From assembly GCF_024494595.1 (NCBI RefSeq), contig NZ_JANHDI010000001.1:310001-374000 (forward strand): 64,000 nucleotides of DNA. Direction: 5' to 3'. This DNA comes from Halobellus rarus. Lineage in GTDB: Archaea > Halobacteriota > Halobacteria > Halobacteriales > Haloferacaceae. This document shows positions 1 to 64,000 of the stretch, piece by piece. The position numbers were made by a program, and so were the translations under genes. The notes beneath the pieces were generated by a model. The model was not told the DNA's origin and ran no database searches. It saw only the letters and a list, made by a program, of their open reading frames with translations. Every line of letters starts with the position of its first letter. The first letter of the stretch is position 1.

Positions 1-1
1 C

Positions 2-1117
2 ACTCAGCGCGAGGAGTTCTCGGGACGCATCTCGCTGACGCAGCCCGAGATGGCGATCGAGTGGTACCTCGACCGCGCCGACCGCGAGCGGCTGGAGACG
101 AACCCGACGATCGCGGCCACCGTTGAAGACCGCGACGGGGTCGACGTGACCCACGACGAGGCGCGCGAGCAGACCCGTCCGATCCAGGCCGACCGCGTCT
201 GGATCGACAGCCTGCTCGAGGAGTACTTCGACGAGGAGGAGGACGCCGAGATGCTGGATCTCGTCCAGGTCCGCGCGCCCGAGGAGATCGAGATGACCCT
301 CGACGACCTCGTGCTCACCGGCGATCAGGAGGGCGAGATCCACAAGCTGATGCAGGCGATCGAACACCGCGAGTACCTCGCGGACATTGGCCTGCGCGAG
401 ATCGGCAAGATCCTCTTCGTCGGCCCGCCGGGGACGGGGAAGACGACCGTCTCACGGGCGCTCGCACACGAGCTCGGCCTCCCCTTCGTCGAGGTGAAGC
501 TCTCGATGATCACGAGCCAATACCTCGGCGAGACCGCGAAGAACGTCGAGAAGACCTTCGAGGTCGCAAAGCGGCTCTCGCCGTGTATCCTCTTCATCGA
601 CGAGTTCGACTCCGTCGCGAAGACGCGCCGCTCCGACGAGCACGCGGCGCTGAAGCGCGCGGTCAACACGCTCCTGAAGAGCATCGACGACATCTCGCTG
701 ATCCGCGACGAGGTGATCCTCATCGGCGCGACCAACCACCCCGATCAGCTCGACGCGGCGGCCTGGCGGCGCTTCGACGAGATCGTGAACTTCCCGAAGC
801 CGGACAGCGGGATGCGCGCGGACATCCTCCGCATCATCACCCGACGGATGGACATCGACGAGTTCGACCCGGAGGCCATCGCCGAACTGACCGAGGGACT
901 CACCGGCTCGGACCTCCGGATGGTGTTCCGCGAGGCCGTCCTGGAGGCGCTCACCGAAGAACGGATGACGCTCACACAGGACGACATCGTCGACGCCGTC
1001 GAGGACTTCGAGGAGCGGGACAACCTGAAGAATATGGATATGATGTCCGACGGCGAGCAGTTGGTCGCGGGCGACGGCGGAGACGGGAACTCGCACGACC
1101 ACTCCCACGACCACTGA
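2..1117 (+). CDS. AAA+ family ATPase, 5'-truncated by the window edge
   Basis: ATP-driven remodelling enzyme of the AAA+ class, related to Cdc48/proteasome-activating-type modules; substrate unknown. The frame is open from base 2 (reading TQREEFSGRISLTQPE) before the first Met at 50, so the true start lies outside the window. Visible motifs are Walker A GPPGTGKT (bases 424-447), Walker B ILFIDEFDS, the sensor-1 run LIGATNHP and an arginine finger region AAWRRFDE, followed by the small helical lid domain (LTGSDLRMVFREAV). There is one ATPase module and an acidic N-terminal segment. The C-terminus ends HDHSHDH, a histidine-rich tail that could bind metal. Family-level call is firm; the specific role is not known. 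Confidence 0.9.
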   Translation, partial: TQREEFSGRISLTQPEMAIEWYLDRADRERLETNPTIAATVEDRDGVDVTHDEAREQTRPIQADRVWIDSLLEEYFDEEEDAEMLDLVQVRAPEEIEMTLDDLVLTGDQEGEIHKLMQAIEHREYLADIGLREIGKILFVGPPGTGKTTVSRALAHELGLPFVEVKLSMITSQYLGETAKNVEKTFEVAKRLSPCILFIDEFDSVAKTRRSDEHAALKRAVNTLLKSIDDISLIRDEVILIGATNHPDQLDAAAWRRFDEIVNFPKPDSGMRADILRIITRRMDIDEFDPEAIAELTEGLTGSDLRMVFREAVLEALTEERMTLTQDDIVDAVEDFEERDNLKNMDMMSDGEQLVAGDGGDGNSHDHSHDH

Positions 1118-1244
1118 ATCGGTTGGGAAACAGCCCGACGGGACAAAACGACGCCGTCCTCGCCACTCCGCTGGACGGTACGGATTCTGTCGCCGCCGAT
1201 CGTTTCGGCCACGCTTATGAGTCGTCCGCCCTCACTCCTCTACG

Positions 1245-2069
1245 ATGCGGGTCACGCTCCTCGGCACGGGCGATACGACCGGGACGCCGACCGTGGATTG
1301 CGACTGCGAGACGTGCGCCGAAGCGCGCCGTCGCGGCGTCGAACGCACCCGCTTTTCGGTCCACGTCGAGAACGAGCGCACCGGCGAGTCGCTGCTCGTC
1401 GACTTCAGCCCGGACTTCCGGCACCAGTTCCTGACGCAGGCGGTCCCGCTTCCGGACGCCGGTATCGTCACGCACATCCACTTCGATCACCTCGACGGCC
1501 TCGGGAACGCCTACCGCCTCTTCGACGACCTCCCGGTGTACGCCGCCGACGAGACCGACCCGCTGACCGACGAGAGCGTCGCCGAGACCGTCTCGCGGAA
1601 GTACGATTACCTGGACCGCGTGAGCGTCCACGCTTGCTCTCCCTTCGAACCGTTCGAGGTCTGCGGGCTGGAGGTGACGCTCGTCCCCGTCGACCACCCG
1701 CCGCTGCTCTGTTACGGGCTGGCGATCGAGGATCCCGAAACGGGAGCGAAGCTGTCGCTGTCGGGCGATACGAGCTACGGCGTCCCCGAGGAATCGCGGG
1801 ACGTCCTCGACGACCCGGATCTGCTCCTCGCAGACGGGATCGTTCCGGCGTCGCTGAGCGAACATCACCCGCGCGGCGGGAAACACTTCGACGATGACGG
1901 CGTCCCGCGGACGTTCGGTCAGAAGCACATGACCAGAGAGGGCGCGCTCGACCTCGCGGCCGATCTCTCGGCGACGGCGACGCGCGTCGTCCACACGGCG
2001 CACTTTTACCCCGCCGAGGAGGCCTTCGAGGAACCGCTGGCCGTCGACGGCGAGGTCTACGAGTTGTGA
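1245..2069 (+). CDS. PhnP-like MBL-fold metallo-hydrolase
   Basis: Metallo-beta-lactamase-fold phosphodiesterase-type hydrolase, cytosolic, 274 residues. The metal site HIHFDH is at residues 77-82, with further ligands expected at His151, Asp175 and His250/His253. Near the N-terminus Cys19-x-Cys21-x2-Cys24 matches the extra structural zinc site known in PhnP-type cyclic phosphodiesterases, which sets it apart from RNase Z or glyoxalase II. No phn genes lie nearby, so a phosphonate role is not implied; a housekeeping cyclic phosphate or nucleotide hydrolase is as likely. It stands alone, co-directional with the AAA ATPase and convergent with doxX. Confidence 0.85.
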   Translation: MRVTLLGTGDTTGTPTVDCDCETCAEARRRGVERTRFSVHVENERTGESLLVDFSPDFRHQFLTQAVPLPDAGIVTHIHFDHLDGLGNAYRLFDDLPVYAADETDPLTDESVAETVSRKYDYLDRVSVHACSPFEPFEVCGLEVTLVPVDHPPLLCYGLAIEDPETGAKLSLSGDTSYGVPEESRDVLDDPDLLLADGIVPASLSEHHPRGGKHFDDDGVPRTFGQKHMTREGALDLAADLSATATRVVHTAHFYPAEEAFEEPLAVDGEVYEL

Positions 2070-2152
2070 TCGACGGAGTCAACGCCGGTACTGTAGCGGT
2101 CGTCGCGAAACCGAAAAGGCGTCGGTGGTGGCTGCCCTCGCCGCGGGCACTG

Positions 2153-2683
2153 CTACCCGAGGAGGTACTTCGCGATGCGCTTCTTCCCGAGTTCGGTCTG
2201 CTCGATGATCGCGTCCAGGCCGAGCACGCGGCCCGCGCCGAGGACGCCGAGCGTGACGAACAGCATCAGGCCCATCAGGTCGCCGTTGACCAGGCCGTGC
2301 GCCCAGCTAGCGTTCCCGAGGTAGAAGAACGTCATCAGGACGGCCCCGAAGAAGCTCGCCAGCCGGACGAGCGCGCCGGCGACGAGTCCGAGGCCGATGA
2401 GCGTCTCGCCCACCGGGACCATGAAGTTCGCGAACTCCACCATCCACGGCGTCTGGCCCGCCCAGACGAGGAAGCCCTGGATGGGGCTGGCCGCGCCCAC
2501 GTTGACGAGGTACCCCTGCGCGCTGAACGGTTCGCCCGCGACGAAGGCGAACTTGGTGATCCCCGCGTGGAGGAACCAGTAGCCCGTCACGACTCGGAGC
2601 ACGGCGACCCAGTAACCCGCGAGGGTGCCCCGTAGGTCGAACTCCACCGGATTTGCCAGTTTGGCCTGCGTGGATGTTGCCAT
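2153..2683 (-). CDS. DoxX family membrane protein
   Basis: Small integral membrane protein (176 residues) of the DoxX/DoxD-like family, related to quinol-linked oxidoreductase subunits; in most organisms the role is undefined. Four hydrophobic segments are visible, at about residues 22-40, 82-105, 108-125 and 133-155, with the family-typical GYWFLHAGITKF near the first. It ends in a basic tail (GKKRIAKYLLG). Upstream on the same strand are a TATA-like box (around 2727) and a strong Shine-Dalgarno GAGGTGA 8-14 bases before the ATG, so this gene has a short leader rather than being leaderless. No partner oxidase gene is adjacent. Confidence 0.85.
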   Translation of the reverse strand: MATSTQAKLANPVEFDLRGTLAGYWVAVLRVVTGYWFLHAGITKFAFVAGEPFSAQGYLVNVGAASPIQGFLVWAGQTPWMVEFANFMVPVGETLIGLGLVAGALVRLASFFGAVLMTFFYLGNASWAHGLVNGDLMGLMLFVTLGVLGAGRVLGLDAIIEQTELGKKRIAKYLLG

Positions 2684-2690
2684 CGTCGGT

Positions 2691-2697
2691 CACCTCA
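2691..2697 (-). promoter_or_regulatory. Shine-Dalgarno site of the doxX-like gene
   Basis: On the minus strand GAGGTGA precedes the ATG at 2683 by eight to fourteen bases and matches the archaeal anti-Shine-Dalgarno sequence well. A TATA-like TTTATACC lies near 2724-2731, so transcription should begin around 2700. It stands out because many genes in this window have the TATA box only about 27 bases from the start codon and no ribosome binding site. Confidence 0.6.
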
Positions 2698-2781
2698 CAT
2701 CTGGACGATCGACCGGAGAGACGGTATAAACCCGGGCCGGTTTTCAGTATTCTGGAACGGACTTACTCGAATTCGAAATAG

Positions 2782-3762
2782 CTACCTGAACCGGTCGAGC
2801 CCCGACTGCCGTCGCACGACGCCTGCCGGGTCCCGTCGCCAGGGCGTCCGCTCGTCCCGGAGTTCGTCGCCGTCGACGTCGGGCCTCGCTCCGGGGTCGT
2901 GAGCGCGACACCCCGCTCCGCAGGTCCGCCCGGGATCGACGACGCGGTCGAACTGGGCGCAGTAGGGCCGCCCGTCGGGAGTCGCCGCCGCGTGCGCACA
3001 CGCCGGGAGGTCGTACGTCCGCCAGCCCTTGCCGTAGGCCCGCTCGGCGACCCGCGTCCGAGCCCGCTCTTTCGCGTCGCTGTCGACGAGCGCGACCTCG
3101 GTCCGAAGCGGGCGCTCGGCGACCAGTTCGACGCCCGGACCGCCGGTCGACAGCGGTATCGCCTCGCGGATCACCTCGCGCGCTCCGTTCTCGAGGTCGA
3201 ACCGCCAGACGCCCACCTCGTCGGGGATCCGATTCAGATGCGCGCGCGTCACGTGACTCGCGGTCGCCAGGATCACTTCCTCGAACAGCCCGAGCGAGAC
3301 GTCCGTTCGGAGCTGTCTGCCCAGGGCTCCCGGCTCGCCGAGGTCGGGCTTGTTCTCGATGCCGACGAGGCCGCGGAACCACCCCTCGGGGTACCGCGTC
3401 GTCTGCCGGAGGTACTCCCGTCCCCCGCGCCGTTCCGTCGCGAAGAACCCGGCCTCGACGGCGGCGTCGACGACGGACTCGTGGAGTTCCTCGGAGTCGC
3501 GGACGACGCGGTTTCGCGGGACGCGCTCGCCGACGCCGACGGCGCTCTCGACGGCACGCACCGGAATCGTTCGATCGGTGATCCGCGCGCGCCGCTCGAA
3601 GTCGGGTCCGGGAACGATGCCGACGACGTCGGCGATGCGCCGGCCCGAACGCTCGACCGCCGCGCCCAGCTGGCGGCCGACGATCCACTCGGTCGACTCT
3701 TCGAGGTGCGCACAGAGTGCGAGTTCGAAGGCGAACTCCCGCGGCGTGTCGGCGTCGACCAC
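2782..3762 (-). CDS. DUF5787 protein, likely PD-(D/E)XK-fold nuclease with a cysteine cluster
   Basis: Haloarchaeal protein of the DUF5787 family, 326 residues with the GTG start chosen here. That start is favoured because the family begins near REFAFELALCAHLEE and a TATA-like TTTATTT lies about 25 bases upstream, giving a leaderless message. The sequence carries GRRIADVVG (Asp45) followed by VGIENKPD (Glu136-x-Lys138), the spacing and flavour of a PD-(D/E)XK nuclease active site. Cys17 near the N-terminus and Cys255, Cys268, Cys281 and Cys285 near the C-terminus recall the iron-sulfur 'staple' of Cas4/AddB nucleases. The family assignment comes from recall; nuclease activity is inference. 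The gene stands alone between doxX and a NifU-like gene. Confidence 0.75.
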   Translation of the reverse strand: MVDADTPREFAFELALCAHLEESTEWIVGRQLGAAVERSGRRIADVVGIVPGPDFERRARITDRTIPVRAVESAVGVGERVPRNRVVRDSEELHESVVDAAVEAGFFATERRGGREYLRQTTRYPEGWFRGLVGIENKPDLGEPGALGRQLRTDVSLGLFEEVILATASHVTRAHLNRIPDEVGVWRFDLENGAREVIREAIPLSTGGPGVELVAERPLRTEVALVDSDAKERARTRVAERAYGKGWRTYDLPACAHAAATPDGRPYCAQFDRVVDPGRTCGAGCRAHDPGARPDVDGDELRDERTPWRRDPAGVVRRQSGLDRFR

Positions 3763-3884
3763 GTCCGATCGAACGGTTCCACGAAATAAAAGCGCGCCGT
3801 CGGCTCCGGAGATCGCTGCCGCCCGTTGCTCCCTGCCGGAGCGTCGACGCCGCGATGTCCAGCTTCCGGGTGACCGCCCCGTTT

Positions 3885-4217
3885 TCAGAAGTGACCGGGG
3901 TCTTCGGTGCCGTACTGGAGCTCGCCGCCGCGGCCGCCCTCGACGGTGCTGTTCCCGTGGTCGCCGGCGCTCGGCACCTTCACGCGGACGTCCTCGATTT
4001 CCGCGAACTCCATCATCAGATCCGCCTTGATGTTGTCGGCCGTGATGTTCGAGATGCCGCAGCCGGCGCAGGCCCCTCCCAGCTCGACGACGACCTCGCC
4101 GGTGTCGGGGTCGGCCTTCCGGACGACGCTCTCGCCCCCGTGCATCTGGATGATCGGCATCTGCCCGGCCATCCACGTCTCGACGCGCCGCCGGAGAGAG
4201 TCCTCGGATTCGCTCAT
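3885..4217 (-). CDS. NifU C-terminal-like iron-sulfur scaffold protein
   Basis: Small cytosolic protein (110 residues) of the NifU/Nfu C-terminal domain family, which assembles or carries a [4Fe-4S] cluster on paired CxxC motifs of a dimer. The motif is GGACAGCG with Cys50 and Cys53, inside the conserved run that begins [10 protein letters not shown]. The start MSESEDS at 4217 is preferred to a longer frame opening at 4295 because the extra residues do not resemble the family. The tail after residue 85 is glycine-rich and specific to haloarchaea. No suf or isc genes are adjacent, so it is probably a stand-alone carrier. Confidence 0.85.
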
Positions 4218-4368
4218 CACTCCCCATTCGACCCCGAAGCTTTGGAACCTTGCGGTTGTGCTCGCAGGGCTCTCCCGGGGACAAAAGTGTATCACGGTCT
4301 TCGAGGAGGGTCTCTACGTCCCCACGCTGCCCGGCGTAACACCCCGCTCTGTCCGCCCCGGGCGCCGA

Positions 4369-6018
4369 TCACTCCTCCTGGGACTTTCCCACGAGCCGCC
4401 AGGCGGCCAGTCCGAGGCCGGCGACGCCGGCCGCGACACCGAACCCCGGCGCACTGATTCCGCGGCCGTCGCTCGACGCGGACTCTGTCTCTGTCGCCCT
4501 CCTCTCGGTCGTCTCCGTCCGTGTCGCCTGTGAGGCGTCGCCGGATTCCGTCTCGATCCCCGAGACCGGCGTCGGCTCCCGGTCCGGCAGCACTTCTGGT
4601 GACCTGGCCTGTTCGCCGGCGTGATCGGGGAACGTGTACAGCCGACCCGGGACGTCGTCGACGCCCATACTGCTCGCGACGAAGAACCCCTCCCGCTCGC
4701 CGGCCTGCGCCAGCCGCGCGGTCCAGAACTTCGCGGCGAGTGGATCCCGCCACCACGAGACCTCCTCGGGCGCGCCGGGGTCGGAGACGTCGTGGCGCTT
4801 GACGCCGCCCTGGTACCACGAGGAGTAGAGGACGCCGCCCGCGATCTCGAAGTTGTGTGCGGTCGTCCAGACGCCGCCGTAGGTCGGATCCGGCGACGGC
4901 GGTGCCGGGATCGTCGCGCGGTATTCCGGCGATTCGGGATCGGAGACGTCCCAGAGATCGATGCCCGAGGGGCCGCCGTCGTAGGCGTCGGGCGCGGCGG
5001 TTCCACCGGCGGCGGTCGTCCCGCTGTCGGCCGCCGTAGGGGTCCGTGTCCCGCCAGCATCCGTTCCCGTCTCTCCTCCTTTCTCCCCCGCCGTCTGCAC
5101 CGCATCCCCGTCATCCGCTCGGATCCCCCACGACTCGCGGCCGACGCCCAGCAGCGTCCCCGACTCGTCGGTCGCGACGTAGTGGTGGTTCCCCGGCGGC
5201 AGCGTCGCCTCCCGGCGGGCCTCCGATCGGGAGAACGCCGCGAACGCCTCGGGGTCGCCGCCGCCGACGCTGCCCACGGCGACGGGGGCGTCGGGTTCGG
5301 AGACGTCGAGGAGCCAGGTGCCGGCGTCCCACATCGCGACGAAGGCCGTCGAGTCGCGAACGAAGACGTCGTGAACGCTCCGCAGCGTGCTCGGCACCTC
5401 GCCCCACGACGGATCGGCGTCTTCGAGCGCCCAGCGGCCGAGTTCCTCGCCCGTCTCCACGTCGAGGAGGACGAGCGGGTTCCGGCCACCGTCGTTGCCG
5501 GTGAGGTAGGCGACGCCGTCGCGGACGAAGCAGTTGTGGATCGGAAAGGACGTCTCGTGGAACGCCCGTTCCTCGGGGGTCTCTGGGTCGCTCACATCGA
5601 CGACGAGGACGCCCGCGAGCGCGCCGGGAAGCGGGTTCGCGGGGCCGACGACGACGAGCGTGTCCGGATCGGTCGCGTCGAGCTTCACGTCGAAGACGCC
5701 GCGGAGGGGCCCGCCGTCGCGGTCCGCGAGCGGTTCGCGCACGTCGGCGAGAAGTCGGGGCCGGTCCGGCACGGAGACGTCGACGGCGGCGTATCCGGTC
5801 GTGGCCGCGAGGTAAGCGACCTCGCCGTCGGGATCGACGACCGCCTCCTTCGCGCCCTCGACGTCGATGAACCCGTACGGCTCGTACGGCCCGGGATGAG
5901 CGGCTGCAGTCGACGCTCCCGCCGGTCCACTGCGCTCGACCAGGGCGCTCGTTCCGAACAGCGCGGCACCCGCTCCGAACAGCGCGCCGCCGGCACGCAG
6001 GACGTCGCGTCGACGCAT
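4369..6018 (-). CDS. Tat-exported LVIVD/beta-propeller surface protein with PGF-CTERM tail
   Basis: Predicted exported propeller-like protein, 549 residues, role unknown. The N-terminus [15 protein letters not shown] is a Tat signal (twin-Arg, hydrophobic stretch) ending near a [13 protein letters not shown] region. The body holds repeated VDVS-DPE-P and [12 protein letters not shown] units typical of LVIVD repeats, with a low-complexity Gly/Thr insert around residues 310-345. The last 30 residues contain PGF (524-526), a hydrophobic helix and a short basic end, which is the PGF-CTERM signal cut by archaeosortase; a Thr/Ser/Glu-rich stretch just before it could be O-glycosylated. Its ATG overlaps the stop of the ROK kinase gene by one base, so the two are probably co-transcribed. 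Confidence 0.85.
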
Positions 6019-6986
6019 CAGAGCCGCGCTCTGTCTCCGGTCCCGTCGGTCATCGCGCTGGCCAGCGCACCCTTCACGACCACGTCGTCGCCGAGCGTCG
6101 TCAGTTGGATCTCGGGGACGTTCGACATCACCATCTCGTCCATCCGCTCGCGGACCGGATCGAGGATCCGATCGGGATTGTTGAGCGCGACCGCGCCGCC
6201 GACGTACACGATGAGCGGCGCGTAGGCGTGGACGATGTTCGCGACGCCCATCGCGTTCCAGTGGGCGAGTTGTTCGACGACGTGCGTGGCGAACTCGTCG
6301 GTCCCGTCGTGTTCGAAGACGTCGACGGCGGAGAAGTCCGGATCGTCGATCGGGAGGGCCGTCTCGATGTCGTCTTCCTCAAAGAGGAACTCCGCGTACC
6401 GCGGGATGTTGTTGCCCGAGCAGTACGCCTCCCAGTGGCCGTCGTGTCCGCAGCCGCAGGTGAGGATCCCCTGCGGGTCGACGGTCATGTGTCCGACTTC
6501 GCCCGCGTTGCCGTCCCACCCCGAGAGGACGTTGCCGTCGACGCAGACGCCCGCGCCGATGCCCGAGGAGATGGTGAGATAGACCATGTCGTCGGGGTTC
6601 CGGTCGGAGTAGAACCGCTCGCCGATGACGCCGGCGTTCGTATCGTTGTGGAGGTACACCTGATCGGTGTCGAAGAGCACCGACAGCGGGCCGGTGAGCG
6701 GGATGCGGTCGATCGTGTCCGGGAGGTTCGCCGGGTTCTCGACCGTGCCCTCCGCGAGGTCTAGCGGACCGATCGCGCCGATTCCCGCAGCGTTCACCTG
6801 TTCGGGGTCCACACCGCCCTCTGCGCACGCTTCTCTGGCGACCCGGAGAACGGCTTCGGTGACCGTGATTCCGGTCGGCCCCCGCGGAGTTCCGCGGTCG
6901 CTGCGTCCGATGACCGTGCCGCCGTCGTCGGCGACGACCGCACGGACGTTCGTCGCCCCGAGGTCGACGCCCACGTAGTAGGCCAT
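6018..6986 (-). CDS. ROK family sugar kinase (glucokinase-like)
   Basis: Cytosolic ATP-dependent sugar kinase of the ROK family, 322 residues, most like archaeal/actinobacterial glucokinases. The phosphate-binding motif [12 protein letters not shown] is at residues 5-16, the sugar-binding catalytic stretch HNDTNAG is in the middle, and the ROK zinc motif appears as GHMTVDPQG followed by [15 protein letters not shown]. Alternative substrates such as mannose or N-acetyl sugars cannot be excluded. A TATA-like GTTAAGT about 27 bases before the ATG suggests a leaderless message. The stop shares one base with the start of the exported propeller gene downstream, so that unexpected pair forms an operon. 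A glucose-6-phosphate isomerase gene lies at 48566-49858. Confidence 0.88.
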
Positions 6987-7149
6987 TGTGTCGATACGGG
7001 TGATCCCCGCACTTAACTCAGCGGGTTCGCGTCGATCCCGCGGCTGTGCATCCCGGCTGCGAACGCTCGATATTCGGCGTCGAAGACAGTCAGACCCGCA
7101 GCATCGCTACGTGGATGACCGCCTTGGATCGACCGCCCTCAACCGGAGT

Positions 7150-7608
7150 TCACTTGGTTCCGGCCCGAACGAACGTGACCGGACAGGGTGAATCGAGCAT
7201 CACCGTCTGACCGGTGCTTCCGAAGACCGCCTTGCCCGCCGGCGAGCGCCGTTCTCCACCGATGACGATACGGTCGGCGGCGACGGCCTCGGCCAGTTCC
7301 ACGATCGAGTCGGCGTGGTCGCCCACCGAACCACGAACCTCGTAGTCCACGTCGGCCTCGTCGAGTCGATCGACGATGTCACGGACGCTCGCGTGGCGCC
7401 CGGCGACGTCGTCGGGCGATACCTCGCCGGTATCGCGATCGAATTCCAGCTTTTCGAGCGCGTCTTCGTACTCGTCACGCGTGAACACGTGTCCGACGAC
7501 GACCGTCGCGCCCGTCGGTCCGGCGACGTCTAGCGTCTCCTCGGTCAACCGACCGATCTGATCTCGGTCGTTCGGTCCGACCGCCAGTAGAATCGTCTCT
7601 ATCGTCAT
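7150..7608 (-). CDS. UspA-domain universal stress protein
   Basis: Single-domain universal stress protein of 152 residues, an alpha/beta Rossmann-like cytosolic fold. It starts MTIETILLAVGPNDRDQ and ends in the ATP-binding-type signature IGGERRSPAGKAVFGST followed by a VML-DSPCPV strand, the G-x2-G-x9-G(S/T) pattern of the nucleotide-binding Usp class. The exact physiological role of such proteins in haloarchaea is not established; genomes carry many paralogues. A TATA-like TTTTAAAT lies about 33 bases before the ATG, so the leader is very short. It is monocistronic, between the ROK kinase and a DUF5611 gene. Confidence 0.9.
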   Translation of the reverse strand: MTIETILLAVGPNDRDQIGRLTEETLDVAGPTGATVVVGHVFTRDEYEDALEKLEFDRDTGEVSPDDVAGRHASVRDIVDRLDEADVDYEVRGSVGDHADSIVELAEAVAADRIVIGGERRSPAGKAVFGSTGQTVMLDSPCPVTFVRAGTK

Positions 7609-7683
7609 TTGTCACGATTGACTACTCGCTTCTGGGATTTAAAATCACGCCCCGGTCGCAGCGCCGTTGGATCCGCCCCCGGA

Positions 7684-8064
7684 TCAGTAATCCGGGGCGT
7701 CGTCCTCGACGTCCCGCTTCATCGAGTCGCGCCGCGACTTCGCGTCCCGGCCCGTCGCCTCGAGGAGGAAGTCGTTCTTCGCGTCGACCGCGTCGCCCGC
7801 GGCTTCGAGGTCGTCGGGCGAGAGTTCGGTCGGGTCGCGCTCCTCGAACTCGACGCCGAGTCGATCCTTCTTGCCGCTGTAGCTCACGGCTCCGGCGACG
7901 ATCCGCTCGAACACCGGGTTCTGCGGCTCTTCGACGACGTAGAGGTCGCTTCCCTTGTACTCCATCGTCCCCGAGATCGGGCCGAAGTACTCCTCGACCG
8001 TCGACTTCATATCCGGGATGCGATCCTCCAGCGTTTCCCCGCGACGCATCTTGTACTCCTTCAT
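7684..8064 (-). CDS. DUF5611 family protein
   Basis: Conserved haloarchaeal protein of the DUF5611 family, 126 residues, no known function. The start at MKEYKMRRGE is taken rather than the longer frame from 8130 because that is where family similarity begins. It has a mixed alpha/beta composition, no membrane segment and no cysteine motif. The first 70 residues (EEYFGPISGTMEYKGSDLY and following) form the conserved core and the tail is highly charged. It may be a soluble dimeric protein. No operon partner is evident: the gene upstream ends 75 bases away on the same strand. Confidence 0.75.
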   Translation of the reverse strand: MKEYKMRRGETLEDRIPDMKSTVEEYFGPISGTMEYKGSDLYVVEEPQNPVFERIVAGAVSYSGKKDRLGVEFEERDPTELSPDDLEAAGDAVDAKNDFLLEATGRDAKSRRDSMKRDVEDDAPDY

Positions 8065-8139
8065 GGGCCGTGGTTCGATAGGTGGTGGTTTACCTGTTTC
8101 GTCACCGACCGAGCGGAATCGGCCTCGCACATAAGAGCG

Positions 8140-9432
8140 TCACTGCTCGCGTTCGGCGATGTACCCCTGTTTGCACTCGGGGCAGATATCGCCCGCGCGC
8201 ATCGAGGACGCGCCCGCGGTCCGAGCGTGCCCGCAGTTCGGACAGTAGAACTCGATGTGGTCGTCGGGCACGTCGGATTCGAGCGTCGTCGACTCTCCCG
8301 CGCGAATGAACCCCTCGTCGGACGCGTCCGGATCCGAGTCCGACCGGCCATCGGCCGGACGCTCTCGCTCGACGGCGACGCCCTGAACCGAGCGCTCGCC
8401 GCTCTCGTCGAGGTCCGCGCGGCCGTTCACCTCCGGAGTGAGACCGTTCCCACTCAGTTCGACGTCCTCGTTCGCCTCGACCGTCGCGTCGTACCCTTCG
8501 TCCTCGCCGTCGTGATCGGGCCACCGGTCCGCGGAGGGGGCGTCGTCCCGCTCGGGCCACTCGCCGTGGCCGCGTTCCGGCGGCGCGTCGTCGTCCTCGT
8601 CGCCGTCGATGATCTCGGCGTCGTTCGTCACCGCTTCGTCGTCCTCGGTCGCCGGCCCGGCGTCGGCCGTTGTGGCGTCCTCGGCCGTTGGGTCGCCGAC
8701 CGCCGGCACGTCGTCTTCGGCCGCGGTGGCGTGCTGGGTCGGATCCGCGTCGGTCTCTTCGGGCCATTGGGCCTCGTCTCGCTCGGTCACCTCGTCGTCG
8801 AGGATGACGGCGTCGTCGGCATCGGGGTCGGCATCGACGTCGTCCCAGTCGTCGCTACCGGTCTCCCAGCCGTCTGATTCGGCCTCTTCGATCGGCTCGG
8901 CCGACGCCCCAGCGGGGTCGTCTCCCGAACTCCCACCCTGCGCACCGGGATCCCTACCGTCGTCGTGCTCGCCGCCGGTGGCGTCGCCACCCGCCGTCGC
9001 TTGGGGGGCGCCGGCAGTCTCCGAAGCGGGGCCGACGTCCGCCGAATCGGGGCCCGCCCCTGCCGGAGCGGATGCCCCCGCGGGAGCGTCCTCGTCAGTC
9101 TGGCCGCCGCTCTCCTCGCCCTGTGGGCCGGGTTCGGCGGGCGTCGCCGTCGGGCCATCTGTCGCCTCCGTCTGCGATGGGGACGCCTGCGCGCCGCCGA
9201 CCGTCGACGGATCGCCCTCGTCGGTCGCCGAGGGTCCATCGAGGCCGACCTCCGCGGGTGAGCGGATCGCCGTCACCTCCTTGTTCTGACTGACGACCTG
9301 TTCGGCGCCACACCGCTCACACACCTGCATCTCGCGGATGGTGACGACGACCTCGTCCCCCTGTTCCTCTCGGCTTCGCTCGACCTCGGAGTCCCCGTAG
9401 GCGTGCCCGAGAAGACGGCACTTGAGTCCCAT
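8140..9432 (-). CDS. DUF7093-type haloarchaeal protein with zinc ribbons joined by a long acidic linker
   Basis: Protein of 430 residues with two small conserved ends. The N-terminus MGLKCRLLGHAYGD and the nearby VCERCGAE form a zinc-knuckle-like unit; the C-terminus carries FYCPNCGHART and ICPECKQGY, a rubredoxin-like zinc ribbon. Between them lie about 300 residues of Asp/Glu/Ala/Gly/Thr-rich low-complexity sequence, probably disordered. The start at 9432 is chosen because family members begin MGLKCRLLGH and a TATA-like box near 9470 would start transcription between 9450 and 9432. Function is unknown; paired zinc ribbons suggest nucleic-acid or protein binding. The DUF number is from memory and should be treated as provisional. 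Confidence 0.7.
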   Translation of the reverse strand: MGLKCRLLGHAYGDSEVERSREEQGDEVVVTIREMQVCERCGAEQVVSQNKEVTAIRSPAEVGLDGPSATDEGDPSTVGGAQASPSQTEATDGPTATPAEPGPQGEESGGQTDEDAPAGASAPAGAGPDSADVGPASETAGAPQATAGGDATGGEHDDGRDPGAQGGSSGDDPAGASAEPIEEAESDGWETGSDDWDDVDADPDADDAVILDDEVTERDEAQWPEETDADPTQHATAAEDDVPAVGDPTAEDATTADAGPATEDDEAVTNDAEIIDGDEDDDAPPERGHGEWPERDDAPSADRWPDHDGEDEGYDATVEANEDVELSGNGLTPEVNGRADLDESGERSVQGVAVERERPADGRSDSDPDASDEGFIRAGESTTLESDVPDDHIEFYCPNCGHARTAGASSMRAGDICPECKQGYIAEREQ

Positions 9433-9584
9433 TACCCGCTGTTCCGGCATTCAGCGTCAAAAGTGTACCTCCTGCGTCAGACGGACGGCAGACGCGGCCG
9501 GTCTCGGCGTGGCCGCCGCTGCTCGCCGGCCTTCCCGCACCGGGCGGCGGTAAGCGTATACCCGATGGGAGTCAAGAACATTCT

Positions 9585-9887
9585 ATGAGAGCGCGGCGCG
9601 AGTTCCGAGACCGACGCGACGTCGAAGTGGCGGTGCTCGACGCACTCGTCGATCGTGCGGGCGATGGAATGACTGTCTTCGAGGTGCGCGCCGCCGTCGA
9701 CGCCGACATCGACGAGATCGAGGACGCGCTGGCGGCGCTGAAGCGTGACGGTCTCATCTCGGTCGAGAACGGCGACGACGACCGGGTGGTCATCCTCGTC
9801 GCCGACAGAGTCGTCCCCGACCCGGCGGAGGCACAGGACGAGGAACGGGGACTGGTCGACGCGCTTCGGGACCGTCTGGGGCTGTGA
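9585..9887 (+). CDS. DUF6432-like winged-helix protein
   Basis: Small conserved haloarchaeal protein of 100 residues. The pattern VAVLDALVDRAGDGMTVFE, then a helix, then LAALKRDGLISVEN looks like a winged helix-turn-helix: recognition helix around residues 40-60 and a two-strand wing ending VVILVADRVV. This suggests DNA binding or a regulatory role, but no target is evident. It is followed 28 bases later by the first copy of the dispersed intergenic element and then by the ygfZ-like gene. Family name DUF6432 is recalled, not verified. Confidence 0.7.
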   Translation: MRARREFRDRRDVEVAVLDALVDRAGDGMTVFEVRAAVDADIDEIEDALAALKRDGLISVENGDDDRVVILVADRVVPDPAEAQDEERGLVDALRDRLGL

Positions 9888-9914
9888 GAGGCGCGGCCCA
9901 GTATCGAACCAGAT

Positions 9915-10063
9915 GTGGCGAACAGCCGGCACCCGCGGGAACGGGCGTCGCCCACGCCGAACGACGTCCGCGCGCTCCCGCGCCGACGTGCCGGGCACCC
10001 GCGCCCCGACGGGGGGTCACGTTCACATCACGGGGGCATCTGGTCCCGGCATCGTATATAAAC
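9915..10063 (+). repeat. Dispersed intergenic element, copy 1
   Basis: First of four related intergenic elements. It opens with GTGGCGAACAGCCGGCACC, has a GC-rich middle with GACGTGCCGGGCACC (a GTGCCGGGCAC palindrome at 9988-9998), and ends with CATCACGGGGGCATCTGG and the TATA-like GTATATAAAC. It lies between the DUF6432-like gene and the ygfZ-like gene, both on the plus strand, with the TATA-like box facing ygfZ and 89 bases from it. This copy is the most diverged in its hairpin region. Short frames inside it are not genes. Function unknown. Confidence 0.75.
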
Positions 10064-10151
10064 GTCCGCCGAGGGTGCGGACTTCACCGCTCGGACGGGG
10101 GCGACCGGCGGGACGCTGCGGTTTTCCCCGTAGAGCGCACACGATCTGTCA

Positions 10152-11303
10152 ATGACGGTCGTCACGGAGATGCACGAGGACCACGGTGCGACGTTCGAGG
10201 AGCGCGGCGGTCGCCGGATCGTCACCGACTACGGCCGTCCGGAGCGGACGACGCTGGCCGTCCGCAACGGCGCCGGCGTGATCGAGATGGGCTACGGCGT
10301 CGTCGTCGTCGAGGGGGAGGATCGGATCGAGTTCGTCGACGACACGGTGTCGAACCGGGTTCCCAGAACCGACGGCGAGGGCGTCTACGCGCTGCTTCTC
10401 GACCCGCAGGGGCGCATCGAGACGGATCTGTACGTTTACAACGCTGGGGAACGGCTGCTGTGTTTCACCCCGCCGGCGCGCGCGAAGCCGCTGGCCGAGG
10501 AGTGGTCCGAGAAGGTCTTCATCCAGGACGTGGCGATCCGCGAGGCCTCGACCGACTTCGCGATCTTCGGCGTGCACGGATCGACCTCGACGGAAAAAGT
10601 CGCGAGCGTGCTCAACGGGGCGGGCGCGCCCGAGCCCGAACTCACCTTCGTGCGCGGATCGATGGGTGGCGAGGGCGTCACCGTGATCGCCGGCGACGGA
10701 CTCGCGGGCGAGGAGGGCTACGAGATCGTCTGCGCCGCCGACGCCGCCGGGCGCGTCTTCGAGACGCTCCTGACGTTCGGGATGAACGCCGTCCCCTTCG
10801 GGTACCGGACCTGGGACATCCTCACGACTGAGGCCGGAACGCCGCTCTTCGACACCGAACTCGACGGCCGAATCCCGAACGTGGTCGGCCTCCGCAACGC
10901 GCTCGACTTCGAGAAGGGCTGTTACGTCGGCCAGGAGGTCGTCTCGAAGGTCGAGAACCGCGGTCGTCCGAGTCAGCGACTGATCGGCCTCCGACTCGAC
11001 GAGGGGACCGACGGCGACACGCTGCCGGACGCCGGCGCGTCGATCGTCGTACGAGGCAACGGGGGCGGTACCGCCGATACCGTCGGCGAGATCACCCGGG
11101 CCGTCGAGAGCCCCGCGCTGGGCGCGTCGATCGGACTCGGTTTCGTCGACTACGAGACGGTGGTGCAGGCCCGCTCGGAGACGGACGCCGCGTCGCTCGC
11201 GGTCCAGACCGAGGGCGGTGAGACCGGCGCGACTCTCACACCGTTACCGTTCGTCGATGGGAGTGCGACGTCCAACCGTCTCCCCGTCTATCCCGACGCC
11301 TGA
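10152..11303 (+). CDS. ygfZ: YgfZ/GcvT-like folate-binding protein
   Basis: Cytosolic folate-binding protein of the YgfZ/CAF17 branch of the GcvT aminomethyltransferase fold, 383 residues. In other organisms YgfZ uses tetrahydrofolate in repair or assembly of iron-sulfur enzymes. The defining signature KGCYVGQE is at residues 255-262, just after GLRNALDFE, and separates it from true glycine-cleavage T proteins. The GcvT-like N-terminal domain contains LLDPQGRIETDLYVY. The second in-frame Met (MHEDHGATF) is an alternative start. The gene follows element copy 1, whose TATA-like box lies 89 bases upstream. Its last 12 bases and stop are duplicated directly downstream. Confidence 0.85.
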   Translation: MTVVTEMHEDHGATFEERGGRRIVTDYGRPERTTLAVRNGAGVIEMGYGVVVVEGEDRIEFVDDTVSNRVPRTDGEGVYALLLDPQGRIETDLYVYNAGERLLCFTPPARAKPLAEEWSEKVFIQDVAIREASTDFAIFGVHGSTSTEKVASVLNGAGAPEPELTFVRGSMGGEGVTVIAGDGLAGEEGYEIVCAADAAGRVFETLLTFGMNAVPFGYRTWDILTTEAGTPLFDTELDGRIPNVVGLRNALDFEKGCYVGQEVVSKVENRGRPSQRLIGLRLDEGTDGDTLPDAGASIVVRGNGGGTADTVGEITRAVESPALGASIGLGFVDYETVVQARSETDAASLAVQTEGGETGATLTPLPFVDGSATSNRLPVYPDA

Positions 11304-11336
11304 AGTCCCGGAATCCCGACGCCTGAAGTCCCGGAA
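11291..11336 (+). repeat. 23-bp direct tandem repeat covering the ygfZ stop codon
   Basis: Two exact copies of a 23-base unit (TCCCGACGCC TGAAGTCCCGGAA, written with a gap) lie at 11291-11313 and 11314-11336. The TGA stop of the ygfZ-like gene sits inside the first unit, so the second unit is a perfect echo of the gene end. The absence of any mismatch suggests a recent slippage event or ongoing length variation. Confidence 0.85.
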
Positions 11337-11396
11337 GTATCAAAGAGAGTACTACTCATCCCAACAATCAATAGTCCCGGGTTCTCCGACCGTACT

Positions 11397-12974
11397 ATGC
11401 ACGAGCGCGATCGTCTCTCGACCGGGATTACCGGACTCGACGAGATCCTCGACGGCGGGTTCCTCCGGGAACGGGCGTACATGATCACCGGCGGCGCCGG
11501 GACGGGGAAGACGATCGCGGGACTCCACTTTCTGACCGCGGGAATCGACGCGGGGGAGAACGCCCTCTTCGTCGCCTTCGAGGAGGACCCAGTGGACCTC
11601 GCCGTCGACGCGGAGCACCTGGGATTCGACACGTCCGACGTCACGTTCCTCGACCTGTCACCCGACGCGGACCGCTTCGTCGCCGACCAGTCGTACGACG
11701 TGTTCGAACCGGACGTCGTCGAGGGCTCGGGGATCACTTCGCGGATCGTCGAGGCGGTCGAGGAGACGGACCCCGACCGAGTGTTCGTCGATCCGCTGAC
11801 GCACCTGCAGTATCTCGCGCCCGACGAGTACCAGTACCGCCAGGAGGTCGCCGGGTTCGTCCAGTACCTCACCGACGCAGGCGCGACCGTCCTGTTCAGC
11901 GCTCAGGCGGCCGTCGAGGGCGAGCGCGCGACGCTGGAGTACCTCTGCGACGGGAGCATCAAACTCGCACACGCATCCAAGGGACGGACGATCGAAGTGA
12001 CGAAGCTTCGCGGTTCTGACTTCATCTCGGGCGCGCACACGGTTCGGATCACGGACGGGGGGATGTCGGTGTTCACGAAGCTCTCTCCCGACGCCTACGG
12101 CCGGGACCGGGAGTCGCGAACTGTCTCCGCCGGCGTCGACGAACTCGACGAGCTACTTCACGGCGGTATCGAAGGCAGCACGGTGACGGTCGTGAGCGGG
12201 CCCAGCGGTGTCGGGAAGTCGACGACGGCGACGCAGTTCGCGAGTGCAGCGGCCGCGCGCGGCGAACGCGCCGTCTTCTACCTCTTCGAGGAGACGCGGG
12301 ACACCTTCGTCCGCCGCTCGGAGGGCGTCGGCATCCCGATCGGAGACTTAGAGGCCGACGGATCGCTCGCCATCGAGGAGATCGAATCGCTGTCGATCTC
12401 CCCGGACGAGTTCGCAAAGCGCGTTCGAACCGAGGTGGAGGAACGCGACGCCGAGTTCGTCGTGATCGACGGTATCTCCGGCTACCGGCTGTCGATCCGC
12501 GGCGACGAATCGGAACTGATCCGAGAACTCCACGCGCTCGGGCGGTACCTCAAGCGGATGGGCGTGAGCGCGATCTTCGTCGACGACCTCGACTCCGTCA
12601 CGGGCGACTTCGAGCCGACGAGCTCGAACATCAGCTATCTGGCGGACAACCTCCTGTTCCTCCGATATCTCGAAGCCTACGGGGAACTACGCAAGGCGAT
12701 CGGCGTGTTGAAGAAGCGGACCGGCGACTTCGAGCGGACGCTCAGAGAGTTCGAGATCCGGGCCGACGGCGTCCACGTCGGCGAACCGTTGACCGGGCTT
12801 CGCGGGATCCTCACGGGAACGCCGGAGTGGGGCGGCGACAGTCCGTTCGGGCCGCACGCTGCGGGCGATACCGACGGGTCTTCGGACCGCGCGGCCGACG
12901 CGGGCGAGGGGACCGACTGGGTCGACGGTCCCGACGCCGCGGACGGGGCCGGTCGATCTGGACCCCCCGAATGA
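11397..12974 (+). CDS. KaiC-like double RecA-domain ATPase
   Basis: Signal-transduction ATPase of the KaiC family, 525 residues, with two RecA/KaiC domains. Walker A motifs are GGAGTGKT (32-39) and GPSGVGKS (268-275); the paired catalytic glutamates appear as FEED (61-64) and FEET (297-300); Walker B-like VFVDPL and FVVIDGI follow. The C-terminus beyond about residue 480 is a Gly/Asp-rich tail absent from cyanobacterial KaiC. Haloarchaeal KaiC-like proteins are known, though no KaiA/KaiB genes lie here. The stop codon overlaps the ATG of a histidine kinase (ATGA), implying co-translation and a shared pathway, possibly light or redox signalling. Confidence 0.9.
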   Translation: MHERDRLSTGITGLDEILDGGFLRERAYMITGGAGTGKTIAGLHFLTAGIDAGENALFVAFEEDPVDLAVDAEHLGFDTSDVTFLDLSPDADRFVADQSYDVFEPDVVEGSGITSRIVEAVEETDPDRVFVDPLTHLQYLAPDEYQYRQEVAGFVQYLTDAGATVLFSAQAAVEGERATLEYLCDGSIKLAHASKGRTIEVTKLRGSDFISGAHTVRITDGGMSVFTKLSPDAYGRDRESRTVSAGVDELDELLHGGIEGSTVTVVSGPSGVGKSTTATQFASAAAARGERAVFYLFEETRDTFVRRSEGVGIPIGDLEADGSLAIEEIESLSISPDEFAKRVRTEVEERDAEFVVIDGISGYRLSIRGDESELIRELHALGRYLKRMGVSAIFVDDLDSVTGDFEPTSSNISYLADNLLFLRYLEAYGELRKAIGVLKKRTGDFERTLREFEIRADGVHVGEPLTGLRGILTGTPEWGGDSPFGPHAAGDTDGSSDRAADAGEGTDWVDGPDAADGAGRSGPPE

Positions 12975-14752
12975 CGGGCGAGACACAGACGACCCCCAAG
13001 ACGCGTGTCCTCGCCCTCGTCTCGAGCCCCGGGAACCGCCGCGTGCTCGTCGACTGGATCCGGAACGCGTCGGCGTACAGCCTCGTCTCACCTCCCGAGG
13101 AGGACGTCGAGCGGCTGCCGGCCTTCGACGTCTGTCTCGTCGACCGTTCCGGTCTGCAGCGGTCCGCCGAGGCAATCCGGCGATCGCAGCGGGGCGAGCG
13201 AACCTTCCTCCCCTGCCTGCTCGTCGAAGAGCGCGGCCGGAGCCTGGAGGGGCTCGGTCCCTCGCTCCGAAGCCTGATCGACGACGTGGTGACGGCGCCG
13301 ATAAATCCCGATCGACTCCAGTTCAGGATCGACACCCTCGCACGTCGTCGGCACCTCTCGGAGGAACTCTGGGATGCCGAAGAACGGTATCGGCGGCTGT
13401 TCGAGTTGGCTCCGAACGCGAAACTGCTGGTCGAAGACGGTGAGATCGAATCGACGAATCGGGCGGCCGAACAGTTTTTTCAGCGGGAGTCCGCGTCGCT
13501 CTCGGGCGTCCCTCTGGAGCGCTTCGTCGCGGCTGCGGACCGCGCGCCGCTTCGCCGGCTCTTGGAAAACGCACCCGCGGAAGTCGCCGTCGACGGACCG
13601 CTGTTCCGAACGGTCAACTTCGAGGTCGGCGACCGGACCGCGATCTGTGAGGTGGCTGCCGTCCGTACCGGCGAGGGCGACGAACTGCTCGTTCTCGTCC
13701 AGGACGCGACCGAACGGATCGAGCGCGAGCGCCGCCTCGAACTGTACCGCCGGGCGATGGACGAGGCGGCGATCGGGGTCACGATCACCGATCCGGGGCT
13801 CCCGGATAACCCGATCATCTACGTCAACGAGAAGTTCGGTGAGATCACCGGCTACGACCGCCAGGAGGCGCTCGGGCGCAACTGCCGGTTCCTGCAGGGC
13901 GAGCGGACCGACGAGGCGAGCGTCGCTCGACTGCGCCGGGCGATCGATGCCGAGGAGCCGGTCAGCGAGATCCTCGTGAATCACCGCAGGGACGGGGAGC
14001 CCTTCTACAACGCGCTCGACGTGATGCCTGTCACCGACGCGTCGGGAACCGTGACCAACTTCCTGGGCTTCCAGCGCGACGTCACCGAGTGGGTCAGAAA
14101 CCGGCGGCGACTCTCGGTGCTCGATCGGGTGCTTCGACACAACGTCCGCAACCGGATGAACGTCGTCACCGGGTACGCCGAGCAGTTGATCGAACACGAC
14201 GATCCTGCAGTCCGAACCGCCGCCGAACGAATCCTGGACGCGGGCGAGGACCTGCTCGGGCAGAGCGAGACCGCACGCCACTTCCGGGACGTCGTGAGCG
14301 ACGAGTCGGCGACGGAGACCCGTGATCTCGTCGTCGACGTGTTCGACGCCATCGAGGAGATCCGCTCGGGCTATCCGGACGTCCCCGTCCACACGTCGCT
14401 TCCGAACGAGGCGCCGATCCGGGGGGACCAGGGTGTCCCCCTGGCCGTCGTCGAAACCGTCGAGAACGCGGTCGAACACGGTGAACCGCCGGTGATCGTT
14501 CGGATCGACCCCGGTCCCGACGAGACGCGTCTCTCGGTCACCGACCGAGGGGAGGGAATACCCGAACAGGAGCACACCGTCTTCGGCGACGCCGAGGAAC
14601 GCCCGACGTCTCACGCCGGCGGCGTCGGCCTCTGGCTCGTCCGCTGGACGGTCGAGCGGATCGGCGGGCGGATCGAGTATTCCGACGAGGACGGGACGAC
14701 AGTCGAACTGTACTTTTCGACCGCCGCCGACGAGTCCAACGTCGACCGCTGA
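12971..14752 (+). CDS. Sensor histidine kinase with a LOV-type PAS domain
   Basis: Soluble histidine kinase, 593 residues. The start at 12971 overlaps the KaiC-like stop by four bases and is preferred to the open frame from 12827. Domains in order: a receiver-like region (about 12-125) lacking the usual phospho-acceptor pattern, a PAS domain (about 135-255), a second PAS with the LOV signature GRNCRFLQG at 302-310 (Cys305 is the flavin-adduct cysteine of LOV proteins), a dimerisation region with His390 in VLRHNVRNR, and an HATPase domain with NAVEHG, DRGEGIP and GGVGLWLV. No membrane segments are seen. LOV photochemistry is inferred from the motif; FMN binding is not proven. Output may be phosphotransfer to an unlinked regulator. 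Confidence 0.9.
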   Translation: MTGETQTTPKTRVLALVSSPGNRRVLVDWIRNASAYSLVSPPEEDVERLPAFDVCLVDRSGLQRSAEAIRRSQRGERTFLPCLLVEERGRSLEGLGPSLRSLIDDVVTAPINPDRLQFRIDTLARRRHLSEELWDAEERYRRLFELAPNAKLLVEDGEIESTNRAAEQFFQRESASLSGVPLERFVAAADRAPLRRLLENAPAEVAVDGPLFRTVNFEVGDRTAICEVAAVRTGEGDELLVLVQDATERIERERRLELYRRAMDEAAIGVTITDPGLPDNPIIYVNEKFGEITGYDRQEALGRNCRFLQGERTDEASVARLRRAIDAEEPVSEILVNHRRDGEPFYNALDVMPVTDASGTVTNFLGFQRDVTEWVRNRRRLSVLDRVLRHNVRNRMNVVTGYAEQLIEHDDPAVRTAAERILDAGEDLLGQSETARHFRDVVSDESATETRDLVVDVFDAIEEIRSGYPDVPVHTSLPNEAPIRGDQGVPLAVVETVENAVEHGEPPVIVRIDPGPDETRLSVTDRGEGIPEQEHTVFGDAEERPTSHAGGVGLWLVRWTVERIGGRIEYSDEDGTTVELYFSTAADESNVDR

Positions 14753-14820
14753 CGACGACCCCGGCATCGACGACTGACGACGAGTCCGACGTCGGCCGCG
14801 ACGACTTCGGACCGCAGCCG

Positions 14821-15903
14821 CTACCGACCCACCAGCTTCGCCAGATGCTCCCGCGAGAAGAACGACGTGGGTCGGTCCATATGGACGCCGATCTCGCCCG
14901 AGAGCGCTCGGAGGCCGAGCCGCTGCACGGGCCCCGGCAGCGAGTACGCTCGACGGAGCCAGTGACCGAGCGCGATCTCCCGAGACAGTTCCGAGCGCCA
15001 CGCCGACTCGTACTCCCTGAGCGTCCCCGGATCGTCGGGGTCGACGGTTCTCGCGGCGCAGTCCGCGGCGGTCATCCCGTAGAGGATGCCGCCGCCGGTG
15101 AACGGCTTCGTCTGCGCGGCGGCGTCGCCGAGCAGGAAGACGCGTCGGCCGTGCACCCGCTCGGGCGGCCCGATCGGAATCGCCCCCGAACAGAAGTGTT
15201 CGGTCTCGACGCCGTAGGCGTCGGTGAGGCGGTCGAACAGGTCGTTGACCGAGCGACCCGGGGGCGCCGCGAGGCCGTACTCGACGCCGGCATCGCCGCG
15301 GGGGATGCGCCAGGCGAAAAAGCGCGGGGCGGTGAGGTGGACGTCGACGAAGTCGCCGTCGTCGGGGTCGGGGTCGAACGCGAGGACGCCGTGGAGGATC
15401 TCCGCGGGTTCGGGAAGCCCGCACTGCCGCCGCACCCGCGAGGTGGGACCGTCACACCCCGCGACCATCTTCGCGCGGACGGTCTCCGTCCCGCCCGCGT
15501 TCGAGACGGTGAGTTCGACGCCGTCGTGGCGCTCGTCGACGTCGACGACGGTGTGCTCCTCGCGGACGTCGGCACCCGCCTCGCGCGCACACGACGCGAG
15601 CGTGCGATCGAGTTCGACCCGGTCGATCACGTTCGAGATCTCCTCGCGCTTGTAGAAGGGGTAGGCCGCGGAGTCGGGGCCGCCGACGTGGAAGCGCGCC
15701 CCGTAGACGCGGTTCTGGAGGAGTTCCGTCTTCGCGTCGCCGGGGACGTACTCCCAGATGTCGGTGCTGACGTGCCCCGAGCACGCGAGCGGCGTCCCGA
15801 CGGTTCCCTGCTCGAAGGCGACGACGTCGTACCCCGATTCGGCCGCGCGCCGGGCGAAGCGCGCGCCGGCGGGGCCGACGCCGACGACCGCGAAATCGTA
15901 CAT
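14821..15903 (-). CDS. Geranylgeranyl-reductase family FAD-dependent oxidoreductase
   Basis: Flavoprotein of 360 residues in the geranylgeranyl reductase/digeranylgeranylglycerophospholipid reductase family, which saturates isoprenoid chains of lipids or quinones. The FAD dinucleotide motif GVGPAG is at residues 8-13 (MYDFAVVGVGPAGARFARRA) and the second FAD motif is LLGDAAAQTKPFTGGG. Family members also act on other isoprenoids, so the exact substrate is open. Start MYDF at 15903 is supported by a TATA-like GGTATATGCC about 27 bases upstream (leaderless); the longer frame to 16272 has no family similarity. It is convergent with the kinase gene. Confidence 0.85.
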   Translation of the reverse strand: MYDFAVVGVGPAGARFARRAAESGYDVVAFEQGTVGTPLACSGHVSTDIWEYVPGDAKTELLQNRVYGARFHVGGPDSAAYPFYKREEISNVIDRVELDRTLASCAREAGADVREEHTVVDVDERHDGVELTVSNAGGTETVRAKMVAGCDGPTSRVRRQCGLPEPAEILHGVLAFDPDPDDGDFVDVHLTAPRFFAWRIPRGDAGVEYGLAAPPGRSVNDLFDRLTDAYGVETEHFCSGAIPIGPPERVHGRRVFLLGDAAAQTKPFTGGGILYGMTAADCAARTVDPDDPGTLREYESAWRSELSREIALGHWLRRAYSLPGPVQRLGLRALSGEIGVHMDRPTSFFSREHLAKLVGR

Positions 15904-15967
15904 CACTCTCCCGTACCGGACCCGTTGGCATATACCTTCTCGGTCGGGAGTGGTCTGTCGCGGTCCC

Positions 15968-17098
15968 TCATTCGGTCTCGACGACTGCGAGGCCGCTCGC
16001 GGTCGTGTCTCGGAACGCTTCGGGCCACTCGACGTCGACGCGTGCGAAGCTATCGCCGCCGTCCCCGGTCCGGAACAGGCCGCGGTCCGTGAACGCGAAC
16101 AGTTCGCCGCTGGCGACGCCCGGAGCGAGCACCGGCCGGAGGAGTCCCTCACCGGTCGGAACGCCCGACTCGTCGAGGCGTTCCCACGCGTCGTCAGTCG
16201 ACGTTGGGCCGGCGTCCGGCGAGTCGGCCGCGGTGTCACCGGCGTCCGACGGATCGGACGTGTCGCCGGCACCGTCCTCCCGGCGGTACAGATACGACGC
16301 CGCCGAATCGGGGGTATGCGCCCGGCGCGCTCCCGCCGCCGCCGCGAGGAGGACGCGCCCGGGATCGCCGGGATCGACCGCGACGCTCCAGCAGTATCGG
16401 TGTTTTAGTCCCTCCTGCGGGAACGACCACGACTCGCCGCCGTCGCGGCTCTCGGCGTAGCCGTCGCCCGCGGCCGCTCTCACGATCCCGGGCGCGTCGG
16501 GGTGAATCGCCATCGTGTGCGTGTCGCGGCGGGTCGATGGCGCGCGCTCCTCCCACGTCTCGCCGCCGTCGTGCGTCTGGACCAGCGCGCCGGCCTCGAC
16601 GGCGACGTAGAGATGCGCCGGATCGCCGGGATCGACCTCGATCCAGCGGACGTGGTGCGTGTCGGGGCGCGGCGGGAACGCCCACGTCGGCGCGGAGGGC
16701 AGGTCGGTGAGTTCGGCGAGTTCCTCCCACGTGTCCCCGCCGTCGGCGGAGCGATAGACGGCGCTCGGTTCGGTTCCGGCGTAGACGACGCGGGGGTCTC
16801 GCGGCGAGACGGTCACGCTCGTCACCGATGTCGCGAGCGCGCTCTCACCGACTCGCTCCCAGGTCCGCCCGCCGTCGGCCGAGCGGTGGAGGCCGGCGTC
16901 GAACGTCCCGCAGAAGACGCGCTCGGGGGCCTCGCTCGACGCGTCGAGACACTCGATGTCGTCGCGCTCGAAGGTGTGCTCGGCGGTCGGTCCGGCGGCC
17001 GCGGGACCGTCGCTCGACGTCTCGTGACGGTCGCTCTCGGCAGCGACGTCGCGGACGACGAGGACGCCCGCGCCCGAGGCGGCGTAGCAGATTGTCAT
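15968..17098 (-). CDS. Asp-box (BNR) beta-propeller protein
   Basis: Protein of 376 residues built from repeats with Asp-box motifs: SADGGRTWE, SADGGDTWE, THDGGETWEE, SRDGGESWSF and TGDGGDSF, spaced by about 50-60 residues as in sialidase-like or photosystem II assembly-type propellers. Between repeats 4 and 5 lies an Asp/Ala-rich low-complexity insert. There is no signal peptide (it opens MTICYAASGAGVLVV), so it is probably cytosolic. No enzymatic residues can be identified and function is unknown. It sits downstream of element copy 2, whose TATA-like box is about 100 bases before its ATG. Confidence 0.75.
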   Translation of the reverse strand: MTICYAASGAGVLVVRDVAAESDRHETSSDGPAAAGPTAEHTFERDDIECLDASSEAPERVFCGTFDAGLHRSADGGRTWERVGESALATSVTSVTVSPRDPRVVYAGTEPSAVYRSADGGDTWEELAELTDLPSAPTWAFPPRPDTHHVRWIEVDPGDPAHLYVAVEAGALVQTHDGGETWEERAPSTRRDTHTMAIHPDAPGIVRAAAGDGYAESRDGGESWSFPQEGLKHRYCWSVAVDPGDPGRVLLAAAAGARRAHTPDSAASYLYRREDGAGDTSDPSDAGDTAADSPDAGPTSTDDAWERLDESGVPTGEGLLRPVLAPGVASGELFAFTDRGLFRTGDGGDSFARVDVEWPEAFRDTTASGLAVVETE

Positions 17099-17196
17099 AC
17101 GCTGCCGTACGCGATCCAGTCACTTGGCCTCGCCGGCGGATTCCGCTCCCGAGCGCCAGACTGGGATGCACGCCACCGCGGCGGGTCGGTGCGCGA

Positions 17197-17373
17197 ATTC
17201 ATATACCAAGCCGGAACCAGACGCGCCGTGATCTGAAGCCAGCCCCGCGTCGGGCAGCGGTTGTTCGGCACGTCGGCGCGGGGGCGAGAGCGACGAGTCG
17301 GCTGTCGGCCGCCGTGCGGGGACGGCGAGGCCGCGGCCGCGGTCGTTGCGAGCGGGTGCCGACTGTTCGCCAC
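17197..17373 (-). repeat. Dispersed intergenic element, copy 2
   Basis: Minus-strand copy of the dispersed element. Reading on that strand it starts GTGGCGAACAGTCGGCACC, contains GACGTGCCGAACAACCGC, then TTCAGATCACGG and CTGGTTCCGG, and ends GGTATATGAAT. The arms at 17243-17252 and 17274-17283 can form a ten-pair stem with one non-Watson-Crick pair. The middle is clearly similar to copy 3. It occupies about half of the 360-base gap between uvrA and the Asp-box gene, both on the minus strand; the 85 bases between uvrA and the element, and the roughly 100 bases after it, show nothing else recognisable. The frame MANSRHPLATT within it is an artefact of the repeat. Confidence 0.8.
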
Positions 17374-17458
17374 CGCTGTGACTGTACGGCCGACAGCGAC
17401 GCGTCGGCTCCGTGCACTTCGTCGACCGTTGGGTGTCCGGTCGACGTCCGACAGGATT

Positions 17459-20407
17459 TCAGTCGTCGTCCGCGGGCTTCGCGGGCTTGCGCCGGTCCGA
17501 TCTCGGTCCCTCGACGTCGACTGCGGGCAGGAGGTCGCGGAGGTAGCGCCCGGTGTGGGACTCCTCCGTGCGCGCGACCGCCTCGGGCGTACCGCTGGCG
17601 ACGATCTCGCCGCCGCCCTCGCCGCCCTCGGGGCCGAGGTCGACGATGTTGTCGGCGTTCTTCACGAGGTCGAGCTCGTGCTCGACGACGACGACGGTAT
17701 TGCCGTTGTCGGTGAGCCGCTGGAGCACCTCGATCAGCTTCCGCTCGTCCTCCTTGTGGAGACCGGTCGTCGGCTCGTCCAGCAGGTAGAGCGTGTCGCC
17801 GGTCTGCTTCTTCCCGAGCTCCTCGGCGAGCTTGACGCGCTGGGCCTCTCCTCCCGAGAGCGTCGTCGACGGTTGGCCGAGCGTCATGTAGCCGAGGCCG
17901 ACGTCCTCCAGCAGCTGGAGGCGACGGCGGAGCTGGGAGTTGGCCTCGAAGAACTCCAGGGCTTCGGAGACCTCCATATCGAGGACGTCCGCGATCGTCT
18001 TCCCTTTGTACTCCACGTCGAGCGTCTCGTCGTTGTAGCGCGCGCCGTCGCACTCCTCGCAGGGGACGTAGACATCGGATAGAAAGTTCATCTCGATCTT
18101 CACCGTGCCCTGGCCGCCGCAGGCCTCACATCGGCCGCCCTTCACGTTGAACGAGAACCGACCCTTCTCGTAGCCGCGCTGCTTCGAGAGCTTCGTCTCC
18201 GCGAACAGCTTCCGGATGTGGTCGAACACGCCCGTGTACGTCGCGGGGTTCGACCTGGGCGTCCGGCCGATCGGCGACTGGTCGATCAGCCGCACGGTCT
18301 CGACCGCCTCGATCCCCTCGATCGCGTCGTGGTCTCCGGGGTCGACCGAGGTGTTGTCGTTCATCTCGCGGGCCAGGCCCTTGTAGAGGATCTCGTGCAT
18401 CAGCGTCGACTTTCCCGATCCGGAGACGCCGGTGATGGCGGTGAACTGCCCGATCGGGATCGACACGTCGACGTCCTTGAGGTTGTGCTGGCGCGCCCCG
18501 CGGATCGTCAGTTCGGCCTCCGAGCCGCGGCGGTCTTCGGGGACGGGGATCTCCTCTCTCCCCGAGAGGTACTCGCCCGTGACCGACCCGTCGGCGTCGC
18601 AGACGTCGTCGAAGTCGCCCTGGACGACGATCTCGCCGCCGCGCTTGCCCGGGCCGGGACCCATATCGATGACGTTGTCCGCCCGGCGCATCGTCTCCTC
18701 GTCGTGCTCGACGACCAGTAGCGTGTTGCCCAGGTCGCGCAGGCCTTCGAGCGTGTCGAGCAGGCGGTCGTTGTCGCGCTGGTGCAGCCCGATCGACGGC
18801 TCGTCGAGCACGTAGAGGACGCCCACGAGACCGGAGCCGACCTGGGTAGCGAGGCGGATCCGCTGGCTCTCTCCGCCTGACAGGGTCGACGCCTCCCGAT
18901 CGAGCGTGAGGTACTCCAATCCGACCTCCTCCATAAAGCCGAGACGAGCGCGGATCTCCTTGAGGATCTCCTCGGCGATGGTTCGTTCGCGTTCGGTGAG
19001 TTCGTCCTCTAGGCCCTCGAAGTGCCCCAGCGCGTCGCCGATGCTCATCCGGTTGACCTCGGTGATGGCGGTGCCGGCGACCCGGACGTGTCGGGACTGC
19101 TCCTTCAGCCGCGTGCCCTCGCAGGCGGGGCAGGTGGTGACGGCCATGTAGTCCTCGATGTGTTCTCTGGTCGAGTCGGAGTCGGTCTCGACGTGGCGGC
19201 GTTCGAGGTTCGGGATGACGCCCTCGAAGTGCTTCGTCTTCCGGCGGGTCCCGTTTCGGGTCTGTCGCTCGAAGACGACCTCCCGGTCGGTGCCGTAGAG
19301 GAACTGTCGCCGCACGTCGTCGTCGAGGTCCTCGAACGGCGTGTCGACGCTCACGCCGAAGTGTTCGGCGACGGCGTCGAGCCGCGTTCGGTAATACGAG
19401 CGGTTGTACGACCACGCCTCGAAGACGTGTTTGATCGGCTTCGAGGGGTCGCGGACGACGAGATCCTCGTCGACCTCCTTGGTCTGCCCGAGACCCTCAC
19501 ACTCCGGGCAGGCCCCGTACGGGCTGTTGAACGAGAACGAGCGCGTCTCGATCTCCGAGAACTGGAAGTCGGAGTTCGGATTGCCCAGCTCCTCGGAGAA
19601 CTCGACGACGAGGCGGTCGTCGCCCTCGCCGGCCAGCGCGCCCGTCGATCGGGTGTTCGAGGCGAACGGAACGTCCTCGGGCGGGTCGGGGACGATCACC
19701 TTCAGGACGCCGTCGGCCTTCTCCAACGCCGTCTCGACGGAGTCGGCGATCCGCGAGCGACTCCCGAGGTCGATCTTCACGCGGTCGACGATCACGTCGA
19801 TCGTGTGGTCGTAGTTCTTGTCCAGGTCCGGTTTGTCGAGCGTCAGATCGTACTCCTCGCCGTCGACTTCCACCCGCGCGTACCCCTCGCTCACGAGGTC
19901 CTCGAACAGGTCCTCGAACGCGCCTTTCTGGTCGCGGGCGACCGGCGCGGCGATCTTCGCGCGGGTTCCCTCGGGGAGCTCCAGCAGTTGACTCACCATG
20001 TCTTGAGCGGACTGCTCGCCGACTTCTTCGCCCGTGACGGGATCGTACTGCGTGCCGACGCGAGCGTACAGCAGGCGGAGGTAGTCGTGGAGTTCAGTCA
20101 CCGTGCCCACCGTCGATCGGGGGTTGTTGGCGGCGTTCTTCTGGTCGATGGAGATCGCCGGCGAGAGCCCCTCGACGGACTCGACCTGCGGTTTGTCCAT
20201 CTGCCCGAGGAAGTTGCGGGCGTACGCCGACAGCGACTCGATGTACCGCCGCTGGCCCTCGGCGTAGATCGTCTCGAAGGCGAGCGACGACTTGCCCGAC
20301 CCGGAGAGGCCGGTGACGACGGTGAACGTCTCGCGCGGAATCCGGACGTCGAGGTCCTTCAGATTGTGCTCTTCGGCACCGCGAACCTCGATGAAGTCCT
20401 TGCTCAT
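17459..20407 (-). CDS. uvrA: Excinuclease ABC subunit A
   Basis: DNA-damage recognition ATPase of nucleotide excision repair, 982 residues, the usual UvrA length. It has two ABC ATPase halves, with Walker [10 protein letters not shown] near residue 33 and GVSGSGKST in the second half, ABC signatures TLSGGESQR and TLSGGEAQR, and zinc-binding CPECEG, CPACEG and CEACGG-...-CEEC motifs. The terminal basic-acidic tail KPAKPADDD is short. Haloarchaeal uvr genes are considered to have come from bacteria; no uvrB or uvrC is in this window. A TATA-like CGAACTTTCC lies about 30 bases before the ATG. Confidence 0.97.
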
Positions 20408-20524
20408 CTACGCTCGGCTATGGTGAGCGGAGAGGAAAGTTCGTCGGTTCCGGCGGCGGATTGCCGACTGCTCCGTTGCGTGTCGCCTCCTGGGACCGCC
20501 GGCGTGGTCCCTCGGCTACCGGGA

Positions 20525-21166
20525 TCAGTCGGCCGCGAGACCGGTCCCGCACTCCGGACAGAAGTTTTCGCCGCCTGCGAGTTCGTGGCCGCAGGCCGGG
20601 CAACTCGGACGGACTTCCTCGCCACAGTCCGGACAGAAATTCTCGTTGCCTGCGAGTTCGTGCCCGCAGCTGTCACATCGCTCCGCACCAGCGGCAGCCT
20701 CGTCACCTGCACTCCCTTCGCGATCGGCAGTCTCGTTCTTCGCATCCGTCTCCGCCCGGGTTGCCGTTTCTTCGTACTCCGGGGGAACCGGAACTTCGGT
20801 CGGCGTGAGCGAGAACTCCGAACTCGGGGTCGGTTCCGAGAGCAATCCCAACTCCACGAGTTGCTCAGTCACGTCGTCGATAATCTCGTGGACCCCGACC
20901 GACGCCCCGCTGTCCACGAACAGGGTTCCGTTGCCGAACACGACGACGACGGTCTCGTCGTACGCATCGGGCGAGTGCACGATCCCGGGGAACCGCTCAG
21001 GGTCGTATGTGACGTCTTCGAGTCCCAAACCGATCGCCACGGCATTGAGGTTGACTGTCGTCTGGAGGTCGGCGTACGCCGACGTCGACGCGCCACCGCT
21101 CACGTCCGCGTCCAACGCGTCCAGCCGCGCTACGAGCTCCGACGTCGAAACTGTCGACTCACCCAT
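20525..21166 (-). CDS. Single TBP-like repeat fused to two zinc ribbons
   Basis: Protein of 213 residues with an unusual layout. Residues about 32-108 (NLNAVAIGLGLEDVTYDPE, FPGIVHSPDAYDETVVVVF, then GVHEIIDDVTEQLVELGL) resemble one repeat of TATA-binding protein, including the YDPE-FPG turn; normal TBP has two such repeats. A linker rich in Glu/Thr/Ala leads to two zinc ribbons with Cys164, 167, 178, 181 and Cys189, 192, 203, 206; the two ribbons are near-duplicates (HELAGNENFCPDCG and HELAGGENFCPECG). It could bind DNA as a dimer or compete with basal factors. TBP similarity is from pattern recognition only, and no function is claimed. Confidence 0.7.
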   Translation of the reverse strand: MGESTVSTSELVARLDALDADVSGGASTSAYADLQTTVNLNAVAIGLGLEDVTYDPERFPGIVHSPDAYDETVVVVFGNGTLFVDSGASVGVHEIIDDVTEQLVELGLLSEPTPSSEFSLTPTEVPVPPEYEETATRAETDAKNETADREGSAGDEAAAGAERCDSCGHELAGNENFCPDCGEEVRPSCPACGHELAGGENFCPECGTGLAAD

Positions 21167-21323
21167 ACGTCGACGTCTCGAAAGGAGAAAATAAATCTTC
21201 GGTCAACGGTCACTGGCACCTTCGACGCGGTTCGTACCCCTTCGGCGGCGACACCGTTTGGCCGACCTGTTCGGTCCGAGGCCGTTCGGTTCGGTCCGAT
21301 GGAGCCCGCCCAGTTCGGTCCGC

Positions 21324-21677
21324 TCAGTTCAGTTTCTTCCGCGCGACGCCGACGCCCGTGGGCGCGATGATGATCTGGTCGTCGCCCTTCTGGGCGATGT
21401 CGCCGTCGACCTCCTCGGCCACCTGCCGCAGGTCGTCGATGATGTGCTCCATCGTGCTGTCGGACGTGGTGTGTCGCGTGATGTCCGCGATCACGAGGTC
21501 CCCGTCGTAGACGGCGTCTTTGATGGCGACGACGTCCTGCTGGCCGCTGATCTTCGCGATCCGGACGCTCATCCCGGCGTCACCGCGGGAGGTTTCGACG
21601 CCCTCGACGTCGAGATCGAGGTACTCGTCTGTCGAATGCTGTCCGCCCCCGCTGATGATCTTGCTCATAATCCCCAT
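21324..21677 (-). CDS. sepF: Cell division protein SepF
   Basis: Archaeal SepF, the membrane anchor of FtsZ, 117 residues. It starts with the short amphipathic segment MGIMSKIIS, then an acidic linker and the SepF core (SVRIAKISGQQDVVAIKDA, YDGDLVIADITRHTTS, then IIIAPTGVGVARKK). The start at 21677 is chosen over an upstream GTG at 21701 because it restores the family N-terminus and GAGG lies six bases before it. In haloarchaea SepF anchors FtsZ2 at mid-cell; no ftsZ gene is adjacent. It appears monocistronic, between the half-TBP gene and a PUA-domain gene, all on the minus strand. Confidence 0.9.
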   Translation of the reverse strand: MGIMSKIISGGGQHSTDEYLDLDVEGVETSRGDAGMSVRIAKISGQQDVVAIKDAVYDGDLVIADITRHTTSDSTMEHIIDDLRQVAEEVDGDIAQKGDDQIIIAPTGVGVARKKLN

Positions 21678-21761
21678 ACCTTCCTCAAACGGCAGTACCA
21701 CGTTAGTTCTTACGTCAGACGGGCGTCTGACGCGCGGCGCTCGGCAGAGGTCCTCGGCGGT

Positions 21762-22241
21762 TCAGACGACGAACTCGAAGAGGTCGTCACCGACGTGGTG
21801 CACCGATTCGACGACCTTCCCCGAGTCGCCGGTCATCTCTTCGCCGTCGACGAGGGCGCGGCCGATCGCGAGCACCTTCCCGTGGGTCTCCTCGGCGATC
21901 GTGACGAGGTCGCCCGCCGAAACCCCCGCGTCGGCCTCGACGATGCCCGGCCGCATCACGTCCGCGCCGTCGCTGACGAACGAGATGGCCCCGGCGTCGA
22001 CGGTTACGACGCCCTTCGTCACCTCGTGCCTGTTCGCGCCCTGGACGGTGAGAAAGGCCTCGTCGTCGTACTGGACGACGTCCGGTTCGCCGTCGACGAG
22101 CACCACGTCGAACGGTTCGTCGGCGAGTTCGACCATCTCGTAGGCGTCGCCGTCGAGTTCGACGCCCGTCTTCGACTCGATCGCGGCCTCCAGTTCGCCG
22201 ATCTCGTCGGCGCGGAGGTGGTGTCGGGATTTGACTTCCAT
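21762..22241 (-). CDS. PUA-domain RNA-binding protein
   Basis: Archaeal RNA-binding protein (159 residues) of the MCT-1/Tma20-like group: an N-terminal DUF1947-type domain (MEVKSRHHLRADEIGELE) and a C-terminal PUA domain from about residue 78 (VTVDAGAISFVSDGADVMR, GDLVTIAEETHGKVLAIGRAL). Eukaryotic relatives assist translation reinitiation and ribosome recycling; the archaeal role is less defined. The start MEVKSRHH at 22241 is supported by a TATA-like CATTTATCGG about 27 bases upstream (leaderless); the frame continues open to 22490 without similarity. It is divergent from the DUF7562-like gene. Confidence 0.85.
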   Translation of the reverse strand: MEVKSRHHLRADEIGELEAAIESKTGVELDGDAYEMVELADEPFDVVLVDGEPDVVQYDDEAFLTVQGANRHEVTKGVVTVDAGAISFVSDGADVMRPGIVEADAGVSAGDLVTIAEETHGKVLAIGRALVDGEEMTGDSGKVVESVHHVGDDLFEFVV

Positions 22242-22386
22242 ATCGGGCCGCACGGCGCGCCGGCCGATAAATGGCGCGACACGGGGCTCCCTCCTTCGGC
22301 TGACCCTCCGGCTCCTGCCTCCAGTCACGCCCCGTCGATCGGATACGCGGACAAACGCTAAGTGACGGTAGTGCCTGAGTACTCGT

Positions 22387-22791
22387 ATGTGGCGCTCCCG
22401 GAACACCCGGGACGGGACGACGGTGGTCTGCATCGCCTGCGGCACGTCGCTCCCGCGCTCGGAGGCGCGCGAGTACGACAAGCACGGCAACCGCTGGGAG
22501 AGACACGGGAAGTCCTTCGAGCACCTCTGTAAGGAGTGTTACCGCGGTCTCTGCCACCAACCGCGCGGCGAACTCGAAGCGCTCCTGATCGACGTCGAAG
22601 AGACCGCCGCGGTCGACGCCGAGCGGACGTCGGCGCTCGATCCGGAGGTCGAGACCGAACGGGCGCCGACGGGTGACTCCGAGACCGGGACCGACCGGGA
22701 TCTGGAATCACAGGCGGCGTTCCTCTCGCAGTACGCCCGGATGGTCGAGGAGCGCTACGGACCGGCGGACGAATCCGATCGGGACCCCTGA
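22387..22791 (+). CDS. DUF7562-like haloarchaeal zinc-finger protein
   Basis: Small conserved haloarchaeal protein, 134 residues. It carries one four-cysteine zinc site, CIAC near residue 15 and CKEC near residue 48, with a C-terminal half rich in Glu and Thr that ends in a helix, FLSQYARMVEERYGP. The sequence between the cysteine pairs (REYDKHGNRWERHGK) is basic, so nucleic-acid binding is possible. A TATA-like CTAAGTGAC about 27 bases before the ATG suggests a leaderless message from the divergent promoter shared with the PUA gene. The DUF name is recalled and tentative; function is unknown. Confidence 0.7.
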   Translation: MWRSRNTRDGTTVVCIACGTSLPRSEAREYDKHGNRWERHGKSFEHLCKECYRGLCHQPRGELEALLIDVEETAAVDAERTSALDPEVETERAPTGDSETGTDRDLESQAAFLSQYARMVEERYGPADESDRDP

Positions 22792-22860
22792 CTCACGGGA
22801 CTCGGAACCGTCGCGGCCGCCGGCGACCACCGCGCTCGGTATTCCGCTTCGCCGACGGTC

Positions 22861-23286
22861 TCAGTGCCCGACGACGACCGCCTCGCGGATCTCCAGGGCG
22901 GTCTCCAGTTCCTCGCGCCTGTCTGTCCGCGTGCCGATCCGTCTGAGCTGCTGGGCGTGCGCCCGTCGTGAGGCGTCCACCTCGCGCTCTGGAAGACCGA
23001 GTTCGGCACCGAGATCGTCCCAGTGATCGTCCGGCACCAGAAAGACGTCGCGCTCCTCGTCGGCATAGACGCGTTCGTAGGCGCGGCGGTACGTCTCGGA
23101 CTGCGGCCCCAGAAACGCCTGCACCTCACGCAGCAACGGCGCGAGCCGGTCCGGCGCGACGCTGGCGGTCGCGCCCGTGTACATGAGCACGTCGCCGTCG
23201 AGCGGGAGCGCGGGAGCGTCCCGCGACTCGTCGACGGTTTCGCTTTCGTTCCCGTTCTCGCCGACCGTCTCGCGTCCGTCGCTCAC
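22861..23286 (-). CDS. Conserved haloarchaeal protein of unknown function
   Basis: Not a family I can name with confidence. With the GTG at 23286 it is 141 residues; that codon lies one base after the stop of the upstream gene, so translation is probably coupled. The first 30 residues are polar and Gly/Asn-rich, then a helical core follows (RLAPLLREVQAFLGPQSETY, RAYERVYADEERDVFLVPDD, then HWDDLGAELGLP). There are no cysteines or membrane segments. It is the last gene of a three-gene set with a SAMP/MoaD-like modifier and a small companion, which hints at a link to molybdopterin or ubiquitin-like chemistry, but this is context only. Confidence 0.65.
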   Translation of the reverse strand: MSDGRETVGENGNESETVDESRDAPALPLDGDVLMYTGATASVAPDRLAPLLREVQAFLGPQSETYRRAYERVYADEERDVFLVPDDHWDDLGAELGLPEREVDASRRAHAQQLRRIGTRTDRREELETALEIREAVVVGH

Positions 23287-23287
23287 G

Positions 23288-23557
23288 TCACCCACCGGCG
23301 CGCATCGCCTTCTGTGAGAACCGATCGACCAGCGCATCGAGGGTGTTCGGATCGCCCTCGAAGACCACGGTCACCTCCGTGAGCTTCAGCGTCGGACCGA
23401 TCGACACCTTCTCCGCCGACAGCGAGACCGTCCAGCCGTCGCCCTCGACGCGCTCGTCGTCGACGGCGTCCCCGCCGAGCTTTTCGAGGTAGTGGCGGGC
23501 CAGTCTGAGCGAGATCCCGCGGAACGACTTCTCTCTGGTCACCCACGTGTCGCTCAC
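23288..23557 (-). CDS. Small companion of the MoaD/SAMP-like protein (MoaD-related C-terminal domain-like)
   Basis: Protein of 89 residues starting with GTG that overlaps the stop of the MoaD/SAMP-like gene (GTGA). The sequence SFRGISLRLARHYLEKLGGD, followed by VEGDGWTVSLSAEK and a C-terminal helix ending SQKAMRAGG, recalls the C-terminal domain found after a MoaD domain in some bacterial MoaD-related proteins (DUF1952-like). If so, the pair here is a split version of that two-domain protein. It also ends in Gly-Gly. Similarity is from memory and not verified; function unknown. Confidence 0.6.
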   Translation of the reverse strand: MSDTWVTREKSFRGISLRLARHYLEKLGGDAVDDERVEGDGWTVSLSAEKVSIGPTLKLTEVTVVFEGDPNTLDALVDRFSQKAMRAGG

Positions 23558-23847
23558 GACTCCCCACCCAGTGCCCCGCCAGCGACCGGCGGAAAGATGC
23601 TCAGCGTGTCGTCGGGTTCGATCGGGGTCTCGATCCCCTGCTCGTGTTCGACGTCGCGGCCGTTCAGGAGGACGTTCACCTGCGGTCGCACCGCGCCATC
23701 TTCGAGAATCTCGCCGGTCAGCCCCTCGAACTCGTCTTCGAGGGCGACGAGGACGTCACCGACGGTCTCGGCGTCGTACTCGCGGGTGATCGTCTTCGTC
23801 CCCACCGCCTCCCGGAAGGTGGCGAAGAACCGCAGTTGCACAGACAT
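23554..23847 (-). CDS. MoaD/ThiS-like ubiquitin-like small modifier protein (SAMP family)
   Basis: Beta-grasp protein of 97 residues, either a sulfur carrier for molybdopterin synthesis or a protein modifier of the SAMP type (closest in style to SAMP1/SAMP3). Family hallmarks are MSVQLRFFATFREAVG, then VNVLLNGRDVEH and DTLSIFPPVAGG. Normal members stop at that diglycine; here six residues (ALGGES) follow, so a free C-terminal glycine would need trimming. The ATG at 23847 has a T-rich TATA-like run about 27 bases upstream. Its stop overlaps the GTG of the companion gene. Confidence 0.8.
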   Translation of the reverse strand: MSVQLRFFATFREAVGTKTITREYDAETVGDVLVALEDEFEGLTGEILEDGAVRPQVNVLLNGRDVEHEQGIETPIEPDDTLSIFPPVAGGALGGES

Positions 23848-23939
23848 ACTCGACCCTGGGGCGCAGCGGGCAAAAAAGGTGCGCGCCCGTGCGGCGCGAC
23901 TACCGTCCGCCAAAACGCTTCTTTCGCCGCTGGATCGAC

Positions 23940-24350
23940 TCAGCGATCCCCGAACCGGATTCCGTCCTCGACCAGGCGGTAGTTCCGCTCGCGGTCGATG
24001 TGGGCGGCGAGCCACTCGTGCTCGTAGATCTGTGCGATCAGCTCCGCGTAGAGGTTCCGCCAGGCGATGGCGTAGATCGGCGACTGCCCCCACGCCCGGA
24101 GCTCGGGCACGAACCCGTCGTAGGTCTCCATCCGGTCCTCGAGGTGTTCGACGACGTCGACCGCGTAACTCGCCGCCTCCGACTCGGAGTCGGCGGATTC
24201 GATCGCGTCTTCGAGGCTGCCTTCCAGCCCCGCGACGGCCTGCTTCATATCCGCGGCGGCGTTGTCGCCGTCTTCGGGCAGCGATTCGAGGACGCCCCTG
24301 GGGACGCCGAGCGAGAGTTCGCGGTCGGTCTCCGACGCGTCGTCTGTCAT
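23940..24350 (-). CDS. Conserved haloarchaeal protein of unknown function
   Basis: Acidic, mostly helical soluble protein of 136 residues that I cannot assign. It opens MTDDASETDRELSLGVPRG, has a central coiled segment (ADMKQAVAGLEGSLEDAIES) and a conserved-looking end with Trp/Tyr/Arg residues (AWGQSPIYAIAWRNLYAELI, QIYEHEWLAAHIDRERNYR). No zinc motif, signal peptide or membrane helix is seen. The start at 24350 is the first Met of the coherent acidic sequence; the frame stays open upstream in other-frame shadow of the nitrilase gene. It is between the SAMP-like gene and the nitrilase-family gene, all on the minus strand. Confidence 0.65.
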   Translation of the reverse strand: MTDDASETDRELSLGVPRGVLESLPEDGDNAAADMKQAVAGLEGSLEDAIESADSESEAASYAVDVVEHLEDRMETYDGFVPELRAWGQSPIYAIAWRNLYAELIAQIYEHEWLAAHIDRERNYRLVEDGIRFGDR

Positions 24351-24417
24351 ACCTCGACCGAAGAGACCCGGCGTAAAAAAGTCGCCGTCGGCGGGCCGTC
24401 GTCCCGGCGGTCGCGGC

Positions 24418-25239
24418 TCACTCATCGTCCGGCCGTCGAGACGGCGTCCGAGACTCACCGTCGTAGATGCCGACGAGGTCCCGCTGTGCGGCGAGGGTCT
24501 CCGAATCCAGTTCGGCGACGAGGTCGTCCTCCCGGCGGTCGAGCGCGGCGTGAACCCCGCCGTCCGGTCGCGCGACGAGCGAGCGCCCGGCGTAGGTGAC
24601 GGACCTGGCTCCGGGGAGATCGCGACGCCCCGTCCGCCCCGCGCCGACGACCCAGCGGACGCCGTCCAGCGCCCGCGCGCGGAGGAGCAGGGTCCAGTTC
24701 TCGCTGTAGGCACCGGGCCACGCGCCGACCACGAACAGCGCGTCCACCCCCTCGCGGGTGAACGCGGCGCTCTCTTCGACGAAGTTGAGGTCGTAACAGG
24801 TGAGTATCCCCGCGCTCCCGACGGGCGTGTCGACGACGACCCGTTCGGTCCCTGCTTCGAGTAGCTCGCGCTCGCCCTCCCACAGGTGTCGCTTTCGGTA
24901 GAACGCCCGCGTCCCGCCGGGGGCGACGTAGGCCGTCGCGTTGTAGAGGGTCTCCTCTTCGGCGTCGCCGTCGGCCGCGCGCTCGACGAACCCGACGACC
25001 AGCGCCGTCCCCGAGTCGCGTGCGAGCCGCGCGACGCGGTCGATCTCGGGGCCATCGCGGGCGAGCGCGACGTCTGCCGCGCGCCCGTCGGCGACGAACC
25101 CGGTGAGCGCGTACTCGGGAAACAGCGCGACCGCGACGTCCTCGGAGAGCTCCCGGACCCGCGACTCGACGGCCGAGAGGTTCGCCTCGACGTCGAGGTC
25201 GGCGAGCGCGAGCTGGCAGGCGGCGACGGTCCTCGACAT
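24418..25239 (-). CDS. Nitrilase-superfamily carbon-nitrogen hydrolase
   Basis: Cytosolic amidase of the nitrilase superfamily, 273 residues, hydrolysing a non-peptide C-N bond; substrate unknown. The catalytic triad is visible: Glu42 in ALFPEYALTGF, Lys116 in YRKRHLW and Cys148 in LTCYDLNF. The start MSRTVAACQL at 25239 is preferred to 25263 because conserved similarity starts at that point. The sequence shows no fused glutaminase or synthetase domain, so it is a stand-alone enzyme. Candidates include omega-amidase or a deaminated glutathione amidase, neither provable here. It precedes the unknown gene at 23940 by 67 bases and may be co-transcribed. Confidence 0.85.
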   Translation of the reverse strand: MSRTVAACQLALADLDVEANLSAVESRVRELSEDVAVALFPEYALTGFVADGRAADVALARDGPEIDRVARLARDSGTALVVGFVERAADGDAEEETLYNATAYVAPGGTRAFYRKRHLWEGERELLEAGTERVVVDTPVGSAGILTCYDLNFVEESAAFTREGVDALFVVGAWPGAYSENWTLLLRARALDGVRWVVGAGRTGRRDLPGARSVTYAGRSLVARPDGGVHAALDRREDDLVAELDSETLAAQRDLVGIYDGESRTPSRRPDDE

Positions 25240-25306
25240 ACCCGGATGGATCGGCGACAGCACAAAAATCGTCCGCCGTCGTCCGTGGCCTCGCGGTCGA
25301 ACGGGG

Positions 25307-27133
25307 CTACAGTTCCTCGACGTGCCGCACCTGCACCGCCTCGCCGCGGGTCGACCCGACCATCTCCGAGCCGAACATCTGCGCGCGGCCGACGGCGAAG
25401 GCCTTCGGCCCCTCGACGACGACCTCGTCGCCGACGCGGATGTCCTCGTCGGCGTCGACGACGCCGGGGGCGAGCACGCTGCCGTGCGGGACGAACTCGT
25501 CGATCTCGACGCGCTTCGTCGGCGCGTCCGACTCCGCCCAGACGCGCGCGCCGGCGAGCGTGAAGGAGAGCACGCCGTACTGCGGGACCATCGTCGCGAG
25601 CTGTTCGCCGGGGCCGCCGTCGTCGCCCTCGCCGTCGCCGTCTCTCACTTGCAGCTTGGGGTAGCGGCTCGTCGTCTGCAGGTCGACGTCCGCGAAGAGC
25701 GCGTCGCCGGCGTCGGGGCCGAACTGGTAGTCCGCGAGCGCCTTGATCGTGTTGTGCTGGCGCTTGCGTTTCCCGTACTTCAGCTCGCCGTCGAGCGTCG
25801 ACATCAGGTTCGCGATCGACTCCGTCGCCGTCGGGTGGTCGGCCACGGTGTACTCGAAGTCGAGCTCGACGTCGCGCTCGACGCGCTCGACGATGTCGCG
25901 GTACCCGCCGTCGGGGACGTGCGCGATCACCCGCGGGTACTCGTTGCGTTCGAGGTAGCGCCGGAGCACGTCCGCGACGAAGGCCTTCTCGTCCTCGGAC
26001 CACCGTCCCGTCACGACCGAGTCGTAGTGCTGGGCGGGGTAGGTGAGCTCCAGCTCCATCGGGACGACGCCGATGGGCGAGGTCATCGAGACCTGGTGGC
26101 CGCGGTACTGGATCGCGTCGTGGAACTGCGCGTGGCTCTGGGACTCGCTGTAGGGCTTCGTCGCCGAGCACGGCACGAGCACGAGCGGGTTCTCGAACCG
26201 GTTGCGGTAGCGCCCAGTCACCCGCTCGGCGAAGCGCTGGATCTCGACGCGCCGCAGCGTGTCCTCCGTCGCCGCGGCGAGTTCGGCGTCGCGGACGACT
26301 GGCGTCCGCTCCTCGACGTAGCCGTACTGCTGGTCGAACTCCCGGAACGCCGCGGTGAGCCACTGGTCGTGTCGCGCCTGCCCCTCGACGTAGTCGCGCA
26401 GACGACCGTCGCGGATCCGCCGGCGGACGGTCGCCAGTTCGGACTCGAGCGCGTACTCGTTGTGGTCGGCGCAGTCCTCGCGGTCGAACGCGGCGGCGCG
26501 TGCGGCGTTCGAGTCGGCCTTCTCCGGGTCGACGTCGAGGCGCTTGCCCTGACACGCCGGGCAGGAACACGGCAGCTCGTCTAAGTCTTCGAGGAAGTAC
26601 TCGCCCTCAGAGGTGAGGTAGAACCCCTGGTGGCCGCGGACCCGAGCCCGTTTCGCGTCGAGGAGGTCGACCCCGGCGTAGACGAGCGTCGCGGCGTTTC
26701 TCGGCGTCGCGACGCCCGAGAGATACAGCGCCGTGTCGGCCGGGAGCGCCTCTCTCGCGGCGATGATCTCCTCGCGGAACGCCGAGGCGTGGCCGACGAA
26801 GCCCTGCGCGTCCGAGAGGATGTAGGCGTCTGCGCCGTAGTCGGCGGCGGTTTCGGCGGTCACGACCGCCGCGCTCGGGTAGTCGACGTCGGGATAGTCG
26901 ACCGCGAACGTCTCCTGAACGCGCTCGTCGGTCCCGGCCGGGAACGACCGGTGGGGCAGCACCGTCAGGATCTCCCGATACCCCTTGGGGACCTCCCGCT
27001 CTCCCGTCCAGAGGCTGCCCGCGTCGTCGACGCTATCGTCGACGAGCGCGGGCGTCGTCAGCGGGTCCGAGAGGCGGAGTTCCCCGAGCCGGGCGGCCCC
27101 GTCGCGCCCGTGGATCTCGAAGTAGTCGGTCAT
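25307..27133 (-). CDS. arcS: Archaeosine synthase alpha subunit (tRNA-guanine transglycosylase-like)
   Basis: ArcS makes archaeosine at position 15 of tRNA by acting on preQ0 bases inserted by TgtA, 608 residues. The N-terminal region is TGT-like without the catalytic guanine-exchange residues, with a zinc-type cluster CSCPAC (Cys189-194) and Cys221. The ArcS hallmark PCSATKPY is at 321-328. The C-terminal PUA domain starts near residue 530 (VEIDEFVPHGSVLAPGVVDA, AFAVGRAQMFGSEMVGSTRG) and binds tRNA. A short Gly/Asp-rich insert lies around 510-525. A TATA-like GATAATTCAC about 28 bases upstream marks a leaderless start. TgtA is encoded 742 bases further along on the same strand. Confidence 0.93.
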   Translation of the reverse strand: MTDYFEIHGRDGAARLGELRLSDPLTTPALVDDSVDDAGSLWTGEREVPKGYREILTVLPHRSFPAGTDERVQETFAVDYPDVDYPSAAVVTAETAADYGADAYILSDAQGFVGHASAFREEIIAAREALPADTALYLSGVATPRNAATLVYAGVDLLDAKRARVRGHQGFYLTSEGEYFLEDLDELPCSCPACQGKRLDVDPEKADSNAARAAAFDREDCADHNEYALESELATVRRRIRDGRLRDYVEGQARHDQWLTAAFREFDQQYGYVEERTPVVRDAELAAATEDTLRRVEIQRFAERVTGRYRNRFENPLVLVPCSATKPYSESQSHAQFHDAIQYRGHQVSMTSPIGVVPMELELTYPAQHYDSVVTGRWSEDEKAFVADVLRRYLERNEYPRVIAHVPDGGYRDIVERVERDVELDFEYTVADHPTATESIANLMSTLDGELKYGKRKRQHNTIKALADYQFGPDAGDALFADVDLQTTSRYPKLQVRDGDGEGDDGGPGEQLATMVPQYGVLSFTLAGARVWAESDAPTKRVEIDEFVPHGSVLAPGVVDADEDIRVGDEVVVEGPKAFAVGRAQMFGSEMVGSTRGEAVQVRHVEEL

Positions 27134-27254
27134 ACACCCGTATGTGCCGTCGACCGTGAATTATCTGTCTGTTCGCGCGCCCGCTCTCGGTGCCCACCGC
27201 GATCCTGACTGCTTCGGCCCGCGCGCTTTTGCCCTCGGCCTCCGGAGCGGGAGT

Positions 27255-27839
27255 ATGCACGTCACCGGTCCGTGGTCCGCCGAGGAGGCGGGCGCGTTCC
27301 TCGACGAGACCCGCGTTCCCGTTCGGCTCGGGTGTCACACGCCCAGCGGCCACCTCTGGATGCTCTCGCTGTGGTTCGCGTGGGTCGAGGCCGAGCAGGG
27401 AGGGGACGCGGAACCGGCTCCGACGGCCACGGGAGCGGCCTCGGCGGACGCGGGGGCGACCCCGGCGGACGCGGAGAGCGGAGCGAGCGCGGGCGACGCC
27501 ACTTCGACGCCCGAACTCCGCTGTGCGACGAGCGCGGACGCGGCGGTCGTCGAGTACCTCCGGCACGACTCGGAAGTCGCGTTCGAGGTCTCGACGAACC
27601 ACCCGCCGTACAAGGGCGTCCGCGGCCGCGGGACCGCGTCGATCGAACCCGACACCGACAAGCGGCTCTTACGGTCGCTCTTCGAGCGCTATCTCGGCGG
27701 CACCGACAACGACCTCGGCGACTTCCTCCTCGACCCCGACCGCGAGGAGGTCCGGATCCGTATCACACCGGAGCGACTACACTCCTGGGACTTCACCGAG
27801 CGGATGGCGGACGTGTCGGCGGTCGACGACGACGAGTGA
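27255..27839 (+). CDS. Pyridoxamine 5'-phosphate oxidase-like flavin split-barrel protein
   Basis: FMN- or F420-binding split-barrel protein of 194 residues, of the PPOX-like type; substrate unknown. The N-terminal helix MHVTGPWSAEEAGAFLDETR and the strand pair VRLGCHTPSGHLWMLSLWF are typical, and the later YKGVRGRGTASIEP and LRSLFERYLGG are the usual second half. Between residues about 48 and 88 there is a 40-residue Ala/Gly/Asp/Thr-rich insert. The ATG is 27 bases after a TATA-like GCTTTTGCC (leaderless), and the region is divergent from arcS. It sits between arcS and tgtA but on the other strand, so a role in tRNA modification is not implied. Confidence 0.75.
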   Translation: MHVTGPWSAEEAGAFLDETRVPVRLGCHTPSGHLWMLSLWFAWVEAEQGGDAEPAPTATGAASADAGATPADAESGASAGDATSTPELRCATSADAAVVEYLRHDSEVAFEVSTNHPPYKGVRGRGTASIEPDTDKRLLRSLFERYLGGTDNDLGDFLLDPDREEVRIRITPERLHSWDFTERMADVSAVDDDE

Positions 27840-27874
27840 CGGGTAGCGCGGTCGCGACCCACCTCACCGACGCG

Positions 27875-29362
27875 TCACTCGAACTGCTCGTCGCTCCGGA
27901 GGTTCTCCAGTTCGATGCCGGCCGACAGGCGCTCCAGCGCCGATTCCGGCCAGTCCTCGTGGGCGAGGACGAACCACGAGTCGGGGTTCGCGTCGACGAC
28001 CCGCGAGACGCCGTCGGCGGCCGCCTCGTAGGCCGCGCGGTCGAGCCGATCCGGCACCTCAGCGGTGAGCGGATACGTCTCCGAGAGCGCCCGCGGGAAC
28101 GGCCCGAACGGCGGCACCACGCGCCAGGCCGCGTCGTAGGCGTCGCCGGAAGGTTTGCCGCCCTCCGTGAGTAGGACTCGCTCGCCGGCGTCGACCCGCC
28201 CGATGCGCTCGTGGTGTCTGAGGACTTCCGGCCGCCGCGCGGCGTCCTCGGAGAGGTAGAAGAACGAGCCCTTCGAGACGGGGTCCTCGCGTTCGAGTTG
28301 GTCGGCGTGGTCCAGCAGCGCGCGGTAGCCGTCGAGCATCGCCGGGTGCGAGCGCGCCCGCGACTCCACCAGTTCGAGGAGGTTCCCCGAGCGGATCGCC
28401 TGCTTGATCCGCCGGATCTCCGCGAAGGAGACGTGGAGGTTGTGCTCGGCGAGGAGGCGCTCGCGCTCCTCGTCCTCCCGTTCCCGGAGGCCGTCGGGAC
28501 CGTGCGCCGAACAGACCGCGCACGAGCAGGGGAAGTACTCGAGGTCTTCGAGGTGCTCCGTCCCGCGGACGGTCAGATAGCGGTCGTCGCGGGCGTAGAT
28601 GGCGTACGCCGCCGAGTCGAAGAGGTCGCAGCCGGCGGCGACCGCCAGCGCGAACATCATCGGGTGCCCCGCGCCGAACAGGTGGACCGGGGCGTCGCGG
28701 CCGAGACCGCGCTTCGCGCCGGCGACGGCGTCGATCATCTCCGCGTAGCGGTAGCTGTTCATCAGCGGGACGACCGCGCCGACGGGGAAGACGTCGAGGT
28801 CGGTGGCGTAGGCGCGTCGTCCGGCCGCCTCGCGGAGGTCCGGGTACGTCGATCCCTGGACCGGCGCGTTCACGAGCATCTCGCCGGTGTCGACGGCTTC
28901 GGCGTCCGCCAGTGCCGCTTCGGTCGTGGCGAGTTCCTTCTCGGCCCGCGCTCTGGAGACGTCCGGCGGCGTCGGGATGTCGACCGGCGTGCCGACGTCT
29001 GATCCGATGTCGCGCTGGAACTGAAGGATCTCGCGGGTCGTCACCTCGATGTCGCCGTACTCGGCGAGCTGAAACGACCCCGAGTCGGTGACGATCGCTC
29101 CGTCGAAATCGAGCATCTCGTGGAGGCCGACGTCGAGGGCCGCCTCTCGGAGGTCCTCGTTCGTGTGGATGATGTAGGAGTTCGTGATCAGGATCTCCGC
29201 GCCGAACTCCGATTCGAGACGGGCGGGAGCGACCGTGCGGATGTTGGGATTGATCACCGGCATCAACGCCGGCGTCTCGACTGTCACCCCCGCACGGGGG
29301 ACCGAGAGCTCGCCGATGCGGCCGGCGACGTCCCCGTCGCGGAGTTCGAAGTGATCGCGCAT
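27875..29362 (-). CDS. tgtA: tRNA-guanine(15) transglycosylase
   Basis: Archaeal TgtA exchanges guanine at tRNA position 15 for preQ0, the first step of archaeosine formation that ArcS completes. It is 495 residues. Asp93 in TDSGSFQ matches the catalytic aspartate region, and the zinc site is CSCAVCSAH (Cys279, Cys281, Cys284 and the following His). The C-terminal portion after about 360 corresponds to the archaeal C1/C2 region. The start at 29362 ([14 protein letters not shown]) is 27 bases after a TATA-like GGTACTTACC, arguing for a leaderless message; the longer frame to 29572 reads into the htpX promoter. It is convergent with the PPOX gene. Confidence 0.95.
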
Positions 29363-29514
29363 ACCGATGGTTTCGGGGCCTTGTTGGTAAGTACCGTCGG
29401 ATCTCCGGCGGCTTCGGGGGAAGAGACGCGGTGACGCTGCCGCCCGCGGAGCGGTCCACCGGAGTCGTTCCAACCCGCCGAGTATTTGTGTCCGAACGGA
29501 CAACGGATTCGCGT

Positions 29515-30342
29515 ATGCGACACCTCGGACTGAAAGCGCGAATGGCGATCGTCGGATCGATCCTGTTCGCATTCTACGCCGTCGCGGCCGTCGTCCTGAT
29601 GGCGATGTTCGGCGAGGGGCTGCTGCCGCTCATCCTCGTCGGGAGCGTCGCCTTCGTCGGCGTCCAGTACAAGGTCGGCAAGTGGATGGCGCTGCGGAGC
29701 GTCGGCGCGGAAGACCTCCCGGAGGACCGGTACGCCGACATCCACCGCCGCGTCGAATCGCTCTCGCGCTCGATGGGCATCGACAAACCGCGGCTGATGA
29801 TCGCGCGGATGGGCGTCCCCAACGCCTTCGCCGTCGGTCGGAAGGGCGCGGGGACGGTCGTGGTGAGCGAGGAGCTGCTCGCTCGCCTCGACCCCGACGA
29901 GGTCGAGGGCGTGCTCGCGCACGAACTCGCGCACATCCGCAACCGCGACGTGGTGATGATGGTCCTCGGTCAGGGCGTCGCCTCGATCGTCGCCATCGTC
30001 GCCCAGTGGGCCGTGCTCCTCACCGGCGACAACGACATCGCGGATTTCTTCCTCGCGATCGTCGTCGGCCAGATCACCCAGATGCTCGTGATGCTCTTCG
30101 TCTTCGCCATCTCCAGATATAGGGAATACGTCGCCGACGGCGACGCCGCCGAGGCGATCGGCGGCGGCGAACCGCTGGCGCGCGCCCTCGAAAAGATCAG
30201 CCGCGGGAACGAGCGCAGCCAGGACTCCGCGGTCGACTCGCAGGTGAACGCGCTCTGCATCTTCGGCGAGGAGCGCGGCCTCGCACGGCTGTTCGCGACG
30301 CACCCGCCGATGGAGAAGCGCATCGAGCGGCTCCGGAACTGA
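29515..30342 (+). CDS. htpX: HtpX-family M48 membrane zinc metalloprotease
   Basis: Membrane-bound zinc protease, 275 residues, involved in membrane protein quality control. Two N-terminal hydrophobic segments (about 10-34 and 37-55), the zinc motif HELAH (136-140) followed by a third ligand region [11 protein letters not shown], and two further hydrophobic segments (about 150-200) are seen. The ATG at 29515 ([10 protein letters not shown]) is chosen because a TATA-like GTATTTGTG lies 28-30 bases upstream; the frame is open from 29431 but those residues do not fit the family. It is divergent from tgtA and followed 42 bases later by a small membrane protein gene. Confidence 0.9.
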
Positions 30343-30384
30343 GGCGCGGACGTTCCAACCGATGACTGAACCACGTCACGCCCG

Positions 30385-30663
30385 ATGATCGACGTTCGAA
30401 CCCTCGCGGCCGCCGTCCTCGGCGTCGCGCTCGGAATCCTGTTCGTCGCCGCACCCGAAACGATCGTCCAGGTGCAGACGGCCGGTCGGCTCCCCCAGGA
30501 CCGGCGGGGTCGATACGGCGAGGACGGGGTCTCCGGCGGTGACTCCGACGCCGAAAGCGGGGGAGCGGATTCGACAACTCCCTCGAAGTGGCGGCGACTC
30601 GTGCAGGCCGTCGGCGTCGCGCTGATTTTCGGCGGCCTGTACTTCGCGTGGACGCTTTTCTGA
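30385..30663 (+). CDS. Small two-helix membrane protein
   Basis: Protein of 92 residues not assigned to a family. It has two hydrophobic segments, at about residues 6-27 (TLAAAVLGVALGILFVAAPE) and 72-90 (QAVGVALIFGGLYFAWTLF), joined by a hydrophilic loop rich in Gly, Asp and Arg with the PQDRRGRYGED stretch. This is a plausible bitopic or hairpin protein of the cell membrane. It starts 42 bases after htpX and may be co-transcribed with it, suggesting a link to membrane quality control, though this is context only. It is convergent with the CPBP protease gene. Confidence 0.65.
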   Translation: MIDVRTLAAAVLGVALGILFVAAPETIVQVQTAGRLPQDRRGRYGEDGVSGGDSDAESGGADSTTPSKWRRLVQAVGVALIFGGLYFAWTLF

Positions 30664-30702
30664 GACTCAGAAGGGAACACGGTTCAAACGGGCAACAGCG
30701 GT

Positions 30703-31527
30703 TCAGAACGGCAGCGCCGCGCTCGCGACGAACTGCGGCAACTCCTCCATCCCGGCGAACCGGATCGTGAGATACAGCAGCGAGAACAGCGTCGCGTTGT
30801 ACGCCCCGTGGATCAGCGCCGGCACGACGATGTTCTCCGTGAGTTCGTACATCGTCCCGAACACGAGCGTCGGCAGGACGAGCACCGAGATACTGATCAG
30901 CCGCGCCTGGGGCGCGCCCGACAGCGAGAAGAAGTGGATCGACGCGAAGATGAGGCTCGCGAGGAAGATGGCCACGGCCGCGGGCAGCGTCTCACCCAGC
31001 CGGTTCTGGACTACGCCGCGGTACAGCAGTTCCTCGCCCGGGCCGATCAGAAGGAACGACGCCGGAATCAAGAGGAGGAGGATTTCGGGGTTCTCCATCC
31101 CCATTTCGGCGGTGGTGTTCGGAGCGGGCTCCGCGCCGACGGTCGAGATGACGACCGACGCCAGCACGAGCAGCGCGAGCGACGCGACGTAGCCGCCGAC
31201 GACGAACGCGATATCGCGCAGCGACGGCACGGCGATGCCGACGTAGTCGATCCCGAGGTCGCGGTAGCGGAGGTATCCCAGCGCGACGCCGCCGAAGCCC
31301 ACGCCGGTCGCGAGCGCCAGCGAGATGACGATGCTCAAAAGCGGGGTGATCCCCACGCCGGTGAAGAGCAACGTGAGGACGACCGCGCCGACGAGGATCC
31401 CACCGACGCCGATACCGACGACGGCGAGGAGGATCGCGACGACGAGCGCGCGGAGGACGTCGACGAGCGGGCCCGACGAGGAGATCGGGCCGTCGGTCCC
31501 GTCGGTGAGTTCTGATTCGGAGGACAC
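30703..31527 (-). CDS. CPBP-family intramembrane metalloprotease
   Basis: Integral membrane glutamic/metal protease of the CPBP (CAAX protease and bacteriocin-processing) family, 274 residues, with about seven or eight hydrophobic helices. The catalytic motifs are EELLYRG (Glu165, Glu166, Arg170), FASIHFF (His198) and HGAYN (His240, Asn244). The substrate is unknown; archaeal members might process prenylated or small peptides. A GTG at 31527 is chosen as start because it lies about 25 bases after a TATA-like run (TTTGACTC) and drops a basic, unlike segment that would come with the ATG at 31617. Confidence 0.85.
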   Translation of the reverse strand: MSSESELTDGTDGPISSSGPLVDVLRALVVAILLAVVGIGVGGILVGAVVLTLLFTGVGITPLLSIVISLALATGVGFGGVALGYLRYRDLGIDYVGIAVPSLRDIAFVVGGYVASLALLVLASVVISTVGAEPAPNTTAEMGMENPEILLLLIPASFLLIGPGEELLYRGVVQNRLGETLPAAVAIFLASLIFASIHFFSLSGAPQARLISISVLVLPTLVFGTMYELTENIVVPALIHGAYNATLFSLLYLTIRFAGMEELPQFVASAALPF

Positions 31528-31651
31528 AGCGCACGTACGTGCTCGGGAGTCAAAGTCCTTCGTCTCTCTCGCCGGTCCTCTCGTGATCCGACTCGCTCGC
31601 CGTCTGTCGGGGTTCAACCCCGCTGTCGCCTGCCGAATCCGGGCGCCACCG

Positions 31652-32218
31652 TCAGCGCCACCGGTCGGCGAGCTCGTACCGGGTGATCCCCGTGACGGTC
31701 CGACCGTCGCGGACGTCGCCGTCGAGGACGGCGTCGAGCAGGTCGTCGTAGTCGGCGACGTCGACGCTGATGCTCTCGTTGAAATCGAGGTTCTGTTCGC
31801 CGGACGGCTCGCAGTCGCGTGCGACGAAGTAGTGGTGGACGCTGTTCAACAACCCGTTGGCGGGTTCGGCGGCGAACAGGTGTTCGACCGCCTCCGCCTC
31901 GTATCCCGTCTCCTCCCCCAGCTCCCGGCGGGCGACCGCGGCGAGGTCGTCGTCGTCGGGTTCGGCGCTCCCGGCCGGTAGTCCACGGTTGACCCGCCCG
32001 ACGGCCTGTCGCCACTCCTCGATGACGACGACGTCGCCGTCCGGCGTGAACGGGAGGACGACGACCGCCGGCGGCTCGTCGACGTAGTGGAAGCCCGTCT
32101 CGGTGCCGTCCGGGAGGACCACGTCGTCGCGGCGGACGTCGAACCCCGGACAGGCGTAGTCGAGCTCGCTATCGGTCGTCCGCCACCGCAACTCCGCTTC
32201 GGACGCGTCGTCGGTCAT
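31652..32218 (-). CDS. Nudix hydrolase (ADP-ribose pyrophosphatase-like)
   Basis: Nudix-family pyrophosphohydrolase, 188 residues, most like ADP-sugar or ADP-ribose pyrophosphatases. The core of the Nudix box, RELGEETGY, is intact, but the start GSAEPDDDDLAAVAR is one residue longer than the canonical G-x5-E-x7-R and has Asp where Glu is usual, so the metal site may differ. The N-terminal beta domain (VRRDDVVLPDGTETGFHYVD) fits the ADP-ribose group. It lies downstream of dispersed element copy 3 whose TATA-like box is 55 bases before the ATG. Confidence 0.85.
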   Translation of the reverse strand: MTDDASEAELRWRTTDSELDYACPGFDVRRDDVVLPDGTETGFHYVDEPPAVVVLPFTPDGDVVVIEEWRQAVGRVNRGLPAGSAEPDDDDLAAVARRELGEETGYEAEAVEHLFAAEPANGLLNSVHHYFVARDCEPSGEQNLDFNESISVDVADYDDLLDAVLDGDVRDGRTVTGITRYELADRWR

Positions 32219-32272
32219 ATCGGATCATCCGTCCGGACCGGCAAGAAATCGGGGGGTATCCCGGTCGCGGAG

Positions 32273-32448
32273 TTTTATATACCATCGAGCGGCCAGGACC
32301 CGCGTGACGTAGATACTGTCCCGCGTCGGGCACGGGTTGTTCGGCACGTCGACGCGGGATTGAGGCGACGAATCGGCTGTCGACCGCCGCGAGGGGACGG
32401 CGACGTCGCGGCCGCGGTCGTCGCGAGCGGGTGCCGACTGTTCGCCAC
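32273..32448 (-). repeat. Dispersed intergenic element, copy 3
   Basis: Minus-strand copy that fills much of the 288-base gap between the arylsulfotransferase-like gene and the Nudix gene. On that strand it opens GTGGCGAACAGTCGGCACC, carries a middle very like that of copy 2, then GACGTGCCGAACAACC and CTGGCCGC, and ends GGTATATAAAA, the best TATA-like end of the four. The arms at 32320-32328 and 32350-32358 form a perfect nine-pair stem with a 21-base loop containing GTGCCGAACAAC. The rest of the gap shows nothing recognisable. Function unknown. Confidence 0.8.
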
Positions 32449-32506
32449 GGGACGGGAGCGTCGCTTTCGGGTCGGGGGCGTCCCCCCGAACTCCGGCAAG
32501 CGACGG

Positions 32507-33802
32507 CTATCGCCGGCGAAGCCGGTCGCGGACGACGAGACCGCCGCCGCCGAGGACGGAGAGCAGCGAGACGATCGTCACGGCGACGTGCACCTCGGTG
32601 AACCAGAACGGCGTCTGCAGCCCGGTCTGGAAGAGCACGAGGAGGAACGACAGCACCGGGACGCTCTGGCCGTCGCCGATCGACGTCGGCTCGTCGCTGC
32701 CGTCTGCGTAGGAGACGCCGCCGACGGTCTCGCCCGCGGGCAGTCGCTCGGCCTCGTAGGGGACCTGCGGCGTCCCGTAGCTCCAGACGGTCGAACCGTT
32801 CCGATCCACCTCGACGACTCGCTGGTTCAGCGAGTCGGTGATCAGCGTGTTGCCGTTGGGGAGCCGATCGGCGTCGCGCGGCCAATTGAAATTGACGCCC
32901 TCGGCCGCGTAGATCTCCCAGGCGACCTCCCAGTCGCCGTCCTCGGCCCGTTCGAGTTCGACGATCCGGTCGTTGTGGCTGTCGGCGACGAGGACGTTGC
33001 CGTCGCCGAGCCACTGCGGGTTGTGCTGCTGGCGGAGCAGCGTCGGGTCGCCCTCGGTGGTCGCCTCGTCGCCGTTGATCACCTCGACGACGCCCTCGCC
33101 GCGCTCGACGATCACCAACTGGTGGGCGTTGCGGACGGAGACGAGGTAGCGATCCTCGCCGATGACGTCGACGTCGTTGATGTGGAGCCAGTCGGTCCGC
33201 GTGGGGTCGTCGGGGGCGTCGTAGCGCGAACTGGCGTTCCACTGCCAGGTGATCTCGCCGTTCTTCACCGTGAATATCCGCTCGTGCTCCATATCGCTCA
33301 CGAGGAACTCGCCGGAGTCGAGCAGTTCGACGTCGTGTACCTCGCTGTTGGCGCGGGACCGGACCGGGAACGAGTACTCGTGCTCGATCTCGGGAGCGGC
33401 CGCGCTGTCGGCGTTCGGATCGATGATCCGGAATCCGGTGTGGGTACACGGCGACTCGTAGGGCCCGCAGTCCTCGTAGCCGTCGTCCATGAAGCCGGCC
33501 ATCACGCTGCCGTTGTCCAGCATCGTGACGTCGAAGTAGCTGTCAGTGTCGCCCGCACGCCACGCCGTCTCGCGACCGTCGAGCAGGTAGACGGATCCGT
33601 GGTCGTGGAGCCCGGGTCCACCGCCCTGTGACCCGACGAGCGTCTGCCGGGTCTCGCCGTCTTCGGCGGATCCGACCTCCGGCGCGAGCGCGGCACCGAG
33701 GAGGAGCGAAGTGACGAGGAGGAACACGCCGAACGCGACGAGTGCGGCCCCCGTCCGTCGTCCGGAGCGGGAGCCGTCACCCGAGGGAATCAGGGCACGC
33801 AT
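32507..33802 (-). CDS. Membrane-anchored arylsulfotransferase-like beta-propeller
   Basis: Protein of 431 residues resembling the aryl-sulfate sulfotransferase (ASST) propeller family common in haloarchaea. It has an N-terminal hydrophobic segment (about 19-42), a large extracytoplasmic-style body with repeated DITDS/NGNTLITDS-like strands (HDVELLDSGEFLVSDMEHER, HNPQWLGDGNVLVADSHNDR, RLPNGNTLITDSLNQRVVE), and a C-terminal hydrophobic helix pair ending RDRLRRR. Enzyme activity is not shown; the histidines needed for sulfotransfer cannot be fixed from sequence alone, so it may be a structural propeller. It stands alone between a VOC-family gene and element copy 3. Confidence 0.75.
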   Translation of the reverse strand: MRALIPSGDGSRSGRRTGAALVAFGVFLLVTSLLLGAALAPEVGSAEDGETRQTLVGSQGGGPGLHDHGSVYLLDGRETAWRAGDTDSYFDVTMLDNGSVMAGFMDDGYEDCGPYESPCTHTGFRIIDPNADSAAAPEIEHEYSFPVRSRANSEVHDVELLDSGEFLVSDMEHERIFTVKNGEITWQWNASSRYDAPDDPTRTDWLHINDVDVIGEDRYLVSVRNAHQLVIVERGEGVVEVINGDEATTEGDPTLLRQQHNPQWLGDGNVLVADSHNDRIVELERAEDGDWEVAWEIYAAEGVNFNWPRDADRLPNGNTLITDSLNQRVVEVDRNGSTVWSYGTPQVPYEAERLPAGETVGGVSYADGSDEPTSIGDGQSVPVLSFLLVLFQTGLQTPFWFTEVHVAVTIVSLLSVLGGGGLVVRDRLRRR

Positions 33803-33887
33803 CGATTGGGTAGGTCAAGCACGACCGACGAGAAAAACGGTTCGATGTCGGGGTTGCGGAGGCGTCGAACACTCGATCCTGCCACGC

Positions 33888-34289
33888 TCACTCGCGTTCG
33901 GCCTTCAGTTCGAGTCGATAACCGAACGGATCGGTGACGTACACTGCCGGGGCGACACCGGTCGCTCCGAGGGGATCGAGCCGCCGGTCGACGTCGACGC
34001 CGGCGTCGTCTAGCGTCGATTCGATTCCATCGATAGTGTCGTCGACGCGGACGGCGACGTGATCGTATCCGGAGCGGTCCGACCCCGGTCGCTCGCTCGT
34101 CGTCTCCGGTTGGAGATGGATCACGGCACCAGGAGCGAACCGCACCGAAAAGAACGGCTTCTCGTCCGCTTCGTACAGATCCATTCCATCGATGCCGAAA
34201 CCGAGCGCGTCGCGGTAGAACGCGATTGCGGTCTCGACGCCGTCTTCAGGTATCCGGAGTTTGATATGGTCGATCGCGGTTCCGTTCAC
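33888..34289 (-). CDS. VOC-family (glyoxalase/bleomycin resistance-like) protein
   Basis: Small vicinal-oxygen-chelate fold protein, 133 residues, with two beta-alpha-beta-beta-beta repeats. The first has IDHIKLRIPEDG and AIAFYRDALGFG, the second YDHVAVRVDD, and the C-terminus YVTDPFGYRLELKAERE holds the metal-binding Glu (RLELK). Substrate and whether it is glyoxalase, extradiol dioxygenase or resistance-type are not clear. It begins with GTG at 34289, about 27 bases after a TATA-like GTATTTTTG, consistent with a leaderless start, and is divergent from the membrane hydrolase gene. Confidence 0.85.
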   Translation of the reverse strand: MNGTAIDHIKLRIPEDGVETAIAFYRDALGFGIDGMDLYEADEKPFFSVRFAPGAVIHLQPETTSERPGSDRSGYDHVAVRVDDTIDGIESTLDDAGVDVDRRLDPLGATGVAPAVYVTDPFGYRLELKAERE

Positions 34290-34455
34290 AGCCGTCGTTC
34301 GAACCGAGAGGACAAAAATACGCGTGGCGGGGGTCGGCTCCTCTGTGGATCTCGGGACGGGCCGTCGTTGGATTCCTCCCTGTACACGCCTCGGACCGCC
34401 GGACGCGCTATATCCGAAGACCTATTCTTTTCGACGGGCAGGTCCGACGTGATCG

Positions 34456-35553
34456 ATGTTCGTCGGCCACGAGTTCCTCGCGTTCGCCCTCGCCGGGTGG
34501 GGGGCTCGATTGACTGGTGCCGACCGGGGGACCGCGTTGCGTCTCGGCGGGATCGCCGCGCTCGCTGCGCTGCTACCGGATCTCGACGTTGTCTACGCTT
34601 CGGCGACGTACGCAGTTGCCGTCTGGGCCGGCGCTCCCTTCGGATGGGAGGCGTTCTGGGGCGTCGCCAACGGCGTCCACCGTGTGGTGACGCATCCGCT
34701 CCCCGTCGGTGTCGTCGCCGCGCTGGTCTTCACCGCTGCCGCTGCGCTCGTCAGGGGTGACGCGCAGGCCGTTCGAGGACACGCGGCGTCCTCGCGCCTC
34801 CCCCGGGTCCACGCGCGAAACGCCCTCGGAACGGTGTTCGTCGCCCTGATCGCTGCGGTCGGCATCGCGGCTCTGCTCCTGGTCTTCTGGGGAGGTGTCA
34901 GCCAGACTGCTGCGACGGTGGCCGCCGCGTACCTCTCGGTCGTCGGTGTCGCCGGCGCTCTGGTCAGCCGTCGGGCGAACGCTACGGCCGCGTCGCTGGC
35001 CGCAGCGGCCGGTGTCGGGTTTCTCACGCACCCGTTCGGCGATATCTTCCTGGCGGCCCCCCCGCCGCTGCTCTCGCCATTCGGCCCGCCGTTGCTCACC
35101 GAACGCATCAGCCTCGCAACTGATCCGACGGTCGAGATCCTCGCGATTCTGTTCGTCGAACTCGCGACCGTTTGGCTCGGCATCGCCGTCGCGTCACGAG
35201 TGGGCGCGGGAGAATTCGTCGGCATTGATCAGGGACTGAGTGGCCTGCGGGACGTGATCGGCATCCGATCAGCGGCGGGTGTCGCCTACGGGGCTGCGGT
35301 GTTCGTCCTCCCGAGACCGACGATCACCGACGCTCACCTGCTTGGATTCACGATCGTGCCGTTGGCGGTCGCTGTCGGTCTCTGGGCTGGACGTTCAAAC
35401 GACCGGCCTCCCTCCGCGCCGGGACCCTCGTCTCCGGCCCCGCTGGGTGTCGGTCGACGCCGTGCCGGAGCCACCATCGGGGCTCTGACCGGCCTGACGG
35501 CGCTCACCCTCGCCGCCCTCGCGTACCTCGTGGTGTATCTCCTCTCGTCGTAG
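34456..35553 (+). CDS. YdjM/DUF457-type membrane-bound metal-dependent hydrolase
   Basis: Integral membrane protein of 365 residues in the LexA-binding/YdjM-like membrane metal hydrolase family; function unknown. Family motifs are MFVGHEFLAFALAGW at the N-terminus, ALLPDLDVVY (metal-binding Asp) and HRVVTHPLP (His), and later FLTHPFGDIFLAAPPPLL. About eight hydrophobic segments are present. The C-terminal cytosolic linker is rich in Pro and Arg before the last helix. A TATA-like CTATTCTTTT about 27 bases before the ATG supports the start. It is the first of two co-directional membrane-protein genes; the next, at 35694, is 140 bases downstream. Confidence 0.8.
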   Translation: MFVGHEFLAFALAGWGARLTGADRGTALRLGGIAALAALLPDLDVVYASATYAVAVWAGAPFGWEAFWGVANGVHRVVTHPLPVGVVAALVFTAAAALVRGDAQAVRGHAASSRLPRVHARNALGTVFVALIAAVGIAALLLVFWGGVSQTAATVAAAYLSVVGVAGALVSRRANATAASLAAAAGVGFLTHPFGDIFLAAPPPLLSPFGPPLLTERISLATDPTVEILAILFVELATVWLGIAVASRVGAGEFVGIDQGLSGLRDVIGIRSAAGVAYGAAVFVLPRPTITDAHLLGFTIVPLAVAVGLWAGRSNDRPPSAPGPSSPAPLGVGRRRAGATIGALTGLTALTLAALAYLVVYLLSS

Positions 35554-35693
35554 CCGCCCTCGATTCTCAGCTCCGGTAACCAATCCAAATGCTTAGTATA
35601 CGTCGCTGAGAATACACTTCCACCGCCGGGTGGTAGTGACCGCTTTCACCCGGACCCAGACCGACAGCCCCCGAAAGACGACTCTCCTGGACT

Positions 35694-36035
35694 ATGCTCT
35701 CGGACTTTGATTCGTCCGTCGAAATTCTCGAAGCACACACTCGGCTGTGGTGGTACGGTGCCATCGCGTTCTTTCTCGTTGGTGATACTGTTACGACGCT
35801 CGTCGGACTCCAACTACAGACGATCGTAGAGGCCAGTCCGGTCGCTGCCTGGCTCATCAACGCTCACGGACTCGTGTTGATTGTCCCCCTCAAGCTGGCG
35901 GTCGTCTGTGGGTTCTACGGGTTCTATCGGATCGTTCCCGAACCCCACAACATCGGGATCCCGCTCGGATTGTGTTCGCTCGGATTCGTGATCACGGTCT
36001 GGAACGGGGCCGTGATCGTCGCCGCGCTGCTCTGA
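35694..36035 (+). CDS. DUF5658-like small membrane protein
   Basis: Integral membrane protein of 113 residues with three to four hydrophobic helices (about 18-37, 49-70, 76-90 and 96-112) separated by short loops. The start MLSDFDSSVEILEAHTRLWW and the DTVTTLVGLQLQTIVEASPV run resemble the DUF5658 group, whose role is unknown; family name is recalled. No signal peptide, cysteines or obvious catalytic residues are present. The upstream gap (35554-35693) contains AT-rich stretches (TTAGTATACG) that could be a promoter, but none is at the usual leaderless distance. Confidence 0.65.
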   Translation: MLSDFDSSVEILEAHTRLWWYGAIAFFLVGDTVTTLVGLQLQTIVEASPVAAWLINAHGLVLIVPLKLAVVCGFYGFYRIVPEPHNIGIPLGLCSLGFVITVWNGAVIVAALL

Positions 36036-36250
36036 TCGCCGTCGGGTTCTGGATGCGGCCGATCCGCTGCTTGACGGTGAATTGTGCAAAAGTGGGGCTG
36101 GTATCGACGTCGAACGACGCCCAAGACGAAGTACGCCCGAGAACCTCCCCTTCGCGCGGAATCGCGATCCGATTCGAATCCGCTTGACGACATCCGCCCG
36201 CGTTTCAGACTGCTCGCTTCGCTCGCAGTAGCGTGAAGTGCGGGAGAAAG

Positions 36251-36323
36251 TGGGCCGGCGCAGATTCGAACTGCGGTTACGGCCACCCGAAGGCCGAAGG
36301 ATACCAAGCTACCCCACCGGCCC
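36251..36323 (-). tRNA. tRNA-Pro(CGG)
   Basis: Minus-strand tRNA of 73 bases. The acceptor stem GGGCCGG pairs with CCGGCCC, the discriminator is A, and no CCA is encoded. The T-arm CGCAG-TTCGAAT-CTGCG is exact. The anticodon stem CGGCC/GGCCG closes the loop TTCGGGT, with U33 and anticodon CGG at positions 34-36, which reads proline CCG. There is no intron at the usual site. A TATA-like GTTAAAAG about 28 bases before the 5' end is a suitable promoter. Confidence 0.93.
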
Positions 36324-36347
36324 GCATCTCGACAGTCGCCGTTCGTT

Positions 36348-36355
36348 CTTTTAAC
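36348..36355 (-). promoter_or_regulatory. TATA-like box of the tRNA-Pro gene
   Basis: The minus-strand GTTAAAAG lies about 28 bases before the first base of the mature tRNA. It is flanked by GC-rich sequence and is the only AT-rich run in the gap between the tRNA and the CHY-zinc-finger gene. Confidence 0.55.
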
Positions 36356-36413
36356 GCTTCCGAACCGAATTTGGCCGCTGTCGTCGCGGCTCCGGTGACT
36401 CGCACGAGCGCCT

Positions 36414-36845
36414 CTACTCTTCGAAGTACCGATCTCGGTGTCGCCGACAACCCGGATTGAACGCCGCCCCGCACTCCGGACACGCGTCGCTGCTGTCGAG
36501 GTACGTCCGCGCCGGCAGTGTCGCACCGCAGACGCCGCACAGGACCGCAGCTTCGTCGAATCTCGTTCGGGGCCACGGCTCGGGGTCGTGATCGACCGTT
36601 TCGGCGTGACAGACACGACACGGCGAGAAGTGCCCACAGCAGCCGAATCGAAGCGCGACGACGTCAACGTCGTCGTCCCAGTGGGCACATCGCGTCTCGG
36701 GATCGACAGCGACGCCGCGAAGCGGGACCGAAAAGCGGTCGTCGACAGCGGGGGCGTGCGTCGTTCGACGGAGACGGGTCTCGTTTTCCTCCGTTCGTCG
36801 GCGCTCTCCGGAGTCTCTCGCTTTGCCCGGCTGCTCTCCGTCCAT
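36414..36845 (-). CDS. CHY-type zinc finger protein
   Basis: Zinc-binding protein of 143 residues in the CHY zinc-finger family. The conserved part runs RCAHWDDDVDVVALRFGCCG, HFSPCRVCHAET, VLCGVCGATL and DACPECGAAFNPGCRRHRDR, giving three metal sites in series. The first 35 residues are polar and probably disordered. The start at 36845 is the Met that begins the coherent sequence, five bases from the stop of trmY, so the two genes are likely co-transcribed. Function in archaea is unknown; in eukaryotes related fingers occur with RING domains. Confidence 0.8.
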   Translation of the reverse strand: MDGEQPGKARDSGERRRTEENETRLRRTTHAPAVDDRFSVPLRGVAVDPETRCAHWDDDVDVVALRFGCCGHFSPCRVCHAETVDHDPEPWPRTRFDEAAVLCGVCGATLPARTYLDSSDACPECGAAFNPGCRRHRDRYFEE

Positions 36846-36849
36846 CGTC

Positions 36850-37446
36850 TCAGTACGCGGTGAAGCCCTCGGTGTCGAGGTAGTTGTGAGCGACGGTGAT
36901 CGTGTGGTCAGCGTGGAGAACCTCCGGGCCGACCCTGACCCGTTCGTCGGCCTCTGCCCCGAGGAGCGCACGCTCGTGCTCGGCGAACTCGTGGTGGTCC
37001 GACAGCACGAACAGCGGATCGCTCGGCGGCTCGACGTCCGCGATCGGCTCGCCGTCCTCGTGGAGTTCGACGACGGTCGTCTCTCCGGCGACGTCGTCGA
37101 ACGTCGCCTCGAAGCCCATCCGACGGATCGAGACGCCGGGCGTGCTCTCGGCCGGTATGTGTCCGATCGCGTCCTCACGGTGTTCTAAGGCCTGCCGGAC
37201 GAGCGCCGCGGTGCTCCGCTCGTCGGGGTTGAGCCGACGGAGTTCGGACCCCTCGAATCGAACGGTGAACTCGTCGCCGAGCACGAGGTGGACACGCACG
37301 TCCTCTCGGATCGAGTGGGAGAGGAAGAACGCGCTGTTGACGCACCGGCAGAGAACGTCGAGCCGTCCCGCGCCCCCGGCGAGGTCGTCGAGCGAGAACT
37401 CGGGCGTCGTCGGGACGTCGTGGCCGACGATCAGGAACTGTCGCAT
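36850..37446 (-). CDS. trmY: tRNA (pseudouridine(54)-N1)-methyltransferase TrmY
   Basis: SPOUT-class methyltransferase that forms N1-methylpseudouridine at tRNA position 54, using AdoMet, 198 residues. It shows the DUF358/TrmY start [21 protein letters not shown], the [19 protein letters not shown]-like region and the C-terminal [14 protein letters not shown] where the SPOUT knot lies. Its substrate pseudouridine 54 is made by Pus10, encoded at 42123-43538. A TATA-like box about 25 bases upstream falls inside the first unit of a 29-bp tandem repeat. It is followed by the CHY zinc-finger gene. Confidence 0.93.
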
Positions 37447-37463
37447 ACACCGTCTCGCGGCTC

Positions 37464-37521
37464 GATCACTATGAGTCGACCGTTCGCAGTCGGATCACTA
37501 CGAGTCGACCGTTCACAGTCA
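37464..37521. repeat. 29-bp tandem repeat upstream of trmY
   Basis: Two adjacent units, 37464-37492 and 37493-37521, differ by three bases. Each has the core GATCACTA followed by GAGTCGACCGTTC. They begin 18 bases before the trmY start and overlap where its TATA-like box would sit (CATAGTG on the minus strand in unit 1; the unit 2 counterpart is CGTAGTG). They could be a duplicated operator with the GTCGAC core or a simple tandem duplication. Confidence 0.7.
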
Positions 37522-37568
37522 GTGCGGACCGCAGTCAAAAATGAGTTTTCGAGGGGATCCGAGTCGAG

Positions 37569-38567
37569 CTACGCGGTCGGTACCGGTCGCGACGGTGCCG
37601 ACGGTGCGCTCTCGCCCTGTGCGGGCGACGGCGGCGACGGCGCGTTCGACGTCTTCTGTCCGCTCACGAGGAAGTCCGCGAGGTTGCCGACGAACGCCTC
37701 GTTGTCGGCGACGTACGCGTTCGTCGGCGCGAGGAAGTCGGTGTCGCCGACGATGGCGGCGTCACCGGACTGCGCCGCGACGGCGTAGGTGTCGGCGCGG
37801 CGCGTCGTCGACAGGCGGGTCCGTTCGATCGCCGAGAGCGCGGTCTGTCCGCGATCGCTCGTGACGGCGCGCGCGTCGTGGAAGACGACCCGGTCGACGC
37901 CCTGCGAGAGCGAGCCGCTGCCGCTCGTCGCGTAGACGCTCTCGAAGTTGTGCTGGTACTCGTGCATGTTGAACAGGTAGCCCGAGCGTGCCGCGACGCC
38001 GAGCGAGGAACTCAGCCCGGGACCGCCGCTGGCGGGCTGTTGGACGCTCAGTCCCAGCAGGCTCGTCACCGCGCTCGCACCAGACGAGGACGCCGGGTCC
38101 GAGAGCAGCACGACGCGTCCGCCGGCCTCGTTGAACTCGCGGACGCCGGCGAGTTGCTCGGGGGTGTACGGCTGTCCCGGGTTCGCGACGAGGAGCGCGT
38201 CGGCGTTCCGGAGCGACTGGTTCCACGCCCCACCGCGGGCCTGCTCCTGCGTCACGAACCGGACCTCGTGACCGTTCTCGACCAGCGTCGCCGTGAGCGT
38301 CGAGAGCTTCTCTTCGGAGAGCTGGTTTCCGTGCGCCCGATCGACGAGGATCGTCTTGCTCGACGCGTCGCTGTCCATCGAGATTTCGCCGCTCTCCTCG
38401 GCGGGATCGACGCGGACCGCGTCGAGGTCGGTCTGCCGCTCGGCGAGGTTCGTCACCTCTGGTGTGTCGCCGCCAGTGACGAGTGGCATCACCGCTGCAC
38501 CGCCGACGACGACGGCGACGATCACGACGAACGCGATCGCGGGGCCGGTCAGATCACGCGCTTGCAT
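37569..38567 (-). CDS. DUF4350-domain membrane-anchored protein
   Basis: Protein of 332 residues with one N-terminal hydrophobic segment (about 9-31) and a large soluble domain of the DUF4350 type, a glutamine-amidotransferase-like fold often found with ABC or gliding-type transport systems. Landmarks are TILVDRAHGNQLSEEKLSTL, ADALLVANPGQPYTPEQL and GGRVVLLSDPASSSGASAVT. The C-terminus is Pro/Ser-rich. The ATG lies inside the sppA frame and overlaps its end by 14 bases, so the two are translationally coupled, suggesting a joint role at the cell surface. Confidence 0.8.
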   Translation of the reverse strand: MQARDLTGPAIAFVVIVAVVVGGAAVMPLVTGGDTPEVTNLAERQTDLDAVRVDPAEESGEISMDSDASSKTILVDRAHGNQLSEEKLSTLTATLVENGHEVRFVTQEQARGGAWNQSLRNADALLVANPGQPYTPEQLAGVREFNEAGGRVVLLSDPASSSGASAVTSLLGLSVQQPASGGPGLSSSLGVAARSGYLFNMHEYQHNFESVYATSGSGSLSQGVDRVVFHDARAVTSDRGQTALSAIERTRLSTTRRADTYAVAAQSGDAAIVGDTDFLAPTNAYVADNEAFVGNLADFLVSGQKTSNAPSPPSPAQGESAPSAPSRPVPTA

Positions 38568-39459
38568 TGGCGGTCACCCCCGGGTCGTGGTGGGCGATTT
38601 CGTCCACCATCAGCGGTTCCGTGACGGGGACGAGGCCGTTCGTCTGAGCGCTCTGCTTGTAGATCTTCGTTCCATTGTCGGTCTGGCTGGCCAAGAAGAT
38701 GAGGCCGAGCGAACTCGGCGGCTCCTGTCTGGCAACGTCGTAATTCTCCATCCCGGCCAGCTCCGCGGCGTGATCGATCGCCGTCGGGAGCGCGCCGATC
38801 CGGTCGGCGTAGCCGTTCTGGACGGCCTCCGGCCCGAGGTAGGTCCTCGCGTAGGCGACCTCCTCGCGCGAGAGGGTGATGTTCTCGCCGCGGTGCTCCA
38901 TCACGCGGCCGACGAACTGCCGCTTGAGCGACTCGACCGTCCGCTCCCGCTGATCCGTCGTCGGCTGTGCCTTGTCGGGGCCGGTTCGGATCACCGAATC
39001 CGGATAGGGTACGCTGCCGCCGGAGCCGATCACGCCGACGCTGCCGATCTGCGTCGAGGAGAGAACGAATATCTCGTCGGCCGGGAGCATTCCGTAGTAC
39101 GCGCCCGACGCGCCGGTGCCCTGCACCGAGGCGACGACGGGCATCTGTTCTGCCGTTCGCAACACTTCGAGGTACAATCGCTCGCTGGGAGCGACGGCAC
39201 CGCCACCGCTGTCGACCTTCAGGACGACCGCCTTCACGGACTCGTTGGTCCGGGCTTCGCGGAGGTCCTCGGAGATACCGTCCACCGTCGTCGCGGAGAC
39301 GGTGCCGGAGATCGTGATCACCGACACCGTCCCGTCGGACTGCGCGGAGGAACCGTAGTCGTAGGCAACGGGGGCGAGCACCGCACTCACCAGGACGGCC
39401 GCGGCGAGAGCGACGACGAACAGCGCCTTCGCCGACGCCGCGGATGGTTTGCGTTTCAT
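38554..39459 (-). CDS. sppA: SppA-type signal peptide peptidase (S49 family)
   Basis: Membrane-anchored serine protease of the S49 family that cleaves remnant signal peptides, 301 residues. An N-terminal hydrophobic segment (about 11-33) is followed by the protease domain. The nucleophile serine is Ser118 in GTGASGAYYG; the general base may be Lys163 in GPDKAQP. Conserved VVLKVDSGGGAVAPSE and IGSVGVIGS flank the site. It has one protease domain, as in short archaeal SppA. A TATA-like TTTAGGAATC lies about 29 bases upstream of the ATG. It overlaps the DUF4350 gene downstream. Confidence 0.88.
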   Translation of the reverse strand: MKRKPSAASAKALFVVALAAAVLVSAVLAPVAYDYGSSAQSDGTVSVITISGTVSATTVDGISEDLREARTNESVKAVVLKVDSGGGAVAPSERLYLEVLRTAEQMPVVASVQGTGASGAYYGMLPADEIFVLSSTQIGSVGVIGSGGSVPYPDSVIRTGPDKAQPTTDQRERTVESLKRQFVGRVMEHRGENITLSREEVAYARTYLGPEAVQNGYADRIGALPTAIDHAAELAGMENYDVARQEPPSSLGLIFLASQTDNGTKIYKQSAQTNGLVPVTEPLMVDEIAHHDPGVTANASA

Positions 39460-39591
39460 ACTGCATCACGGCGGTGTCGGTCGATTCCTAAAGACGTTCC
39501 TGTGACGAAAATTCGGATTTCACTCACGGACGATAGTTACATCTCTGCTGACTACTCCGGACCGCTCGCGACACGCCGAATGATCACGCGA

Positions 39592-40359
39592 TCACTCGGA
39601 GAGGCCGTACCCCCGCCGAAAGAGGACAATGTCGAGGCCGACCACCGCGATGGCGAGCCCCGAGAGCACCGCGAGCGACGCGTTGGGATCGACCTCGCTG
39701 ACGCCGAGGAAGCCGTACCGGACGCCGTTGACCATGTATATCATCGGATTCAGAAGCGACACCTGCTGGACCGTCCCCGGCAACTCGTTCAGCGAGTAGA
39801 AGACGCCGCCGAAGAAGACCAGCGGTCGGAGGATGAACTGATTGAGCATCGTCAGGTCGTCGAAGTCGTCGGCCCACAGGCCGGCGACGACGCCCAGTCC
39901 CGCGAACAGGACCGTGATGACGGCGCCGAAGACGACGAGATACAGCGGCCGGACGACGCCGACCGAGGTGAAGAACGCGCCGATGAGCGCGATGAGGGTG
40001 CCGACGATCGCGCCGCGGATCGCCGCCGCGAGGACGTACGCGCCGACCATCGTCCGGTACGACAGCGGCGAGGTGAGCACCTCCTCGATGTAGCGGTTCC
40101 AGCGGCCGTGGAAGATGTTGAACGAGGTGTTCTCGAAGGCGTTCGAGATGGCGCCGAGCACGACGAGTCCGGGGAGGATGAACAGGATGTACGGCACGCC
40201 GGCGATCTGGTCGATGCGCTCGCCGAGGATGACGCCGAAGACCGAGAAGTACAGGACGTTGGTGATGAACGGCGGCAGGAAGGTGTTCCGCGGCCGACGG
40301 AGGAAGCGGAGGATCTCCCGACGCAACAGCGAGCGAAAGCCCGTGGTGTCGAAGCTCAC
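39592..40359 (-). CDS. ABC-2 type transporter permease
   Basis: Integral membrane subunit of an ABC-2 exporter, 255 residues, with six hydrophobic helices and the typical amphipathic start LLRREILRFLRRPRNTF. The ABC-2 signature ILRPLVFFGGVFYSLNELP appears before the fifth helix. Substrate is unknown; relatives export drugs, polysaccharides or lipids. A GTG at 40359 is taken as start because it overlaps the stop of the ATPase gene (GTGA) and gives the family N-terminus, whereas the longer frame reaches deep into the ATPase gene. Confidence 0.88.
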   Translation of the reverse strand: MSFDTTGFRSLLRREILRFLRRPRNTFLPPFITNVLYFSVFGVILGERIDQIAGVPYILFILPGLVVLGAISNAFENTSFNIFHGRWNRYIEEVLTSPLSYRTMVGAYVLAAAIRGAIVGTLIALIGAFFTSVGVVRPLYLVVFGAVITVLFAGLGVVAGLWADDFDDLTMLNQFILRPLVFFGGVFYSLNELPGTVQQVSLLNPMIYMVNGVRYGFLGVSEVDPNASLAVLSGLAIAVVGLDIVLFRRGYGLSE

Positions 40360-41312
40360 GGCGAGGACACCTCCGGCGTCGCTCGTCCCTCGCCGGCTCT
40401 CGTCATCTCGACGAACACTTCCTCCAGGGAGGTGCGCTGGATCTCCAGATCGACGATCTCGTGACCCGCCTCGTCGAGTCGAGTTACGATGTCCGGCGTG
40501 ATGAGCCCACCCTGTCGCGCGGTGACGACGAGCCGCGTCCCGTCCAGTTCGACCGACTCCACCCGGTCGTCGAGCGCCGCGAAGTCCGGGACGGCAGTCG
40601 GCTCCTCTCGCAGTTGGACGACGACGTCGTCGGTGCCGCGGTCCATCAGCTCCTCGGGGCTCGCGACGTCGAGGACGCGGCCCGAATCGAGGATCGCGAC
40701 CTCGTCGCAGAGCCGTTCGGCCTCCTCGATGTAGTGGGTCGTGAGCAGGATCGTCGTCCCCCGCTGGTTCAGGTCGATGATGGTCTCCCACAGTTCGTGA
40801 CGGAGCTGCACGTCGACGCCGGCGGTCGGTTCGTCGAGAATCAGGAGGTCCGGCTCCGTGATGAGCGCCCGCGCGAGCATGAATCGGCGCTTCATCCCGC
40901 CGGAGAGCCAGTCGAATCGCGTGTCGCGCTTGTCGTAGATGCCGACGCGCTTGAGGACCTCCTCGGTCCGCTCGCGGGCGCGCTCTCTCGGGATCCCGTG
41001 GTAGCCGGCCTTGTGTTCGAGCACCTCGTGGATCGGGAAGAAACGGTCGACGTTGAATTCCTGGGGAGCGAGACCGATCCGGTCGCGGACCTCGCGGTAG
41101 TCGTCCTCGACGTCGTAGCCGAACACCCGCGCGTCGCCGTCGGTCTTGCGGACGAGACCGACGAGGATGTTGATGAACGTGGTCTTGCCCGCGCCGTTCG
41201 GCCCCAGAAGACCGAAGAACGAACCCTCCGGAACCGTGAGATCAACGCCGTCGAGCGCCTGTACGTCGCCGTAGGACTTCCGCAGATCGCGTATCTCGAT
41301 CGCAGACTCCAT
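40356..41312 (-). CDS. ABC transporter ATP-binding protein
   Basis: ATPase subunit of an ABC-2 exporter, 318 residues, of the DrrA/NodI/CcmA type. Walker A GPNGAGKTT, the Q-loop APQEF, signature LSGGMKRR, Walker B LLILDEPTAGVD and switch His in TTHYIEEAERL are all present. The C-terminal 80 residues form the additional domain typical of such exporters. It shares a GTGA overlap with the permease gene downstream, making a two-gene exporter operon. A TATA-like CCTTAGGTC about 27 bases upstream suggests a leaderless start. The promoter region is shared with the divergent DUF4112 gene. Confidence 0.95.
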   Translation of the reverse strand: MESAIEIRDLRKSYGDVQALDGVDLTVPEGSFFGLLGPNGAGKTTFINILVGLVRKTDGDARVFGYDVEDDYREVRDRIGLAPQEFNVDRFFPIHEVLEHKAGYHGIPRERARERTEEVLKRVGIYDKRDTRFDWLSGGMKRRFMLARALITEPDLLILDEPTAGVDVQLRHELWETIIDLNQRGTTILLTTHYIEEAERLCDEVAILDSGRVLDVASPEELMDRGTDDVVVQLREEPTAVPDFAALDDRVESVELDGTRLVVTARQGGLITPDIVTRLDEAGHEIVDLEIQRTSLEEVFVEMTRAGEGRATPEVSSP

Positions 41313-41472
41313 TCACTCGTCGTCGGTTCCGCGTGGACCTAAGGACCACGAAGTCGGACGCTGTCTCCTCTTTCGGTTCCGTCTCCCGTCCGTTCGATCC
41401 GCGCCCGCTCCGCACGGGTGCCGTCGCCCGCGACGGCGAAACACCGATACCCGCCGGCCGCGACGATCCACC

Positions 41473-42042
41473 GTGGACCCGTCGAACCGCCCCGATACGG
41501 AGGACGCGTCGGATCGCCACGAGACGGCGGTACCGACGACTCGGCCAGACGCCGCGGAACCGTCGAATCGCCCCGACGCCGTGGACTCGGAGCGACTGGC
41601 TCGACTCCGGCGGGTGAGCAGCCTGCTCGACAGCGCGGTCGAGATTCCCGTGATCAACGTCAGAATCGGCCTCGACCCACTCCTGGGGCTTCTTCCGGGA
41701 GTCGGGGACGCGACCACGACCGCCGCCTCGGCGTACGTCGTCGCGGAGGCGGCCGCGCTCGGCGCGCCGCGGGCGACGATCGCGCGGATGTGTCTGAACC
41801 TCCTCGTCGACGCGCTCTTCGGGTCGATCCCGCTCGTCGGCGACGCGTTCGACGTCGTCTGGCGGGCGAACGACCGGAACGTCCGCCTGCTGGAAGCGCG
41901 ACTGTCGGATCCGAGCGCCGAGCGGCGGGACAGGCGCGTCGTGGTCGTGCTGGGAATCGCCGTGTTCGTCGGCGTCCTCGCCGTCAGCGCGATCGTATTG
42001 GCGACGCTGTGGTGGCTTCTCGGCGTCGCGGGCGTCGTGTAA
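41473..42042 (+). CDS. DUF4112 membrane protein
   Basis: Protein of 189 residues, starting with GTG. It has a polar, Asp/Pro/Arg-rich N-terminus (about 45 residues) and the DUF4112 core: DSAVEIPVINVRIGLDPLLG, LLPGVGDATTTAASAYVVAE, SIPLVGDAFDVVWRANDRNV, with a C-terminal hydrophobic helix (about 157-185). The repeated glycine/aspartate motif IP-VGD-D could be a metal or ion site. Function unknown. The N-terminal repeats SNRPD(T/A) are internal low-complexity. It is divergent from the ABC ATPase. Confidence 0.75.
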   Translation: MDPSNRPDTEDASDRHETAVPTTRPDAAEPSNRPDAVDSERLARLRRVSSLLDSAVEIPVINVRIGLDPLLGLLPGVGDATTTAASAYVVAEAAALGAPRATIARMCLNLLVDALFGSIPLVGDAFDVVWRANDRNVRLLEARLSDPSAERRDRRVVVVLGIAVFVGVLAVSAIVLATLWWLLGVAGVV

Positions 42043-42122
42043 TCGCCGCTGCTCCTCTCCTCGATTCGCCGCCCTCAACCTGAAAGGACAAGACAGAAGC
42101 GAGCGCCGTCTCTGGTACTCGT

Positions 42123-43538
42123 ATGAGCATTCTCGCCGACGCCCGCGCGCTCGACGCGCAGGACCCCGTCTGTGACGCCTGTCTCGGGCGGGCCTTCGCG
42201 GATCGGAGTCACGGACTGACGAACGACGAACGCGGCCGGAGCCTCCGCATCGCGGCCGCGCTGGACGACGACGAGCCGTACGAGCAGGTAGAAACCGGCG
42301 ACTGCTGGGTGTGTGAGGGCCTCTGTGACACGTTCGACGAGTGGGCCGAGCGCTGCGCGGCCGAAGTCGAGGACGTCGAGTTCGAGACCTACCAGGTCGG
42401 CACGCGCACGCCGCCGCTGATCGAGGAGAACGAGATTATGCTGCGGGAGGGTGCCGGACTCGACGAGGAAGCGGGCGAACTGTTCAAATCGGAGTTCAAC
42501 CGCGAGGTGGGCAAGCGTGTCGGTCGACTCACCGACACGGCCGTCGACTTCGGGCGGCCGGACGTCCAGTTCACGCTCGATCTCGAAGCCGACACGGTCG
42601 AGGTCGACGTCCACTCGGCGTTCGTCTACGGCCGCTACCGAAAGCTCGAACGCGACATCCCGCAGACCGAGTGGCCCTGCAACGACTGCCAGGGATCCGG
42701 GTACATCGGCAAACAGCCCTGCGAGAAGTGCGACGGGACGGGCTACCTCTATCGGGACAGCGTCGAGGGGCTGACTGCGCCGGTCGTCCGAGACGTGATG
42801 GACGGGACCGACACGAAGTTCCACGGCGCAGGCAGAGAGGACGTCGACGCGCGGATGCTCGGGACGGGTCGACCGTTCGTCATCGAGGTGATGGAGCCGC
42901 GTCGCCGCCGCGTCGACGTCGAGCGCTTGGAGGGCGACATCAACGCCTTCGCCGAGGGCCGCGTCGAGGTCGAGGGCCTCCGCCTCGCCGACTACGAGAT
43001 GGTCGAGCGCGTCAAAGGTCTCGACGCCTCCAAGCGCTACCGCGCGGCGGTCGAGTTCGGCGACGCCGTCGACACCGCCGCGCTCGCCGCCGCGCTCGAC
43101 GAACTCGAAGGCGCGACGATCGAGCAGTACACGCCCCACCGCGTCGACCATCGCCGGGCGAGCCTGACTCGGACCCGTGAGGTCTACGCGGCCGACGGCG
43201 AACTCGACGACGACACCCACGCCACCGTCGAGATTCACGGCGCGGGCGGCCTCTACATCAAGGAACTGATCTCCGGCGACGAGGGACGGACGAACCCGAG
43301 CCTCGCGGGCCTGCTCGACGTCGACGCCGAAGTGACCGCCCTGGACGTCGTCGGCGTCTACGGCGAGGCGGAGTCCTTCGAGGACGAGTCGTTCTTCCGC
43401 GACGAGAGGGGCGAGTCCGCGAGCGACGTCGGGGCGTCCGAGTCGTCGGGCGCTACCGACACCGTCGACGACGCCTCGATGGACGACTCTGACCCCGTCG
43501 ACGACGCCTCGATGAACGACGGCGTCGATACCGAGTGA
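42123..43538 (+). CDS. pus10: tRNA pseudouridine(54/55) synthase Pus10
   Basis: Makes pseudouridine at tRNA positions 54 and 55, 471 residues. An N-terminal THUMP-like zinc region has Cys17/Cys20 and Cys61/Cys64; a second four-cysteine knuckle is CNDC (186-189) and CEKC (200-203). The catalytic aspartate is expected at Asp242 in GREDVDARMLG. The conserved core ends near SFFRDERGE (residue 425), after which the tail is low-complexity Asp/Ser with an 11-residue direct duplication (VDDASMDD and VDDASMND). Position 54 is further N1-methylated by TrmY, also encoded here. The stop overlaps the rnhB start, forming a pus10-rnhB pair. Confidence 0.95.
   Translation: MSILADARALDAQDPVCDACLGRAFADRSHGLTNDERGRSLRIAAALDDDEPYEQVETGDCWVCEGLCDTFDEWAERCAAEVEDVEFETYQVGTRTPPLIEENEIMLREGAGLDEEAGELFKSEFNREVGKRVGRLTDTAVDFGRPDVQFTLDLEADTVEVDVHSAFVYGRYRKLERDIPQTEWPCNDCQGSGYIGKQPCEKCDGTGYLYRDSVEGLTAPVVRDVMDGTDTKFHGAGREDVDARMLGTGRPFVIEVMEPRRRRVDVERLEGDINAFAEGRVEVEGLRLADYEMVERVKGLDASKRYRAAVEFGDAVDTAALAAALDELEGATIEQYTPHRVDHRRASLTRTREVYAADGELDDDTHATVEIHGAGGLYIKELISGDEGRTNPSLAGLLDVDAEVTALDVVGVYGEAESFEDESFFRDERGESASDVGASESSGATDTVDDASMDDSDPVDDASMNDGVDTE
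43464..43529 (+). repeat. 33-bp in-frame tandem duplication at the 3' end of pus10
   Basis: Two 33-base units (43464-43496 and 43497-43529) open with the shared GTCGACGACGCCTCGATG and keep the reading frame, lengthening the acidic Pus10 tail by 11 residues. They differ in the last bases, so they are older than the exact repeats near ygfZ and nusA. Confidence 0.75.
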
Positions 43539-44233
43539 TGGCGGACGATCCCGTCGTCGGCAGCGACGAGGCCGGCAAAGGTCCCGTCCTCGGGCCGATG
43601 GTCGCCGCCGCGGTGCGCGCACCGTCGGAATCCATTCCCGACGGCGTCGACGACTCCAAACGGCTTTCGCCCGCCAAACGGGAATCGATCGCGGAGGTGC
43701 TCAGAGAGCACGAGGCGGTCGCCGTCGGCGTCGCGGTCGTCTCGACCGACCGGATCGACGACCCCGAGACGGATATGAACACGCTGACTGTCGAGGCGCA
43801 CGCCGAAGCCGTCGCCGGGGTCGCCCGCAGGGACGACGCGGTCGTCGCCGACGCCGGCGACGTCAGCGAGTCGCGGTTCGCGCGTCGCGTTCGCGAGGGC
43901 GTCGAGCGACGCGTCGGGGCGGACGACTCGCCGTCTGCGTCCCCGACGCTCGACGTCCACGCCGAACACGGCGCTGACGGATCGTATCCGCTCGTCGCCG
44001 CGGCCTCGGTCGTCGCGAAGGTAGAGCGGGACGCCCGGATCGACGCGCTCGCGGACGACTACGCCGAGTACGCTCCGCTCGGGAGCGGCTATCCGAGCGA
44101 CCGGACGACGCGGGACTTCCTCCGCAAGTACGTCGAACGGACGGGGGAACTCCCCGACTGCGCGCGGGCGTCGTGGTCGACGTCGGCGGACGTGCTCGCC
44201 GCCGCCGAGCAGTCCGGGCTCTCGGAGTTCTGA
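43538..44233 (+). CDS. rnhB: Ribonuclease HII
   Basis: Removes ribonucleotides in RNA/DNA hybrids during replication and repair, 231 residues. The active-site start VVGSDEAGKGPVLGPM holds the Asp-Glu pair, DDSKRLSPAKRE follows and the later VERDARI contains another carboxylate region, in HAEHGADGSYPLVAAASVVA. ATG at 43538 is preferred to a GTG three bases earlier; it overlaps the pus10 stop by one base (TGATG), so translation is coupled. An insert with DDSPSASPT around residue 128 is haloarchaea-like. Confidence 0.93.
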   Translation: MADDPVVGSDEAGKGPVLGPMVAAAVRAPSESIPDGVDDSKRLSPAKRESIAEVLREHEAVAVGVAVVSTDRIDDPETDMNTLTVEAHAEAVAGVARRDDAVVADAGDVSESRFARRVREGVERRVGADDSPSASPTLDVHAEHGADGSYPLVAAASVVAKVERDARIDALADDYAEYAPLGSGYPSDRTTRDFLRKYVERTGELPDCARASWSTSADVLAAAEQSGLSEF

Positions 44234-44266
44234 CCGGGAGATGACGGAACCGGGGTCGAACGTCGA

Positions 44267-44509
44267 TCAGCGCATCTCGTCCAGCGAGACGAACGACCCC
44301 TCCTCGGCGGAGACCCACGTCGTCGGGAGTTCCGTCGCCGTCGCGTTCGCCGGGTAGATCGTGCACTCGTCGGGGTCGTCGTCGTACTCTTCGACCCGCG
44401 CGAGGAGGACCTGCTCGCGGTGGGTCGGCTGGGTGTCGCCGACGTGAGGCGAATCGGTACGCTCGTCGGCGTGCGGGGCGTCGGTGGGGAGGTCAGTGTC
44501 AGTGGCCAT
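44267..44509 (-). CDS. DUF7511-like small haloarchaeal protein
   Basis: Acidic protein of 80 residues, possibly DUF7511 (name recalled). The conserved half runs THREQVLLARVEEYDDDPDE, CTIYPANATATELPTTWVSA and ends SFVSLDEMR. The first 30 residues are polar and probably disordered. No function is known. A TATA-like GTTTAAATG lies near 44597, so a leader of roughly 60 bases is likely, and it contains a perfect hairpin ending 15 bases before the ATG. It is convergent with rnhB and upstream of nothing on its strand. Confidence 0.7.
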   Translation of the reverse strand: MATDTDLPTDAPHADERTDSPHVGDTQPTHREQVLLARVEEYDDDPDECTIYPANATATELPTTWVSAEEGSFVSLDEMR

Positions 44510-44524
44510 CGTGAGTCTCGTCGT

Positions 44525-44544
44525 CCGCCGTTTTCCGACGGCGG
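44525..44544 (-). promoter_or_regulatory. Hairpin in the leader of the DUF7511-like gene
   Basis: CCGCCGT (44525-44531) and ACGGCGG (44538-44544) pair perfectly over seven GC-rich pairs around a six-base loop. It ends 15 bases before the start codon. It could shape ribosome access or simply be a chance inverted repeat in GC-rich DNA. Confidence 0.4.
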
Positions 44545-44658
44545 TGCGGCGTCAGTCGTCTCCCAGTACACCTCGACGTTGTCCCGGTTCCGCATTTAAA
44601 CAATCGCCTATTCTTGTCGGCTGGGATTCGACTGCGAGGAGAGTTCGTCGCCGAGCTT

Positions 44659-46272
44659 TCAGCGATCGACCGTCGTCAGCGCTCGGAGGATGTCGCCGTA
44701 CGCCGGGCGGGTGATGAGCACGCCGACCAGGACGCCGAGGATGGTGAAGATGGCGAAGCCCTGTAGATCCCCGAGCGAGAGGATCGCCAGCGGCGACATC
44801 GCGATGATCGTCGTCGCCGCCGCCGCACCGATCACCCAGAACGCCTTCCGGAAGCGCGACTGGAAGACGCGTCTGGAGTCGATCTGCCCCTCGGCCATCA
44901 CCTCGTCGGCGATGATGATGAGGTCGTCCACGCCGGTCCCGATGACGGCGATGAAGCCGGCGATGACCGATAGATCGAGCGGGTAGCCGATCCCGGCCGC
45001 GAACCCGAGGAGGATGATGACCTCCGAGAGCGCGGTCACGATCATCGGCGCGGCGACGCGGACGTCCCTGTAGCGCGCGAAGACCGTCCCGCTGACCGCG
45101 AGGACGGCGATGATGCCGGTGAGAAGCGAGTTGACTCGGAAGTCAGCTCCCTGCGTGGGAGAGATGTAGGAGGTCGTCCCGCCGCTGTCCTGCGAGAAGT
45201 CCAGTTGCGCCGGGAGCGCACCGGCGCGGAGGTTGATCGAGACCTCCTGAGCCTCGGAGACGTTCGTCGTCTGCAGTTGGAAGACGGGGTTGCCCGCCCA
45301 CTCGCCGCTCCGCATACTGTCTGCCAGTCCGGGGCTCATCCCGAAGGCGTTCGTCACCTCGCCGTTGACGACGAGGAGGAGACACGCTTCGGTGCTGCTA
45401 GCGTCGGCCTGGTACGTACACCGCGTCCCGCCGGATTGTGCGAGCCCGGTGTCCTGCATCGCCGTCTGGAACTCCGGCGCGACGGACTCCGAGACCGTCA
45501 CGGGGACGTACGCACCGCCACCGTCGCCCTCCTGTGCGGTCCCGATACTCTGGAAGTCATCCTGCTGGAGGACGACGTCGCGGGCGTAGTCGCTCCCGTT
45601 TTCCGTGGGGTAGTACGCCTCGATCACGACGGTCCCGCGTTCGCTGACGATATCACGGACCGAAGAGGCGTCTTGGTTCGGCACTTCGACGAGGACGTAG
45701 TTGTCGCCCTGGGCGGTCGTCACCTGCTGGACCGTCCCGCCGGAGAGCCCGGCCTCGTTGATCTTGTTCTGGAGGATCCGGACGACCTCCTGTCGCGTCG
45801 TCTCCGTGACGCCCTCACGTAGGCCGTCAGCCTCGTACGCGTATCCCGCGGCGTCGAGGCCGGCAGCGAGGTCGTCGGTCGTTACCCCTTCGGCGGTCAC
45901 CTCGACGGTGTTACTGGGTTCCGACTGAGGCTGTGCGGTCGACTGTTGTTCGGGTTGTCCCCCCGAGCGGGCGATGACATCCGCTGGACTGGCGTTTTCG
46001 AGTTCGGCAGCGACGTTCTGCTCGACCGTGCGCGTGTCGTCGCCGCCGAAGTCGACCCCCTCGGCCGTGACGCCGACGAGCGGTGCTCTGACGCGCGTCC
46101 CGCCGGAGAGCTCCAGCCCGTACTGGAGGTTCGTCACGTTGCTACCGCCTGCGACGTTGCCGCCCTCGCCGCCGTCGTCCGCCGCTAACGTCGGCGAGAA
46201 GAGCGCGAACGCCGATATCAGGAGGAAGACAACGAGCAGGGCCACCCGCCAGTTGTCGCGAATATCGATCAT
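44659..46272 (-). CDS. secD: Protein translocase subunit SecD
   Basis: Integral membrane subunit of the SecDF complex that aids protein export after translocation, 537 residues. An N-terminal helix (about 10-28), a large extracytoplasmic P1 domain (about 45-370) and five further helices near the C-terminus are seen. Conserved segments are GLELSGGTRVRAPL, the RND-type LLTGIIAVLAVSGTVFARYR and the AGIGYPLDLSVIAGFIAVIG/GTGVDDLIIIADEV motif with the proton-path aspartates. The stretch after the first helix is Ser/Gln/Thr-rich. Its start shares one base with the secF stop, so secF and secD form an operon. Haloarchaea have SecDF without SecA. Confidence 0.95.
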   Translation of the reverse strand: MIDIRDNWRVALLVVFLLISAFALFSPTLAADDGGEGGNVAGGSNVTNLQYGLELSGGTRVRAPLVGVTAEGVDFGGDDTRTVEQNVAAELENASPADVIARSGGQPEQQSTAQPQSEPSNTVEVTAEGVTTDDLAAGLDAAGYAYEADGLREGVTETTRQEVVRILQNKINEAGLSGGTVQQVTTAQGDNYVLVEVPNQDASSVRDIVSERGTVVIEAYYPTENGSDYARDVVLQQDDFQSIGTAQEGDGGGAYVPVTVSESVAPEFQTAMQDTGLAQSGGTRCTYQADASSTEACLLLVVNGEVTNAFGMSPGLADSMRSGEWAGNPVFQLQTTNVSEAQEVSINLRAGALPAQLDFSQDSGGTTSYISPTQGADFRVNSLLTGIIAVLAVSGTVFARYRDVRVAAPMIVTALSEVIILLGFAAGIGYPLDLSVIAGFIAVIGTGVDDLIIIADEVMAEGQIDSRRVFQSRFRKAFWVIGAAAATTIIAMSPLAILSLGDLQGFAIFTILGVLVGVLITRPAYGDILRALTTVDR

Positions 46273-47159
46273 CAGCGGTTCACCCCCTCGAACTTGTACC
46301 AGCGAAGCAGACTCAGGTTCAGCATGTACGTGTTCATCAGGTCAGTCGCGAGTCCGAAGACCAGCACCGTCCCGATCGCCGCCAGCAACTGAATGCCGAA
46401 CAGCGTCGCCGTGATCGTCATCACGACCATCGCGACGATCGACGTCAGCGTCATCGTCACGCCGGTCCGCATCGCCCGGTACGTCGACTCGTAGAAGTCA
46501 CCCGAACGTCGGAGGATGTGATTGTTCAGGAGGATGTCCGAGTCGACGGAGTACCCGATGAGCATCAGGAGTGCCGCGACGGTCCCGAGCGAGAGTTCGA
46601 TCCCGAGGACGTTCATCAGCGCCAGCGGGATCATAATGTCGGAGAACGCCGAGATGACGACGGCGATAGAGGGGACGAACACGCGGAACATCGCGAAGAC
46701 GAGCACGCTCATCCCGAGGAACGCGACCGCGAGACCGCCGAGCGCGAGCGTCTGTGTGTCACCCCCGAAGCTCGCCGAGACGGTGGATATCGACCGGACG
46801 TCGAGCCCGGCGTCGTCAGCCTGCCGCTCTAACTCGGTCGCCCCGACCGATTCCGACCCCGGTTCGGACTGGAACGTCACCACGTAGACGCTCTGTGCCG
46901 GCACCGACCTGATAGATTCGGGTTCAGCGGAGAACGCCGATCTGATCTGTTGTTCGGCTTCCGACTGGGGTCCGTCGATAGCGACCTGTACCTCCGTCCC
47001 GCCGGTGAACGCGATGCCCTGGTTCACTGGTGAACCAGTCATCACGTACCAGCCCGCGATGATGAGGAGCGCAACCACCAGCACGGCGAGCGGGATCGCC
47101 GCCAACTGGCGGTTCGTGTACCGGGTGTAGTCGATCTCCGGTACCGTAAACTCGACCAT
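46272..47159 (-). CDS. secF: Protein translocase subunit SecF
   Basis: Partner of SecD, 295 residues, with one N-terminal helix (about 18-38), a short extracytoplasmic region and five C-terminal helices (about 133-290). The SecF signature GIAFTGGTEVQVAI and the conserved LLMLIGYSVDSDILLNNHIL segment with GVTMTLTSIVAMVV are present. The start MVEFTVPEIDY follows a TATA-like GCTTATTCGG at about 27 bases, giving a leaderless first gene of the secF-secD operon. The secF-first order is the usual haloarchaeal one. Confidence 0.95.
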   Translation of the reverse strand: MVEFTVPEIDYTRYTNRQLAAIPLAVLVVALLIIAGWYVMTGSPVNQGIAFTGGTEVQVAIDGPQSEAEQQIRSAFSAEPESIRSVPAQSVYVVTFQSEPGSESVGATELERQADDAGLDVRSISTVSASFGGDTQTLALGGLAVAFLGMSVLVFAMFRVFVPSIAVVISAFSDIMIPLALMNVLGIELSLGTVAALLMLIGYSVDSDILLNNHILRRSGDFYESTYRAMRTGVTMTLTSIVAMVVMTITATLFGIQLLAAIGTVLVFGLATDLMNTYMLNLSLLRWYKFEGVNR

Positions 47160-47260
47160 AGATTCCGGTGGAGAGCCGCGCCGAATAAGCCTTCTTATGC
47201 TCGGCTACGCGTGATGCGCCCACGAGAAGGACCCACACGTACGGTCGTCACCCATCCGTG

Positions 47261-47788
47261 CTAGGGCATATATCGAACCGAGAGCACGCCCGGTGACGAG
47301 CGAACCTCCACCCGGTCGACGCCGAGTCGTGCGGCCCGCGAGCGCAACTGCTCTTCGTCCTCGAGGACGTCGTCGACGGCCGCCTCGGTGTCGTCTTCGG
47401 GGACCGTGATCACGTGGATTTCGCCCGTCCCGGCGCGTTCCTCGCGGGTGAGGTCTCCCACGTCCTGCTCCGCAGCGAGCTCCTTCGAGTGGGCCGTCGG
47501 CGGCTCGTCGCTCCGCTCGACCGGCAGCGTACGGCGCGACGACGTCTCTACTAGCTGGTACGAGACGTCCAGCGGCGGGTCGAGAGAGACGACGCCTTCG
47601 ATAACGTCGTCGCACTCGACGCCGGGATTCGACGAAAGCGCGTGTACCTGACCGCTCTCGACGTCTTTGAGGACCGCCGAATCCGCTTCGGCGGCGGTCA
47701 CGAGGAACGTTCCCTCGATTCGCTCTCCCCCGTCGGTCGCAGCGCTCGACTCGCTCGATCCGTCGACGTCGTGATCGGCGTCGGTCAT
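47261..47788 (-). CDS. DUF5812 family protein
   Basis: Soluble acidic haloarchaeal protein of 175 residues, DUF5812 by recall. Characteristic segments are IEGTFLVTAAEADSAVLKDV, DVIEGVVSLDPPLDVSYQLV and EDEEQLRSRAARLGVDRVEV. No motif of an enzyme is seen. The first 25 residues are Asp/Ser-rich and disordered-looking. The gene ends 101 bases before secF on the same strand. It might be translated from a separate promoter; a TATA-like run next to the start (CTATATCG) is too close to be its own. Role unknown. Confidence 0.75.
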   Translation of the reverse strand: MTDADHDVDGSSESSAATDGGERIEGTFLVTAAEADSAVLKDVESGQVHALSSNPGVECDDVIEGVVSLDPPLDVSYQLVETSSRRTLPVERSDEPPTAHSKELAAEQDVGDLTREERAGTGEIHVITVPEDDTEAAVDDVLEDEEQLRSRAARLGVDRVEVRSSPGVLSVRYMP

Positions 47789-47899
47789 TGGGGCGATATA
47801 GTCGGCCAGCGCACTTGCGGGTTTCGTCGTCGAACGCGTCGCTCACGAACCCATCGGTTCACCGGTTCGGGACTCTCGGTTCGCCGGCTCGCGAATCCG

Positions 47900-48433
47900 T
47901 CAGCGGAAGAGGCGGTGCGCGAGGCCGACCAGCAGCGCTCCGGCTAACGGCACGGTCCACGAGAATACGGACGGAATCGCGTACAGCCCCGCGATCAGCG
48001 GCGCGAAGAGGCCGCTCGGCTGCGGGCGCGTCACCGTCTCGCCGTCGAGCGCGAACGTCTCCGGCATCGAGGCGACGAGGCCGAGATACAGCGAGAGGAG
48101 AAAGACGAAGCCAGTCGCCGCGAGCGCCGCCTCGTGACGCGGCGAGGACGTCTCCGTTTTCCGTCGGCGACGCGCCACGATCAGGACCGGTGCGATCGCC
48201 GGCAGGACGACGAGCAGTCCGACGACGACGTAGAACGATCGAGAAAGCGTGAGCTGACCTCCCTGCACTGCGGCCGTCTGTCCGATCAGCACGACGACCG
48301 CGATGCCGACGAACAGGGTGATGAGCCCGATGACGAGCGCGCTCGCGATCACGTACAGTTTGAACAGTCGCGACTCGCTGGAGCGGAACGCGTAGGGGAA
48401 CGCGCCGAAGACGCCGTCGTAGCCGGATGCCAT
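47900..48433 (-). CDS. Multi-helix membrane protein of unknown family
   Basis: Integral membrane protein of 177 residues with four or five hydrophobic helices (about 24-50, 64-87, 98-118 and a long pair in 135-172). The cytosolic N-terminus is MASGYDGVFGAFPYAFRSSE and a basic loop ARRRRKTETSSPRHE separates helices two and three. I cannot name the family. The start at 48433 is the Met that begins the hydrophobic region; the open frame to 48571 adds only basic residues. It is divergent from pgi and precedes the DUF5812 gene. Confidence 0.65.
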   Translation of the reverse strand: MASGYDGVFGAFPYAFRSSESRLFKLYVIASALVIGLITLFVGIAVVVLIGQTAAVQGGQLTLSRSFYVVVGLLVVLPAIAPVLIVARRRRKTETSSPRHEAALAATGFVFLLSLYLGLVASMPETFALDGETVTRPQPSGLFAPLIAGLYAIPSVFSWTVPLAGALLVGLAHRLFR

Positions 48434-48565
48434 CGCTCGGTGTTGGGAGCGAGACGGTTTGAACGGACCGGTCGGTCGTCGACGTCCGTTCCCCGGCCGC
48501 TCGGTTCTCCGAACCGCCGTCTCCAGACCGACCGCTTTTTCGTCTGCGGCGGTCCTTGGCGAGGT

Positions 48566-49858
48566 ATGCACGTCGATCTCGGCAGTTCTCTCGACGCGAC
48601 GCCAGGCGTCTCACGGGAGTCGCTGGAACGACTGGACGGACAGGTGGCGACGGCTCACGAACGGATCGAGACCGGGCGCGACAATCACGAACACGGGTAC
48701 GAGGCTTTGAACCTCCCCTCGACGGTGGACCTGGATGCGATCCGAACAGCGGTCGCGCCGTTCGACGACGCAGCGGCGGTCCTCACCGTCGGAATCGGTG
48801 GGAGCGCCCTCGGCGCGGCGACCTTCGCGGACGCGCTTGCCGGCCCGAACGATCCGGACGCGTACTTCCTCGACAACGTCGACCCCGAGCACGTCTCGCG
48901 ACTGCTCGACGCGCTCCCGCTCGACCGGACGGTCGTCAACGTCGTCTCCCGGTCGGGGACGACGGCGGAGACGCTCGCGAACTTCCTCGTCGTCCGCGAC
49001 GCGATGGCCGACGCTGACGTCGACTGGACCGATCGGACGTTCGTGACGACCGGCGAGTCCGGGAACCTCCGGTCGCTCGCCGAAAAGCACGACCTCCCCT
49101 CGCTGTCGGTCCCCGACGGCGTTCCCGGTCGGTTTTCGGCGCTCTCGACGGTCGGCCTCGCCGTCGCGGCAATCCAGGGCCACGACTTGGAGGCGATCCG
49201 GGCGGGCGCGGCGGACGCCGCCGACGGCCTCTCCGGGTCGCTGTTCGAGACGCCCGCGTACGCCTACGGCGCGACGACGTACGCGCTCGCGGGCCGCGGC
49301 GCGGTGACGAACGCGGTGATGCCGTACGCCGAGCGCCTGGAGACCTTCGCCGAGTGGTTCGCACAGCTCTGGGCCGAGAGCCTCGGGAAGGACGGCCTCG
49401 GACAGACGCCGGCGCGGGCGCTCGGCGCGACCGATCAGCACTCGCAGCTCCAACTGTACCGCGCCGGCCCCCGCGACAAGCTCGTGACCCTCGTCCGGCC
49501 GCGTGACTACGCGGATCGGACGATTCCCGAGACCGACCTCGACGGGCTGTCGTACCTCGGCGGCTCCTCGCTCGGGGACCTGCTCGACGCCGAGTTCGAG
49601 GCGACGGAGGCGAGCCTCGTCGAGTCGGGCGTTCCGGCGGTCCGCGTCGAGATCGACGCCGTCGACGAGCGGAGCCTCGGCTCGCTGCTCTACGAGATGG
49701 AGGCGGCGTGCGTCCTCTACGGCGAGCTCGCGGCGGTATCGACGTTCACGCAGCCGGCCGTCGAGTGGGGGAAGAACGCGGCTCGCGGCCTGCTGGGCGG
49801 CGGCGACTTCGAGGAGGCGGACGCGGTCGACGAGCGGACGAGCCTCGTCGTCGAATAG
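48566..49858 (+). CDS. pgi: Glucose-6-phosphate isomerase
   Basis: Interconverts glucose-6-phosphate and fructose-6-phosphate in the cytosol, 430 residues, typical for the archaeal/bacterial PGI superfamily. The sugar-phosphate site is VGIGGSALGAA, SRSGTTAETLANF is the SIS-fold phosphate loop, and DQHSQLQLYRAGPRDK carries the active-site His/Gln region, with FTQPAVEWGKNAARG near the C-terminus. The ATG at 48566 follows a TATA-like GCTTTTTCG by about 28 bases, giving a leaderless message. It is followed by element copy 4 and the rpo operon, and a ROK sugar kinase lies at 6018-6986. Confidence 0.95.
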   Translation: MHVDLGSSLDATPGVSRESLERLDGQVATAHERIETGRDNHEHGYEALNLPSTVDLDAIRTAVAPFDDAAAVLTVGIGGSALGAATFADALAGPNDPDAYFLDNVDPEHVSRLLDALPLDRTVVNVVSRSGTTAETLANFLVVRDAMADADVDWTDRTFVTTGESGNLRSLAEKHDLPSLSVPDGVPGRFSALSTVGLAVAAIQGHDLEAIRAGAADAADGLSGSLFETPAYAYGATTYALAGRGAVTNAVMPYAERLETFAEWFAQLWAESLGKDGLGQTPARALGATDQHSQLQLYRAGPRDKLVTLVRPRDYADRTIPETDLDGLSYLGGSSLGDLLDAEFEATEASLVESGVPAVRVEIDAVDERSLGSLLYEMEAACVLYGELAAVSTFTQPAVEWGKNAARGLLGGGDFEEADAVDERTSLVVE

Positions 49859-49907
49859 CGGGCAGACGGCGAACGAGCGGACGACGTCGGCACTGGTGTC
49901 CCGCGAT

Positions 49908-50053
49908 TTGGCGAACAGTCGGCACCCGCGTTGACGACGCCCCCGTCGCAGCGTCGTCGCTCTCGACCTCGCGCCGCTGTGCCGAACAACCGCGACACGA
50001 CGCGGGGCGACTCTCAGATCACGGGGGTGCTGGCCCCGTCCTGGATTGTAAAC
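49908..50053 (+). repeat. Dispersed intergenic element, copy 4
   Basis: Plus-strand copy between pgi and the RNA polymerase operon, in the longest gene-free stretch of the window (49859-50267, 409 bases). It reads TTGGCGAACAGTCGGCACC, then GTGCCGAACAACCGCG, then CTCAGATCACGGGGGTGCTGG, and ends in a weaker TATA-like TTGTAAACC. The arms 49967-49976 and 49998-50007 form a ten-pair stem with one wobble and one mismatch. After the element come about 210 bases holding the rpo promoters and leader. Function unknown. Confidence 0.78.
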
Positions 50054-50095
50054 CCTCGTCGAAATCGGGGGCCGATCGCCCCGACCGCCGCAACA

Positions 50096-50197
50096 CCTTT
50101 ATCTGGGACTCGCGTGTGTCAACGCAACACGAGTGCTGGGGGTACTCGTGATGGTGAGCCGCGCTTATCCGACCCGGAGTTGGCAAGGGTTAAATGG
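50096..50197 (+). promoter_or_regulatory. Promoter region of the rpoH-rpoB-rpoA operon
   Basis: Two TATA-like candidates occur downstream of element copy 4: CCTTTATCTG at 50096-50105 and GGTTAAATGG at 50188-50197. Starts would fall near 50128 and 50217, leaving leaders of about 140 and 50 bases before rpoH. A frame that crosses this region (starting 50133) has no resemblance to a protein. The distal box of element copy 4 is a third, weaker option. Confidence 0.5.
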
Positions 50198-50267
50198 CTT
50201 CCATCCGAACGGGCCTGTAGTATCCCGTGACAACTTCTTCCCTACTCAACACCCAGCACACCCAGAC

Positions 50268-50495
50268 ATGGTAGACGTAAGCCAACACGAACTCGTCCCA
50301 GAGCACACGCTCGTCGACGAGGATGAGGTCGAATCGATGCTGACGGAGTACGAGGTCAAGCGCGCGGAGCTTCCGAAGATCAAGCGGAAAGATCCCGCGC
50401 TCCCCGACGACGCCGAGGTCGGCGACGTCGTCAAGATCGTCCGCGACTCCCGAACCACAGACAAAGCGGTATCGTACCGACTGGTGATCGAATGA
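50268..50495 (+). CDS. rpoH: DNA-directed RNA polymerase subunit H (Rpb5-like)
   Basis: Subunit H of archaeal RNA polymerase, 75 residues, equal to the C-terminal domain of eukaryotic Rpb5. The conserved core is [20 protein letters not shown], and then [20 protein letters not shown], ending at the short assembly strand. The upstream frame from 50133 was rejected because subunit H is normally about this size and similarity starts at [13 protein letters not shown]. It overlaps the rpoB'' start by four bases (ATGA). It is the first gene of the rpo operon. Confidence 0.95.
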
Positions 50496-52060
50496 ACCGA
50501 CAGGACCGACGCGCCGTCTCGCGAGAGTACTTTTCGGAGGAACGGCTCGCAGAGCACCACTTCCGCTCGTTCAACAACTTCCTCGAGCGGGGGATGCAGG
50601 ACGTCGTCACCGAGAAGGAACGGATCGAGACCGACATCGGCGACAAGGAGGGCGAAGAGCCCGTCTTCGTCGAACTCGGCGACGTCCGCATCGAGACTCC
50701 CCGAGTCCGCGAGGCCGACGGCTCCGAGGAACTGCTGTTCCCGCAGGAGGCCCGCCTCCGGAACATCACCTACGCCGCGCCGGTGTTCATGGAGATGTCC
50801 ATCGTCCGCGGCGGCGAGGAGGAAGAGGAGATGGTCGTCGACACGACCGAGACGAAAGTGGGCCGGATGCCCATCATGGTCGGTTCCTCGAAGTGTAACA
50901 TCGACGGCCTCTCCGAGGAGGACCTCGTCGAGATCGGCGAGGACCCCGTCGACCCCGGCGGCTACTTCATCGTCAACGGCTCCGAGCGGGTGCTGATGAC
51001 GAGCGAGGACCTCGCGCCGAACAAGATCCTCGCGGAGTACGACTCGAAGTACGGCGACGAGATCCAGGTCGCGAAGACGTTCTCCCAGCGGCGTGGCTAC
51101 CGCGCGCTCGTCCTCTGTGAGCGCAACCGCGAGGGGCTGTTAGAAGTCTCGTTCCCCTCGGTCTCCGGCAGCGTCAACTTCGTGACGCTCGTCCGCGCGC
51201 TCGGGCTCGAATCCGACGAGGAGATCGTCCACCGAGTGAGCGACGACCCCGAGATCGTGAAATTCATGCTCGAAAATCTGGAGGAGGCCGACGTCCAGAC
51301 CGAGCAGGAGGCGATCGAGACGCTCGGCGAGCGCGTCGCCGGCGGCCAGGGTAAGAACTACCAGCTGAAACGGGCGAACTACGTCATCGACCGCTACCTG
51401 CTGCCGCACCTCCACGAGGACGGCGTCGAGGACGAGGACGTCCGCATCAACAAGGCGTACTACCTCTGCCGGATGGCCGAGGCGTGCTTCGAGCTCGCCC
51501 TGAACCGCCGCGAGTCCGACGACAAGGACCACTACGCCAACAAGCGGCTGAAGGTCTCCGGCGACCTGATGAAGGACCTGTTCCGGACCGCGCTGAACAA
51601 GCTCGCGCGCGACGTGAAGTACCAGCTCGAACGGGCGAATATGCGGAACCGCGACCTCACCGTCAGCACCGTGGTCCGCTCCGACGTCCTCACCGAGCGG
51701 CTCGAACACCCGATCGCGACGGGGAACTGGGTCGGCGGCCGGTCCGGCGTCTCACAGCTCGTCGACCGGACCGACTACATGGGCGTGCTCTCGCACCTGC
51801 GGCGACTCCGCAGTCCGCTCTCGCGGAGTCAGCCACACTTCGAGGCGCGCGACCTGCACGCGACCCAGTGGGGTCGCATCTGTCCCTCCGAGACCCCCGA
51901 GGGACCGAACTGCGGACTCGTGAAGAACTTCGCGCAGGCGATGGAGCTCTCACAGAACGTCGAGGACGAACAGTCGCTCAAGCGCGAACTGGCGTCGATG
52001 GGCGTGGAAGGAATCCCCGGTATCGAGGGACCGACAGCCGGTACACCCGCGGACGACTAA
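50492..52060 (+). CDS. rpoB2: DNA-directed RNA polymerase subunit B''
   Basis: N-terminal half of the split archaeal beta-like subunit, 522 residues, as usual for haloarchaea. Conserved segments include [37 protein letters not shown], and the fork-loop part [20 protein letters not shown] ending [20 protein letters not shown]. Together with B' it forms the active-site half opposite A'. The ATG overlaps the rpoH stop. No insertion or truncation is seen. Its start precedes rpoB' by three bases, so translation is coupled. Confidence 0.97.
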
Positions 52061-52063
52061 ACG

Positions 52064-53893
52064 ATGGCTCAGGCACAACGAGAGGCGAAAGTCTACGTCA
52101 ACGGCAGTCTGGTCGGCACGCACCCCGACCCCGAACAGCTCGCAGAACAGATCCGAGAGGCCCGCCGCCGCGGCGACGTCAGCGAGATGGTCAACGTCTC
52201 GGTGAAAGAGCGCACCCGCGAGGTCATCGTCAACGCGGATTCGGGTCGCGCTCGCCGACCGCTCATCGTCGTCGAGGACGGCGAACCGCTCCTCGGCGAC
52301 GACGAGATCGAGGCGGTCAAGGAGGGCAGCGTCGAGTTCGAGGACCTCGTCGAACGCGGCTACGTCGAGTTCATCGACGCCGAGGAGGAAGAGGACATCT
52401 ACGTCGCCGTCGACGAGGACGAGATCGACGAGGATCACACGCACCTCGAGATCGACCCGCAGCTCATCTTCGGCATCGGCGCGGGGATGATTCCGTACCC
52501 CGAGCACAACGCGTCACCGCGCATCACGTTGGGCGCGGGGATGATGAAGCAGTCGCTGGGGCTCCCTGCGGCGAACTACCGCATCCGCCCCGACACGCGA
52601 CAGCACCTCCTGCACTACCCGCAGCTGTCGATGGTCAAGACCCAGACCACAGAACAGATCGGGTTCGACGAGCGGCCGGCGGCGCAGAACTTCGTCGTCG
52701 CCGTGATGTCGTATGAGGGGTTCAACATCGAGGACGCGCTCGTGATGAACCAGGGGTCGGTCGACCGGGCGATGGCCCGCTCGCACTTCTTCCGGACCTA
52801 CGAGGGCGAGGAACGACGCTACCCCGGCGGTCAGGAGGACCGCTTCGAGGTCCCGAGCCAGGACGTCCGCGGTGCGCGCGGGGAAGACGCGTACACGCAC
52901 CTGGACGAGGACGGCCTCGTCAATCCCGAAACTCGAGTCGACGAGAACTCCGTGCTCCTCGGGAAGACGTCGCCGCCGCGGTTCCTCGAAGAGCCCGACG
53001 ATATGGGCGGGCTCTCCCCGCAGAAACGACGCGAGACCTCGGTCACGATGCGCTCGGGCGAATCGGGCGTCGTCGACACGGTCACGCTGATGGAGGGCGA
53101 AGACGGCTCGAAACTCGCGAAGGTCTCCGTCCGCGACCAGCGGATCCCCGAACTCGGCGACAAGTTCGCGTCCCGACACGGACAGAAGGGCGTCGTCGGC
53201 CACCTCGCGCCCCAGGAGGACATGCCCTTCACCGAGGAGGGCGTCGTCCCCGACCTCGTGTTGAACCCGCACGCGCTGCCGTCGCGGATGACGGTCGGCC
53301 ACGTGCTGGAGATGCTCGGTGGAAAGGTCGGCTCGCTCGAAGGACGGCGCGTCGACGGGACCGCCTTCCAGGGCGAGTCCGAGGACGAACTCCGCGGCGC
53401 ACTCGAAGATCACGGCTTCAAATCCTCCGGGAAGGAGGTCATGTACTCCGGCGTCACCGGCGAACAGATCGAGGCCGATATCTTCGTGGGGACGATCTTC
53501 TACCACAAGCTCTACCACATGGTGAGTAACAAACTGCACGCCCGCTCGCGCGGGCCGGTGCAGGTGCTCACCCGCCAGCCCACCGAGGGGCGCGCCCGCG
53601 AGGGCGGCCTCCGACTGGGCGAGATGGAGCGCGACACCGTCATCGGCCACGGCGCGGCGATGGTGTTGCAGGAGCGGCTTCTCGACTCCTCCGACAAGGA
53701 GACGGTGTACATCTCCGCCGACACCGGGATGGTCGCCGTCGAGGACCGCGGCCAGCGCCGCATCTACGACCCCGTCACCGGCGACGAGGACGACATCCAC
53801 GAGATCGAGATCAGCTACGCGTTCAAGCTGCTCCTCGACGAGATGATCGCGCTCGGCATCCGACCACGCCTGGACCTCGAAGACGCGGTCTGA
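52064..53893 (+). CDS. rpoB1: DNA-directed RNA polymerase subunit B'
   Basis: C-terminal half of the split beta-like subunit, 609 residues. Hallmarks are the hybrid-binding [46 protein letters not shown] and the switch region [17 protein letters not shown]. The C-terminal zinc ribbon found in most Rpb2/B' proteins lacks all its cysteines here: the stretch after KETVYI reads SADTGM and then RIYDPVTG, with Ser, Thr, Asp and Thr at the four positions. The fold may therefore be held by salt-adapted packing. It is flanked by rpoB'' and rpoA'. Confidence 0.97.
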
Positions 53894-53916
53894 CCACTCA
53901 CACACCCACCCACACA

Positions 53917-56850
53917 ATGTCAATGCAGACACCCAAAGAGATCGGTGCCATCCAGTTCGGGCTGATGGACCCGGAGACGTACCGAGACATGTCCGCGACG
54001 AAGATCATCACCGCGGACACGTACGACGACGACGGTTACCCAATCGACATGGGGCTGATGGACCCCCGCCTCGGGGTCATCGACCCCGGCCTCGAGTGTC
54101 GGACCTGCGGCTCGCACTCGGGCTCCTGTAACGGGCACTTCGGCCACATCGAACTGGCCGCGCCCGTCATCCACGTCGGCTTCACCAAACTGATCCGACG
54201 CCTGCTCCGCTCGACCTGCCGGGACTGCGGTCGCCTCTCGCTGACGGCCGAGGAGCAAGACGAGTTCCGCGAGGGCCTCCAGCGCAACGAGGAACTCGGC
54301 GAGGACTGGACGGACGTCCTCAAGGCCGCGGTTCGGCAGGCCCGGAAGGCCAGCCGTTGCCCGCACTGCGGCGCGCCGCAGCACGACATCAAACACGAGA
54401 AGCCGACCACCTACTACGAGGTCCAGGACGTCCTCGCGGGCGACTACTCCGAGCGCATCGCCTCGGCGATGCAGCCCGACCCCGACGAGGACGAGGGCGG
54501 AATGTCGCCCAGCGAACTCGCCGAGGCGTCGGGACTCGACCTCAGTCGAGTCAACGACATTCTCTCCGGCGAGTTCCGCCCCGTCGGCGAAGATAGGAAA
54601 AAACTCGAGAAGGCCCTCGACGTCGACCTCACCGAGGAGGACATGAACAAGCTCATGCCCTCGGACATCCGCGACTGGTTCGAGGACATCCCCGACGAGG
54701 ACATCGAAACCCTGGGAATCGACCCCTCGCGGTCGCGACCCGAGTGGATGATCCTCACCGTGCTTCCGGTACCGCCGGTCACCGCGCGGCCGTCGATCAC
54801 GCTGGACAACGGCCAGCGATCGGAGGACGACCTGACGCACAAGCTCGTCGACATCATCCGCATCAACCAGCGGTTCATGGAGAACCGCGAGGCGGGCGCG
54901 CCGCAGCTGATCATCGAGGACCTCTGGGAACTGCTGCAGTACCACGTCACCACGTTCGTCGACAACGAGATCTCCGGCACGCCGCCGGCGCGACACCGCT
55001 CCGGTCGCCCGCTGAAGACGCTCTCTCAGCGTCTGAAGGGCAAAGAGGGTCGATTCCGTGGTTCCCTCTCCGGCAAGCGCGTGAACTTCTCCGCGCGGAC
55101 CGTCATCTCGCCGGACCCGACGCTCTCGCTCAACGAGGTCGGCGTCCCCGAGCGCGTCGCCCGCGAGATGACCCAGACGATGAACGTCTCCGAGCGGAAC
55201 CTCGACCGGGCCAGGCAGTACGTCCAGAACGGTCCCGAGGGCCACCCCGGCGCGAACTACGTCAAGCGCCCCGACGGGCGTCGGCTGAAGGTGACCGAGA
55301 AGAACTGCGAGGAGCTCGCAGAGAAGATCGACGCCGGTTGGGAGGTCAACCGACACCTCATCGACGGCGACATCGTGATCTTCAACCGCCAGCCGTCGCT
55401 GCACCGGATGTCGATTATGGCCCACGAGGTCGTCGTGATGCCGTACAAGACGTTCCGGCTGAACACCGTCGTCTGTCCGCCGTACAACGCCGACTTCGAC
55501 GGCGACGAGATGAACATGCACGCGCTGCAGACCGAGGAGTCGCGGGCGGAGGCCCGCGTGCTGATGCGCGTGCAGGAGCAGATGCTGAGCCCCCGCTTCG
55601 GCGAGAACATCATCGGCGCGATCCAGGACCACATCTCGGGGACCTACCTCCTCACGAACGGCAACCCCGAGTTCTCCGAGACGCAGGCGCTGGACCTGCT
55701 CCGGGCGACGAGCATCGACACCCTGCCCGACCCTGCCGGTGAAGACGACACCGGCCAGCCCTACTGGACCGGCCGACAGCTCTTCAGCGAACTCCTGCCG
55801 GACGATCTGAACCTCGACTTCACGTCGTCTGCAGGCGACAACGTCGTCATCGAGAACGGACAGCTCATCTCGGGTACCATCGACGAGGACGCCGTCGGGG
55901 CGTTCGGCGGCGAGGTCGTCGACACGCTGGCGAAGAAGCACTCGAAGACGCGAGCGCGCGTGTTCGTCAACGAGGTCGCGTCGCTGGCGATGCGCGCGAT
56001 CATGCACTTCGGGTTCTCGATCGGGATCGACGACGAGTCGATCCCCCCCGAGGCCAACGAGCAGGTCGACGAGGCGATCGACAACGCCTACGACCGCGTC
56101 CAGGAGCTCATCGAGATCTACGAGGCCGGCGAGCTCGAGTCGCTGCCGGGTCGGACGGTCGACGAGACCCTGGAGATGAAGATCATGCAGCAGCTCGGGA
56201 AGGCCCGTGACTCCGCCGGCGAGATCGCGGAGGACCACTTCCGCGACGACAACCCGGCGGTCGTGATGGCCCGATCCGGCGCGCGTGGGTCGATGCTGAA
56301 CCTCACGCAGATGGCCGGCTCCGTCGGCCAACAGGCGGTTCGCGGCGAGCGGATCAACCGCGGCTACGAGGGGCGAACCCTCAGCCACTACCAGAAGGGC
56401 GACCTCTCGGCGGACGCGCACGGTTTCGTCGAGAACAGCTACCGCGGCGGGCTCACCCCGCGGGAGTTCTTCTTCCACGCGATGGGCGGCCGCGAGGGCC
56501 TGGTCGACACCGCCGTCCGGACGTCGAAGTCCGGGTACCTGCAGCGTCGCCTGATCAACGCCCTCTCCGAACTGGAGGCGCAGTACGACGGCACCGTCCG
56601 CGACACCTCGGGGACGGTCGTTCAGTTCGAGTTCGGCGAGGACGGCACCTCGCCCGTGAAGGTCTCCTCCTCGGAGGACAACCCGATCGACGTCGAGAAC
56701 GTCGCCGACCGAATCATCGAGGCCGAGTTCGATTCGGCCGAAGAGAAAGAGCTGTTCCTCGGCCGACAGGAACAGCCGACGAACATCTCCGAGTACGCCG
56801 GTCCCGGCCTGGACAAGGCGCGGAACCTGGGGGTGGAATCAGATGACTGA
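53917..56850 (+). CDS. rpoA1: DNA-directed RNA polymerase subunit A'
   Basis: Large catalytic subunit N-terminal part, 977 residues. The catalytic Mg motif NADFDGD is at residues 524-530. The N-terminal zinc sites [17 protein letters not shown] and CRDC followed by CPHC are intact. Residues about 183-245 are an insertion relative to methanogen A', and 196-245 ([20 protein letters not shown], then [15 protein letters not shown]) read like a small helix-turn-helix. The bridge helix and trigger-loop part [20 protein letters not shown] are present. ATG at 53917 ([10 protein letters not shown]) is 23 bases after rpoB'. It overlaps rpoA'' by eight bases. Confidence 0.97.
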
Positions 56851-58078
56851 CGAGTACGAGTACGTCGACGACGACATCGAGGCCATCGTGCGGGACCACA
56901 ACCTGCCCGAGAGCCTCCGGCACCGGATTTACGAGACGATCGAGGACCGCGGCGGCGTCGAGCTCGAACAGGCCGAGGAGATCGCACAGGCGATCTCGTC
57001 GCGCTACGAGGACAACCGCGTCGAGGCGCACGACCCCGTCGGGACCGTCTCCGCGCAGTCGATCGGCGAACCCGGAACGCAGATGACGATGAACACGTTC
57101 CACTACGCGGGCGTCGCCGAAATCGACGTCACGCAGGGGCTGCCGCGCCTCATCGAACTTGTCGACGCGCGAAAGACGCCCGACACGCCGATGATGACGG
57201 TCCACCTCGAAGACGAGTACGCCGAGAACCGCGAGCGCGCCCACGAGGTCGTCTGGCAAATGGAGGCGACGAAGATCCTCGCGCTCGGCGACATCTCGAC
57301 GAACGTGGCGGACATGGTCGTGCAGGTCGACCTCAACGAGGAGACGCTCGAGGAGCGGTGGCCGACCGTCGACAGCATCGACACCGTCGCCCAGGAGATC
57401 GCCGAGACCATCGAGGACTCCCTCGGCGTCAGCACGCGGCGCTCGGAGACGCTCATCGAGTTCGGCCCCGACGAGCCGAGCTACCGCCGGCTGCTCCAGC
57501 TCGTCGAGGAACTGCGAGAGATCGTGTTCAAGGGACTGGAGGACATCTCCCGGGTCGTCATCCGCAAGGAGGACAACGAGCGGACCGACGGCGAGGAGTT
57601 CGTCCTCTACACCGAGGGATCGGCCTTCGGCGACGTCCTCACGATCGAGGGCGTCGACGCGACCCGGTCGACGAGTAACAACATCCACGAGGTCTACCGT
57701 AACCTCGGCGTCGAGGCCGCCCGCGAGACCATCATCAACGAGACGATGGAGACGCTGCGCGAACAGGGTCTCGACGACGTGAACATCCGGCACCTGATGC
57801 TCGTCGCGGACATCATGACGAACCGCGGCGAGATCGAATCGATCGGCCGCCACGGCATCTCGGGCTCGAAGGACTCCGTCCTCGCCCGCGCCGCCTTCGA
57901 GGTGACCGTCAACCACCTGCTCGACGCGGCGGTCCACGGCGAAGAGGACGACCTCGACGGCGTCATCGAGAACGTCATCGTCGGCAAGCCGGTCTCGATC
58001 GGGACCGGCGACGTCGACCTCCGGATGGGGTCGATCGAGGCCGACGGCGGCGTCGAACTCGATCCCGCGGACGACTGA
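56843..58078 (+). CDS. rpoA2: DNA-directed RNA polymerase subunit A''
   Basis: C-terminal part of the split A subunit, 411 residues, forming the jaw and trigger loop with A'. Conserved motifs are [40 protein letters not shown] and near the end [20 protein letters not shown]. The archaeal split site places the trigger-loop start at its N-terminal quarter. It overlaps rpoA' by eight bases and is followed three bases later by nusA, so the whole set is one transcription unit. No fused domain or insertion is apparent. Confidence 0.97.
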
Positions 58079-58081
58079 CCG

Positions 58082-58504
58082 ATGCGGGTCACGCTGTCGG
58101 ACGACGCGCGCCAGTTCATCGCCCGCTTCGAGGACGAGACGGGGGCGACCGCCCGCGACTGCTTAGTCTACGACGATCGGGTCGTCATCCTCGTCGCGGC
58201 CGGCGAGATGGGCACGGCGATCGGCCCCGGCGGCGAGCACGTCCGCGCGGTCGAGGAATCGATCGGCCGCGACGTCGAACTCGTCGAGGACGCCGACACG
58301 CCGGTCGCGTTCGTCGAGAGCGCGCTCGCGCCCGCGGCCGTCCGACACGTGACGCTCTCCGAACAGGGCGGCGAGCGCGTCGCCTACGCCGAAGTCCCCG
58401 ACGCCGACCGCGGCGTCGCTATCGGCGCGGAGGGAAAGAACATCGAGACGGCGCGGACGCTCGCAGAGCGGCACCACGAGATCGACGACATCCAGTTGAC
58501 GTAG
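58082..58504 (+). CDS. nusA: Archaeal NusA-like transcription factor (KH domains)
   Basis: KH-domain RNA-binding protein of 140 residues in the archaeal NusA family, which lacks the bacterial N-terminal polymerase-binding domain. Two KH modules are visible, the first with GEMGTAIGPGGEHVRAVEES and the second with GVAIGAEGKNIETARTLAER, both carrying the GxxG loop. It starts with ATG three bases after rpoA''. The last 23 bases including its stop codon are the first unit of a fourfold tandem array that runs into the following intergenic space. Confidence 0.93.
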   Translation: MRVTLSDDARQFIARFEDETGATARDCLVYDDRVVILVAAGEMGTAIGPGGEHVRAVEESIGRDVELVEDADTPVAFVESALAPAAVRHVTLSEQGGERVAYAEVPDADRGVAIGAEGKNIETARTLAERHHEIDDIQLT

Positions 58505-58573
58505 TCGGCGATATCCCGTTGACGTAGTCGACGACATCCAGTTGACGTAGTCGGCGATATCCCGTTGACGTAG
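58482..58573 (+). repeat. Four 23-bp tandem units spanning the nusA stop codon
   Basis: Units at 58482-58504, 58505-58527, 58528-58550 and 58551-58573 alternate between two variants: TCGACGACATCCAGTTGACG-TAG and TCGGCGATATCCCGTTGACG-TAG. Units 1 and 3 are identical and units 2 and 4 are identical, so the array is a doubled 46-bp pair. The nusA stop TAG is the end of unit 1. It is not a CRISPR: no spacers are present. It separates nusA from mscS. Confidence 0.9.
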
Positions 58574-58657
58574 CCGCGTTCGACCGCTGCCGCCGACCGG
58601 GATCCGGCTACCCGATTTCACCCCACACTTTTTGTCTCGGTCTCCGTCTGTCCGGCC

Positions 58658-59587
58658 GTGCTCTCCGAACTGTTCGGGCCGGCGCTCGCGGGGCCGACCC
58701 AGATCGTCCCGCCCGGACTGTTCGACGGGATCGTCACCGAGTCGTACGCCGACCTGGCTCGCGGGATGCTCGGATTCGCCGTCGCCGCGACGGTGGCGTA
58801 CTCGCTCGGCCGCCTCGTCGTCATCCCGATCGCCGTCCGCGTCGTCGTCGCGCGGAACCGGAACAACCCCACGATCGCGACGGCGACGCGGACGTACGCC
58901 CACGCTCTCATCGTCGCGATCGCAACGCTCGTCGGCATCGCGGGTGCGGGTCTGTGGTCGCTCCTCACGAACCTCTCGATCGTCGTCGCCGCCCTGACCC
59001 TCGTCGTCGGCGCGGCGAGCCAGCACGTCGTCGGCTCGCTCACGAGCGGGCTCTTTCTGGTCGCCGATCCCGACTTCAACGTCGGTGACTGGATCGCCTG
59101 GCCGGGCGGCGAGGGCTTCGTCGAGGAGATCGACTTCCGCGTGACGAGAGTCCGAACGCTGAACAACGAGACGATCACCGTGCCGAACACCGAACTGACG
59201 GCGAACGCGCTCACGCGACCGTACGGGCGCGATCGGTACCGCGTCGTCGAGTCCTTCGAGATCGGGTACGGCGACGACGTCGAACTGGCGCTGCGCGAGT
59301 TGGTCGAGGTCGCCCGCGGCGACGACCGCGTGCTCGAGGGACCGGACCCGACCGCGACGCTCGCCGAGTTGGGTCCGGGCTCGGTTCGGATTCGCGCGGA
59401 GTTTTGGGTCGACGACCCGATGGACGTGAACCTCGTGACGCTCAGGTCCGATTTCCGACGAAGAGTGAAATCCAGATTCGACGAGGTCGACGTGACGCTC
59501 GGGCCGCCCTCGTCCCGCGAACTCACCGGCTCGGTGTCCGTCGACGTCGAGAAGCGGGATGCGACCGACGAACCCGACGATCCGTGA
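58658..59587 (+). CDS. mscS: MscS-type mechanosensitive ion channel
   Basis: Membrane channel of the MscS family, 309 residues, that releases solutes on osmotic down-shock. Three hydrophobic segments lie at about 30-58, 80-102 and 108-130, the last being the pore helix with GAGLWSLL and VVGAASQHVVGSLTSGL. The cytoplasmic beta domain begins FNVGDWIAWPGGEGFVEEID. It starts with GTG at 58658, 28 bases after a TATA-like ACTTTTTG, so it has its own promoter and leaderless start. It sits between nusA and rpsL, where archaea do not normally have a channel gene. Confidence 0.9.
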   Translation: MLSELFGPALAGPTQIVPPGLFDGIVTESYADLARGMLGFAVAATVAYSLGRLVVIPIAVRVVVARNRNNPTIATATRTYAHALIVAIATLVGIAGAGLWSLLTNLSIVVAALTLVVGAASQHVVGSLTSGLFLVADPDFNVGDWIAWPGGEGFVEEIDFRVTRVRTLNNETITVPNTELTANALTRPYGRDRYRVVESFEIGYGDDVELALRELVEVARGDDRVLEGPDPTATLAELGPGSVRIRAEFWVDDPMDVNLVTLRSDFRRRVKSRFDEVDVTLGPPSSRELTGSVSVDVEKRDATDEPDDP

Positions 59588-59773
59588 GTTCGGGGTGTCG
59601 AAACGACCCGCTCTCAGCGCCGTTCGGGGGCTCTCCTCCGCGGAGTGACCGTAACCTGCGACCGAAGAGACGCCCTCAGATTCGTCCTTAGGGGTCGCTA
59701 ATCCGACCTGCGTCCGTTTCGTGGAATCCGAAAAGGGAGGCTTAAGTAGCTCCGCCGGGAACTCAGGGTCACT

Positions 59774-60202
59774 ATGGCGAACGGCAAATACGCCGCGCGG
59801 AAACTCAAGCAGGACCGGCAGAAGCGACGCTGGTCCGACTCGGAGTACGCGCGACGCGAACGCGGTCTCGGTGCAAAGTCCGACCCCCTCGAGGGGGCCC
59901 CGCAGGGACGCGGGATCGTCCTCGAGAAGGTCGGGATCGAAGCGAAACAGCCCAACTCGGCCATCCGAAAGTGCGTCCGAGTGCAGCTCATCAAGAACGG
60001 GAAGCAGGTCACCGCATTCTGTCCCGGTGACGGCGCGATCTCCTTCATCGACGAGCACGACGAGGTCACGATCGCCGGGATCGGCGGCGCGAAGGGTCGC
60101 GCGATGGGCGACCTCTCCGGCGTGAACTACAAGGTCGAGAAGGTCAACGGCGTCTCGATGATCGAACTGGTCCGCGGCAACGCCGAAAAGCCGGTGCGCT
60201 AA
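59774..60202 (+). CDS. rpsL: 30S ribosomal protein S12
   Basis: Ribosomal protein of the decoding centre, 142 residues as in other haloarchaea. Conserved stretches are [40 protein letters not shown] and [20 protein letters not shown]; the KQPNSAIRK stretch contains the lysine region known for streptomycin resistance in other organisms. A TATA-like GCTTAAGTAG about 27 bases upstream of the ATG gives it its own promoter. It is followed one base later by rpsG. Confidence 0.97.
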
Positions 60203-60203
60203 G

Positions 60204-60818
60204 ATGTCCGAAAGCGAAGCCCCCGAGCCGGACTCCCCGGCCGACAGCGAGGAAGCGGAGACGAACGCGCAGCTATTCGGCGTCTGGGACGTCACCGAGA
60301 TCGAGTACTCGGACCCCTCGACGGAGCGTTACATCAACGTCACGCCCATCGCGCACACGATGGGTCGTCACGCCGGAAAGCAGTTCCAGAAGTCCGAGAT
60401 CAGCGTCGTCGAGCGCCTCGTCAACCGCCTGATGCAGACCGAGGAGAACACGGGCCACAAGCAGAAGACGATGAACATCGTCAAGGACGCCTTCGAGACC
60501 GTCCACGAGCGCACCGAGGAGAACCCGGTGCAGGTGCTCGTCCGCGCGGTCGAGAACGCCGCCCCCCGAGAGGAGACCGTCCGCCTGAAGTACGGCGGCA
60601 TCTCGGTCCCGCAGGCCGTCGACGTCGCGCCCCAGCGCCGCGTCGACCAGGCGCTGAAGTTCATCGCCGAGGGCACCCAGCGCGGTTCCTACAAGAGCCC
60701 CCAGAGCGCCGACGAGGCGCTCGCGCAGGTCCTCATCGGCGCGGCCGACTACGACGTCCAGTCGTACGCCATCGGCCAGAAAGAGGAGTCCGAGCGCGTC
60801 GCCGAAGCGGCACGGTAG
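60204..60818 (+). CDS. rpsG: 30S ribosomal protein S7
   Basis: Primary 16S rRNA-binding protein of the small-subunit head, 204 residues. The first 30 residues are a haloarchaeal Glu/Ser/Asp-rich extension; the fold begins at [20 protein letters not shown] and contains [40 protein letters not shown] and the C-terminal [20 protein letters not shown]. It starts one base after the rpsL stop, a tight operon. The gap to the DUF5781 gene on the other strand (60819-60924) has a T-rich run (TTTCTTTTCCGG) that could terminate rpsG transcription. Confidence 0.97.
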
Positions 60819-60924
60819 ACCGTTCGCACCCGACGTTCGGTTTCTTTTCCGGTCTTCTTCCCGTTTTTCGCACACCGCTTCTCAGCCCGCAGCGACGCCG
60901 TCCTCGGTTTTTTACGCGCCCCGC

Positions 60925-61689
60925 TCAGTCGGCGGCGACGTCCCCGGTGGCGTCGCCGACGACGTACGCCCGCGTGGCGTCGACCAGCGCTTTCCGGTAG
61001 TCGCTCGCGGAGGGATCCTCGCCGAGCGAGCGGAACCGCCGCTTGAACGCGTCGAGGTCGACGCCCGGTGCGTCGTCGGCGGCGGCGTGTGCCAGGTCGT
61101 AGATGCGGTGGTCGCGATCGACGACATCGTGTCGCTCGACGAGGCCGAGCGCGAACGCGGCGTTGACGGCCGTGATCTCGGGGTCCGATCCGGCCGTGAC
61201 GCGGCGGGAGTCGGGCCACGGCGAGGGGTCCGGGCGCGTCGCGACCGCACGCGCGAGTTCGGATTCGAGAAAGGAGACCAGTTTCGCCGGCGGCATCACC
61301 GAGAGCGTGATGTCGTCGGCGTAGATGTCCTTCATGTGGTTCGCGATCTGATAGCAGTGGGCGACTTTCCGGCGTTCGACCGACTCCCCCGACAGCGCCA
61401 GAAAGAGCGCCTCCTCGGTCTTCATGTGGTGAGAGGCGTGCCCCTCCTCGTTGCGGGCCATGTGCGCGAGCTCGTGGACCACCAGTTCGCGGGCCATCGC
61501 GCTCGTCGCCGCCTGCCGCGAGATGTTCAGCACGTGATGATCGTCGTAGTGCGCCGCCCAGGTCCGCTCGTCGGGGTCCGTCCGGACGTCGACGTACACC
61601 GGCAGTTCGAGGTCGTACTCGGTCTCGAACAGGTCGCCCGCGCCGAGAAACGGGTCGGCCGGGACGTCGCCGCGTACTCGAAGGTCCAT
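60925..61689 (-). CDS. DUF5781 protein with a metallopeptidase-like HExxH motif
   Basis: Conserved haloarchaeal protein of 254 residues of the DUF5781 family (by recall). The [20 protein letters not shown] segment contains HELAH, a zinc-metallopeptidase motif, and [18 protein letters not shown] follows it with Glu residues that could be the third ligand. Activity is unproven. The start at [14 protein letters not shown] (61689) is preferred over 61788 since the upstream part is basic and unlike the family. It lies on the opposite strand between rpsG and fusA, convergent with rpsG and divergent from fusA, an insertion into the universal str-type cluster. Confidence 0.75.
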
Positions 61690-61884
61690 GTGTATCTCTC
61701 TCAGGGGGTGATCGAACAAGACTCTTGCCCCGACGTCGTGACCGCGTCGGTCGGCGCTCGGATCGGCCGAACGCCGAACGTGTGTCAAAACGAGTCATAC
61801 CTCCGCAGCGACGGTCGTATCCGTCGATTTGGCGGCCGACAAAACACTACCCTTTTGACCCTCCTGCCGGTACTGGGTCGTATA

Positions 61885-64000
61885 ATGGGCCGACGAAAGA
61901 AGATCGTACAAGAGTGTGAGCAGTTGATGGATCAACCGGAGCATATCCGGAACATCGCCATCGCGGCTCACGTCGACCACGGGAAGACTACGCTGACGGA
62001 CAACCTCCTCGCCGGGGCGGGGATGATCGCCGACGAGGGCGAGGCGACCCGGTTGATGATGGACACGGAGGAGGACGAGCAGGAACGCGGGATCACTATC
62101 GACGCGGCGAACGTCTCGATGACCCACGAGTACCAGGAGGACAACCACCTGATCAACCTCATCGACACGCCCGGCCACGTCGACTTCGGTGGCGACGTCA
62201 CGCGGGCGATGCGCGCGGTCGACGGGGCGCTCGTCGTCGTCGACGCCGTCGAGGGCGCGATGCCGCAGACCGAGACGGTCGTCCGGCAGGCGCTGCGCGA
62301 GGGCGTCAAGCCCGCGCTGTTCATCAACAAGGTCGATCGCCTCATAAGCGAGCTCCAGGAGGGTCCCGAGGAGATGCAGGAGCGGCTGATGGACGTCATC
62401 GGCGACGTCAACGAACTCATCCGCGGGATGACCGAGAACCGAGACGACATCGACGACTGGACCGTCTCCGTCGAGGGCGGCACCGTCGCGTTCGGATCGG
62501 CGCTCTACAAGTGGGGCGTCTCCGCGCCGTCGATGGCCCGGACCGGGATCGGCTTCCCCGAGATCATCGAGATGGAGCGCGACGACAAGCGGCTCGAACT
62601 GCACGAGCAGTCGCCGCTGTCGGACGTCGTGCTCGACATGGTCGCCGAGCACTTCCCCAACCCGCTCGACGCCCAGCCCCGTCGTATCCCGCGCGTCTGG
62701 CGCGGCGACGACGAGTCCGAACTCGCACGGCAGATGCGCGAGGTCGACGACGACGGCGAGGTCGTCTTCATGGTGACGGACATCTCGATGGACCCCCACG
62801 CCGGCGAGATCGCCACCGGACGGCTGTTCAGCGGGACGATCAAGCAGGGCCAGGAGCTGTACGTCTCCGGTACCGTGGGCAAGAACCGCGTCCAGTCGGT
62901 CGGGATCTTCATGGGCGGCGAACGCGAGGAGCTCGACCGCGGCGTCCCGGCGGGGAACATCGCGGCCGTCACCGGCCTGCGGGACGCCATCGCCGGCTCT
63001 ACGGTGTCCTCCATCGAGATGACGCCGTTCGAGTCGATCGAGCACATCTCCGAGCCGGTCATCACGAAGTCCGTCGAGGCGAAGAGTATGGACGACCTGC
63101 CGAAGCTCATCGAGACGCTCCAGCAGGTCGCGAAGGAGGACCCGACCATCAGGGTGGAGATCAACGAGGACACGGGCGAGCACCTCATCAGCGGGCAGGG
63201 CGAGCTCCACCTCGAGGTCATCACCCAGCGCATTCAGAAGAACCAGGGAATTCCGGTTCAGACCGGTGAGCCGATCGTCGTCTTCCGGGAGGCTCCCCAG
63301 AAGGAATCCCGCGAGGTCGAGGGCGTCTCGCCGAACCGACACAACAAGTTCTACATCACCGTCGAACCCCTCTCGGAGGACGTCGTCGACGCGATCCAGC
63401 GCGGCGAGGTCTCGATGGACATGCCGGAACTGGAGCGCCGCGAGGCGCTGCAGGAGGCCGGAATGGGCAAGGACACGTCCCAGGAGGTCGAGCACATCCA
63501 CGGGACGAACATCCTCATCGACGACACGAAGGGTATCCAGCACCTCAACGAGACGATGGAACTCGTCATCGAGGGGCTCGACGAGGCCCTCGACGACGGT
63601 CCGCTGGCCAACGAGCCCGTCCAGGGGTCGCTCCTCCGCCTGCACGACGCGAAACTGCACGAGGACACGATCCACCGCGGCCCGGCGCAGGTCATCCCGG
63701 CCGTCCGCAACGCCGTCCACCGCGCGCTCATCGACGCCGACATCAAGCTGCTCGAACCGATCCAGAACGTCCGAATCGACGTTCCGTCCGAGCACATGGG
63801 ATCGGCCTCCGGCGAGATCCAGGGCCGCCGCGGCCGCGTCGACGACATGTACCAGGAGGGCGACCTGATGGTCATCGAGGGCATCGCGCCCGTCGAGGAG
63901 ATGATCGGGTTCTCCTCTGACATTCGGTCTGCGACCGAGGGCCGCGCCTCGTGGAACACCGAGAACGCCGGCTTCCGCGTGCTCTCCGATAACCTCCAGC
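61885..64000 (+). CDS. fusA: Elongation factor 2, 3'-truncated by the window edge
   Basis: Translocation GTPase of the archaeal ribosome. About 705 residues are present before the window ends; the full protein is about 727-729, so the last twenty-odd are missing. The G1 motif [10 protein letters not shown]2 RGITI, G3 DTPGHVD and G4 NKVDR are seen. The diphthamide histidine is expected at His597 in [10 protein letters not shown]. Domain III-V segments such as [19 protein letters not shown] and [20 protein letters not shown] follow. ATG at 61885 has a CTTTTGACC run about 30 bases upstream. Tuf and rpsJ would be expected next. Confidence 0.96.

Follow-up and report, generated by a model that had tools for sequence, protein, structure and literature searches.

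A lone C-terminal lobe of the TATA-binding protein combined with zinc ribbons in a small haloarchaeal protein family

Gene and domain architecture

The window, by which we mean the whole stretch of 64,000 nucleotides analyzed, carries on its minus strand an ATG-initiated open reading frame (ORF; 21166..20525) for a protein of 213 residues, in which an apparently orphan C-terminal lobe of the TATA-binding protein (TBP) is joined to two zinc ribbons (whole gene, 20525..21166, minus strand, as are all features below). The protein begins with an N-terminal extension (residues 1–27; 21086..21166), which is common to the family members described below and absent from TBP, and for which a short strand and helix (8–17) are predicted. 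The extension is followed by a single TBP repeat (residues 28–110; 20837..21085), probably derived from repeat 2 of TBP, which includes the stirrup YDPERFPG (residues 54–61; 20984..21007) with acidic residues at L3.2 (D55) and L3.4 (E57), the positions that contact TFB in TBP. A C-terminal extension (residues 111–131; 20774..20836), with predicted strands and a family motif around E(I/V)PVP, leads into an acidic low-complexity linker (residues 132–163; 20678..20773), modeled with low confidence at residues 139–158, and thence into zinc ribbon 1 (residues 164–184; 20615..20677; CxxCG...ENFCPxCG) and zinc ribbon 2 (residues 189–207; 20546..20602; CxxCG...ENFCPECG).

The initial annotation had recognized one TBP repeat at residues 32–108 and two zinc ribbons at residues 164–206, and both assignments held up in profile searches, with the repeat now extended to approximately residues 28–110. 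The Pfam TBP model (PF00352) matched residues 30–85 (E = 1.8e-6; 28.1 bits versus a gathering score of 22.9), and the NCBIfam TBP models (E = 2.7e-18) aligned residues 30–109 to model positions 106–185, that is, to the second repeat, at scores of up to 66 bits versus cut-offs of 181–347. Sulfolobus TBP (PDB) matched the protein at E = 4e-10. Neither Pfam nor NCBIfam models found a second TBP repeat, such as the two-repeat saddle contains, in the 213-residue protein, and within the same 213 residues there is no RNase H domain after the TBP-like lobe, the arrangement that marks RNase HIII. The lobe also lacks VQNIV, the typical first-strand sequence of TBP. The ribbons (residues 164–210) matched the DZR (2.3e-9) and Zn_Ribbon_1 (9.5e-11) models in two stretches, with their cysteines at positions 164/167/178/181 and 189/192/203/206; a TFB-type identity of the ribbons was rejected, the matches being to DZR and Zn_Ribbon models instead. 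The predicted structure displays the strand-helix-strands-helix order of a TBP lobe, plus added elements at both ends. When the domain model (pLDDT 74–76) was compared by Foldseek, its first 43 matches were all TBPs, a result consistent with, and not independent of, the sequence evidence, given that the AlphaFold input alignments included TBP lobes.

A TATA-like element, ATTTATTTT (21188..21196), spans approximately −22 to −30 relative to the start codon, and 5 of the 7 family members possess an AT-rich TATA-like element approximately 28 nucleotides before the start codon. Such an upstream element is expected where haloarchaeal transcripts are leaderless, and the one found here fits a promoter of this inferred type. 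Purifying selection acts on the gene (dN/dS of approximately 0.2): in the Nei–Gojobori comparison with the Halobellus clavatus counterpart, the whole protein gives a dN/dS of approximately 0.24, the TBP lobe 0.19, and the ribbons 0.12, values that are approximate given a dS near 1.3.

Family members and their genomic neighborhoods

The orphan TBP-lobe family comprises 7 intact members (2 from Halobellus, 1 each from a Salinarchaeum MAG and Haloglomus, and 3 others), to which Halobellus salinus adds a decayed remnant. Its relationship to named organisms places the host of the window in Halobellus. The hallmarks of the family are the N-terminal extension, the repeat-2 lobe, and the PVP-type C-terminal extension, and bit scores set its members apart from TBPs. 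The H. clavatus protein (L017/L050) is 58% identical to the window protein and has an identical domain order, which is shared by the member from the Salinarchaeum MAG (L018/L051; 45% to 48% identity). Because the architecture is conserved at such identities in 2 other genomes and the overall dN/dS is approximately 0.24, the combination of a TBP half with ribbons, to which the initial annotation had drawn attention, is not a product of chance. More divergent members with a single ribbon are encoded by Haloglomus irregulare (L052), a relative (G451), and G187, whereas the G401 member consists of a TBP lobe without any ribbon. Since the number of ribbons thus varies (2, 1, or 0), what stays constant across the family is the TBP lobe together with its extensions.

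A search of 391 Halobacteria genomes with the family profile returned 5 positive genomes, with members scoring 169–262 bits and the best other matches, ordinary TBPs, scoring at most 116 bits; all 5 members from this sample are rows of the profile alignment and match by construction. In a phylum-wide sample of 393 genomes, searched at a stricter threshold that would have missed the G401 member, only the window's own genome was positive. Within Halobellus, the gene is intact in 2 of 17 genomes. The family is small and patchily distributed, and has been found so far in scattered haloarchaea only.

Among Halobellus species, only the window genome (G000) and H. clavatus (G007) carry the gene between sepF and uvrA. 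At the equivalent spot in H. salinus (L069:3941-4081, L142), an open stretch ends in CGHDLAGGENFCPECGTDIAAD, corresponding to the end of the last ribbon, with the rest absent; judging by this ending, the stretch is a decayed remnant of the gene. Other Halobellus species with a readable sepF–uvrA spacer have 68–263 bp at this position, and in the remaining lineages the family gene resides in unrelated neighborhoods, a pattern that fits an older gene subject to repeated loss or movement. The idea that a shared operon with uvrA or sepF explains the function was rejected, because this neighborhood is limited to G000 and H. clavatus and members elsewhere differ. A plasmid search yielded ordinary TBPs and no match covering more than 80% of the query, and a scan of viral contigs yielded a single match, to the ribbon only, so that neither a plasmid-borne nor a virus-borne gene was retained as a candidate.

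Several further observations concern these neighborhoods. In the window, positions 21762–22282 and 22387–22791 encode a PUA-domain protein and a DUF7562 zinc-finger-like protein adjoining sepF, both conserved in H. clavatus. Downstream of the TBP-lobe gene of G187 (L128:903-4951), and in the same orientation, come genes encoding an FHA plus zinc ribbon protein, a VWA protein, and an FHA-containing kinase, an arrangement reminiscent of a kinase/VWA signaling module. The gene for the ribbonless lobe of G401 (L126:4309-8411) has HerA-like and NurA genes beside it; GC3 is lower in this region, which is possibly mobile. Separately, G011 (L130:3116-3382) contains an open frame of 88 codons whose TBP repeat 2 has retained a VQN-type strand (IQNLV); the frame may represent a broken TBP or another single lobe.

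Origin of the lobe

When compared with 67 archaeal TBPs split into their repeats, the window lobe showed a mean identity of 42.9% with the second repeats of haloarchaea, 34.7% with the remaining second repeats, and 27.7% with first repeats; for 5 of the 7 members, the mean identity to haloarchaeal repeat 2 is 43% to 48% versus approximately 28% to repeat 1. All 7 lobes share an insertion of two residues ahead of LGLE, as do all 44 second repeats from haloarchaea and approximately 70% of other second repeats; none of the 67 first repeats has it. Phylogeny had been proposed in the initial annotation as a way of seeing whether the lobe branches outside TBP; in the tree, the 7 lobes form one clade (99/91) nested within haloarchaeal second repeats (99/95). 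Approximately unbiased (AU) tests on the 88-column alignment did not reject trees in which all second repeats are held together without the lobes (p = 0.116 and 0.081) or in which the lobes fall just outside haloarchaeal repeat 2 (p = 0.23–0.33), probably because the alignment is short of columns. Since no placement outside repeat 2 is rejected by these tests, the argument on origin rests on the insertion and the distribution besides the tree. Taken together, these lines of sequence evidence support well a derivation of the lobe from TBP repeat 2, its exact placement being less firm.

Possible function and relation to known systems

To compare the faces of the lobe, we used 11 DNA-contact sites conserved in haloarchaeal TBP repeat 2, having mapped onto that repeat the DNA-contacting positions of yeast TBP–DNA structures. 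Over the 7 lobes, the consensus is kept in 21 of 77 cells (27%) at the 11 positions versus 184 of 350 (53%) at other conserved positions, a modest difference (column permutation p = 0.024) among members that are not independent. The 2 intercalating phenylalanines supply 13 of the 21 kept cells (F190, 7/7; F207, 6/7), and without them the count falls to 8 of 63. Nearly all of the basic and minor-groove positions N159, R196, K211, T215, and K218 have been lost across the family, in which the net charge of the lobe ranges from −7 to −16, and the window protein keeps 2 of the 11 minor-groove contact residues. The acidic residues through which TBP contacts TFB are located at C.L3.2 and C.L3.4 (PMC7221094). 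L3.4 is acidic in all 7 members, whereas L3.2 is acidic in 4, including the window protein, and Gln in the other 3. The aligned lobes have thus preferentially lost DNA-contact residues while retaining an acid at L3.4, a position that contacts TFB in TBP.

Because the DNA face is mostly lost and the TFB-contacting acid kept, we prefer, tentatively and with somewhat less than even confidence, to regard the window protein as a TFB-directed regulator, in which a degenerate repeat-2 lobe combined with zinc ribbons would dock TFB while being detached from the TATA box; a regulator appears to be the likeliest function of the protein. The lobe alone would not bind TATA DNA, and its stirrup would dock one of the cell's TFB proteins. 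The docked TFB could then be sequestered, as sigma is by an anti-sigma factor (decoy), or passed to a partner held by the ribbons (adaptor), the outcome being a changed set of promoters served by the bound TFB. Candidate partners exist, since several TFB genes (7 loci carrying paired TFIIB repeats and 1 with a single weaker match) are present in the window genome in addition to 2 complete TBPs. Against this reading, the stirrup residues may have been kept for folding, the Y, P, F, P, and G around the acids being invariant as well; the Gln at L3.2 in 3 members is a second point, and a third is that both intercalating phenylalanines are largely kept, although a lobe without a nucleic-acid role would not need them.

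The retained phenylalanines would instead suit a lobe that still binds nucleic acid, with the ribbons adding affinity or specificity. Zinc ribbons frequently bind nucleic acid or protein. The single TBP-like domain of bacterial RNase HIII, which binds RNA–DNA hybrid, offers a precedent, in that lone lobes there bind double-stranded nucleic acid (PMC7221094), but the near-complete loss of N159, R196, K211, T215, and K218, the strongly negative charge of the lobe, and the lack of ribbons in the G401 member make such binding rather unlikely. We also consider unlikely a scaffold or dimerization module acting outside transcription, for example in signaling, for which only the TBP fold would have been reused: the G187 member does head an array of FHA plus zinc ribbon, VWA, and kinase genes, gene contexts vary between lineages, and non-transcription proteins also contain TBP-fold domains (PMC10936438), yet it is the sequence of repeat 2, stirrup included, and not the fold alone that has been kept. 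Patchy spread, with few intact Halobellus genes and the H. salinus remnant, is what a TBP paralogue with little function, decaying and on its way to loss, might leave behind, as the literature suggests for tbpC-like genes, and haloarchaeal tbpC paralogues without the N-terminal Phe pair (PMC4230888) point the same way; such decay is nevertheless improbable for genes with a dN/dS of approximately 0.2, frames intact over several families, conserved ribbon cysteines, and a promoter-like element. The suggestion of the initial annotation that the protein is an ancient relic predating the TBP duplication, which the single lobe and the AU values of 0.08–0.12 for placement outside repeat 2 might seem to favor, found no support and is highly improbable in view of the insertion in all 7 lobes, the greater identity to repeat 2, the nested tree position, and the distribution in haloarchaea only so far.

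A narrower form of the TFB-directed regulator, possible if doubtful, would be a dedicated anti-TFB or TFB-redirecting archaeal factor, in which the adapter-binding lobe of TBP has been freed from DNA binding and joined to ribbons; if so, haloarchaea with many TFBs would gain an anti-sigma-like layer of control. TBP is usually viewed as an indivisible two-lobe saddle. A lobe kept alone, with its DNA contacts lost and the TFB-touching acidic patch kept, would represent a natural separation-of-function protein, and the family provides a way to ask whether the C-terminal lobe of TBP controls TFB off the promoter.

A literature search, with most subscription journals outside its scope, yielded no description of a C-terminal TBP lobe standing free, with extensions of its own and a varying number of ribbons: the component parts are already known, and their combination was not found described. 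RNase HIII and RnlA (PMC7221094, PMC3710099) likewise join a single TBP-like lobe to another module, but these proteins are bacterial and have other partner domains, whereas the window protein has no RNase domain and is kin to archaeal repeat 2. In a Lokiarchaeota protein (L078:2647-3960), one TBP repeat (Pfam 1.9e-17) precedes an HTH and an AsnC ligand-binding domain, apparently an independent fusion of a TBP lobe in a regulator; this AsnC/Lrp protein resembles the window protein in its single internal lobe and transcription-regulator context and differs in its partner domain. Double zinc ribbon proteins (DZR, PF12773) share the two CxxC..CxxC ribbons and the ENFCPECG signature, but here the ribbons are a C-terminal accessory, and one-ribbon and ribbonless members exist. 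Haloarchaeal TbpC-like paralogues have lost the intercalating Phe pair of the N-terminal lobe and retain that of the C-terminal lobe (PMC4230888). They and the window protein are both haloarchaeal offshoots of TBP, and a TbpC-like paralogue is a plausible intermediate toward the orphan lobe, although TbpC as described is two-lobed and ribbonless, whereas the window protein has no N-terminal lobe. With the C-terminal repeat of archaeal TBP itself (PF00352), the window protein shares sequence homology, the YxPE-FPG stirrup, the NLNAxAIGLGLE helix, and the repeat-2 insertion; it differs in having one repeat, without VQNIV and with most DNA contacts lost, and in having gained extensions and ribbons.
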